DNA from: Elusimicrobia bacterium RIFOXYD2_FULL_34_15
GTDB lineage: Bacteria; Elusimicrobiota; UBA8919
Reading direction: 5' to 3'
DNA: 36,129 nucleotides
NCBI GenBank assembly: GCA_001800605.1
Contig: MGVS01000030.1
Span: 1-36,129, forward strand
Shown here: piece by piece, positions 1 through 36,129 of the stretch
How positions within the stretch are numbered: position 1 is the stretch's first letter
Layout: each line of letters opens with the position of its first letter
Notes under the pieces: generated by a model
The model's input: only the letters and a program-made list of their open reading frames with translations
Database searches by the model: none
Told to the model about the DNA's origin: nothing
Made by a program: the position numbers and the translations under genes

Positions 1-11
1 GGGTGGGGTAA

Positions 12-323
12 TTTTTCAATTACAACTTTGCTTCCAAAGGGGTATTTTTTCGATTACATTTCACATGCGGGATAGCCGACTTTGTAGAAATACGGATATA
101 CAACGTAGCGGGTGAATTAGTACATTCAACTGAGCTAACTGGAATGCCATCAATAATCAACAACCCGCCTACGTCGAACTTCGGCGGGGCTAGTAAATAT
201 GCTTATGAATACACTTGGGATATATCTAACAAAGCATCCGGAGTATATATTTATTTGGTGCGAGCCCATAAAGCTGGCGAGAAAACAATTAAAGTATTAA
301 AGAAGATTGCTCTAATAAAATAA
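12..323 (+). pseudogene. C-terminal remnant of a surface or secreted protein with FlgD-like Ig / sorting domain
   Basis: The reading frame that ends in TAA at 321-323 is open from position 12, just after an in-frame TAA at 9-11. Its translation contains VEIRIYNVAGELV and ASGVYIYLVRA and ends KIALIK. This is the layout of FlgD-like Ig or T9SS-type C-terminal domains: a beta-strand IYN.aGELV, then W.....ASGVYIY.v, then K...K at the end. Such domains close large extracellular proteins in several candidate phyla. Only about 103 codons are present, and the stop at 9-11 means the upstream part is either frameshifted or lost. A GC-rich palindrome at 164-189 sits in frame in the middle and adds NPPTSNFGG. 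Function of the parent protein cannot be told. It could still be the intact 3' end of a gene with a sequencing error near position 10. Confidence 0.5.
164..189. repeat. Palindromic element inserted in frame in a coding region
   Basis: The sequence CCCGCC (164-169) pairs with GGCGGG (183-188) around a TCGAA-containing centre. A close relative lies at 338-365 outside any gene. In the FlgD-like remnant it is read as NPPTSNFGG without breaking the frame, like the coding-region palindromic elements known from Rickettsia. Confidence 0.6.
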
Positions 324-337
324 AGGGTAGAAGGATG

Positions 338-365
338 GCCCGCCTACGCTGAAGCTTCGGCAAGG
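338..365. repeat. Intergenic copy of the CCCGCCTACG palindrome
   Basis: It starts with the same CCCGCCTACG as the element at 164-189 and continues with GAAGCTTCGGC, which forms its own hairpin centre. It ends in AAGG, which serves as a plausible ribosome binding site 12 bases before the ATG at 378. Confidence 0.55.
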
Positions 366-377
366 TGAAAAAACAAT

Positions 378-818
378 ATGAAATGGCGGAGAAGAAAATA
401 TTTTATACAGCCGGGGTTTCAAAGCAGAGTAATATCGAGATTCATATTGGTAGTATCCGCAATGATAATACTTACCATGGCAATCACAGTGGCATTTTAT
501 GCTTATCAAACCAAAAAAGAGACAGGACAATATTTTTATGTAACTGACCAGGTGGGTAGCGACCCAAAGGTAGTAGATAGAACTAAAATAATATTACCCG
601 CATTAATCACAGCCGCAGTAGTCGGTGTTGTACTAACGGGTATATTCGGATTATTCTTCTCGCATCGCTTGGCAGGACCTGCCTATAAAATACAAAAAAT
701 AATTGAACAACGTTTACGGGGAGAAAAAGTAGAGCCAATTACTCTGCGTAAAAACGACGAATTCAAAGACCTCGCTGAAACAGTTAATAAACTAATAATA
801 AAATTTCTTGATAAATAA
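378..818 (+). CDS. Two-TM membrane protein with a C-terminal HAMP-like domain
   Basis: The 146-residue protein has a basic N-terminus (MKWRRRK), a first membrane helix at about residues 22-43, a short extracytoplasmic loop, a second helix at about 71-94, and then a HAMP-like segment (SHRLAGPAYKIQKIIEQ ... NDEFKDLAETVNKLI). HAMP segments pass signals from a membrane sensor to a kinase, cyclase or chemotaxis output, but here the protein ends right after HAMP with no output domain. It may work as a partner for another receptor or be a truncated sensor. The ATG at 378 is preceded by AAGG at 362-365, which lies at the end of a palindromic repeat. An overlapping frame starting at 365 is a shadow. 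Confidence 0.75.
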   Translation: MKWRRRKYFIQPGFQSRVISRFILVVSAMIILTMAITVAFYAYQTKKETGQYFYVTDQVGSDPKVVDRTKIILPALITAAVVGVVLTGIFGLFFSHRLAGPAYKIQKIIEQRLRGEKVEPITLRKNDEFKDLAETVNKLIIKFLDK

Positions 819-1236
819 AAATTTCATTTCAACATATCTCTCGCAAAATTTCTTCACGATAGAAATTTGTTTTGTTCTTGATTTTAGGCATTAAAAATGT
901 TAAACTTACCTTGTGTAAAACCGCATATTTAGGGGAAATCTTTTATGGGATTTGTTAGATTAGTATTCTTTCACCTTTTGTCTATATAAGTGAAATTTGA
1001 AAATAGTCAATTTGGGTGTCTCGAGTAAGAATATATTGCACCTTTCCTTTTTATGGTGAAATCCTTTCACTTTATTTATATAATGGTGCATAGCGTTAAA
1101 AGAGAAAGAAATAAATACAATTCAATAATAATTTATTCAATGTTCACAAATAAGAGCAAATAAAGGTGACGTAGTTAGATAATACGATATTGATAAACAT
1201 AATGTAATAATATACACTCGTGTTAGGGAGAAATAT
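819..1236. other. 418-bp gene-free region with nested inverted repeats
   Basis: No convincing coding sequence is seen. TTTCAC and GTGAAA occur at 969-974 and 990-995, and again as GTGAAA-tcc-TTTCAC at 1056-1070. The latter is nested in a wider pair TGCACC (1037-1042) / GGTGCA (1085-1090). A transcribed stem-loop or a regulator binding region is possible. The right end carries the promoter of the next gene. Confidence 0.45.
1190..1218 (+). promoter_or_regulatory. Promoter with operator overlapping -10, upstream of the DUF3024 gene
   Basis: TTGATA at 1190-1195 and TACACT at 1213-1218 are 17 bases apart. The sequence ATGTAATAATATACAC at 1202-1217 overlaps the -10 and differs by one base from GTGTAATAATATACAC at 2623-2638. 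The matching location relative to -10 in two promoters suggests one shared repressor. Confidence 0.65.
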
Positions 1237-1581
1237 ATGGCTATTCCGGAAGGAGTAAAACAACAAATAGAAAATAAATTAAGAGAATACTGTAGCAATA
1301 GGATACCGGAACATGCAAGTGATATGGTCAAATTGGATTTTAAAATCAAGGGTAATTCTATTACTCTTTTTGAAATGAGACCAGCATTCGATAAGACAAA
1401 TGAATGGGTAGATATTGTTATCGCTCAATTTAGGCATAATCCTGAAAATTCATTTTGGACATTATATTGTGCGGACCGCAATTCAAAATGGAATAGATAT
1501 ATAGATACAGATCCCACCGAAGATTTTGATAAATTACTAAAAGAAGTTGAAAAAGACCCTACCGGTATATTTTGGGGTTAA
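1237..1581 (+). CDS. DUF3024 family protein
   Basis: The 114-residue protein is full length for the small DUF3024 family. It has the N-terminal helix (IENKLREYCSNRIPEH), a beta-strand core with FEMRPAFD, the central IAQFRHNPENSFWTLYCADR, the motif KWNRY and a C-terminal KDPTGIFWG. Family members are of unknown biochemical function and are often near toxin-antitoxin or stress genes. GGGAG at 1226-1230 gives a ribosome binding site at good distance from the ATG. Its promoter shares an operator with the HTH-nucleotidyltransferase gene at 2664, so the two are probably co-regulated although hicBA lies between them. The family assignment is from pattern memory. Confidence 0.75.
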   Translation: MAIPEGVKQQIENKLREYCSNRIPEHASDMVKLDFKIKGNSITLFEMRPAFDKTNEWVDIVIAQFRHNPENSFWTLYCADRNSKWNRYIDTDPTEDFDKLLKEVEKDPTGIFWG

Positions 1582-1726
1582 GAAAATATTGGAAAACAGA
1601 TAAAATCTGTAAATTGTAGAAATTTTATAATTTTTTTGTAAACCGCAATTAAATAAAAACTACAGAATTACTAATTTAATTTTAACATTGAAATCATAAT
1701 GTGTATAATATAATAAACGTATGTAT

Positions 1727-1853
1727 ATTGTAATAGACAATAAATAAAACTATGAATAAAAACATTGATATTTCTAATATCGCTGACTCCGCAATAACAA
1801 TCGGAATTGTCCTACTGATTTACCATTCAATGTTCTCAAAACAAAGTTATTGA
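1727..1853 (+). pseudogene. lspA 3'-end fragment, copy 1
   Basis: An ATG at 1752 opens 33 codons ending at TGA 1851-1853. The translation contains SNIADSAITIGIVLLI, the last catalytic-Asp motif and final membrane helix of lipoprotein signal peptidase (LspA). The rest of lspA is absent. The stretch from 1727 is repeated at 2443-2567 with high identity, including about 45 bases in front of the lspA part. lspA is commonly next to lgt, and lgt is 2 kb downstream. The short ORF is unlikely to be functional, since the other active-site Asp and three helices are missing. Confidence 0.7.
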
Positions 1854-1878
1854 CAGAATAGCATTTTTTAGTTATACT
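1850..1878 (+). promoter_or_regulatory. Promoter of hicBA
   Basis: TTGACA (1850-1855), a 17-base spacer and TATACT (1873-1878) form a near-consensus vegetative promoter. It starts within the end of the lspA fragment. GCGGAGGAAAA at 1902-1912 is the ribosome binding site for hicB. Confidence 0.75.
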
Positions 1879-1913
1879 TTTGTTATAGAATTGAAATTAC
1901 CTGCGGAGGAAAA

Positions 1914-2138
1914 ATGTTCAATAAATTTACAGTTTTAATTGAAAAAGATGAAGATGGAATGTTGATAGCTAAAGTTCCTGATTTACCGGGGTGTCATACT
2001 CAAGCAAAAACAATACCAGAACTTTTGAAGCGAATTAAGGAAGCAATTGAATTATGTTTAGAAGTTAAAAAATTACACCATGAAAAGATTTCTCCTGTAG
2101 AATTTGTAGGTGTTCAACAAATAGAATTGAGAGTATGA
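1914..2138 (+). CDS. hicB: HicB-type antitoxin
   Basis: The 74-residue protein has the HicB partial RNase H fold signature: FTVLIEKDEDGMLIAKVPDLPGCHTQAKTI followed by a helix (ELLKRIKEAIELCLE). HicB proteins of this size lack a separate DNA-binding tail or use the C-terminal strand for dimerisation. It neutralises HicA by masking its active site and usually represses the operon. The gene overlaps hicA by four bases (ATGA at 2135-2138). A strong ribosome binding site precedes the ATG, and the promoter at 1850 fits. HicB before HicA is one of the two usual orders. Confidence 0.9.
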   Translation: MFNKFTVLIEKDEDGMLIAKVPDLPGCHTQAKTIPELLKRIKEAIELCLEVKKLHHEKISPVEFVGVQQIELRV

Positions 2139-2359
2139 CAAGATTAAGGGCAATTACATCACGAGAATTGTGTAAAAAGTTGAAAAAGACCGGTTTTGTT
2201 ATGATTCGTCAAAAAGGTAGCCATACTTTCTGGCGTCATAATGATGGACGTTGCACGGTAGTGCCTATTCATAAAGGTGAAGATATTGGTAAAGGATTAT
2301 TTCGTAGTATTCTTAATGAAATACAAATGGAAGTTGAAGAATTTGAAAAAATAAAATAA
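2135..2359 (+). CDS. hicA: HicA-type mRNA interferase toxin
   Basis: The 74-residue protein matches the HicA/YcfA double-stranded RNA-binding-like fold: SRELCKKLKKTGFVMIRQKGSH, then TFWRHNDGRCTVVPIHKGEDIGKGLFRSIL. The His in KGSH is the catalytic residue of the family and is present, so the toxin looks active. The start overlaps the end of hicB, so translation is coupled. A terminator follows at 2376, so the pair forms a closed two-gene cassette between two lspA-tail repeats. Confidence 0.92.
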   Translation: MTRLRAITSRELCKKLKKTGFVMIRQKGSHTFWRHNDGRCTVVPIHKGEDIGKGLFRSILNEIQMEVEEFEKIK

Positions 2360-2375
2360 TAAAGATTAAAAATAT

Positions 2376-2409
2376 AAAAAGCAGATATTTTAAAATGCCT
2401 GCTTTTTTT
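2376..2409 (+). terminator. Rho-independent terminator after hicA
   Basis: AAAAAGCAG (2376-2384) pairs with CTGCTTTTT (2399-2407) and runs into T residues. It ends the hicBA unit. Confidence 0.75.
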
Positions 2410-2442
2410 ATGTTTAAATAAGGATTTGGCTACTGAATATAA

Positions 2443-2567
2443 ATTGTAATAGACAATAAATAAAACTATGAATAAAAACATTGATATTTAATATCGCTGA
2501 CTCCGCAATAACAATCGGAATTGTCCTGCTGATTCTTCACTCCGTATTCTCCAGAGAAAATATTTAG
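2443..2567 (+). pseudogene. lspA 3'-end fragment, copy 2
   Basis: This repeats 1727-1853 with a 2-base deletion after GATATTT, so the short frame starting at ATG 2468 stops at once (MNKNID then I and stop). In the shifted frame NIADSAITIGIVLLI is followed by LHSVFSRENI and a TAG at 2565-2567. Its tail differs from that of copy 1 (YHSMFSKQSY). The two copies are therefore not identical, and either a duplication has aged or two related lspA ends were brought together. Confidence 0.7.
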
Positions 2568-2588
2568 TTAATTGACATCTTTTTTCAC

Positions 2589-2638
2589 TTGACAGATTCA
2601 GTGTAATATTATACACTTATAGGTGTAATAATATACAC
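2589..2638 (+). promoter_or_regulatory. Promoter with double dyad operator upstream of the HTH-nucleotidyltransferase gene
   Basis: TTGACA (2589-2594), a 17-base spacer and TACACT (2612-2617) form the promoter. Two operator-like sites of GTGTA-N6-TACAC form lie at 2601-2616 (GTGTAATATTATACAC) and 2623-2638 (GTGTAATAATATACAC). They are 22 bases apart, which is two helical turns. The first overlaps the -10. The arrangement fits cooperative repression, most simply by the HTH protein encoded next. Confidence 0.75.
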
Positions 2639-2663
2639 TCATGGTATTTGGGAGCAAACAGTT

Positions 2664-3209
2664 ATGATTTCATTAAATTCGAAAATAACAAAAAATATAT
2701 TAGGATATTTATTTCTTCATGATACTGAAACACTCTATGTTAATGAGATGATAAGAAAATTTAACATAGATAAGAGGAATACGGCTAAAAAATTAAAAGA
2801 GTTAGAAAATGAAGGAATACTTAATAGCGAAAAAAGAGGTATAGAGATATATTATTCTCTAAATAAACAGTATCCACTTTTTCAAGAATATAAAAAAATA
2901 ATTTTTAAGACATATGGCATAGAACATCAACTAAAATATTGTCTGCAAGGTGTAAAAGGTGTGAAAGAAGCATATATTGTGGGTTCATATGCTAAAAATC
3001 AGATGGATTCATCAAGTGATATAGATGTGCTGGTGATTGGAAATGCCGATACATTGGAATTAAATAAAAAAATTTCAAATCTGCAAAAAAATATTAATAG
3101 GGAACTTAATATAATAAATATTGGCAAAAATGAACTAAATAAGAAAAAAATAGCCAAAGATTCATTTATTGAAAATATTTTCAAAAATAAAAAAATAAGA
3201 TTAATATGA
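2664..3209 (+). CDS. Winged-HTH / MNT-type nucleotidyltransferase, antitoxin of a HEPN-MNT module
   Basis: The 181-residue protein has two parts. Residues about 5-70 form a winged helix with a MarR/ArsR-like look (YVNEMIRKFNIDKRNTAKKLKELENEG). Residues about 92-181 form a minimal nucleotidyltransferase domain with GSYAKNQMDSSSDIDVLVIG, which contains the GS motif and the paired acidic DxD. Small nucleotidyltransferases next to HEPN proteins act as antitoxins, some of them by adding AMP to the HEPN toxin. The HTH fusion suggests that it also controls its own promoter, where two dyads are seen. Its stop overlaps the start of the HEPN gene (ATGA at 3206-3209). Catalytic activity is inferred from the intact motif only. 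Confidence 0.85.
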   Translation: MISLNSKITKNILGYLFLHDTETLYVNEMIRKFNIDKRNTAKKLKELENEGILNSEKRGIEIYYSLNKQYPLFQEYKKIIFKTYGIEHQLKYCLQGVKGVKEAYIVGSYAKNQMDSSSDIDVLVIGNADTLELNKKISNLQKNINRELNIINIGKNELNKKKIAKDSFIENIFKNKKIRLI

Positions 3210-3625
3210 ATGAAAATAATAGTTTTAGAAAAATTAAATTTAGTAATGAACAAATAAATAGTTACTTGAAAAATGCAAAAAAAGATTTAAAAATTGCTAA
3301 AGAAGATAATATTCCTGAAGTGAAATTTAATTATTCATATAATTCTTTGTTAAAAGCCGGAATTACTTTGATAGCAGGAATAAGCGGATTGAAAGTAAGA
3401 AGCATTTAAGGGCATCATATAAAAATACTGGAAAGGATGAGTAAGATATTAAAAGATGATTCTATATTTGACATTGGAAATGCTATGAGAATGAAAAGAA
3501 ATGCAGATTTATATGAAGGTGGAATTATAATATCTGAAAAAGAAAGTAAGGATTATTGTAGGTATGCAGAAAAAGTAATTGAAAGAGTGGAATTTTTAAT
3601 GCTAGAAAAAATGAAAGAGTCCTAA
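3206..3625 (+). pseudogene. HEPN-domain toxin gene with a TAA stop inside the RX4-6H motif
   Basis: Two open stretches in the same frame (3206-3409 and 3410-3625) join into one 139-codon HEPN protein split only by TAA at 3407-3409. The first half has NYSYNSLLKAGITLIA and ends GLKVRSI; the second continues GHHIKILERM and MKRNADLYEGGIIISEKE. HEPN RNases use an RX4-6H motif, and here R-S-I-stop-G-H spans the nonsense codon. No frameshift is needed, since one base change would restore the gene. Translation is coupled to the nucleotidyltransferase gene. A nonsense inactivation of a toxin beside an intact antitoxin is plausible; sequencing error or readthrough are the alternatives. Restart at ATG 3437 would lack the Arg and both histidines. 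Confidence 0.85.
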
Positions 3626-3679
3626 TTGTACCTATAATTTAAAAATATTTGCTATAGAAGATAAATAAATGACAATACC

Positions 3680-3795
3680 AGAAATCAGTATGAATCAGTT
3701 CAGTTTTCAGTATTCATCATCGTTGTCCATCAGTATTCATCAGTTTTGACCATCAGTCTTAATTGGGTTTTATTTTTCAGTATAAATCAGTTTTA
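3680..3795. repeat. Degenerate CAGTATTCATCAG repeats
   Basis: Short copies of TCAGTATTCATCAG, AATCAGTATGAATCAG and CAGTATAAATCAG occur at irregular spacing in the gene-free stretch before lgt. They look like decayed low-complexity repeats. No CRISPR-like regular spacing is present. Confidence 0.5.
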
Positions 3796-3831
3796 AATCG
3801 TTTTAATCGTATATTAATAAATATAACCACC

Positions 3832-3869
3832 AATTTTTAATCCCGCAACAACCTCGGGACAAGTTTTTT
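3832..3869. repeat. Dispersed palindromic element, family B, copy 1
   Basis: TCCCG (3841-3845) pairs with CGGGA (3855-3859), flanked by AATTTTTAA and CAAGTTTTTT. The reverse complement of the whole unit recurs at 13512-13549 with few changes. It lies 27 bases before lgt. Confidence 0.65.
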
Positions 3870-3895
3870 AATTTTAAATTTTTAATTGATTCTCT

Positions 3896-4669
3896 ATGTT
3901 TCCAACTCTTCTTCAATTAGGTTTTATAGAAATTCATACATACGGTGTTTTTGTTGCACTTGGTTTTTTTATTGGTTTAAAAGTACTTCTGTATTATGGT
4001 AAAAAAATAAATATTTCGGTATCTATGATTGAATCACTGACATTTTTAGTGTTTATTTTTTCGATATTAGGTGCTCGTATTTTTTATGTTTTAATTTCCT
4101 GGAATGAATTTAACAATAATTTAATAGATATATTTAAAGTATGGCAAGGCGGACTTGTTTTTTGGGGCGGTTTTTTAGGTGGTGCATTGACGGTTATAAT
4201 TTTTGCACTAAAAAACAAAATTTCGATATGGAAAATGGGTGATGCTTTTGCACCTGCTTTAGCAATCGGGCATGCACTTGGCAGAATCGGATGTTTTTTT
4301 GCCGGTTGTTGCTACGGAAAACCGACTGACGTATTTTTTGGCGTGCTTTTTCCAAAAGAATCACTGGCACCTTGTGATGTTAAGCGGTTGCCTACACAAT
4401 TGATTTCGGCGGTTTTACTTCTTATATTGTTTTTCATTTTAAGATATTTTTGGAACAAAAAAAGATTTGACGGGCAGGTTATGTTAATTTATGCTATTCT
4501 TTTTTCTTTAGGAAGATTTTTCCTTGAGTTTTTTAGAGACGATTTCAGGGGGAATGTGGTTTTAGGGATTACACCGACTCAAATTATAGCAATTTTAGTT
4601 TTTGTTATTAGTTTTATATTATATTATGTGATTGCTAAGAAACCAACAATCACTGATTACACAGATTAA
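3896..4669 (+). CDS. lgt: Prolipoprotein diacylglyceryl transferase
   Basis: Lgt transfers a diacylglyceryl group from phosphatidylglycerol to the lipobox cysteine of prelipoproteins in the inner membrane. The 257-residue protein has about seven membrane helices and the family blocks GVFVALGFFIGL, WQGGLVFWGGFLGG, the Lgt signature GHALGRIGCFFAGCCYG and LGRFFLEFFRDD. The last ten residues (KKPTITDYTD) are coded by an ATTACACAGATTA repeat that has run into the 3' end, so the native C-terminus was probably replaced. No clear Shine-Dalgarno precedes the ATG. Fragments of lspA, the next enzyme of the pathway, lie upstream, and a lipobox protein is coded at 12675. Confidence 0.95.
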   Translation: MFPTLLQLGFIEIHTYGVFVALGFFIGLKVLLYYGKKINISVSMIESLTFLVFIFSILGARIFYVLISWNEFNNNLIDIFKVWQGGLVFWGGFLGGALTVIIFALKNKISIWKMGDAFAPALAIGHALGRIGCFFAGCCYGKPTDVFFGVLFPKESLAPCDVKRLPTQLISAVLLLILFFILRYFWNKKRFDGQVMLIYAILFSLGRFFLEFFRDDFRGNVVLGITPTQIIAILVFVISFILYYVIAKKPTITDYTD

Positions 4670-4695
4670 GAACACAGATTACACAGATTATGACT
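4649..4695. repeat. CACAGATTACACAGATTA repeat overlapping the lgt stop
   Basis: Tandem copies of ATTACACAGATTA begin inside the last codons of lgt and continue past the stop at 4667-4669. A shorter relative (CGATTACACAGATAATTA) appears near 28418. Confidence 0.55.
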
Positions 4696-4768
4696 TGTCG
4701 CTAGATCCCGTAATTGTCTCTAAAAATCCGTGTAATTAAGAGTGATGAGGACTTTTCAAGGCTTCAAT

Positions 4769-5668
4769 ATGGAAAAACAAGAAAAAATTATTTGTGATGT
4801 AAATAGAACCCGTTTGGATAGTTTTTTAAAAGAAAAATATCCGGATTATTCGCGCGGTTATTTTCAGCGGTTAATAAAAAACGGATTTGTTAATATTAAC
4901 GGGAAACCATCACAATCCGGGCATAGATTACGTCTTGATGATGTCATTGAGATTGAATTTGCAAATAAAGAAGAAAAGATATTAGCTAAGGAAATACCGT
5001 TAGATATAATTTACGAAGATAAGGATATTATTGTTGTTAATAAACAGCCGGACCTCGTAGTTCATCCGGCAGGCAGACATAAAACAGATACACTTGTTAA
5101 CGGGCTGTTGTTCTATTTAAAAGGTAAGATTGCTCCGTTTCTTGTTCATCGTTTAGATAAAGATACTTCGGGAATTCTCGTAGTTGCATTGAATGAAAAA
5201 GCAAAAGAATTTTTATCAAGGCAATTTCAGCAGCGGACTATTGATAAAAAATATTCGGCGATTGTTAAGGGTATAATCAAGGAACCGGAAGGTGTAATTG
5301 ATGCACCATTAGGAAGGTCAAATGAGGATAGAAAGAAATTCGTTGTTGGTCCGATGTCGGATAGAAAATCAAAGACATCATTTAAAGTTTTAGATAGATT
5401 AAAAAATGCTACTTATCTTGAGGTTAAACCATTTACCGGCAGAACTCATCAGATAAGAGTCCATCTTGCTTATATCGGGCATCCTATTTTGGGCGATATT
5501 GAATACGGGAATGCATCGGAAGTTACAAATAGGCAGTTGTTGCATGCATTGAGCATAGGATTTCTTCATCCATCAACTAAAAAAAAGGTTGAGTTTTCCG
5601 CACCGCTACCGGAGGATTTTAAAAAAGCATTAAAATTATTAAAGGCAGAGAAAGAGGTTAGAGGTTAG
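4769..5668 (+). CDS. rluD: RluD-type 23S rRNA pseudouridine synthase
   Basis: The 299-residue protein has an N-terminal S4 RNA-binding domain (RLDSFLKEKYPDYSRGYFQRL, about residues 14-65, broken here as RLDSFLKEKY and SRGYFQRLIK) and the RluA-family catalytic domain. HRLDKDTSG at residues 127-135 carries the catalytic Asp130, and GRTHQIRVH and HPILGD follow. RluD modifies helix 69 of 23S rRNA. In-frame starts also exist at 4742 (GTG) and 4745 (ATG), but ATG 4769 has AAGG a few bases before it, and the extra residues MMRTFQGFN lie in repeat-derived DNA. lgt-rluD adjacency is common. RluC-like specificity cannot be excluded. Confidence 0.9.
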   Translation: MEKQEKIICDVNRTRLDSFLKEKYPDYSRGYFQRLIKNGFVNINGKPSQSGHRLRLDDVIEIEFANKEEKILAKEIPLDIIYEDKDIIVVNKQPDLVVHPAGRHKTDTLVNGLLFYLKGKIAPFLVHRLDKDTSGILVVALNEKAKEFLSRQFQQRTIDKKYSAIVKGIIKEPEGVIDAPLGRSNEDRKKFVVGPMSDRKSKTSFKVLDRLKNATYLEVKPFTGRTHQIRVHLAYIGHPILGDIEYGNASEVTNRQLLHALSIGFLHPSTKKKVEFSAPLPEDFKKALKLLKAEKEVRG

Positions 5669-5772
5669 GGGATAGGGGTTGGTTTTGAAATTAATCAAAT
5701 AAGATGTTTAAACCATTACTTTCTACCTTTCTACCCTTCTCCCTTTTTACCTCTTGAAAGTTAGGATATTGT

Positions 5773-6285
5773 ATGAACAAAATATATTATTATTTAATTA
5801 TTATGTATTTTTTGGCAAGTGGCTATTTATATTCTCAAGATGTACAGAATTTAAAAATTTCAGACAATGATATTGCTATAATGAAATTGAAGGATAGTAT
5901 TGTAGAAATTAGTAGTTCTATTGCAAATATTATAAATGCTATAGAAACTTCGGGAAATATATCAAATACTATGAATGAAAAATTAATCAATATTGAACAG
6001 CAGATTGTAAAAATAAGTAAAGAAATTGAAGAAATATTGGTAATTAACCAACGAATTACTGATTTGGATGTCGGAAATAAAAAGGAACTAGAATTGATAA
6101 AAAATAGAATTAAATCCAATGAAGATGCTTCTAAAATTATTTTAAGCGATATTTACAATTTACGCGAAGATATTAATGCCGGAAGAAAACCCGTTTTAAA
6201 TGCTAAAAAACCAATAAAAGAGTATGTACCATATATAGCTTTGGGCGTATCCGTACTTTCCTTCATAATCGCTGTTGCACATTAG
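5773..6285 (+). CDS. Coiled-coil protein with signal peptide and C-terminal TM
   Basis: I do not recognise this family. The 170-residue protein has a cleavable-looking signal (hydrophobic YYYLIIMYFLASGYLYS, then QD). A long helix rich in I/E/N follows (about residues 30-130) with heptad-like spacing of Ile and Leu. A C-terminal membrane helix is at about 152-169 (YIALGVSVLSFIIAVAH). It is likely anchored in the membrane with the coiled coil outside the cytoplasm. GTTAGGA at 5760-5766 serves as ribosome binding site. It stands alone between rluD and ilvE. Confidence 0.7.
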   Translation: MNKIYYYLIIMYFLASGYLYSQDVQNLKISDNDIAIMKLKDSIVEISSSIANIINAIETSGNISNTMNEKLINIEQQIVKISKEIEEILVINQRITDLDVGNKKELELIKNRIKSNEDASKIILSDIYNLREDINAGRKPVLNAKKPIKEYVPYIALGVSVLSFIIAVAH

Positions 6286-6298
6286 ACTCAAAACTTCA

Positions 6299-6327
6299 TT
6301 GACAAACCTATAGAATTATTATAGAAT
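6299..6327 (+). promoter_or_regulatory. Promoter of ilvE
   Basis: TTGACA (6299-6304), 17 bases, TAGAAT (6322-6327). A GGAGG at 6354-6358 gives the ribosome binding site for ilvE. Confidence 0.65.
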
Positions 6328-6365
6328 TAATATTACATAAACCTAATGAATTCGGAGGTTTTTTT

Positions 6366-7286
6366 ATGAGTTTAAATAAAGGTAAAATATGGTTTGATGG
6401 AAAATTAGTTGACTGGCAAGATGCTAAAATCCATGTATTGTCTCATGTTGTACATTACGGTTCTTCGATTTTTGAAGGAATCAGATGTTATAATACTGAA
6501 AAAGGACCGGCTATATTCAGATTGGAAGCACATATCGACCGGCTTTATGATTCAGCAAAAATATATAGAATGGATATTCCTTTTACAAAAGAAGAGTTTC
6601 TTAATGCATGTGTTGAAGTTGTTAAAATCAATAAATTTAAGGAATGTTATATCCGTCCTGTTGTTTTCCGCGGATATGGTGAGCTGGGAGTAAATCCTTT
6701 AAAAAATCCTATTAATTGCGCTGTAGCTGCATGGGAATGGGGTGCATATCTTGGAAAAGAAGCATTAGAAAAAGGTGCGTCGGTTCATGTATCTTCATGG
6801 CGCCGCCCGGCACCTGATACCTTTCCGGCACTTGCAAAAGCAGGCGGAAATTATTTGAATTCCCAACTTATAAAGATGGAAGCAATAAATAGCGGATATG
6901 ATGAAGCAATTGTTTTAGACGTTTACGGTTATGTTTCAGAAGCATCCGGCGAGAATATTTTTATTATTAAAAACGGCGTAATTTTTACTCCGCCTACCGG
7001 TTCATCTATACTTGCAGGTATTACTAGGCATACTGTATTTAGTATTGCAAGAGATATGGATATGAGAATCGAACAGCACTCAATTCCAAGAGAGTCGTTA
7101 TATATAGCTGACGAGGTTTTTTTGACCGGTACGGCAGCCGAAGTTACACCAGTTTCTAAAATAGATAAAATCATTATCGGAACAGGAAAATGCGGCGAGG
7201 TAACTAAAAAACTTCAGACACAGTATTTTAATCTGATAAAAGGGAAAACCAAAGATAAATATAACTGGTTGACCTACGTGAAGTAG
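6366..7286 (+). CDS. ilvE: Branched-chain amino acid aminotransferase
   Basis: This class IV PLP enzyme interconverts branched-chain amino acids and their 2-oxo acids using glutamate/2-oxoglutarate. The 306-residue protein is full length. It has [13 protein letters not shown] near the start, the AKAGGNYL block with PLP lysine K158, the family signature [20 protein letters not shown], and GTAAEVTPV. The last part (WLTYV) is typical for group I IlvE. It has its own promoter and a strong GGAGG site, and no other branched-chain genes are beside it. Confidence 0.95.
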
Positions 7287-7324
7287 AAAAGAGGCAGGTG
7301 AAGGGGTAGATAGGGAGAAGGGTA

Positions 7325-7362
7325 GCCCGCCCTTTGGGCGAGGTCTCGCCCCTTTGGGGCGG
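7325..7362. repeat. Two adjacent GC-rich hairpins after ilvE
   Basis: CGCCCTTTGGGCG (7328-7340) and CGCCCCTTTGGGGCG (7347-7361) are perfect hairpins with three-base loops, separated by AGGTCT. They stand out strongly from the AT-rich surroundings and look like a mobile palindromic repeat. They may also end transcription. Confidence 0.65.
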
Positions 7363-7424
7363 AAAAGAAATAAAAACACATAAATTTTTAATTTTACATT
7401 TTTAATTTTTAATTGGACTTATAT

Positions 7425-7862
7425 ATGAAATTAGGTTCACATATTATTATATCTACTTCACTTTCAGTATTTTTGTATTTTATATCTAAGCTATATATTT
7501 TGGCTTTATCTTCGTTTATTATAGGAATATTTATGGATTTGGACCATTTTTTTGAATATTTCTATCATTGCGGATTGGAATTAAATATAAAAAAATTTTT
7601 TGATCTTGCTGAACAATATGCTTATAAGAAAACCTTTTTACTTTTGCATAGCTGGGAATTACTTTTCATATTTTCTATAATTATTTTAGTTACTTCCGCG
7701 AACGAAATATTATTGGGCATTTATGTTGCTTATACGATTCATCTTTTATTCGACCAATTCGGAAATTTAAGCAGGCCGCTTAGTTATTCGTTTATTTACA
7801 GGTGGAAAAATAAATTTCTTGTGGAGAAATTATGGCGCACCGACTTACTCGGTTGCAAATAA
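7425..7862 (+). CDS. Membrane protein of DUF457 / YdjM metal-dependent hydrolase type
   Basis: The 145-residue protein has about four membrane helices and the spaced polar pattern of DUF457 proteins: an early His in MKLGSHIIIS, then FMDLDHFFE (DxDH), then LLLHSWEL, then IHLLFDQFGN. These His and Asp residues are thought to bind metal. The family is linked to membrane phospholipid or stress functions but has no firm reaction. ATG 7425 is preferred over TTG 7413. No good ribosome binding site is seen. Its 3' end overlaps the LysM gene by 31 bases. The assignment rests on motif layout. Confidence 0.65.
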   Translation: MKLGSHIIISTSLSVFLYFISKLYILALSSFIIGIFMDLDHFFEYFYHCGLELNIKKFFDLAEQYAYKKTFLLLHSWELLFIFSIIILVTSANEILLGIYVAYTIHLLFDQFGNLSRPLSYSFIYRWKNKFLVEKLWRTDLLGCK

Positions 7863-8407
7863 TTTTTTTAATAGGCATCTTTTTTATTGTTTTTAATATT
7901 TGCAATAGGCTGTATCACGCGTGGAAAATGTCAAGTAGTAGAGTACCGGTTATAGAACAGGTTCAGGAAGAAACCGGAGCAGATTTAGAAGAAAATAATG
8001 AGAATAAAGAACAGCAATTAAAAAATCTTGAAAGCAAAGCAAGGCAGCAGATTGCAGTTAGCGGCGAGAAGATAAAAATCAAGAAGAAAGACGGATATGA
8101 CGTATTTTCTGCCGAAAGTGTGCTTAGAAAAGCCAAAGATTCATTTGAAGTCCCTGATTTTGAAAGTGCGCTGATGTATGCCAAGGAAGCTTCGGAAGTT
8201 GTTGATACTGCAGAGAAAATAGTTAAACCTGTAAAAACTTATATTGTGCAAAGCGGTGATTGTCTTTGGTACATATCTAAAAAATATTTTAAAAGAGGTT
8301 CTAATTGGTACGATATTTGGCAGGCTAATAAAGAAAAAATCCCGGATTTCGACCTCATTTATAGAAACCAGAATATAATTATTCCGACACTCCAGAAAAA
8401 TTCCTGA
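7832..8407 (+). CDS. Membrane-anchored LysM protein
   Basis: The 191-residue protein starts with one membrane helix (LQIIFLIGIFFIVFNIC, about 8-24). A charged Glu/Lys helical stretch (about 40-125) includes a small TPR-like piece (FEVPDFESALMYAKEASEV). A C-terminal LysM domain (about 135-186) starts TYIVQSGDCLWYISKKYF and ends NQNIIIP. LysM binds peptidoglycan N-acetylglucosamine chains, so the protein is probably an inner-membrane-anchored wall-binding factor. The start overlaps the upstream gene by 31 bases with GGAG at 7822-7825 nearby, and xseA follows after four bases, which suggests an operon. Confidence 0.85.
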   Translation: MAHRLTRLQIIFLIGIFFIVFNICNRLYHAWKMSSSRVPVIEQVQEETGADLEENNENKEQQLKNLESKARQQIAVSGEKIKIKKKDGYDVFSAESVLRKAKDSFEVPDFESALMYAKEASEVVDTAEKIVKPVKTYIVQSGDCLWYISKKYFKRGSNWYDIWQANKEKIPDFDLIYRNQNIIIPTLQKNS

Positions 8408-8411
8408 TATC

Positions 8412-10004
8412 ATGGCAAAGAATAATAGAGATTTATATAGCCGTTTATTAACATGGCGTGATGAAAGAGCAAGAAAGGAAAATGTTCCGGAAGCGAAAAA
8501 ATATTTTATATTTCCAAATACAACATTAAGAAATATTGCGGAAGCATATCCTCAGACGGTTGAAGAGCTAACTAAGATTAAAGGCATCGGCAGTAAAAAA
8601 CTACTTCAATATGGAAATGATATTTTGTCAATGACAAAAGACAGTAAACCCGAAGATTTTGCTCAAACGGAAGAAGCAATCCTGAGCGTAGTCGAAAGAT
8701 TTGATGAAAGCCCGGCAAAAAATACTGTTTTTTCAATTAGCCAGCTTAATAATCAGATAAAACAGGTTCTGAATGACTCATTTAGTTCCGGAATATGGGT
8801 TCACGGTGAAATATATAGATATGATTTAGATGTGTTGAAAGCTGATGTAAGGCCCTACGGGCAGGTTTATTTTGAACTTGTTGAACAGAATCCTGATACC
8901 AAAGAAAGAAAAGCGGCAATATCCGCTATGATCTGGGGTGAAGACAGGATAAAAATAAACGAAAAATTAATATCTTTAACTTCAGGACTTGCTTTAAAAG
9001 ACGGGCTTCATATAAAAGTAAAGTGCAGTGTTGATTTCTACCCACCGCAGGGAAGAGTCCAGATTCGCATAACCGACATAGACCCGGAATATACAATCGG
9101 GAAAATGGCGCTTGAGAAAAAACTTATTCTTGAGAAACTAAAACAATCCGGATTTTTGGAGAAAAATAAAAAGCTGGAAATACCCCCTGTTCCTTTAAAT
9201 GTCGGATTAATAACTTCCATTGGAAGCGCTGCTTATAATGATTTTATTGATGAATTAAGAAAGTCAAAATATTCTTTTTCGGTTTTTTTGTGCGATGCCA
9301 GAATGCAGGGCACCGATTTAGAAACAGAAGTACGGAATGCCATATATTCTCTTAACAAACAAAATATTGATGTGATAGCTATTGTTCGCGGCGGAGGAAG
9401 TGCATCGGACCTGATGGGTTTTGATAAAGAAGGAGTAGCGGTTGCAATAGCTAATTCTATAAATCCGGTTTTAACAGGGATAGGTCACCAGATAGACAGG
9501 ACTATTGCCGATGAAGTTGCCAACCAGTCGTTTAAAACACCGACTGCGACGGCACAGTTCATAGTAGAAAGAGTTCATAGTTTTGAACTTGATTGTGAAA
9601 AAGTGTTTGAAGGTATTCTGGAAAATCAGGGACAAATTTTAACAGCTGAATTGGAAAAATTAAGAAATATCTCAAAGAATGTAAAATCCGCAACGCTTAT
9701 GTTCACAAGCAAACTAGAAAGTGACATTGTCCAGATAAATGAAAAACTAAATTGGAGCATAAAAAAAATATTTGAAAACGGTTTTAGAAAACTTGATGAA
9801 TTAGACAGATTTATAAATTCCAAAAATCCGGTAAATATACTGAAACTCGGGTTCGGATTGGTATACGGACAAGATGACAAAATTATTAAAAGTATTGAAA
9901 ATATCAATATAAATTCTAATATAAAAGTTGAATTACGCGACGGTAAATTGAACGGGAAAGTAATCTCAAAGACATCCTATATAGAAAAGGATGTCCGGAG
10001 GTGA
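8412..10004 (+). CDS. xseA: Exodeoxyribonuclease VII large subunit with N-terminal HRDC domain
   Basis: XseA with XseB degrades single-stranded DNA from both ends. At 530 residues this is longer than a typical XseA (about 400-450). The extra N-terminus (about residues 7-78) is an HRDC domain: YSRLLTWRDERARKENVPEA, then FPNTTLRNIAEAYPQTVEEL and IKGIGSKKLLQYG. HRDC domains bind nucleic acid in RecQ helicases and RNase D. After a linker come the OB-fold (about 105-225, with GIWVHGEIYR and HIKVKCSVDFYPPQGRVQIR) and the catalytic domain (PLNVGLITSIGSAAYNDFIDE, IAIVRGGGSASDL, TGIGHQIDRTIAD, KTPTATAQF). The next gene is xseB, overlapping its stop. Confidence 0.93.
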   Translation: MAKNNRDLYSRLLTWRDERARKENVPEAKKYFIFPNTTLRNIAEAYPQTVEELTKIKGIGSKKLLQYGNDILSMTKDSKPEDFAQTEEAILSVVERFDESPAKNTVFSISQLNNQIKQVLNDSFSSGIWVHGEIYRYDLDVLKADVRPYGQVYFELVEQNPDTKERKAAISAMIWGEDRIKINEKLISLTSGLALKDGLHIKVKCSVDFYPPQGRVQIRITDIDPEYTIGKMALEKKLILEKLKQSGFLEKNKKLEIPPVPLNVGLITSIGSAAYNDFIDELRKSKYSFSVFLCDARMQGTDLETEVRNAIYSLNKQNIDVIAIVRGGGSASDLMGFDKEGVAVAIANSINPVLTGIGHQIDRTIADEVANQSFKTPTATAQFIVERVHSFELDCEKVFEGILENQGQILTAELEKLRNISKNVKSATLMFTSKLESDIVQINEKLNWSIKKIFENGFRKLDELDRFINSKNPVNILKLGFGLVYGQDDKIIKSIENININSNIKVELRDGKLNGKVISKTSYIEKDVRR

Positions 10005-10006
10005 TC

Positions 10007-10210
10007 GTGGAAGAAAAAACGTCTTATTCTAAATCGTTTGAAGAACTGCAAAAGATTCTCGATAGCATAGAAGGCGAAGATGTTGAAATAGACAAACTTG
10101 CCGAAAAAGTAAAAAGAGCAACGGAATTGATTAAGGTGCTCAGAAGTAAGCTGAAAAAGACCGAAATTGAAATTAAAGAGATTGTAAAAGAATTCGAGAC
10201 ATCAGCGTGA
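10007..10210 (+). CDS. xseB: Exodeoxyribonuclease VII small subunit
   Basis: The 67-residue protein is the usual XseB size, with KSFEELQKILDSIEGEDVEIDKL (helix, broken here after the first 15 residues in strength) and KATEL-like helix two (VKRATELIKVLRSKL). It binds the coiled-coil part of XseA. GTG at 10007 is preferred to GTG at 10001, because GGAGG at 9997-10001 lies five bases before 10007 but would overlap the earlier start. Either way the gene touches the xseA stop, so translation is coupled. Confidence 0.88.
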   Translation: MEEKTSYSKSFEELQKILDSIEGEDVEIDKLAEKVKRATELIKVLRSKLKKTEIEIKEIVKEFETSA

Positions 10211-10253
10211 GATAGTGAGATTGTGGGATAGTGCGGTAGTGCGATAGTTGTAA
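10207..10253. repeat. GATAGTG-rich repeat before pgi
   Basis: Repeated phrases GATAGTG, GTGGGATAGTG and GTGCGATAG fill the gap. The reverse complement (CTATCGCAC, AATCCCAC) recurs at 25231-25262, so this is a dispersed repeat family. Confidence 0.55.
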
Positions 10254-10268
10254 AAAGGAGGAAGGAAA

Positions 10269-11660
10269 ATGGGTAGTATACGTTTAGATTATTCAAATTG
10301 CATGTCGGATTTTGCAGGAGAGCATGGAATAGATTTACAGGAGCTGCAGGCATTGTATCCGAAGCTTACGTCTGCGTATAGCATTATACAGCAGAAAAAA
10401 GCAAAGGGAATGCTTGGTTTTATGGAACTGCCGTATAAGACGGAAGAAGCAAAAAAGATAAGCAGTTTTGCAAAAAAGGAAAGGACAAAATTTGACGATT
10501 TTGTTGTAATCGGTATCGGAGGTTCTGCGCTTGGGAATATCGCTGTTCAGACTGCTTTGAATCATCTGAACTGGAATTTACTTTCTAAAAAACAAAGGAA
10601 AAATTGTCCGCGTCTTTTTGTTCCCGACAATGTTGATCCGGAACTTATTAAAGGGTTGTTGGACGTATTAAATCTAAAAAAAGTAGTTTTTAATATAATT
10701 TCAAAATCGGGTACAACCGCAGAATGTCTTGCTAACTTTTTTATATTAAAAAACGCTCTAATCAAAAAAGTAGGAGTTAAAAACTGGCAGAAACACGTTA
10801 TTATTTCTACTGATGAGAAAAAGGGTTATTTAAGAGAACTTGCAAACAAAGAAGGTATCGCTTCATTTGTAATTCCTGCTAATGTGGGCGGAAGATTTTC
10901 TGTGCTGTCGCCTGTTGGCCTTATATCAGCTGCATACAGCGGATTAAATATAGAAAAACTTTTACAAGGTGCTAAAGATATGGATGAAAGATGCGGACAG
11001 GATATAACAACAAACCCGGCTGCAATTTATGCCGCAATTCAATATCTTATGTATCAAAAAGGAAAAAAGATAAATGTTATGATGCCGTATTGCCAGGCGT
11101 TAAAAGATGTTTCAGACTGGTTCCGCCAGCTATGGGCAGAATCATTAGGTAAAAGGACAAACATAAAAAATGAAGTTGTAAATATCGGACCGACGCCTGT
11201 AAAAGCGCTGGGTGCAACAGACCAGCATTCACAGGTTCAGCTATATATAGAGGGTTCTTACGATAAGGTAATCACATTTTTATCAGTCGAAAAATATCGC
11301 TCGAATGTTGTAATTCCTTCAACGAAAGAAAAACATTATCTTGAAAAACATACCCTTAACGAACTGATAAAGTGTGAAGAAGAGGCAACCCGGGTGGCTT
11401 TAACCAAACAAATGAGACCAAACTGCACAATAACTATTCCGGAAGTCAATGAGCATACAATAGGCCAGATTTTTTATATGCTTGAATTAGCGACTGCGTA
11501 TATAGGCGAACTCTTTGAAATAAACGCGTTTGACCAGCCAGGAGTAGAATTGGGTAAAGTTCTTACTTACGGTCTCATGGGCAGAAGCGGATTCGAAAAA
11601 GAGAAAAAAGAAATAGAAGAATTTTTAGCTAAAAAGAAAGAATCAACATATGCCGTTTAA
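10269..11660 (+). CDS. pgi: Glucose-6-phosphate isomerase
   Basis: Pgi converts glucose 6-phosphate and fructose 6-phosphate in the cytoplasm. The 463-residue protein belongs to the shorter bacterial type. It has VVIGIGGSALGNIAVQ, the phosphate-binding FNIISKSGTTAE, NVGGRFSVLSPVGL, LWAESLGKR, and a C-terminal FDQPGVELGK. A strong AAGGAGGAAGG ribosome binding site precedes the ATG. The 3' end overlaps radC by 11 bases. Its position between xseB and radC is an odd mix of sugar and DNA metabolism but the frame layout suggests one transcript. Confidence 0.95.
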   Translation: MGSIRLDYSNCMSDFAGEHGIDLQELQALYPKLTSAYSIIQQKKAKGMLGFMELPYKTEEAKKISSFAKKERTKFDDFVVIGIGGSALGNIAVQTALNHLNWNLLSKKQRKNCPRLFVPDNVDPELIKGLLDVLNLKKVVFNIISKSGTTAECLANFFILKNALIKKVGVKNWQKHVIISTDEKKGYLRELANKEGIASFVIPANVGGRFSVLSPVGLISAAYSGLNIEKLLQGAKDMDERCGQDITTNPAAIYAAIQYLMYQKGKKINVMMPYCQALKDVSDWFRQLWAESLGKRTNIKNEVVNIGPTPVKALGATDQHSQVQLYIEGSYDKVITFLSVEKYRSNVVIPSTKEKHYLEKHTLNELIKCEEEATRVALTKQMRPNCTITIPEVNEHTIGQIFYMLELATAYIGELFEINAFDQPGVELGKVLTYGLMGRSGFEKEKKEIEEFLAKKKESTYAV

Positions 11661-12306
11661 AACAGACAAAATTAATTTACCCAGAGAAAAACTTGCAAAA
11701 ACGGGACTATCTTGTTTAAAAGATAATGAGCTTCTTGCAATAATTTTGCGGACAGGATACAAAGGAAAGAACGTATTACAGCTCGCAAAAGAAATTTTAA
11801 AAGAATATCCGGCAGACGAATTCATTAAAATTCCGCTTACAAAATTGAAACAGATTAAAGGAATAGGCCCTTCAAAAGCATCTATTATTGCTGCTTCAGT
11901 TGAACTTGTAAAAAGAGGCCTGGATAAAGATGTTGTATCAATAAAAAAACCGACTGATGTTCTGCCTCTTGCTTTGGATATAAGAGATAAGAAGAAAGAA
12001 TATTTTGTAGTATTTTATCTAAATGCAAGGAACGAGATTCTAAAAAGGGATTTTGTATCTGTCGGTACCTTAAATGCCTCACTTGTACACCCGCGGGAAG
12101 TTTTTAACCCTGCAATACAACATTCTGCAGCAAGTGTAATTTTTATTCACAACCATCCGTCAGGTGATACGACGCCGTCAGAAGACGATATTAAACTTAC
12201 AAAGCGGCTTGTATCTGCAGGTGAGATATTAGGTATTGAAGTGCTTGACCATATAATAGTTGCTAAGGATGATTTTTTAAGCATGAAAGCAAAGGATTTG
12301 ATATAG
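11650..12306 (+). CDS. radC: RadC family JAMM protein
   Basis: The 218-residue protein has the N-terminal helix-hairpin-helix part (REKLAKTGLSCLKDNELLAI, then LTKLKQIKGIGPSKA) and the C-terminal JAB/MPN domain. The zinc-type motif is intact: H167-N-H169, then D180, within FIHNHPSGDTTPSEDD. RadC proteins are linked to DNA repair or uptake, but no enzymatic activity has been firmly established. The ATG lies inside the end of pgi. The VanZ-like gene follows after three bases. Confidence 0.95.
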   Translation: MPFKTDKINLPREKLAKTGLSCLKDNELLAIILRTGYKGKNVLQLAKEILKEYPADEFIKIPLTKLKQIKGIGPSKASIIAASVELVKRGLDKDVVSIKKPTDVLPLALDIRDKKKEYFVVFYLNARNEILKRDFVSVGTLNASLVHPREVFNPAIQHSAASVIFIHNHPSGDTTPSEDDIKLTKRLVSAGEILGIEVLDHIIVAKDDFLSMKAKDLI

Positions 12307-12309
12307 TCA

Positions 12310-12678
12310 ATGAAATTTATTAAACTTTGGCTACCGGTTTTTATCTGGTGTTGTTTGATTTTTTATTTATCAGATATACCGGGGTTAGAAAGTGGCTTGG
12401 GGCTATATGATTTTGTTTTAAGAAAAGGTGCTCACATAACAGAATATTTTGTCCTGACGCTTCTCCTATACAGGGCATTTAGAAAATCATTTTTTTTATC
12501 ATTTTCCGCTATTATTTTCTGGTCATCTTTTCTTTCTTTTCTTTATGCTGTAAGCGACGAATTTCACCAGACATTTATTCCGAATCGGGACGGTAATTAC
12601 GGCGATGTCTTAATTGATGCAATAGGAATTTTATTAGCGATTTTTATTTATTTAAAAAAAGGCGAGCGACGGATATGA
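12310..12678 (+). CDS. VanZ-like membrane protein
   Basis: The 122-residue protein has about four membrane helices with the VanZ family marks: an N-terminal FIWCCLIFYLSDIPG, LRKGAHITEYFVLTLLLYRAF, and the strongly conserved SDEFHQTFIPNRDGNYGDVLID. VanZ-like proteins are widespread; one confers low-level teicoplanin resistance, but most have unknown roles in the envelope. It overlaps the next gene by four bases. Confidence 0.9.
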   Translation: MKFIKLWLPVFIWCCLIFYLSDIPGLESGLGLYDFVLRKGAHITEYFVLTLLLYRAFRKSFFLSFSAIIFWSSFLSFLYAVSDEFHQTFIPNRDGNYGDVLIDAIGILLAIFIYLKKGERRI

Positions 12679-13499
12679 AGAGTAAAATTTTAATAAATAT
12701 AAGTATTTTTTCATTTCTAATATTTTTTTCAATTGGATGCGGTGTTAACTATCAGTTTAAAAATGCAGAAAAATTATTGGAAAACGGGAGATTTGTAGAT
12801 GCAATAAGTAAATATCAATTTATAATCGAGAAATATCCTGATAATTCGCGTCTTCCGGAAGTCATATTTATTATCGGACGAATATATCAGCAGAATATAG
12901 AAGATAACTCAGAAGCAAAACAATATTATAAAAGAGTAATGAATGATTTTCCTGATACAGAATGGGCAAAAGATGCTAAAAAAGCTTGGCTAGAAATAGC
13001 CGACTATTTTCCGCTTGCAAAAAGTTTAAAATTGATCGAAGCTGATTCGGATACATCCGGTAAATATATGACAGCAAAAAATGAAATAATATCTTCAAAA
13101 GATGGTATTTATGAAATGGATAGAACTCTTTATACGAGAGGCAGATTTGTTGAAGGATTTACCAAATATTTTAAAAAAACAAAAGATGGTGTTTACGAAA
13201 CAGATAAAAAAGGTAATTTAATTTCTAGCGTGTTTTTATATCCGCTTGAAGTTAATAAAGAATGGACAGTAGGAAATATTAGGTACACAATTATTTCTAA
13301 AAATGAGAATGTGGAAATTATCGCAGGAAAATTTACGGATTGTTTGAAAATAAAAAAGCAATTTATGAAAACTCCTTCGTGGTCTTATGAATATTATGCA
13401 CCTGAAGTTGGAAAAATACTTACTACCCAGTCTTCAGGTTATTCAGAAAAAAGAGTTACCGAACTCAAAGAGTACAATATTCCGGCAGAAAACAATTAA
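12675..13499 (+). CDS. TPR-containing lipoprotein
   Basis: The 274-residue protein has a signal peptide ending in a lipobox, SIGC with Cys22, so it is a substrate of Lgt. Residues about 30-110 hold two TPR-like repeats (AEKLLENGRFVDAISKYQF and RIYQQNIEDNSEAKQYYKRV), in the style of BamD/YbgF-type periplasmic proteins. The rest (about 125-270) is a beta-rich domain with paired strands, including DGIYEMDRTLYTRGRFVEG and KDGVYETDKKGNLI, and ends in a segment with FTDCLKIKKQF and YYAPEVGKI, like DUF3108-type sheets. Exact function is unknown. The ATG overlaps the vanZ stop (ATGA). Confidence 0.8.
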   Translation: MKSKILINISIFSFLIFFSIGCGVNYQFKNAEKLLENGRFVDAISKYQFIIEKYPDNSRLPEVIFIIGRIYQQNIEDNSEAKQYYKRVMNDFPDTEWAKDAKKAWLEIADYFPLAKSLKLIEADSDTSGKYMTAKNEIISSKDGIYEMDRTLYTRGRFVEGFTKYFKKTKDGVYETDKKGNLISSVFLYPLEVNKEWTVGNIRYTIISKNENVEIIAGKFTDCLKIKKQFMKTPSWSYEYYAPEVGKILTTQSSGYSEKRVTELKEYNIPAENN

Positions 13500-13511
13500 A
13501 AATGTAAAATG

Positions 13512-13549
13512 AAAAAACTTGTCCCGATAATGTTACGGGATTAAAAATT
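13512..13549. repeat. Dispersed palindromic element, family B, copy 2
   Basis: This is the reverse-complement counterpart of 3832-3869: AAAAAACTTGTCCCG, a short loop, CGGGATTAAAAATT. Only the loop and a few bases differ. Confidence 0.65.
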
Positions 13550-13569
13550 GAGGTAATATTCCTTTTTTT

Positions 13570-13614
13570 CCGCCACCAAGTCGTAGGCGGATCCGCTAAA
13601 GCATCAGTAGCGGA
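13570..13614. repeat. Double hairpin repeat before the helicase gene
   Basis: CCGCC (13570-13574) pairs with GGCGG (13586-13590), and TCCGCT (13592-13597) pairs with AGCGGA (13609-13614). It is GC-rich within AT-rich DNA. Confidence 0.55.
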
Positions 13615-13637
13615 AACTTTTAACTTGTATTACTACT

Positions 13638-16580
13638 ATGTCTATTAAGAAATTACCTTCCGAACAAGAAAATCTATTGCACACTAATTCTGAACAGAAA
13701 ATAGCAATTACTCATACTAGAGGGCCGCTTCTAATTGTAGCAGGCGCCGGTACCGGTAAGACCACTGTTATAGCCCACCGGATTGCCAATCTGATTTCCC
13801 AAAAAAAAGCAAAGCCTGACGAAATATTAGCACTTACATTTACTGAAAAAGCTGCTGCAGAAATGCAGGAACGGGTTGACCTACTAGTGCCTTACGGATT
13901 TGCAGATGTTTGGATTTCTACCTTTCATTCTTTCGGAAATAGAATATTAGAAGATGAATCAATTTACCTAGGATTAACTAGTGATTTTAGGGTCATGGCT
14001 CAGCCGCAGCAGATCGTATTTTTTAAAGAGCATCTTTTCGAATTTCCTATGGATAAATTGAGGCCTTTAGGAAATCCATTAAAACATATTGAGTCGATAT
14101 TATTTTTATTTTCCCGCCTGAAAGATGAAGATGTATCCAGCGAAGATTACAACAATTATATAAAACTCTTCGAAAATGTAGTCAAAGAAAATCCGAAAGA
14201 TGTTCAATTAAAAGACGGATATTTGATACAAAAAGAACTTTCCGAAATTTATAAGAAATACGAAGATTTGAAAATGCAGTATGGATTAATTGACTTCAGC
14301 GATCAGGTTTGGCTGGTATTAAAATTATTCAGAGAACATCCTTCGGTTTTAAAAAGATACCGCGACAAATTTAAGTATATTCTCGTTGATGAATTTCAGG
14401 ATACAAACTACTCGCAATTCCAATTATTGAAAATTTTATTGAACAAAGAAAAAAACATCACCGTCGTTGGAGACGACGATCAGAGCATTTATAAATTTAG
14501 GGGCGCGGCTATCTCAAATATCATAAATTTCAAAAATACTTATCCATCGGCAAAACAGGTTGTGTTAAACAAAAATTACCGTTCTAATCAAAGCATACTT
14601 GATTTTGCGTATAATCTGATAAAATTTAACAATCCGGACCGCCTTGAAGTAAAGAATAAAATAAATAAAAAACTTATTTCTGTTAGAACGAAAGAACAAA
14701 AAAACAAAAGAACTAAAGAACCAGTTTCTAGAGTTTTCAATAATCATTTTGATACCGTTTCGGCAGAAGCAGATTTTGTCGCAGAAAAAATACAGAAATT
14801 ATCTAAAGAAGGAAAGGGTTATCGTGATTTTGCGGTTCTTGTTCGTTCTAATAATGATTCTAATCCAATAATAAAATCTTTAAATGTAAGAAATATTCCC
14901 TGGCACTTTTCCGGAAGCAGCGGATTGTATGCTCGTGAAGAAGTTAAAATACTGATTTCTTTCCTAAAAGTAATTTCAGATTTATCCGATAATATCTCAT
15001 TATTTCATCTGGCATCTTCGGATATCTACAATATGCCGATGGAGGATTTGACAATTTGTTTGAATGAAGCGTCAAAAAGTAAAACACCAATATACAAAAT
15101 TTTTAATAATTCGAATTTGGACGGAATAAGTGATTCAGGGAAAGATGTTATAAAAAAAATAATTGAGGATATAAAAAAATTCATTAATGCATCAAAAGAA
15201 CTTTCTACAGGACAGATACTATACAAATTTATTCATGATACCGGCTGGATTAAAAAAATTGTTGATAAGAAAGACGGACAATCAATAGAGAAAGTTTCTA
15301 ATGTAGCTCTTTTTTTCGAAATTGTAAGAAATTTTGCCGAAATATCAAAAAATGATAAAGTACAATTTTTTATATCGCATTTAGCCAGTTTAATTGAGGC
15401 GGGGAGTGATCCGGCAACATCAGAAGCAGATTTAGATACGGACGCGGTAAATATATTGACAATACACAAAGCGAAAGGCCTGGAGTTTTCTGTTGTTTTT
15501 ATGGTCTCGCTTGTTCAGGGAAAGTTTCCTGTGAACAGAAGAAAAGAAGCATTGGAAGTTCCGGATTCACTGGTAAAAGATATATTACCATCGGGTGATT
15601 TTCATAAACAGGAAGAAAGACGGCTTTTTTACGTTGGTATGACAAGAGCAAAAGATGAATTATATCTTACTTCGGCAGCGGATTACGGTGGGCAGCGTGA
15701 GAGAAAAGTAAGCCAGTTTGTTTTTGAGGCACTAAATTTAGCTCAAACAAAAATTGTTATGAAAAAACTTAATCCTTTAGAAGCGATTAAAATGAATGAG
15801 GTGATAAATAATACAAAAAGTAATTATCTGCAGGTAAAAAAACAGCTTTCAATGAGCCATTTCCAGATAGATGATTATTTAACCTGTCCTCTTAAATATA
15901 AATACATTCATTTATTGAGAATTCCGGTTATGGCAAATCACGCGATTGTGTACGGCAATGCAATTCACGAAACCATCCAGTTTTATTACAAGAAGAAAAT
16001 AGATAAAAAAACGGTATTACTTGATGAACTTATAAAGAAATTTGAATCTCATTGGGAATCAATAGGTTTTTTATCGGTGGAACATGAAGAACAGCGGTTA
16101 GAGGAAGGCAGGGAAGCGCTAAGAAAGTTTTTTCATAGAGAAGAAAAAGCGAAAATAATTCCTAAATATATAGAAAAGAAATTTAAAATTAATTATGGAG
16201 ATGATGTTATTATCGGCAGGTTCGACAGGGTGGATTTTGACGGAGAAGACGCCATTATAGTTGATTTTAAAACATCGGATGTCTCGGAACAGAAAGAAGC
16301 TGATGAAAGAGCGAAAGAAAGCACTCAGCTTGCAATATATTCTTTGGCTTGGGCAAAACTTACCGGAAAATTACCAAAAAGTGTTGAATTACATTTTGTT
16401 AATACCGGGGTTGTCGGTTCAGTCCAGCCGGATGAAAAAATGATAGAAAAAATAGAAAAAATCATCGAAGATGTTGCTTTGGGTATAAAAAACAGGCAGT
16501 TTGATGCAAATCCAGGTTATATGTCCTGTAATTATTGCCCGTTTAATAATATATGTCAGAGCGTAAAAATTAGCCGTTGA
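13638..16580 (+). CDS. UvrD/PcrA-like helicase fused to a Fe-S RecB-type nuclease
   Basis: The 980-residue protein is an SF1A helicase with a C-terminal nuclease. Helicase motifs: GAGTGKT with Lys41, LALTFTEKAAAEM, ISTFHSF, LVDEFQDTN, VVGDDDQSIYKFRGA, LNKNYRSN, ILTIHKAKGLEF and YVGMTRAK. The C-terminal part (about 735-980) has a PD-(D/E)XK core (YGNAIHETIQFYY, GRFDRVDFDG, VDFKTSD with Asp876 and Lys878). Four cysteines, C750, C964, C967 and C973, match the AddB/Cas4-type 4Fe-4S pattern of one distant and three clustered Cys. This recalls AdnA/AdnB of actinobacteria and works in DNA end resection or repair. No second subunit is seen here. No clear ribosome binding site precedes ATG 13638. Confidence 0.9.
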   Translation: MSIKKLPSEQENLLHTNSEQKIAITHTRGPLLIVAGAGTGKTTVIAHRIANLISQKKAKPDEILALTFTEKAAAEMQERVDLLVPYGFADVWISTFHSFGNRILEDESIYLGLTSDFRVMAQPQQIVFFKEHLFEFPMDKLRPLGNPLKHIESILFLFSRLKDEDVSSEDYNNYIKLFENVVKENPKDVQLKDGYLIQKELSEIYKKYEDLKMQYGLIDFSDQVWLVLKLFREHPSVLKRYRDKFKYILVDEFQDTNYSQFQLLKILLNKEKNITVVGDDDQSIYKFRGAAISNIINFKNTYPSAKQVVLNKNYRSNQSILDFAYNLIKFNNPDRLEVKNKINKKLISVRTKEQKNKRTKEPVSRVFNNHFDTVSAEADFVAEKIQKLSKEGKGYRDFAVLVRSNNDSNPIIKSLNVRNIPWHFSGSSGLYAREEVKILISFLKVISDLSDNISLFHLASSDIYNMPMEDLTICLNEASKSKTPIYKIFNNSNLDGISDSGKDVIKKIIEDIKKFINASKELSTGQILYKFIHDTGWIKKIVDKKDGQSIEKVSNVALFFEIVRNFAEISKNDKVQFFISHLASLIEAGSDPATSEADLDTDAVNILTIHKAKGLEFSVVFMVSLVQGKFPVNRRKEALEVPDSLVKDILPSGDFHKQEERRLFYVGMTRAKDELYLTSAADYGGQRERKVSQFVFEALNLAQTKIVMKKLNPLEAIKMNEVINNTKSNYLQVKKQLSMSHFQIDDYLTCPLKYKYIHLLRIPVMANHAIVYGNAIHETIQFYYKKKIDKKTVLLDELIKKFESHWESIGFLSVEHEEQRLEEGREALRKFFHREEKAKIIPKYIEKKFKINYGDDVIIGRFDRVDFDGEDAIIVDFKTSDVSEQKEADERAKESTQLAIYSLAWAKLTGKLPKSVELHFVNTGVVGSVQPDEKMIEKIEKIIEDVALGIKNRQFDANPGYMSCNYCPFNNICQSVKISR

Positions 16581-16611
16581 AATAATTTTTTGTTTTTGTA
16601 TAATTAACTAA

Positions 16612-16714
16612 AGAGAGTTTATAGAGTTATAGGGTTTTAGTGTTTTAGTGTTAAAATCTTAACAACTTTAGAGTCTTTAAACTCTAAAACCCTAGGACGC
16701 TAAAACTCTAAAAC
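16612..16714. repeat. ACTCTAAAAC repeat block with inverted arms
   Basis: AGGGTTTTAG (16631-16640) pairs with CTAAAACCCT (16684-16693). Around them short phrases TTTAGTGTTTTAG and CTCTAAAAC recur. Similar ACTCTATAAACTCTAAAAAC text occurs at 25273-25300. It fills most of the gap before rmuC and may fold as a long hairpin. Confidence 0.55.
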
Positions 16715-16727
16715 TTTTTAAAAAAAT

Positions 16728-17804
16728 ATGGTTATAATTATATCTATTGCTTTGTTGGTAATTGTTGTTTTAGTGTTTTTGCTGATTAAACGCTCACCTC
16801 AAGACACTCAGTCGGGTTTGCTTATCCAGCAGCAAATGGATTCATTAAGAAAACAAGTGAGTGATTCTTTAACCGGCAGCACTTCGCTTGTTAACCAGCA
16901 AATAGCATCTCTTACTGAACAGGTCAATAAACAGCTTTCTTCGGTTTCAGACCAGCTTCTTAATTCGCAAAAGAGTGTCGGAGAACGTCTGGATAATGCA
17001 GCAAAGGTTGTAAGTGATGTAAATAAAAGTATCGGCCAGCTTTCAGAAGCCACCAAACGTGTATTTGAAGTCGGTCATGATATTGCTTCACTACAGGAAA
17101 TATTAAGGGCTCCAAAATTAAGGGGAAATATCGGCGAGTTTTTCTTAGGAGATTTGTTGTCCCAGATTTTACCTCCCAAATTTTATGAATTACAATATCA
17201 GTTTAAATCAAGGGAAAAGGTTGATGCCATTATCCGCTTGGGGCAGGGATTTGTGCCTGTTGACTCAAAATTTCCATTAGAAAATTTCAAAAAAATGCTG
17301 GAGATTCAAACAGATAAAGAAAAGGCTCAAGCCAGAAAAAAATTTGTATCTGATGTAAAAAAACATATTGATGCGATTTCTTCAAAATATATTTTACCGG
17401 ATGAGGGAACTTTTGACTTTGCATTGATGTATATACCGGCTGAAAATGTTTATTACGAGACAATTGTAAAAGATGATAATGCTGAAGAGGATTCAATCTC
17501 AACTTATGCTTTGAATAAAAAAGTAATTCCTGTATCACCTAATACGTTTTATGCATACCTTCAGTCAATTGTTTTAGGTCTGCGTGGAATGAAAATAGAA
17601 GAGAGTGCTAAAAATATAATGGAGATGCTCTCTCGCCTATCGGGTGATTTTCAAAAATTTAAGTGTGAATTTGATATATTAGGTAATCACATCTCTAATG
17701 CTGCTGCAAAATATGATGAAACCTCTAAAAAATTGGATAAATTTGGTGACAAACTCCAATCCATCGAAAACCAGGAAACAAATCCCGTAAAAGAAATAAA
17801 ATAA
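16728..17804 (+). CDS. rmuC: RmuC family DNA recombination protein
   Basis: The 358-residue protein has an N-terminal membrane helix (VIIISIALLVIVVLVFLLI, about 2-20), a coiled coil (about 30-115), and the RmuC nuclease-like core: LRAPKLRGNIGEFFLGDLL, QFKSREKVDAIIRL, VPVDSKFPLENF, FALMYIPAENVYYE and VIPVSPNTFYAYLQ. Family members limit recombination of inverted repeats and have a predicted PD-(D/E)XK fold. That role is notable in a genome with many palindromes. It follows the helicase-nuclease gene, making a DNA-repair pair. No good Shine-Dalgarno is seen before the ATG. Confidence 0.93.
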   Translation: MVIIISIALLVIVVLVFLLIKRSPQDTQSGLLIQQQMDSLRKQVSDSLTGSTSLVNQQIASLTEQVNKQLSSVSDQLLNSQKSVGERLDNAAKVVSDVNKSIGQLSEATKRVFEVGHDIASLQEILRAPKLRGNIGEFFLGDLLSQILPPKFYELQYQFKSREKVDAIIRLGQGFVPVDSKFPLENFKKMLEIQTDKEKAQARKKFVSDVKKHIDAISSKYILPDEGTFDFALMYIPAENVYYETIVKDDNAEEDSISTYALNKKVIPVSPNTFYAYLQSIVLGLRGMKIEESAKNIMEMLSRLSGDFQKFKCEFDILGNHISNAAAKYDETSKKLDKFGDKLQSIENQETNPVKEIK

Positions 17805-17893
17805 ATTAATTTTTTTGTATTATTTAAGAAATGATTCTTTTTATCATATATTGCATCTAATAAATGTAAAATAAATTGTTATAGGAGGTGCAA

Positions 17894-18343
17894 ATGGTAA
17901 GGAAGCTGTTGTTAGTTTTGTTGGTATTGGGGTTGGCAGGCAGTGCTATAGGTGAGGAAATGGCTGCAGATCAGGCTACTGAACAAACCACGGCTCAGAG
18001 TTTAACAGTAACTGACATGGCATTTTGTAAAAGTATTGCGGACCGCGAACCTGTGGATAAGGCAGAAACATTTGCGTCTGACATTGGCAAGGTATATTGC
18101 TGGACGGTTATTACAGGTGCTACAATGCCTACAGAAATAAAGCATGTTTGGTATTATAATGATAAAAAAATAATAGAAGTACCTTTAACCGTAAAATATG
18201 CAAGAACACGTACATGGTCAGCCAAAACTATTCTTGCAGATATGGTTGGGGACTGGAAAGTAGAGGTTGTTGATAGTGCAGGTACTGTTCTTAAATCAGG
18301 TACATTCAAAATAGAGAAAATGCAGTCTGAAACTCCAAAATAG
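17894..18343 (+). CDS. Secreted DUF2914 protein
   Basis: The 149-residue protein has a signal peptide (VRKLLLVLLVLGLAGSAIG, then EE), a short acidic and Thr/Gln-rich linker, and the DUF2914 domain from about residue 38: TDMAFCKSIADREPVDKAET, SDIGKVYCWTVITGA, IKHVWYYNDKKI, RTRTWSAKTI and GDWKVEVVDSAGTVL. The family is a beta-rich extracytoplasmic domain of unknown role, often near c-di-GMP or two-component genes. ATG 17894 is chosen because AGGAGG at 17883-17888 lies five bases before it; GTG 17888 overlaps that site. A strong terminator follows. Confidence 0.85.
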   Translation: MVRKLLLVLLVLGLAGSAIGEEMAADQATEQTTAQSLTVTDMAFCKSIADREPVDKAETFASDIGKVYCWTVITGATMPTEIKHVWYYNDKKIIEVPLTVKYARTRTWSAKTILADMVGDWKVEVVDSAGTVLKSGTFKIEKMQSETPK

Positions 18344-18381
18344 TCATTGTAAGATAACGGTTTACACATCACTGTAAAAAC

Positions 18382-18421
18382 ACAAAAACTTTGCGTTTAA
18401 ATAACTGCAAAGTTTTTGTTT
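18382..18421 (+). terminator. Rho-independent terminator after the DUF2914 gene
   Basis: ACAAAAACTTTGC (18382-18394) pairs fully with GCAAAGTTTTTGT (18407-18419), with a 12-base loop and a T-rich end. It separates the housekeeping part from the signalling cluster. Confidence 0.85.
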
Positions 18422-18440
18422 TATATTATAAAAATATTTC

Positions 18441-18469
18441 TTGATTTAATCTAAATAAATTAGTAATAT
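18441..18469 (+). promoter_or_regulatory. Candidate promoter of the first receiver gene
   Basis: TTGATT (18441-18446), 17 bases, TAATAT (18464-18469), 29 bases before the ATG at 18499. The region is AT-rich, so chance matches are possible. Confidence 0.45.
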
Positions 18470-18498
18470 TTAGTGTAAATTCAGGGGTTGATTAGTAT

Positions 18499-18870
18499 AT
18501 GGGAAAAAATAAGATACTTATAGTTGAAGATGATAAGGACATAGTTGAATTATTTAAAGTAGGATTGGATGGTTTTGGTTATAAGGTTTCATTTGCTTTT
18601 GACGGGAAACAGGCTTTGGAAATGGTCAAAAACGAAATACCGGACTTAATTATTCTGGATGTGATATTACCGTATTTGGATGGTTTCGGTGTATGTGCTG
18701 AATTGAAAATGGATAAAGAAACCAAAAAAATTCCTATATTAATGTGCACATCACAAAATTCACTTGCAGATGTCGAGAAAGGATTTAGTTTCGGTATAAA
18801 TGGATATATTATTAAACCGTTTGATCCTGATAAATTAGTTGCCAAAATAAAACAGGTTCTTGAAAAATAA
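18499..18870 (+). CDS. Single-domain response regulator (CheY-like)
   Basis: The 123-residue protein is one receiver domain. The acidic pair is in IVEDDKD, the phospho-acceptor is Asp54 in IILDVILPYLDGF, the switch Thr is in MCTSQN and the Lys is in IIKPF. There is no output domain, so it must act by binding a partner. The candidate partners nearby are the kinase at 19047 and the ATPase at 26212. It has its own promoter, and 176 bases separate it from the kinase gene. Confidence 0.92.
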   Translation: MGKNKILIVEDDKDIVELFKVGLDGFGYKVSFAFDGKQALEMVKNEIPDLIILDVILPYLDGFGVCAELKMDKETKKIPILMCTSQNSLADVEKGFSFGINGYIIKPFDPDKLVAKIKQVLEK

Positions 18871-18925
18871 TTTTTGTATTTTGACTTAATATTATTGATT
18901 TTTTTAAATAATTTGATAAAATAAA

Positions 18926-18946
18926 CATGCATACATGCATGCATAC
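18926..18946. other. ATGCAT-rich repeat upstream of the histidine kinase gene
   Basis: CATGCATACATGCATGCATAC is made of overlapping ATGCAT palindromes. It follows a possible promoter (TTGATT 18895-18900, TAAAAT 18917-18922) and could be an operator or simple repeat. Confidence 0.4.
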
Positions 18947-19046
18947 AAAAGAGTATAGAATACAGCTCTTTAAATTTTTAAAATATAATTCTTATCTTAA
19001 GTCGAGTAGAAGGTTGATTTTTAGTTGCTTTCATTAAGAGAGGGAA

Positions 19047-19784
19047 ATGAAACAAGCATCAGTTTCTGTAAAATCACTTCAAAAACAAATACAACAACTA
19101 AACGAAAAACTTATTCAATCGGAAAGAATGAATATTTCGGGAATAATGTTGTCATCGATTACCCACGATCTTAATAGAGCATTAACAAATATTTTAGGTA
19201 CAGTTGGGATTCAATTATTACAAGAATCAAAAGATAATTCCGTACGAGAAGATTTAGAAAGAATAAAACTATCAGCACAAACCTGCCGTGAGATAATCAA
19301 TAACCTTTTAAATTTTGCAAGAGCAGAATTCCATTTAACCAAAACTAATTTACATCAGTTGATTGACCTGTGTCTTGATTTATGCCAATATCAGCTGGTA
19401 TCTTCGAAAATAGAAGTTATAAAAAATTACAGTAAAAATATGTTTCCCGTTAATATAAGTATTTCGTACATGGAATATGTTTTTATTAATTTAATCTTAA
19501 ATGCCGTTGATGCTGTCCAGGAAAACGGAAGAATTACAATTACAACTGATTACAGTAAAAAAAGTAATAGAATAACAATAAAAATTTCTGATAACGGATG
19601 CGGGATTTCCGAAAAGAATATTTCTAATATATTTAAGCCGTTTTTTACAACAAAAAGTCAAAGAATGGGGTTAGGATTAGCAATGGCAGATAGAATTGTA
19701 AAAAAACATAATGGTTTAATTAAAGTAGAAAGCAAGGCAGATAAGGGAAGTTCGTTTATAATAGAGTTACCTGCCTGCCGGTAG
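19047..19784 (+). CDS. Soluble histidine kinase
   Basis: The 245-residue protein has no membrane helix and no sensor domain. It starts with a short coiled coil (about 6-28), then the phospho-acceptor block SSITHDLNRALTNIL with His40, then a HATPase domain: N box FINLILNAVDAV, G1 DNGCGI, F box FKPFFTTK and G2 MGLGLAMADRIV. Its input must come from a partner protein. The final residues PACR and the stop lie in a CCTGCCTGCC palindrome, so the native C-terminus has been overwritten by repeat DNA. It begins a tight gene run of kinase, double receiver, receiver and TPR/HEAT protein. Confidence 0.92.
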   Translation: MKQASVSVKSLQKQIQQLNEKLIQSERMNISGIMLSSITHDLNRALTNILGTVGIQLLQESKDNSVREDLERIKLSAQTCREIINNLLNFARAEFHLTKTNLHQLIDLCLDLCQYQLVSSKIEVIKNYSKNMFPVNISISYMEYVFINLILNAVDAVQENGRITITTDYSKKSNRITIKISDNGCGISEKNISNIFKPFFTTKSQRMGLGLAMADRIVKKHNGLIKVESKADKGSSFIIELPACR

Positions 19785-19811
19785 GCAGGCCTGACTACCT
19801 ATAGGCAGTCC
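19770..19811. repeat. CCTGCCTGCC palindrome spanning the kinase stop codon
   Basis: CCTGCCTGCC (19770-19779) pairs with GGTAGGCAGG (19780-19789) with one mismatch, followed by a weaker CTGACTACC/TAGGCAGTCC arm. It fills the space between the kinase and the next gene and supplies the last kinase codons. Confidence 0.65.
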
Positions 19812-19813
19812 AA

Positions 19814-20488
19814 ATGAATAAAAAAATATTAGTCATAGATGATGATGAAACAACAAGAAATATATGCTATAAGGTGTTAAATAAAGATTATGAGGTTGAT
19901 ATAGGAAAGACAAACAGTGCACTTGAAAGGTTGAAAGGTAAGAAATATAATCTAATAATTACAGATATAAAATTATTTGATCTGATAAAAAAAAGTTTTC
20001 CAGAAACCGTTATAATTGTTTTTAAATCTTTTGGCGAAGCAGTAAATAATATGATTGACGGTTATCTGACAAAACCTTTTACCGTTGAAGAATTGAGAAA
20101 TACTGTAAAAAAATCTTTGGAAAAAAGAACGATTTTAAGTGGTAAGAAAATACTTTTAGTTGATGATGATAGGGAAGTTATGGTTTTATATAGAACTACT
20201 TTTGAATTTAAGGGAGTTCATGTAGAATCGGCATTTGATGGTAAAGAGGGCTTAGAGAAAATTAGAAAGGAAAAACCCGATTTGGTTATTCTGGATGCGT
20301 TTTTGCCAAAAATTGACGGATTCACTCTTTGTGAAACAATAAAAAAAGATAAGACATTAAAAAATACTATTGTAGTTTTGTTGACCGGAGCAGTGATTGA
20401 GAGAAAGATACATGCAGACTTATTTCTTGCTAAACCAATTGATCCATATGAACTTACAAGCAAAATAGAAGAGTTATTCCTTAAATAA
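19814..20488 (+). CDS. Tandem double receiver protein
   Basis: The 224-residue protein has two receiver domains and no output. Receiver 1 (about 1-104) keeps the acidic pair (VIDDDET) and Asp51 (IITDIKL) but is about 15-20 residues shorter than usual: the loop after the acceptor lacks the usual Pro-Gly, and the region before YLTKPF is cut down. Receiver 2 (about 110-224) has LLVDDDRE, Asp161 in VILDAFLPKIDGF, VVLLTGA and FLAKPI, also with a short fourth helix. It could be a phosphate sink or relay with the Hpt protein at 28519. It is cotranscribed with its neighbours (29-base gap before, two-base gap after). Confidence 0.88.
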   Translation: MNKKILVIDDDETTRNICYKVLNKDYEVDIGKTNSALERLKGKKYNLIITDIKLFDLIKKSFPETVIIVFKSFGEAVNNMIDGYLTKPFTVEELRNTVKKSLEKRTILSGKKILLVDDDREVMVLYRTTFEFKGVHVESAFDGKEGLEKIRKEKPDLVILDAFLPKIDGFTLCETIKKDKTLKNTIVVLLTGAVIERKIHADLFLAKPIDPYELTSKIEELFLK

Positions 20489-20490
20489 AT

Positions 20491-20862
20491 ATGGCTAAAA
20501 AGATATTATTTGCCGAAGATAAAGAAGAAACCGCCAGAATGATAAAGAAGGGTCTGGAATTGGCAGGTTATGAAGTTATTCAGGCGATCGACGGTTTAGA
20601 TGCATTGGAAAAAATAAAAGCTAGAATGCCGGATTTAGTTATTCTTGATGTATTAATGCCTAAATTGGACGGTTTTTCTGTAAATTTAAAATTAAAAGAA
20701 GATATGATTACAAAAGATATACCGGTTATTATATCTACATCAAGAGTCAAAATGTTGCAGATGTTCGAAAAAGATGGCAAGGCAAAAATAGATGCATTCC
20801 TGGAAAAACCCTACACGCTAGAAGAACTCTGGATGATAATAAGGAAAATATTAAAAGAATGA
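20491..20862 (+). CDS. Single-domain response regulator
   Basis: The 123-residue receiver has FAEDKEE, Asp53 in VILDVLMPKLDGF, ISTSR as switch region and FLEKPYTLEEL. The acidic pocket E-D is intact. There is no output domain. It starts two bases after the double receiver and overlaps the next gene by four bases (ATGA), so translation is coupled to the TPR/HEAT membrane protein. Confidence 0.9.
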   Translation: MAKKILFAEDKEETARMIKKGLELAGYEVIQAIDGLDALEKIKARMPDLVILDVLMPKLDGFSVNLKLKEDMITKDIPVIISTSRVKMLQMFEKDGKAKIDAFLEKPYTLEELWMIIRKILKE

Positions 20863-22415
20863 TAAAAAAAATATTTTTAGTTTCATATATTATTTTAGGT
20901 TTTTATCAGCTATCTTTTTCCGAAACCAAAACGGCAAAACAATATTATATTAGTGCAAATAAAAGCTTTAACAATCATGATTTAACTGGAGCGTATAACG
21001 ATATCATAAAGGCAAAAGAGCTTAAAAAGGACGATCAGAATATAAATGTACTAGTTAAAGCTATTGCTAAAGCGTATTTTAACCGTGGCGGCGAAAAATA
21101 CAACGAAGGTCAGCTGTTTAATGCGATAGATGATTTTGACACAAGTTTGAAACTATATGAAGATAAAACAGTAAAAGATGTTTTTGGGCTTTGCTTGACT
21201 GAAGTAGTTGGGCAGATATATTCGGAAAATAAAAGTTATGAAAAAGCTGTACCTTATATACAAAAACTGATTAAATTATTCCCTGAAGAACTTGAATACA
21301 GGCAAATGTATGAAAGTGCAAATGCAAATAGATCAGTTGCTCAGAATGTAGAATCATTACCCGGAGTTACATCTCAGCCAGAAACTGTGCAGGCTCCAAA
21401 AGCTCAGACTTCACAAACGTCCCAAGCATCTCAACCTCAAACAGCACAAACCCAGCAAGTATTTCAGTCTCCCCAAACGGAACAAGTACCGCCGATAACC
21501 CAGACTTCTCAGCCACCGCAGGTGCAGGCGCAAGTGCAAGCTCCGCAGATTGAAAAATTATTTTCATTGATAGAAGCGCGATTACAGAAAAACGAAAAAT
21601 TATTAAAAAATTATGATCAAAAACAAAGAGACCTGATTCAGAAAATATACAGCAACTCAGAAACTAAGAGGGCAAAACTGCTTAAAGAAATGATTACCTC
21701 TGTTGTTCAAAAAGAAAACACTAAAAGTGAAAAAGTACTTAAGGAAACCGTAAATTCGGCGATGCATAAAGAAAGCGTTGGAATGAAAAAAGCGCTTTTT
21801 TTTACTACAACTTTGGGGATAGTTGCAATGGGAGCAATTCTTGCTTTATTAGTTTATATTTTAACCAGATATATTAAAAAAAGATCAGCGGTTATATTGT
21901 GGCACGGTGAAGTGGGAATGGCTGAGTCGCTTAAAGAAAAAGCGCAAGAGCTTTTAGTTGCTAAAAAAAAGGCGCTTCAGTTGACTTCAGAAATTGATAA
22001 TTTAAAGATAATTGAAGCTGAAATTGTTGAAAAAACCGATCCTGATGCAGCAGAAAACATATTGAGTTCTTTTTTAAATAGCACAAATAGTTTAACAAAA
22101 TCGCTTGCAGCAAAAGCGTTATTTAAACATAATCCTGAAAAATCACTTGATATTTTGGAAGACATGCTTGAAAGAGGTAATGAACAATCAAAGATTGATT
22201 CTCTAACAACTCTCGGTGAAATAGGTTCAGCGGAAGCTATAAAAGTTCTGATAGATGGTTTAGGCAAACTGCAATATAGTGAGAAGAAAGTTGCAATAAG
22301 ATCGTTGGTAAGGATATCTAACGAAGAAAAGGAAAAAATTCCTCCTTATCTTTTGGATAAAATAGAAAATGTTTTATCTGATTTGAAAGAAAGAGAAGGA
22401 TGGCTTTTGGAATAA
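20859..22415 (+). CDS. Membrane-spanning protein with external TPR and cytoplasmic HEAT repeats
   Basis: I do not recognise this family. The 518-residue protein has a signal peptide (about 1-21, ending LSFSE) and TPR-like repeats (about 25-150, for example AYFNRGGEKYNEGQLFNAID and KSYEKAVPYIQKLIKLFP). A Gln/Pro/Thr/Ser-rich low-complexity linker follows (about 165-225), then a charged helix (about 230-305), a membrane helix (about 313-338) and a C-terminal helical-repeat domain of HEAT type (about 365-515, with SLAAKALFKHNPEKSLDILE and IDSLTTLGEIGSAEAIKVL). With a cleaved signal, the TPR part would be outside and the HEAT part inside. Its place between receivers and coiled-coil genes suggests a trans-membrane adaptor for this signalling complex. 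Confidence 0.75.
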   Translation: MIKKIFLVSYIILGFYQLSFSETKTAKQYYISANKSFNNHDLTGAYNDIIKAKELKKDDQNINVLVKAIAKAYFNRGGEKYNEGQLFNAIDDFDTSLKLYEDKTVKDVFGLCLTEVVGQIYSENKSYEKAVPYIQKLIKLFPEELEYRQMYESANANRSVAQNVESLPGVTSQPETVQAPKAQTSQTSQASQPQTAQTQQVFQSPQTEQVPPITQTSQPPQVQAQVQAPQIEKLFSLIEARLQKNEKLLKNYDQKQRDLIQKIYSNSETKRAKLLKEMITSVVQKENTKSEKVLKETVNSAMHKESVGMKKALFFTTTLGIVAMGAILALLVYILTRYIKKRSAVILWHGEVGMAESLKEKAQELLVAKKKALQLTSEIDNLKIIEAEIVEKTDPDAAENILSSFLNSTNSLTKSLAAKALFKHNPEKSLDILEDMLERGNEQSKIDSLTTLGEIGSAEAIKVLIDGLGKLQYSEKKVAIRSLVRISNEEKEKIPPYLLDKIENVLSDLKEREGWLLE

Positions 22416-22416
22416 A

Positions 22417-22962
22417 ATGACTGAGAAACTTGATGAAAACCTTGTTGAATTAATAAAGACTTTTGAATCCTCTAATCTTGTATGGGAAAAAATATTGGAG
22501 AACGACCAGTTTGAATGTGAAAAAAAGATTAAAGAAGTTGAAAAACAAAATCAACTAATAAAATTTGAACTAGAAAATCTCAAACAACAATTTAAATTGG
22601 AATCTTCTGAAAAAGCTAAAATTGTATTTCAGGATGAGAAAATTAAATTGGATAAAGTTTTAAAAGAAAAACAGGATGAGTTAAACCGATTAATGATAAA
22701 TTACAAAAATAGGGAATTAGAACTATTGACTAAAATTCAGCAGCTTGAAAATAAGGCGGGAATCAAGAAGGGTGATACTGAGGACGCTGAAATATTAAAA
22801 AGAAGATTTGAGTTTGAATTAAAAGAGCTGCATAGAAATTTTGCAGAAGAAAAGAAAAATATTAACGACAAACATAAAACTGCTATGCTAATATGGAGAA
22901 TTATTGCAGTAACATTTATAATTCTATCTGCTATTGCAATATTATCGCTTTTCAAGGGCTAG
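22417..22962 (+). CDS. Coiled-coil protein with C-terminal TM anchor
   Basis: The 181-residue protein is mostly a Glu/Lys-rich coiled coil (about 15-150). A membrane helix at about 158-179 (WRIIAVTFIILSAIAILSLF) anchors its tail, so the coil faces the cytoplasm. Its N-terminus (LVELIKTFESSNLVWEKILE) resembles that of the protein at 23996 (LAGLKKTITMNKAMWEKVFS), which marks the two as relatives. It follows the TPR/HEAT gene after one base. No biochemical function can be read from the sequence. Confidence 0.75.
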   Translation: MTEKLDENLVELIKTFESSNLVWEKILENDQFECEKKIKEVEKQNQLIKFELENLKQQFKLESSEKAKIVFQDEKIKLDKVLKEKQDELNRLMINYKNRELELLTKIQQLENKAGIKKGDTEDAEILKRRFEFELKELHRNFAEEKKNINDKHKTAMLIWRIIAVTFIILSAIAILSLFKG

Positions 22963-22967
22963 AAATT

Positions 22968-23909
22968 ATGCAAAAAATATCAAGTCAAAACGAATTTTTA
23001 AAACAATATCAGGAAAAAATAAAATCTCAGTTAAAAACGAAAGACGACGAAATTCTAAGATTGAAAATTAGGATTAATGAGCTGAATGACGAACTGAAGC
23101 AGAGAAAACTTGATATCGAATCGGTTGAAATTAAGAATCGCAGTTTAAATGAAGAAATGCAGATGCTGAAAAGCAACTTGAAGGGAGAATGGTCGCAGTT
23201 AGATGAAATGCTGAAATTGAAGGAAAAAGATTTTAACTTTTTAAAGCAAGAATTAGAAAATAGAATTAAAAAATTGGAAGAAGAATATCAGAAAGAGGAA
23301 GTGAAAATAAATATAGTCCGTGAAGAGAAAAAAAGATTAGAACAGCAGATTGAGCAGGCTGAATCCCACTATAGGACTGAAAAAATAAAATTTAATGAAG
23401 AGATTAGTATAAGAGACGAAAAGTTAAAGAAGATTCAAGAATTAGAAAATAAAATAAGAATGTTGGAAGAAGGATTTCAAAAGGAAAAAGATAATGTTAT
23501 CAGTTTAAATGAAGAGAAAAAAAGATTGGAACAACAGATTGGACAGATAAATACTCAAAGCGAATTGGGGAAAATAAAAACTAATGAGGAAATTCAGCTA
23601 AGAGATGAAAAGTTGAAAAAGATTCAGGAATTAGAAAACAAAATTAAAAAATTGGAAGAAGAATACCGAAAAGAAGAAGATAAAGTTAGCAGCACACGTG
23701 AAGAAAAAAACAAATTAGAACAACAAATGGAACAGCTGGATGTAAAAAGCAAATTGGAAAAGATAAAACTTAATGAAGAAATTAAATTTAAAGATGAAGA
23801 AATAAGAAAAGAACAGGCGAAGTATAATCAGAAAGAACAGCAAATAAAGGTTTTAAAGATAGAAATGGATAGAATTGTTGAGAATTTAAAAAAAAGATTG
23901 TCAAAATAA
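22968..23909 (+). CDS. Soluble coiled-coil protein
   Basis: ATG 22968 lies five bases after the previous stop; an earlier in-frame start at 22893 would overlap the membrane helix of that gene in another frame and adds a Cys-rich stretch not seen in relatives. The 313-residue product is coiled coil nearly throughout, with an internal repeat of about 65-75 residues: LENRIKKLEEEYQKEE, LENKIRMLEEGFQKEK and LENKIKKLEEEYRKEE, each followed by EEKKRLEQQ or EEKNKLEQQ. The block LKEKDFNFLKQELENR is shared with the proteins at 23996 and 25323. It is probably a cytoplasmic filament or spacer. Confidence 0.75.
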   Translation: MQKISSQNEFLKQYQEKIKSQLKTKDDEILRLKIRINELNDELKQRKLDIESVEIKNRSLNEEMQMLKSNLKGEWSQLDEMLKLKEKDFNFLKQELENRIKKLEEEYQKEEVKINIVREEKKRLEQQIEQAESHYRTEKIKFNEEISIRDEKLKKIQELENKIRMLEEGFQKEKDNVISLNEEKKRLEQQIGQINTQSELGKIKTNEEIQLRDEKLKKIQELENKIKKLEEEYRKEEDKVSSTREEKNKLEQQMEQLDVKSKLEKIKLNEEIKFKDEEIRKEQAKYNQKEQQIKVLKIEMDRIVENLKKRLSK

Positions 23910-23911
23910 GT

Positions 23912-23940
23912 ATTGACATTTTTCGGAATATTCTTTATAA
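23912..23940 (+). promoter_or_regulatory. Full-consensus promoter before the third coiled-coil gene
   Basis: TTGACA (23912-23917), 17 bases, TATAAT (23935-23940): both hexamers are exact consensus. A strong GAGAGGAGGAG ribosome binding site follows at 23981-23991. This implies high expression of the next gene. Confidence 0.85.
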
Positions 23941-23995
23941 TTTATGGGCGAGTAATTTTATACAAAAAAATGATTTTTTTTGAGAGGAGGAGTAA

Positions 23996-25024
23996 GTGAA
24001 TAATTCTAATTTTGACGAGAAATTAGCAGGACTTAAAAAAACAATAACGATGAACAAAGCTATGTGGGAGAAGGTTTTCAGTGCCCATGAAGATAAATGG
24101 AAGACAAAAATCGAGGAAAAACAAGACGAAATTAGTAGAATTAAAGAAAAAGCAAAGGAAAGAGACGGTGAGCTGACGGATAAGCTTCACGATCACGAAA
24201 GAACGATATTTTCACAAGAAACCGAGATAAAAAATATTAAACGTGATTTAATTGCATTACAAACAGAACTACTCAATGAAAAAACAAAAAGAAAAGAAGA
24301 GCAAAAAAGTTATGAAAACACTATAATGGATCTTCAAAAAGAGATGACCCGAAAAGAAACCTTAGAAAGGGATAAATATAACGACCGTGATGTTATATGG
24401 CAGGCAACAGAAACCAAAAATAAAGATCTGGAAGAAGAACATAAAATAATGAAAAACAGGTTAGTCGAAGAACAGAAAAGATGGGAAGAAGTATTAAGAA
24501 TGAAAGAAGAAAATTTTACGGTTTTAAAGAAAGAGTTGGAAACCAGAGTTAAGGAATGGCAAGCACAGTACCAGGAATATGAGTTAGAAGTTCAGAAGCT
24601 AAGAAAAACGAAAACTAATTATGAAAATCAGATTAAGGAATTGCAGGAAAGGTTTAAATCGCAGGAACAGAAAATGCGCGGTACCATATCGACTGAATCC
24701 AGCGAGATAGAGGATTTAAGAAGGCAGATGCAGCATAATGAAAAAATATATAATGATAGTTTATTAGACAAAGAAAAAGAAATAGAAATGATGAAAAAAG
24801 ATATGGACATATTCCTTAAAGAATTAACAGATGCCGGCGGTGAGAAAAAGTCTGATAGTGAAAGTTCGAAAAAAAGCAGCAATAATAATAATACAGAATC
24901 TATGCCTGATTTAGAGGATGTATTAAAAATAACAGAAGTAGGTGAAGAAAAAGTAGATGAAGGATTAGAAGAAAATACAGAAAAACCAAAAACATCTTTT
25001 TGGAAAAGAATATTGAATAAATGA
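23996..25024 (+). CDS. Highly expressed-looking coiled-coil protein
   Basis: The protein has 342 residues and starts at GTG, three bases past a strong Shine-Dalgarno. It is coiled coil from about 5 to 285. It carries the family blocks MWEKVFSAHEDKWKTKIEEK near the start, MKEENFTVLKKELETRV in the middle, and DKEKEIEMMKKDMDIFLKEL towards the end. The tail is an acidic, Ser/Asn-rich linker with DLEDVLKITEVGEEKVDEG and a final basic TSFWKRILNK, which could be a short docking peptide. It has a consensus promoter and its own terminator, so it forms a single-gene transcript. The function is unknown; abundant scaffold is my inference. Confidence 0.75.
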   Translation: MNNSNFDEKLAGLKKTITMNKAMWEKVFSAHEDKWKTKIEEKQDEISRIKEKAKERDGELTDKLHDHERTIFSQETEIKNIKRDLIALQTELLNEKTKRKEEQKSYENTIMDLQKEMTRKETLERDKYNDRDVIWQATETKNKDLEEEHKIMKNRLVEEQKRWEEVLRMKEENFTVLKKELETRVKEWQAQYQEYELEVQKLRKTKTNYENQIKELQERFKSQEQKMRGTISTESSEIEDLRRQMQHNEKIYNDSLLDKEKEIEMMKKDMDIFLKELTDAGGEKKSDSESSKKSSNNNNTESMPDLEDVLKITEVGEEKVDEGLEENTEKPKTSFWKRILNK

Positions 25025-25060
25025 AGCGACTTTCTATTAAAACTGTTTAAAGGACATATT

Positions 25061-25087
25061 AAAATGCCGAGTTTATCGGCATTTTTA
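25061..25087 (+). terminator. Rho-independent terminator
   Basis: AAAATGCCGA (25061-25070), loop GTTTA, TCGGCATTTT (25076-25085), then T. It closes the gene at 23996. Confidence 0.85.
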
Positions 25088-25088
25088 A

Positions 25089-25322
25089 TGTAAGCCCTTA
25101 GAGGTGATTATAGAGTTATAAGTTTGATAGAATCGTTATATTGCGCGATTATGCCTGCCCGACTAAGTCATTCAGGCGGGCGTTAGTGGGATAGGATAGG
25201 ATTTTTTATTTAATAATTTAACATTTTCTATCGCACAATCCCACAACCCCACTATCGCACCTTTTAATAACTCTATGAACTCTATAAACTCTAAAAACTG
25301 TTTCCGGGGTAAGGTGTAAAAA
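25089..25322. repeat. Repeat-filled gap between coiled-coil genes
   Basis: It holds TAGAGTTATAAG text like 16612-16714, a GCCTGCCCG...CAGGCGGGCG hairpin at 25151-25180, and CTATCGCACAATCCCAC text (25231-25262), which is the inverse of the repeat before pgi. Three dispersed families have landed in one gap. GGGGTAAGG at 25306-25314 serves the next gene. Confidence 0.55.
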
Positions 25323-26093
25323 ATGCCTGACGAAATGAAAGATATCAAAGAAAAATATAATATTGACGGTAAAATAACCGAAGTGAGAAAATCCATAGAA
25401 GAAGGCAAAAAAGCTTTTGAAACGGAATTAACACGTTATCAGGATATGATAAAATCGGTTAAAGTTGAAACCGGTGCGCAGGTTATAAGTTTACAAAAAG
25501 CCATACAGGAAAAGGATGCTAAGATAAACGAACTTAATTTTAATATTGAAACTCTAAAAAATCAAATTTCTCAATTAAAAACTACTATAGGTACCAGAGA
25601 CACTCAGATAGAAAATCTGCAGAGGGAACTTACCGTCCGGGAAAATGTTTTAGAAACAACAAATATGAAAATACAGAAATATGAAGAAGAACTAAGAATA
25701 TTGAATGGCCAGTTAAGCGAGGAACAGCAAAAACATATTGAAATATTCCAAATGAAAGGAAATGATTTCGAATTAATGAAAAAAGAATTGAATCAGGAAG
25801 TGGAAAACTGGCGCGGAGAATGTTCTAAAAGAGAAAATCAAATTATGCTTGCCCAGGAAAACAGGCAGCAATTAAAAAAAGAACTTGATAATTTAATGGA
25901 AGAACTAAAGAGAATAAGATTTGAAACCAAAGAGCAACTTAAACTAAAAGAAGAGCAGATTGCCGGATTAAAAGATGAATTTACAATGAAGGAAAATACA
26001 TGGCAAAGCATATTGAAAGAGAAAGCCGGGGAAATAGATAGTTTAAAAAGGTCTCTGGATGATATGATAAAAGAATTAGTCGCAAAGTATTAG
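25323..26093 (+). CDS. Coiled-coil protein, fourth of the set
   Basis: The 256-residue protein is coiled coil throughout, without membrane helix. The family block appears as MKGNDFELMKKELNQEVENW, and the C-terminal part (WQSILKEKAGEIDSLKRSLD, then DMIKELVAKY) parallels DSLLDKEKEIEMMKKDMD of the protein at 23996. A repeated EKDAKINELN / TRDTQIENLQ phasing suggests internal duplication. It lies directly before the PilB-type ATPase (118-base gap), so a role in its placement or regulation is plausible but unproven. Confidence 0.75.
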   Translation: MPDEMKDIKEKYNIDGKITEVRKSIEEGKKAFETELTRYQDMIKSVKVETGAQVISLQKAIQEKDAKINELNFNIETLKNQISQLKTTIGTRDTQIENLQRELTVRENVLETTNMKIQKYEEELRILNGQLSEEQQKHIEIFQMKGNDFELMKKELNQEVENWRGECSKRENQIMLAQENRQQLKKELDNLMEELKRIRFETKEQLKLKEEQIAGLKDEFTMKENTWQSILKEKAGEIDSLKRSLDDMIKELVAKY

Positions 26094-26211
26094 GAGTAAT
26101 CAAATATTTTCAATCTTTAAAATTGCTGAAAAAAATCAGTGATTTTTTTTTAAAATGAATAAAAAATAATAAAATAAATCTATAGGTATAAGTCAGTGGG
26201 GTTAAAACGAT

Positions 26212-28365
26212 ATGGGAATTAAACATATCTTTGGCGACGAATGGTTAACAGATGTGGTTTTAAAATTACCCAATATTACAGCAGATTTAATCAACGAACT
26301 AAGAGATAAACAATGTACATTTCTATCTGAATACTTAATTGAATCTCAGAAAATCACTGCTGAATCATTAGAAAAGATAGTATTTGAAACTCATAACATA
26401 CCGTATTTCAATCCTGATAAAATAGTTGTTGAAAAATTGGCGCTTTCTTTCATTCCGGAAAAAGTCTGCCGAAGGCATAAGTTAATTCCGTTTCGTTTGA
26501 AAGACGAATTCATAGACGTTGCTATGTCCAATCCTTTGGATTTTATTGCGAAAAATGATGTTCAGGCAGTAACAGGCAGAACTCCGAATCCATATTACTG
26601 CCTGCCTTCAAAGGTAGAAACTTTAATATCAGAACAGTTTAACCCTGAAATAATTATTTATGATCTGCTTGAAAAAGTGGATGAAAAAAATGAAGTTGAA
26701 ATATTAAAGAGTGTTCCAACCGAAAAAGACTATTCTACTTCTGAAAAAATCTTTCCGCCTGTAATAAAATTAGTTAACTCGCTTATCGCTAATGCAGTTA
26801 AAATGCGGGCGTCCGATATTCACATAGAACATGAAGAGTATAATAGCATTGTTCGGTATAGAATAGACGGATTTCTTAAAAATATAATGAAAATACCCAG
26901 AAATATAGCTACGGGACCGCTTGTCTCCCGTATAAAGATTATGGCTGATTTGAACTTAGCCGAACACTTTAAGCCGCAGGATGGCCGGGCCAAGCTGTTA
27001 GTCAACTCTATAGAAATCGGATTGCGGGTTTCCGTATTACCGACTGCCTACGGAGAAACAGTTGTAGTTCGGCTACTTAATCCAAAATCAGCTAAAGTTC
27101 CTTTTGAAGAATTGGGTTTTAAACAGGATATAGCGGCAAGATTAACAAACATACTGAATTCAGAACAAGGGGTGATACTTAATACAGGACCTACCGGTTC
27201 TGGCAAGACGACATCGTTGTATTCGATGTTGAATATGATTAAAAAAGAAAATACTAATATTATTACTATTGAAGATCCTATTGAATACCGTTTGGAAGGG
27301 GTTAACCAGGTCCAGGTAAATGAAAAACAGGGATTAACATTTGCCACTATTTTAAGGTCTGTTTTACGGCAGGATCCCGATGTTATTTTAGTAGGCGAAA
27401 TCCGCGACCAGGAAACAGCGGATATTACTTTCCAGACAGCGTTGACCGGGCATCTGGTGTTTTCAACATTACATACTAACGATACGGTGTCCAGCATTAC
27501 CAGGTTATCGGATATGGGTGTGGAAAGATATAAAATTGCACCTGCATTGCTTGCTATTACAGCCCAAAGATTGGTGCGCAGGCTTTGTCCCGAATGCAAG
27601 GAACCGGTTCCGGCAAAAAGAAATAATTCTGTTTTGATTGAAGTGCTTAAGAGAAATAATTTACCGACAGAATATTTCAAAGCTGTAGGTTGTATAAAGT
27701 GTGATTTTAGCGGGTATAGGGGCAGGCTGGCTATTTTAGAGCTTTTAGAAGTTAATCAGGATATAAAAAATCTTATAATTGCGGGTGAAAAAGAATTTAG
27801 TATCCGAGAAACTGCAATCAGGAATAATTGTTTATGGGCTATGGATTATGATGCATTATGGCATTTGTCGCAAGGAGACACTTCTTTAGATGAAATTTCT
27901 CCTTATTTAGATATAAGTTCCGAGCTTAAGCCTGCTAAAAAAGAATATTCTGCACCGGAAATTAAAAAACCGTCCGTAGCAGTATATAGAAAAAACAAAA
28001 GAATATTGGTTGCTGATGATGACCCTGATATACGCGATATTCTGAAAATATATCTTGAACAAAATGGTTACGATATGGATGAAGCCAACGACGGAAGGGA
28101 AGTAATAGATATAGTTGCACAGAAAATGCCGGATTTGCTTATTTTGGATTTGATGATGCCAAATCTGGATGGTTTTGGTGTTATTCATAGAATTCGTTCG
28201 GGACTAGGGCTGATTAAACTTCCAATTATTGTTCTTACTGCGGTATCCGACCATGAAAGTCAGGAAAATGTAATTAATCTGGGTGCAGATGATTATATTA
28301 TTAAACCATTTAGTCCAAATTTAGTTATAGCTAAGATTAACGCAGCTTTCAGAAGGGTAGATTAG
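26212..28365 (+). CDS. PilB/GspE-type ATPase with C-terminal receiver domain
   Basis: The 717-residue protein is a secretion/pilus extension ATPase. It has an N-terminal MshEN/GspE-N domain (about 30-150, with IPEKVCRRHKLIPF; such domains can bind c-di-GMP), the N2 domain (ASDIHIEHEE and YRIDGFL), and the ATPase core. The core has Walker A GPTGSGKT with Lys332, Asp box ITIEDPIEY, Walker B ILVGEIRDQETA and His box GHLVFSTLHTND. Zinc cysteines are C459, C462, C494 and C497. After a Pro/Lys linker, residues about 600-717 form a full receiver (VADDDPD, Asp646 in LILDLMMPNLDGF, VLTA, IIKPF). Direct fusion of a receiver to the ATPase implies control by phosphorylation. No pilin or PilC genes are in the window. 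Confidence 0.93.
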   Translation: MGIKHIFGDEWLTDVVLKLPNITADLINELRDKQCTFLSEYLIESQKITAESLEKIVFETHNIPYFNPDKIVVEKLALSFIPEKVCRRHKLIPFRLKDEFIDVAMSNPLDFIAKNDVQAVTGRTPNPYYCLPSKVETLISEQFNPEIIIYDLLEKVDEKNEVEILKSVPTEKDYSTSEKIFPPVIKLVNSLIANAVKMRASDIHIEHEEYNSIVRYRIDGFLKNIMKIPRNIATGPLVSRIKIMADLNLAEHFKPQDGRAKLLVNSIEIGLRVSVLPTAYGETVVVRLLNPKSAKVPFEELGFKQDIAARLTNILNSEQGVILNTGPTGSGKTTSLYSMLNMIKKENTNIITIEDPIEYRLEGVNQVQVNEKQGLTFATILRSVLRQDPDVILVGEIRDQETADITFQTALTGHLVFSTLHTNDTVSSITRLSDMGVERYKIAPALLAITAQRLVRRLCPECKEPVPAKRNNSVLIEVLKRNNLPTEYFKAVGCIKCDFSGYRGRLAILELLEVNQDIKNLIIAGEKEFSIRETAIRNNCLWAMDYDALWHLSQGDTSLDEISPYLDISSELKPAKKEYSAPEIKKPSVAVYRKNKRILVADDDPDIRDILKIYLEQNGYDMDEANDGREVIDIVAQKMPDLLILDLMMPNLDGFGVIHRIRSGLGLIKLPIIVLTAVSDHESQENVINLGADDYIIKPFSPNLVIAKINAAFRRVD

Positions 28366-28366
28366 T

Positions 28367-28396
28367 GAGACCGTTGAAAAAGTCATGAACGGTCTC
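28367..28396. repeat. Inverted repeat after the ATPase gene
   Basis: GAGACCGTT (28367-28375) pairs with AACGGTCTC (28388-28396), 12-base loop. There is no T run after it, so it is at best a Rho-dependent or mRNA-stabilising end. A CGATTACACAGAT repeat follows near 28418. Confidence 0.55.
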
Positions 28397-28518
28397 GATT
28401 ACAGTGATTTCTAAAAACGATTACACAGATAATTACCCGATAACCGAAACATTGGAATGGGTAGGGGCTGAGGTAGTTTATTTGAACAACAATATCATTA
28501 GTATAATGACATTAGATT

Positions 28519-28842
28519 ATGGAAAAGAACGTTATTTATATTAGTCCTGAGATTAAGGAAATAATTCCTGTTTATATTGAAAGAAGGAAAAAAGATCTCA
28601 TGGTTATGCATGAAGCGTTATCAAAAAATGATTTAGAAATCATTAAAAAGTTGGGTCATAAAATTAAAGGAACCGGTAGTCTATATAATTTAGATAAAAT
28701 ATCAGCCATAGGTAAGGAACTTGAAATCGCTGCGAAAAATAATAAACCTGAGCATATTAAAAAAATCATTGAAGAATTCTCAGATTTTTTAAATAATCTT
28801 GAGATAAAAATAGTTACCAATGATGAAAATAAGCCAAAGTAG
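28519..28842 (+). CDS. Hpt phosphotransfer protein
   Basis: The 107-residue protein is a single Hpt domain. A long first helix (YIERRKKDLMVMHEALSKND) precedes the phospho-acceptor block KLGHKIKGTGSLYNL with His47, then ISAIGKELEIAAK completes the four-helix bundle. Hpt proteins relay phosphate between receivers. The receivers available nearby are at 18499, 19814, 20491, the tail of the ATPase and the two HD-GYP proteins, so this is the likely hub of a multi-step relay. The start has no strong ribosome binding site. Confidence 0.88.
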   Translation: MEKNVIYISPEIKEIIPVYIERRKKDLMVMHEALSKNDLEIIKKLGHKIKGTGSLYNLDKISAIGKELEIAAKNNKPEHIKKIIEEFSDFLNNLEIKIVTNDENKPK

Positions 28843-29132
28843 GATATTCCGCGTTGGGGTGTTCCAAAAAGGCATAGATGAATGGTCTTGGGCAGGTCTG
28901 CTTCGCGGAATCTTGAAGTAGAGGACACCACGGATTTCGAATCTTTAGAATTTAATTTTTAAGTTTAAAACCTGTCTTGTTAGGGAATTCGGCTATTGAA
29001 TTATTAGAATTTTCTAATGTTATTCTAATGCTATTTTAATGTATGATATCATACATTGGATAAAGTTTCATCAGAATTGCATAAATATTAGTACATAAGA
29101 TTGATGTATTCGCGTTATTTCTTAAATAAAAT
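28843..29132. other. 290-bp regulatory-looking gap
   Basis: The left part carries ATTCCGCG (28846-28853) and CGCGGAAT (28904-28911), probably a decayed repeat. The right part holds the direct repeats and palindrome described at 29012-29057. No coding sequence is supported. Confidence 0.5.
29012..29057. promoter_or_regulatory. Three 11-bp-spaced direct repeats joined to a 20-bp palindrome
   Basis: TTCTAATG at 29012-29019 and 29023-29030 and TTTTAATG at 29034-29041 recur every 11 bases, one helical turn. The last runs into AATGTATGATATCATACATT (29038-29057), a perfect 20-base palindrome. The layout is that of a multi-site regulator region about 75 bases before the HD-GYP gene. Confidence 0.65.
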
Positions 29133-30161
29133 ATGATTAAAATATTAATAGTTGATGATGAAATTTTAATTTGCGAGGTACTGAAAGATTTCTTTGAAAC
29201 AAAGGGGTTTGAAATATTTACTTTGCATAAAGGGGAAGACGTATTAAAAATAGTTGAAAAAGAAAAACCCCATTTAGTATTTTTAGATATGAATTTACCA
29301 GATAAATCCGGGATGGAGCTCCTGCCTGAAATAAAAAAAATTGATTCTACCACAAAAGTAATAATGATTACTGCATGCAGTGAAGAAGAAAAAGTAATCG
29401 AAGCAAAAAATAAAGGGGCAAGCGATTATATAATCAAACCGTTTTCTCTGGCATATATACAGGAAAACATTATGTACAAAGTATACGAGCAATTATTTGA
29501 AGATTTGCGCAGTAAACATAATAAACTAACCAATATATATGAGCAGACATTATTTATTCTTGCGAAAGTTCTTGAAGAAAAGGACCGTTATACTAAAGGA
29601 CATTCTGAAAGAGTGGCTAACTATAGCGTAGATATTGCCAAAGAGTTAAAGCTTCCAGAGAATTATATAAGAATTATATATCAGGCAGGATTATTGCATG
29701 ATATCGGCAAAATAGGCATAAAAAATATTATATTAAATAAACGCGATGTGTTATCAAATAATGAATTTGACGAAATAAAAAAACATACAATAATAGGATT
29801 CGAAATCCTGAATATTTTAAATAATTTTAAAGAACTTTCGGTAATTATACGTCATCATCACGAAAGGATAGACGGCAAGGGTTATCCTGATAATAAAAAA
29901 GGTGAAGAAATACCTCTTTCATCACGAATATTAGCCATAGCGGATTCATACGACGCTATGACATCTAACCGTCCGTATCGAAAAGGAATGGCGCAAGTCG
30001 AAGCAATTAAAAGATTGATAATGAGCAAGGGAACCCAGTTAGACACTATGTTAGTTAATATTTTTGTAAATGTATTAATTAAAAATAAAACAGTAACATC
30101 TGAGGATATAAAACAATTGTTATATAACGATTTGGTAATTCAGTCATTGTATTACCATTAG
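29133..30161 (+). CDS. Receiver-HD-GYP response regulator, c-di-GMP phosphodiesterase type
   Basis: The 342-residue protein is RpfG-like: receiver (about 1-120, LIVDDE, Asp52 in FLDMNLPDKSG, MITA, IIKPF) and HD-GYP domain (about 150-320). The catalytic residues look complete: KGHSERVA, LLHDIGKIGI with H189-D190 and Lys193, RHHHERIDGKGYP and ADSYDAMTSNRPYRK. HD-GYP domains hydrolyse c-di-GMP to pGpG or GMP, so phosphorylation would lower c-di-GMP. It is the better conserved of two tandem copies. The final 20 residues form an extra helix. Confidence 0.92.
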   Translation: MIKILIVDDEILICEVLKDFFETKGFEIFTLHKGEDVLKIVEKEKPHLVFLDMNLPDKSGMELLPEIKKIDSTTKVIMITACSEEEKVIEAKNKGASDYIIKPFSLAYIQENIMYKVYEQLFEDLRSKHNKLTNIYEQTLFILAKVLEEKDRYTKGHSERVANYSVDIAKELKLPENYIRIIYQAGLLHDIGKIGIKNIILNKRDVLSNNEFDEIKKHTIIGFEILNILNNFKELSVIIRHHHERIDGKGYPDNKKGEEIPLSSRILAIADSYDAMTSNRPYRKGMAQVEAIKRLIMSKGTQLDTMLVNIFVNVLIKNKTVTSEDIKQLLYNDLVIQSLYYH

Positions 30162-30179
30162 TTTGAGAAAGAATAGGGT

Positions 30180-31166
30180 ATGATAAAGATACTAATAGTT
30201 GATGATGATGTATTAATATGCCAGGTATTGCAAGATTTTTTTGAATTGAAAGGGTATAAAATATTCACTGCGATTAACGGAGAAGATGCATTAAAAGTAG
30301 TAGAAAAAGAAAAACCTCACTTAGTATTTTTAGATATAGATTTACCAGATATATCCGGGATGCAGCTTTTACCTGAAATAAAAAAAATTGATTCTACTGC
30401 AAAAGTAATAGTTATTACAGGGTATAGTGAGGAAGAAAAAATAAACGAAGCAAAAAATAAAGGGGCAAGCGATTACATAATCAAACCGTTTTCTTTGGCA
30501 TATCTGCAGGAAAACATTATGTATAAAGTATACGAACAATTATTTGAAGATTTGCGTAATGAACATCAGGAGTTAGGAAGCACTTATGAACAAATTGTTT
30601 TCGCGCTAGCAAAGATTTTAGAAGAAAAAGACCATTATACCAAAGGGCATTCTGAAAGAGTGGCTAACTATAGTGTAGAAATAGCTAAGGAATTAAAACT
30701 TCCTGAAGATGAGATAAGGATTTTATCCCAGGCAAGTTTACTGCATGATATCGGGAATATAAGTATAGAAGATACTATTTTAAACAAACAAGATGAATTA
30801 TCCGATAATGAAAAAGAGGAACTTAAAAAGCATACTCTAACCGGTTTTGAAATATTAAATATAATAGACAATCTTAAAAGACATTCTACTATAATAAAAT
30901 ATCATCATGAAAGGGTAGACGGAAAAGGTTATCCTGAAAATAAAAAAGGGAAGGAAATACCGTTTCTAACTAAAATATTGACGGTTGCCGATGCATATGA
31001 TGCAATGACATCAAACCGTCCGCATAGAAAGGGAATGTTATCTCCAGGTGATGCAATTAATAAGTTGTTAGAAAACCGTGGAACTCAATTTGAATCCGAA
31101 GTAGTGGATGTTTTTAAAGATATTCTAATAAAAAAACAGATAATTTCAAACGAGAGTTTCCAGTAA
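30180..31166 (+). CDS. Second receiver-HD-GYP protein with HDIGN variant
   Basis: The 328-residue paralogue follows the first copy by 18 bases. Long shared stretches (GASDYIIKPFSLAY, KGHSERVANYSV and others) show tandem duplication. Asp52 in FLDIDLPDISG is kept. In the HD motif, H189-D190 is kept but the following Lys is Asn (LLHDIGNISI). GYP residues (YHHERVDGKGYP) and DAYDAMTSNRPHRK are intact. The Lys next to HD is conserved in most HD-GYP enzymes, so this copy may be weaker, altered or regulatory. It immediately precedes the PilZ-synthase gene. Confidence 0.9.
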   Translation: MIKILIVDDDVLICQVLQDFFELKGYKIFTAINGEDALKVVEKEKPHLVFLDIDLPDISGMQLLPEIKKIDSTAKVIVITGYSEEEKINEAKNKGASDYIIKPFSLAYLQENIMYKVYEQLFEDLRNEHQELGSTYEQIVFALAKILEEKDHYTKGHSERVANYSVEIAKELKLPEDEIRILSQASLLHDIGNISIEDTILNKQDELSDNEKEELKKHTLTGFEILNIIDNLKRHSTIIKYHHERVDGKGYPENKKGKEIPFLTKILTVADAYDAMTSNRPHRKGMLSPGDAINKLLENRGTQFESEVVDVFKDILIKKQIISNESFQ

Positions 31167-31225
31167 AAATTTTATAAGAAAAGTTTATTTTTTTTAAATT
31201 TGAAAAAATTAAGGGAGGTTATATT

Positions 31226-32890
31226 ATGATAGAGAGTTTAAATTTAGTAGAACAGCAAATACCTGCTTCTATCAGTAGAAGGGGATCCATGCGCATTCTT
31301 ACGGAAAACGTTACCTGCGGTATAAAAATTACAGGAAATGATGAAATTACCATGCAAGGGAATGTTATTAATATCGGATATGAAGGATTGGTTGCAAAAT
31401 TAAGTGAAGCTCTTACAATATCACAGAGAGTTTACATTACAATTAAGTTACCTCAACCATACGGAGATATAAAGTTAGAGGGAAGAGTAATGTGGATTTC
31501 AATGGACAAAGATAAAGGGTTTTTAGCCGGAATAAACTTTTTTGTATTCGAAAACCAGGAAAAATTGAAACCTATAAAAGATTTTATCTATGACAATATA
31601 AACAATGTAAAAATAATCGACAGAAGAAAAGGTGAAAAGCGGGCAATAGGGAAAAAAGAATTAAATAATTTGAATAATCAACGAAAACGAGAAAGAAGAT
31701 TGCAAAAACCAATATTTCTAAAATGTATTAGATATAATAGAATGAAAAGATTAATGAACGAAAATATTTATTTTTATCTTAGAGAAATTCAGTCGCGTTC
31801 GGGAAATAGAATTATCGTAAAAGGTAAAGAATTAAGAAATTTTGGCTCAAATAATTATTTAGGACTTACTAGTCATCCACTAATTACAGAAGCTGCAATA
31901 AAAGCTATAGAAAAGTATGGGGTAGGCTCCGGTGGTGTAAGAGTACTAAGCGGAACGATGGATTTGCATAACCAGCTTGAAAAAAAACTTGCAAATATAA
32001 AATCCGGTGAAGATTGTATTATATTTTCGAGCGGTTATAATGCCAATGTCGGAGTTATTTCGTGTTTAATTAATAAAGATGAATATGTGATTATAGATGA
32101 AAAAAGCCACGCAAGTATTATTGACGGATGTATGTTGGCAAAAGCAAATATGGTTGTTTTCAGGCATAATAATATGATAGATTTAGAAAAAAAATTGCAG
32201 AAAATTCCTGCAAATGTTTCTAAGATAATTATGACTGACGGTGTTTTTAGTATGGATGGGGATGTTGCAGAATTGGATACCATTCATAGTTTAAGTCAAA
32301 AATATAAAGCTGCAACATATATAGATGATGCCCATTCAACCGGTGTAATGGGAAAAAACGGCAAAGGAACTGCAGAATATTTTAATTTAGAAGGTAAAAT
32401 AGATTTAACCATCGGCACATTAAGTAAGGCATTGGGTGGGGTTGGCGGATTTTTAGTAGCTAGTAAAGATATAATACATTATTTAAAACATAACAGCAGG
32501 TCTTTTGTTTTTTCAACCAGTTTACCTCCTGCTACATGTGCCGCTTTGCTTAAAGCGGTTGAAATTATCGAAACCGAACCTATTTGGCATCAAAAACTAT
32601 GGCAAAATATTAATTATGTAACAAAAGAATTAAGAGGTTTAGGTTTTGATATAAGAAAAACTGAATCGGCAATTATCCCCATTATTTTCAAAAATGATGA
32701 TTCAACATATTCTATCACAAAAGAATTAGAGGAAGCGGGAATATTTGTAAGCCCGGTCGTTTACCCGGCGGTTAGAAAAAACGAATCAAGAATAAGAGTA
32801 AGTATTATGGCAACGCATACTGAAAATGATTTACATTATTTCTTGGAAAAATTAACTAAAATATCTAGAAAAAATAAAATAATAAATTAA
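31226..32890 (+). CDS. PilZ domain fused to alpha-oxoamine synthase
   Basis: The 554-residue protein joins two domains. Residues about 15-128 are a PilZ domain: RxxxR at R19-R23 (RRGSMR), then NIGYEG at 49-54, the place of the D/NxSxxG motif (Ser replaced by Gly), then GRVMWISMD and GFLAGINFF. A very basic linker follows (about 135-165). Residues about 172-545 are a PLP enzyme of the BioF/KBL/SPT/CqsA group: NFGSNNYLGLTSHP, GSGGVRVLSGTMDLH, DEKSHASIIDG, TDGVFSMDGDVAEL, IDDAHSTG and GTLSKALGGVGGF with PLP Lys401. The reaction would join an amino acid and an acyl-CoA or ACP thioester. Substrate is unknown; SPT-like lipid or CqsA-like signal synthesis fit best. GGGAGG precedes the ATG. Confidence 0.9.
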   Translation: MIESLNLVEQQIPASISRRGSMRILTENVTCGIKITGNDEITMQGNVINIGYEGLVAKLSEALTISQRVYITIKLPQPYGDIKLEGRVMWISMDKDKGFLAGINFFVFENQEKLKPIKDFIYDNINNVKIIDRRKGEKRAIGKKELNNLNNQRKRERRLQKPIFLKCIRYNRMKRLMNENIYFYLREIQSRSGNRIIVKGKELRNFGSNNYLGLTSHPLITEAAIKAIEKYGVGSGGVRVLSGTMDLHNQLEKKLANIKSGEDCIIFSSGYNANVGVISCLINKDEYVIIDEKSHASIIDGCMLAKANMVVFRHNNMIDLEKKLQKIPANVSKIIMTDGVFSMDGDVAELDTIHSLSQKYKAATYIDDAHSTGVMGKNGKGTAEYFNLEGKIDLTIGTLSKALGGVGGFLVASKDIIHYLKHNSRSFVFSTSLPPATCAALLKAVEIIETEPIWHQKLWQNINYVTKELRGLGFDIRKTESAIIPIIFKNDDSTYSITKELEEAGIFVSPVVYPAVRKNESRIRVSIMATHTENDLHYFLEKLTKISRKNKIIN

Positions 32891-32900
32891 CTATTTTAAC

Positions 32901-35108
32901 ATGAATTTACATATTATTAATGCATTATCCGCAGGGACCTTTAGTTTATTATTAGGGCTTCTTGTCTATTTAAAAACTAAAAAAGATATAACTTTATCTT
33001 TTTTTCTAATGAATATCAGTATATCAATTTGGAATTTTGCCGACATATTGATTGTATTGAGTCCGAACAATACACTTGCATTATTTGCCGATAGAATCGC
33101 TAATATCGGAGCTTTTTTTATAATTCCTTTTTTTATTAAGATAAACCTTATGATAACAGAATCCTATTCAAAAGGTTTCTATAAAAAATTATTTAAATAT
33201 TCGATTATATTTTCAGTATTTTTATCAATAATAAATTTTACAAAATATTTTTTAAAAAGTGTAAGTATCAATCCATTTCGTGAAGAGATAGGGCCCTTAT
33301 ACTATCTTTTTATTGCTTACTTTGTGTTTTTTTCATTTTTTGTTTTATATAATGTTTTAAGATATTATTTAAAAATCAATTCTCCGGTCAAAAAGCTTCA
33401 GTTGAAATATATATTTTCCGGATTTTATGTAGGAATTATTGGTGTATTAATATATTTTGCCACATTATTAAACAGAGAAATTCCGCCGATTCATTATTAT
33501 TTTGAAATTTTATATTTATCTATTTTTGCTTATGCAATTGTCAAGCACCGTTTAATGGATATTAAAATAGTCGTTACCCGTGCAGGGATTTTTTTGGTAG
33601 TTTATACTTTTGTTTTAGGCCTTCCTTTTGTGTTTGGGTATATTACAAATAATTGGATATATTCAACCATTTTAATGGCAATTTTAGCGACATTTGGTCC
33701 GGTTGCATATTCGAAACTTAGGCGGGAAGCAGAAAATATAATACTACAGGAAGAAAAAATAGCACATAAATTACTCTTGAGAACTAGTAAGGAAATGTCA
33801 ACCGTTCGTGAACTTAAAAAACTTTTCAGTTTAATTACTCATATTATAACTAAATATATGAGAGCAACAAATGCTGCTGTTTATTTATTTGACAATGAAA
33901 CAAATAAGTATATATTAAAAGACATTAGATTTAAAAATAAAGATATTGAACCGCTATTTTTTGGAAAAAAAGACGAAATTATTGCATATTTAAATATAAA
34001 GAAAGCTCCTATAGTTTATGAAGAATTAGTTTTTCATCCGTTAACCGATAATGAAGAAATTGTTTATGAAAAATTGATTTTGCAGTTCAAAGAATTGTCT
34101 GCGGCAATAGTTGTGCCCTGCTTTAGTAAGGATTTTTTATTAGGATTTTTGATATTGGATAATAAAGAATCCGGCCAAATTTATACTCAGGACGATTTAG
34201 AGCTTCTTTCTATTTTAGCTAATCAGTCAGTATTGGCTATAGAAAATGCAATTTTTTATGAAGAGACAGGAAAATCATTGGCACAACAATTTCAGGAACA
34301 CAGGTTGAGATCTTTAGGGAAAATGGGCTCGGGAATGGCGCATCAAATAAATAACCGGTTCAATTTAATCAGTACTACTGCAGAATTAAGTTATTTAGAA
34401 TACTTACCAAGGTTAAAGTCACAATTGAATAAAACAAATATTAAAGATGAATTAGTAAATAATTTGACAGATAAATTAGATAAATATTTAAAAATAATCA
34501 AAACAGAAGCTCATAAAGGCGGTGAAATTGCTAGAACTTTAACAAGCTTTTCAAGAAATACGGAAGGATATGAAAGCCCTGTAGTGCTTGATGAGGTTAT
34601 AAAGGGCAGTTTAAATTTACTTTCCTGTAAGTTTGATTTAACTGAATTAGGTTTGTTGTATGAATTACCTGCAGGAGATTTTAAAGTAGCAGGGAATTTA
34701 GCGCAACTCCAGGATGTGTTTTTTAATTTATTGGATAATGCACATGATGCTCAGAAAAAAAAGAAAGAAGAGATGGGGTGGGGAAAGATACAGCTTGAAT
34801 CGGATTTTAAACCTAAAATAATAATTAGGGCAAAAAGAGAAAATGGTTTTTTGAAGCTGGAGATAGAAGATAACGGCATTGGAATGATGCCTGCGCAAGT
34901 TGACCAGACGTTTATACCTTTTTTTACAACAAAAGCGTCAGCAATGAAAGGAACAGGGCTAGGGTTATACGTAATAAAAAGAATGGTGGAATCACATCGA
35001 GAAGGTAAGATAGAAGTAAAGTCAGAATACGGTAAAGGGACAACATTTTTTATGCAGCTTCCAACTTATACGGAAAAGGAAAAAAATGAAAACAATATTA
35101 ATAGTTGA
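32901..35108 (+). CDS. Multi-TM histidine kinase with GAF domain
   Basis: The 735-residue kinase has about eight membrane helices in residues 1-285 (7TM-type sensor module, e.g. INALSAGTFSLLLGLLVYL and IFLVVYTFVLGLPFVFGYI), a GAF domain (about 300-450, with AAIVVPCFSKDFLLGFLILD), and a kinase core. His481 lies in SGMAHQINNRFNLIS. The ATP part has FFNLLDNAHDAQ, EDNGIGMM, FIPFFTTKAS and GTGLGLYVIKRMV. It starts ten bases after the PilZ-synthase gene and overlaps the receiver gene by 23 bases. Membrane sensor plus synthase in one operon resembles CqsS/LqsS quorum systems, although the sensor itself is of a different, larger type. Confidence 0.9.
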   Translation: MNLHIINALSAGTFSLLLGLLVYLKTKKDITLSFFLMNISISIWNFADILIVLSPNNTLALFADRIANIGAFFIIPFFIKINLMITESYSKGFYKKLFKYSIIFSVFLSIINFTKYFLKSVSINPFREEIGPLYYLFIAYFVFFSFFVLYNVLRYYLKINSPVKKLQLKYIFSGFYVGIIGVLIYFATLLNREIPPIHYYFEILYLSIFAYAIVKHRLMDIKIVVTRAGIFLVVYTFVLGLPFVFGYITNNWIYSTILMAILATFGPVAYSKLRREAENIILQEEKIAHKLLLRTSKEMSTVRELKKLFSLITHIITKYMRATNAAVYLFDNETNKYILKDIRFKNKDIEPLFFGKKDEIIAYLNIKKAPIVYEELVFHPLTDNEEIVYEKLILQFKELSAAIVVPCFSKDFLLGFLILDNKESGQIYTQDDLELLSILANQSVLAIENAIFYEETGKSLAQQFQEHRLRSLGKMGSGMAHQINNRFNLISTTAELSYLEYLPRLKSQLNKTNIKDELVNNLTDKLDKYLKIIKTEAHKGGEIARTLTSFSRNTEGYESPVVLDEVIKGSLNLLSCKFDLTELGLLYELPAGDFKVAGNLAQLQDVFFNLLDNAHDAQKKKKEEMGWGKIQLESDFKPKIIIRAKRENGFLKLEIEDNGIGMMPAQVDQTFIPFFTTKASAMKGTGLGLYVIKRMVESHREGKIEVKSEYGKGTTFFMQLPTYTEKEKNENNINS

Positions 35109-35448
35109 TGATGAAGTGTTGATATGTAAGATTTTAAAAGAGTACTTTGAATTAAATGGATATAATACATTCGCTGCATTTACAGGGCAAGAAGCTTTAA
35201 ATTCAATTAAAAAAGAAAAACCAAACCTTATATTACTGGATATAGGACTGCCGGATATTTCAGGAATAGAGCTTTTGCCAATGATAAAGGCAATGGATCC
35301 AAATATTAAGATAATAATAATTTCTGCGTATTCAGAAGACGAAGAAAATATATCGCGTGCAAAATTACAGGGTGTAAATGATTATGTTGTCAAACCTTTT
35401 TCATTAACTTCCTTACAAGAAATTGTTTTCAATAAAATGAGCGATTAA
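35086..35448 (+). CDS. Single-domain response regulator paired with the GAF kinase
   Basis: The 120-residue receiver has LIVDDEVLIC, the phospho-acceptor Asp in LLDIGLPDISG, IISAYSED and VVKPFSL. It is closely related to the receiver parts of the two HD-GYP proteins (shared LPDISG, LLP.IK, YSE and KPFSL), so the three arose by duplication, and this one lacks or lost the HD-GYP part. It overlaps the kinase gene by 23 bases, so it is probably its direct target. Confidence 0.92.
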   Translation: MKTILIVDDEVLICKILKEYFELNGYNTFAAFTGQEALNSIKKEKPNLILLDIGLPDISGIELLPMIKAMDPNIKIIIISAYSEDEENISRAKLQGVNDYVVKPFSLTSLQEIVFNKMSD

Positions 35449-35759
35449 TCTAAATACAGTGTATTACTTCTAAACGGTCTAAATAGATAAATTAACTAAC
35501 CTTTCGGTGCTTTATCTTATTAGTAGCAATCAAACCAAAAAAATTCCTTGATACGTTCGACTTCGCTCAGTATAAATTATAAGTGACCTGTTCTAAGCGA
35601 CTAAAAGGACTCGAAGAACTTGTCCTGAGTGACCGAAGGGAATCGAAGGATTGATTTTTATTTTTAAATTTGCTAATATATTTCTGCTTTAGCTTTTTAA
35701 TTATTTGTTTTTTATTTAATTAATTACCCATTACTCGTTACCCGTTACTGTCTTTACTG
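35449..35759. repeat. Repeat-filled gap before the tRNA gene
   Basis: The gap carries GTTCGACTTCGCTCAGTAT (35548-35566) and a longer CTTGTCCTGAGTGACCGAAG unit (35620-35639, in flanking ATCGAAGG text). Both are GC-rich palindromic phrases widely dispersed in environmental genomes. ATTACTCGTTACCCGTTACT lies just before the tRNA. No gene or clear promoter is seen. Confidence 0.55.
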
Positions 35760-35835
35760 CCGCTATCGTCTAGGTTGGTTTAGGACGCCGCCCTCTCAAG
35801 GCGGAGACCATGGGTTCAAATCCCATTAGCGGCAT
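35760..35835 (+). tRNA. tRNA-Glu (anticodon CTC)
   Basis: GCCGCTA (35760-35766) pairs with TAGCGGC (35828-35834), with discriminator A at 35835. The anticodon arm is CCGCC-CTCTCAA-GGCGG with anticodon CTC. The T arm is ATGGG-TTCAAAT-CCCAT. The D arm has GTCT...GGAC with GG in the loop. It matches the tRNA-Glu pattern. CCA is not encoded. Confidence 0.93.
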
Positions 35836-35883
35836 ATTTTTTAAGAAAGATTACGGTGATTAGAAGAGATGATTACGGAAATT

Positions 35884-35912
35884 AAAAAAAACTTCAAATT
35901 GAAGTTTTTTTT
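35884..35912. terminator. Bidirectional terminator
   Basis: The stem AAAAAAAACTTCAA / TTGAAGTTTTTTTT is symmetric with T runs on both strands. It can end the tRNA transcript from the left and the minus-strand ORF from the right. Confidence 0.75.
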
Positions 35913-35937
35913 ATTTCTATACTTTATTGTTTAATTA

Positions 35938-36129
35938 TTATTTATGTCTTTTTTTGAAATGTTTGTGTTTGTAGGTTTTGATATTTTTTAGAGGTTTATA
36001 ATCAGTACATTTTGCGGTAAAACCATCAGAACAGATCTCCCTTTTTTCACGAGTAGATCTTTTTTTACAGAAATACATCATGCAAGTTACACCTTCCGCT
36101 AAGTAGCAGTATATACAATCCGAACCCAT
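35938..36129 (-). CDS. Small Cys-rich protein, possibly metal binding
   Basis: The 63-codon ORF starts at an ATG at the very window edge, so its true start and ribosome binding site may be outside. It has six cysteines, four near the N-terminus (MGSDCIYC, then VTCMMYFC), one in REICSDGF and one in AKCTDY. The C-terminus is strongly basic (KNIKTYKHKHFKKRHK). The Cys spacing suggests a zinc-binding or disulphide-rich mini-protein. I do not recognise a family. A terminator lies just past its stop, which supports a real gene. Confidence 0.5.
   Translation of the reverse strand: MGSDCIYCYLAEGVTCMMYFCKKRSTREKREICSDGFTAKCTDYKPLKNIKTYKHKHFKKRHK

Follow-up and report, generated by a model that had tools for sequence, protein, structure and literature searches.

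A PilZ-fused alpha-oxoamine synthase encoded beside a 7TM sensor kinase and HD-GYP proteins suggests a c-di-GMP-linked signalling or lipid-control circuit in Elusimicrobiota and other phyla

In the Lqs system of Legionella (LqsA-LqsR-LqsS) and the CqsA-CqsS system of Vibrio, a synthase of the alpha-oxoamine synthase (AOS) superfamily is encoded beside a multi-TM sensor kinase (PMC3376566). In the Rpf/DSF system of Xanthomonas (RpfF-RpfC-RpfG), a lipid signal is linked to a membrane kinase and a c-di-GMP-degrading HD-GYP regulator, and the synthase is under feedback control (PMC5391125). Serine palmitoyltransferase (SPT), another AOS enzyme, is encoded next to ACP and acyl-ACP synthetase genes in Rhodobacteria (PMC9386255), and cellulose synthase BcsA and other PilZ-fused enzymes are thought to be gated by c-di-GMP (PMC10333796). 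The operon described here shares traits with each of these systems. A search of the full-text literature, in which few subscription journals are covered, returned no relevant report of a PilZ domain fused to SPT or BioF.

The window, the whole stretch of 36,129 nucleotides that was analysed, comes from contig MGVS01000030.1 of Elusimicrobia bacterium RIFOXYD2_FULL_34_15, which has a genome of 2.47 Mb. It carries five closely spaced genes on one strand, encoding HD-GYP protein 1, HD-GYP protein 2, the PilZ-AOS fusion, a kinase and a receiver, with successive gaps of 18, 59, 10 and -23 bp. The features are:

28519..28842, + strand: Hpt-domain protein (Pfam Hpt, 26.7 bits, cut-off 24.6), 290 bp upstream of the operon
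29133..30161, + strand: receiver and HD-GYP protein 1 (Pfam Response_reg and HD_5; HDIGK and HHERxDGxGYP intact)
30180..31166, + strand: receiver and HD-GYP protein 2 (Pfam receiver and HD-GYP-type HD; HDIGN and HHERxDGxGYP)
31226..32890, + strand: PilZ-AOS fusion, 554 aa (ORF, Pfam, NCBIfam, AlphaFold)
31277..31588, + strand: PilZ domain, aa 18-121 (Pfam, genome profile search, AlphaFold, motifs)
31589..31735, + strand: basic linker of low confidence, aa 122-170 (DRRKGEKR and RKRERR; AlphaFold)
31736..32884, + strand: AOS catalytic domain, aa 171-553 (H295, DDAH at 367-370, PLP-type K401 and R524 conserved)
32901..35108, + strand: sensor histidine kinase, 735 aa (HisKA_7TM at 32931-33563, GAF at 33813-34247, HATPase_c at 34701-35066)
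35086..35448, + strand: stand-alone receiver, 120 aa (Pfam receiver), overlapping the kinase gene by 23 bp

The first-pass annotation of this DNA had proposed a PilZ domain fused to an AOS-type PLP enzyme, followed by a multi-TM kinase and an overlapping receiver and preceded by two HD-GYP proteins. This arrangement is borne out by the coordinates: both Pfam domains lie in the single ORF, the kinase gene follows it after 10 bp, and the two proteins directly upstream have receiver and HD-GYP-type HD domains on the same strand. The kinase was likewise recognized correctly, with the correction that it belongs specifically to the HisKA_7TM sensor family; its H-box reads GMAHQINN (aa 478). Only two HisKA_7TM matches occur in the whole genome, one of them the PilZ-AOS neighbour, and this, together with the conserved pairing described below, rules out chance adjacency of synthase and sensor. 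The locus as a whole is neither accident nor assembly artefact, because a gene 78% identical to the fusion stands in the same setting in the sister genome, an Elusimicrobia MAG (UBA9627; G001), and distant homologues occur in other families and phyla.

HD-GYP protein 1, with intact motifs and a receiver resembling the stand-alone one, is probably a c-di-GMP phosphodiesterase and cognate response regulator. HD-GYP protein 2 may be a weak or pseudo-enzyme that is losing catalysis, since it has HDIGN here and its copy in the sister genome (L053:9100-10095) has HN in place of HD; it may act as a receiver or scaffold. The Hpt-domain protein is a possible phosphorelay partner of the operon. Neither its gene nor that of the stand-alone receiver was found at the sister locus. 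Farther upstream in the window, positions 26212-28365 encode a type II/IV secretion or pilus ATPase (MshEN and T2SSE) with a C-terminally fused receiver, also absent at the sister locus, and positions 22417-26093 encode consecutive long coiled-coil proteins of unknown function, which stand in the same order in the sister genome.

The enzyme domain matches Aminotran_1_2 (198 bits, aa 204-543), and the catalytic residues of the AOS superfamily (H295, D367, H370 and K401) are intact. It scores below the cut-off of every equivalog model: 476 bits against 640 for SPT-CFB (NCBIfam NF047600), 448 against 535 for TIGR01825, 427 against 460 for KBL, 417 against 426 for BioF and 284 against 339 for ALAS. 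The CqsA/LqsA-type model (NF005526), with 228 bits against 428, represents the farthest of these functional classes, and the same model gives 173 to 227 bits on the scanned related PilZ-AOS and sensor-linked AOS proteins. In the PDB, the best match is the SPT of Sphingobacterium (381 bits), with CqsA at 120 bits. Foldseek with a model of the homologue from MAG STB_115 likewise returned SPT structures as best matches (8guh, E 6.5e-43, target TM 0.94).

A maximum likelihood tree of 48 AOS domains places the window enzyme inside a main clade of ten sequences (support 100/96), sister to a ten-member SPT clade (joint clade 100/99); KBL, Thermus AOS and BioF fall outside both. The SPT clade holds the Sphingobacterium SPT and also a second AOS from the window's own genome (contig C77), which scores 559 bits on SPT-CFB, again under 640, and adjoins a GNAT-like gene. 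Because this second enzyme is also SPT-like, the window enzyme is an extra, divergent SPT-like AOS and not the sole SPT candidate of its genome; a further, BioF-like paralogue is encoded elsewhere. The sister relationship to SPT and the low CqsA/LqsA-type score make SPT-like chemistry the likelier type, an alternative that the first-pass annotation had raised. Two AOS genes of Candidatus Harpocratesius (Promethearchaeota; L139 and L162) also lie within the SPT clade, beside Bacteroidota SPT, and are of possible interest for archaeal sphingolipid-type chemistry.

The PilZ assignment, on which the earlier reading depended, holds in profile searches, with 28.2 bits against the Pfam cut-off of 22.5 and 31 bits in the genome search; five other scanned fusions score 29.7 to 47.6 bits, all above the cut-off. 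Structure prediction gives a confident PilZ-like domain, a linker and an AOS fold (AlphaFold with 13 homologues, mean pLDDT 80.5). Residues 21-130 form beta strands in a barrel followed by a helix at 111-124 (block pLDDT about 72-89), and residues 133-170 form the low-confidence linker, whose basic character recurs in the G336, L135, L103 and L201 homologues. A whole-chain fold search returned the AOS part alone, and the PilZ fold thus rests on the profile and the predicted topology. The first c-di-GMP motif, RxxxR, is present as RGSMR and is kept in all seven complete PilZ domains of the fusions. The second, [DN]xSxxG, is complete in four of the seven (G336, L135, L201 and L100); the window, G001 and L202 have Gly in place of Ser, the window motif being NIGYEG. 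Searched against PDB sequences, the PilZ alignment matched mainly PilZ proteins of type IV fimbriae assembly, at weak E-values; the founding protein of that family does not bind c-di-GMP (PMC10333796). The window domain may bind c-di-GMP, which would then gate the enzyme.

PilZ-AOS fusions were found at eight loci, in five Elusimicrobiota genomes, in STB_115 (L135) and in two Spirochaetota-group genomes. Apart from the window and its sister, the Elusimicrobiota members are an Endomicrobiales MAG (G336, 43% identical), G031 (L100) and G187 (L202). In one Spirochaetota-group member, a Spirochaetes MAG (L103), the PilZ domain is inferred because the contig ends inside the same basic linker. The other, G764, was the sole further member to emerge from strict searches, in a set of 393 Spirochaetota-group genomes around that of L103; 384 genomes of Omnitrophota, 74 of the phylum of Saganbacteria and 5 of the phylum of STB_115 yielded no further member at thresholds that would miss divergent ones. 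The system thus appears to be rare. The AU test rejects a tree in which every PilZ-bearing AOS falls in one clade (p-AU 2.8e-5), and with it a single origin of the fusions. The combination was therefore probably assembled more than once, with some caution owing to long branches, which also affect the weaker rejection of one clade uniting the PilZ-less members with the second lineage (AU p 0.018).

In all eight fusion loci, a 7TM-GAF sensor is encoded on the same strand within three genes of the fusion. Four clade relatives that lack PilZ, from three genomes of Omnitrophota and one of Saganbacteria, likewise adjoin a 7TM sensor kinase, and a receiver gene overlaps or adjoins at Omnitrophota loci L129 and L140; the sensor's presence in these relatives shows that the core can do without PilZ. 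Among loci whose downstream sequence extends for 3 kb or more, the sensor is present at 9/9 main-clade loci and at 2/79 other AOS loci (Fisher p 9.6e-11, a count that ignores relatedness and was made with the clade known). The two exceptions among the 79, G031 and G187, are the second PilZ-AOS lineage. The conserved pairing of synthase and sensor seen in Lqs- and Cqs-type systems is thus found here as well. Other neighbours include FadL-type outer-membrane channel genes in four cassettes, ACP-, ketosynthase- and AMP-ligase-like genes beside Omnitrophota AOS, and SDR and methyltransferase genes in the G336 operon. In G031 (L100:3889-15901), three 7TM-GAF-HATPase kinases are encoded within 12 kb around one PilZ-AOS, in a region where FadL-like, amidohydrolase and receiver genes also occur, and G187 has retained PilZ-AOS together with FadL, an amidohydrolase, a kinase and a receiver.

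The output of the sensor varies. Both sensors flanking the STB_115 fusion, and the sensor downstream of that in L103, are 7TM-GAF-HD-GYP proteins with no kinase. In a tree of the 7TM domains, HD-GYP- and kinase-bearing sensors stand together in both subgroups, so the two outputs appear interchangeable. Loci with a kinase output have a receiver-HD-GYP protein encoded alongside in the window, G001 and L129; the window and G001 each have two such genes upstream, and at L129 a PilZ-less cassette is followed by an RR-GAF-HD-GYP gene. A receiver-HD-GYP protein beside the kinase, as in Rpf/DSF, is therefore present. The receivers of the two HD-GYP proteins share 50-55% identity with the stand-alone receiver (50% for protein 1), compared with 26-36% for other receivers of the window. 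Seven GGDEF matches indicate that c-di-GMP synthesis is available in the genome. With the sensor itself fused to HD-GYP in two other genomes, the link to c-di-GMP proves stronger than the first-pass annotation had claimed.

From the domain make-up, the operon structure, the multi-phylum synteny, the swapping of outputs and the SPT-side position of the enzyme, all observed here, we conclude with slightly better than even confidence that the operon is a closed synthase-sensor circuit using c-di-GMP, in which a dedicated AOS product is monitored by a 7TM receptor. The SPT-like enzyme would join an amino acid to an acyl thioester by condensation, giving a long-chain aminoketone or derivative, and the neighbouring 7TM-GAF receptor would sense this product, or the state into which it brings the membrane. 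Signalling in the window would run from the receptor through its kinase, by phosphotransfer to the receiver-HD-GYP proteins; in other genomes it would run through the HD-GYP domain fused to the receptor. Altered HD-GYP activity would change c-di-GMP, a messenger that the synthase would read through its PilZ domain, adjusting production up or down. FadL-family proteins and the ACP-, ketosynthase- and AMP-ligase-like genes fit a long-chain product, and the SDR and methyltransferase of the G336 operon fit its processing. The product may leave the cell. A fuller version of the proposal, held only tentatively, is a new class of cell-cell communication in little-studied phyla by a long-chain aminoketone or sphingoid-like autoinducer, with a c-di-GMP-gated synthase and a 7TM receptor directly controlling c-di-GMP breakdown in a closed loop that was assembled at least twice independently.

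In our analysis, such a circuit would resemble Lqs/Cqs crossed with Rpf/DSF and belong to neither, its enzyme falling outside the family that defines each. It has in common with Lqs and CqsA-CqsS that the gene of a PLP synthase adjoins that of a multi-TM sensor kinase, and it shares a receiver protein with Lqs. It differs in an AOS of an SPT-sister clade far under the CqsA/LqsA cut-off, a HisKA_7TM-GAF sensor, PilZ on the synthase and an HD-GYP output. Likeness to Rpf/DSF lies in the proposed lipid-derived signal, the membrane kinase, the HD-GYP response regulator and feedback on the synthase, whereas the enzyme is a PLP-dependent AOS and not an RpfF-type enoyl-CoA hydratase, and the sensor is of another family. 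Feedback would run through PilZ and c-di-GMP here; in Rpf/DSF the RpfC receiver binds the synthase. The SPTs of Bacteroidota and Rhodobacteria are nearest by profile, tree and fold, and the Omnitrophota cassettes share their ACP and AMP-ligase-like neighbours; the window enzyme nevertheless stands apart in its sub-cut-off score, its separate clade, its fused PilZ and its paired 7TM sensor. As in BcsA, a biosynthetic enzyme carries a PilZ domain, but the enzyme here is a PLP-dependent acyl-amino acid condensing one. An enzyme expected to join a fatty acid to an amino acid, carrying a domain that normally senses c-di-GMP and encoded in several phyla beside a sensor wired to breakdown of this messenger, suggests an undescribed self-regulating signalling or lipid-control circuit. 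If the proposal is true, c-di-GMP directly controls a signal or lipid synthase whose own receptor feeds back on that messenger, and circuits of the Lqs and Rpf kind reach phyla studied mainly through metagenomes. The circuit would also suggest that sphingolipid-type chemistry can serve bacterial signalling. The exchange of kinase and HD-GYP on the same 7TM sensor is a clue to the obscure HisKA_7TM sensors, whose input may be an AOS-derived lipid.

Two other accounts of the enzyme can be set against these data. The earlier comparison with CqsA-CqsS and LqsA-LqsS-LqsR was right about the logic of a synthase beside its sensor, which multi-phylum synteny upholds, and wrong about kinship. Alpha-hydroxyketone quorum sensing of the CqsA/LqsA type with an added PilZ domain would have the same gene order of synthase, membrane kinase and receiver (PMC3376566), and the SDR and methyltransferase of G336 could process its product. 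This account is disfavoured as very improbable: the low CqsA/LqsA-type score beside the higher SPT-CFB one repeats in the scanned relatives, the sensor is Pfam HisKA_7TM, and no CqsS or LqsS model appears among the best 25 of 60 NCBIfam matches. We reject CqsA/LqsA membership on the profile score and the tree position beside SPT. Still harder to credit is an ordinary BioF/KBL housekeeping enzyme with accidental neighbours, despite model scores of 417-427 bits just below the cut-offs; this identity is rejected on the tree, where the joint clade with SPT is strongly supported, and on the synteny, the sensor neighbour being conserved in several phyla. The genome also encodes a second BioF-like paralogue at another site, which speaks against this account. 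A firm position within biotin BioF and a loss of synteny in relatives, named in advance as grounds for abandoning the reading, were thus both contradicted.

More weight attaches to two readings that retain the SPT-like enzyme. In one, which involves no cell-cell signalling, the AOS product is a sphingoid-type lipid for the membrane or for storage, the 7TM protein monitors membrane composition, and lipid synthesis is coupled through c-di-GMP to life on surfaces or in biofilms. The nearest relatives of the enzyme are SPTs, the neighbours of Omnitrophota AOS recall those near Rhodobacteria SPT, a stand-alone PilZ gene lies near an ordinary SPT in several Elusimicrobiota genomes, and such 7TM sensors could watch membrane state without a secreted signal. 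We nonetheless regard this as somewhat unlikely, as the genome already provides for ordinary sphingolipids through a separate SPT paralogue, a GNAT or ceramide-synthase-like neighbour is absent at the PilZ-AOS locus, dedicated signal circuits typically show such exclusive pairing with a sensor, and FadL-type channels occur in four cassettes. The other reading makes PilZ a scaffold or targeting domain that does not bind c-di-GMP, with the circuit running through the kinase alone. It draws on the Ser-to-Gly change in the window and two others, on the fimbrial PilZ matches in the PDB and on PilZ-less members with the same neighbours. RxxxR in every complete domain, the full second motif in most of them and the HD-GYP domains beside or fused to the sensor, which make c-di-GMP relevant, lead us to doubt it. 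The closed c-di-GMP circuit remains our preferred reading.

Several Elusimicrobiota genomes (loci L051, L054, L057, L060, L062 and L070) also carry a PilZ gene on its own, placed two to four genes upstream of another AOS. At L051:8195-11174 (G000, contig C77), it is flanked by leuD-like and leuB-like genes of a leucine-type operon, and the SPT-like AOS and the GNAT-like gene follow. Control by c-di-GMP near sphingolipid synthesis may therefore extend beyond the fusion.
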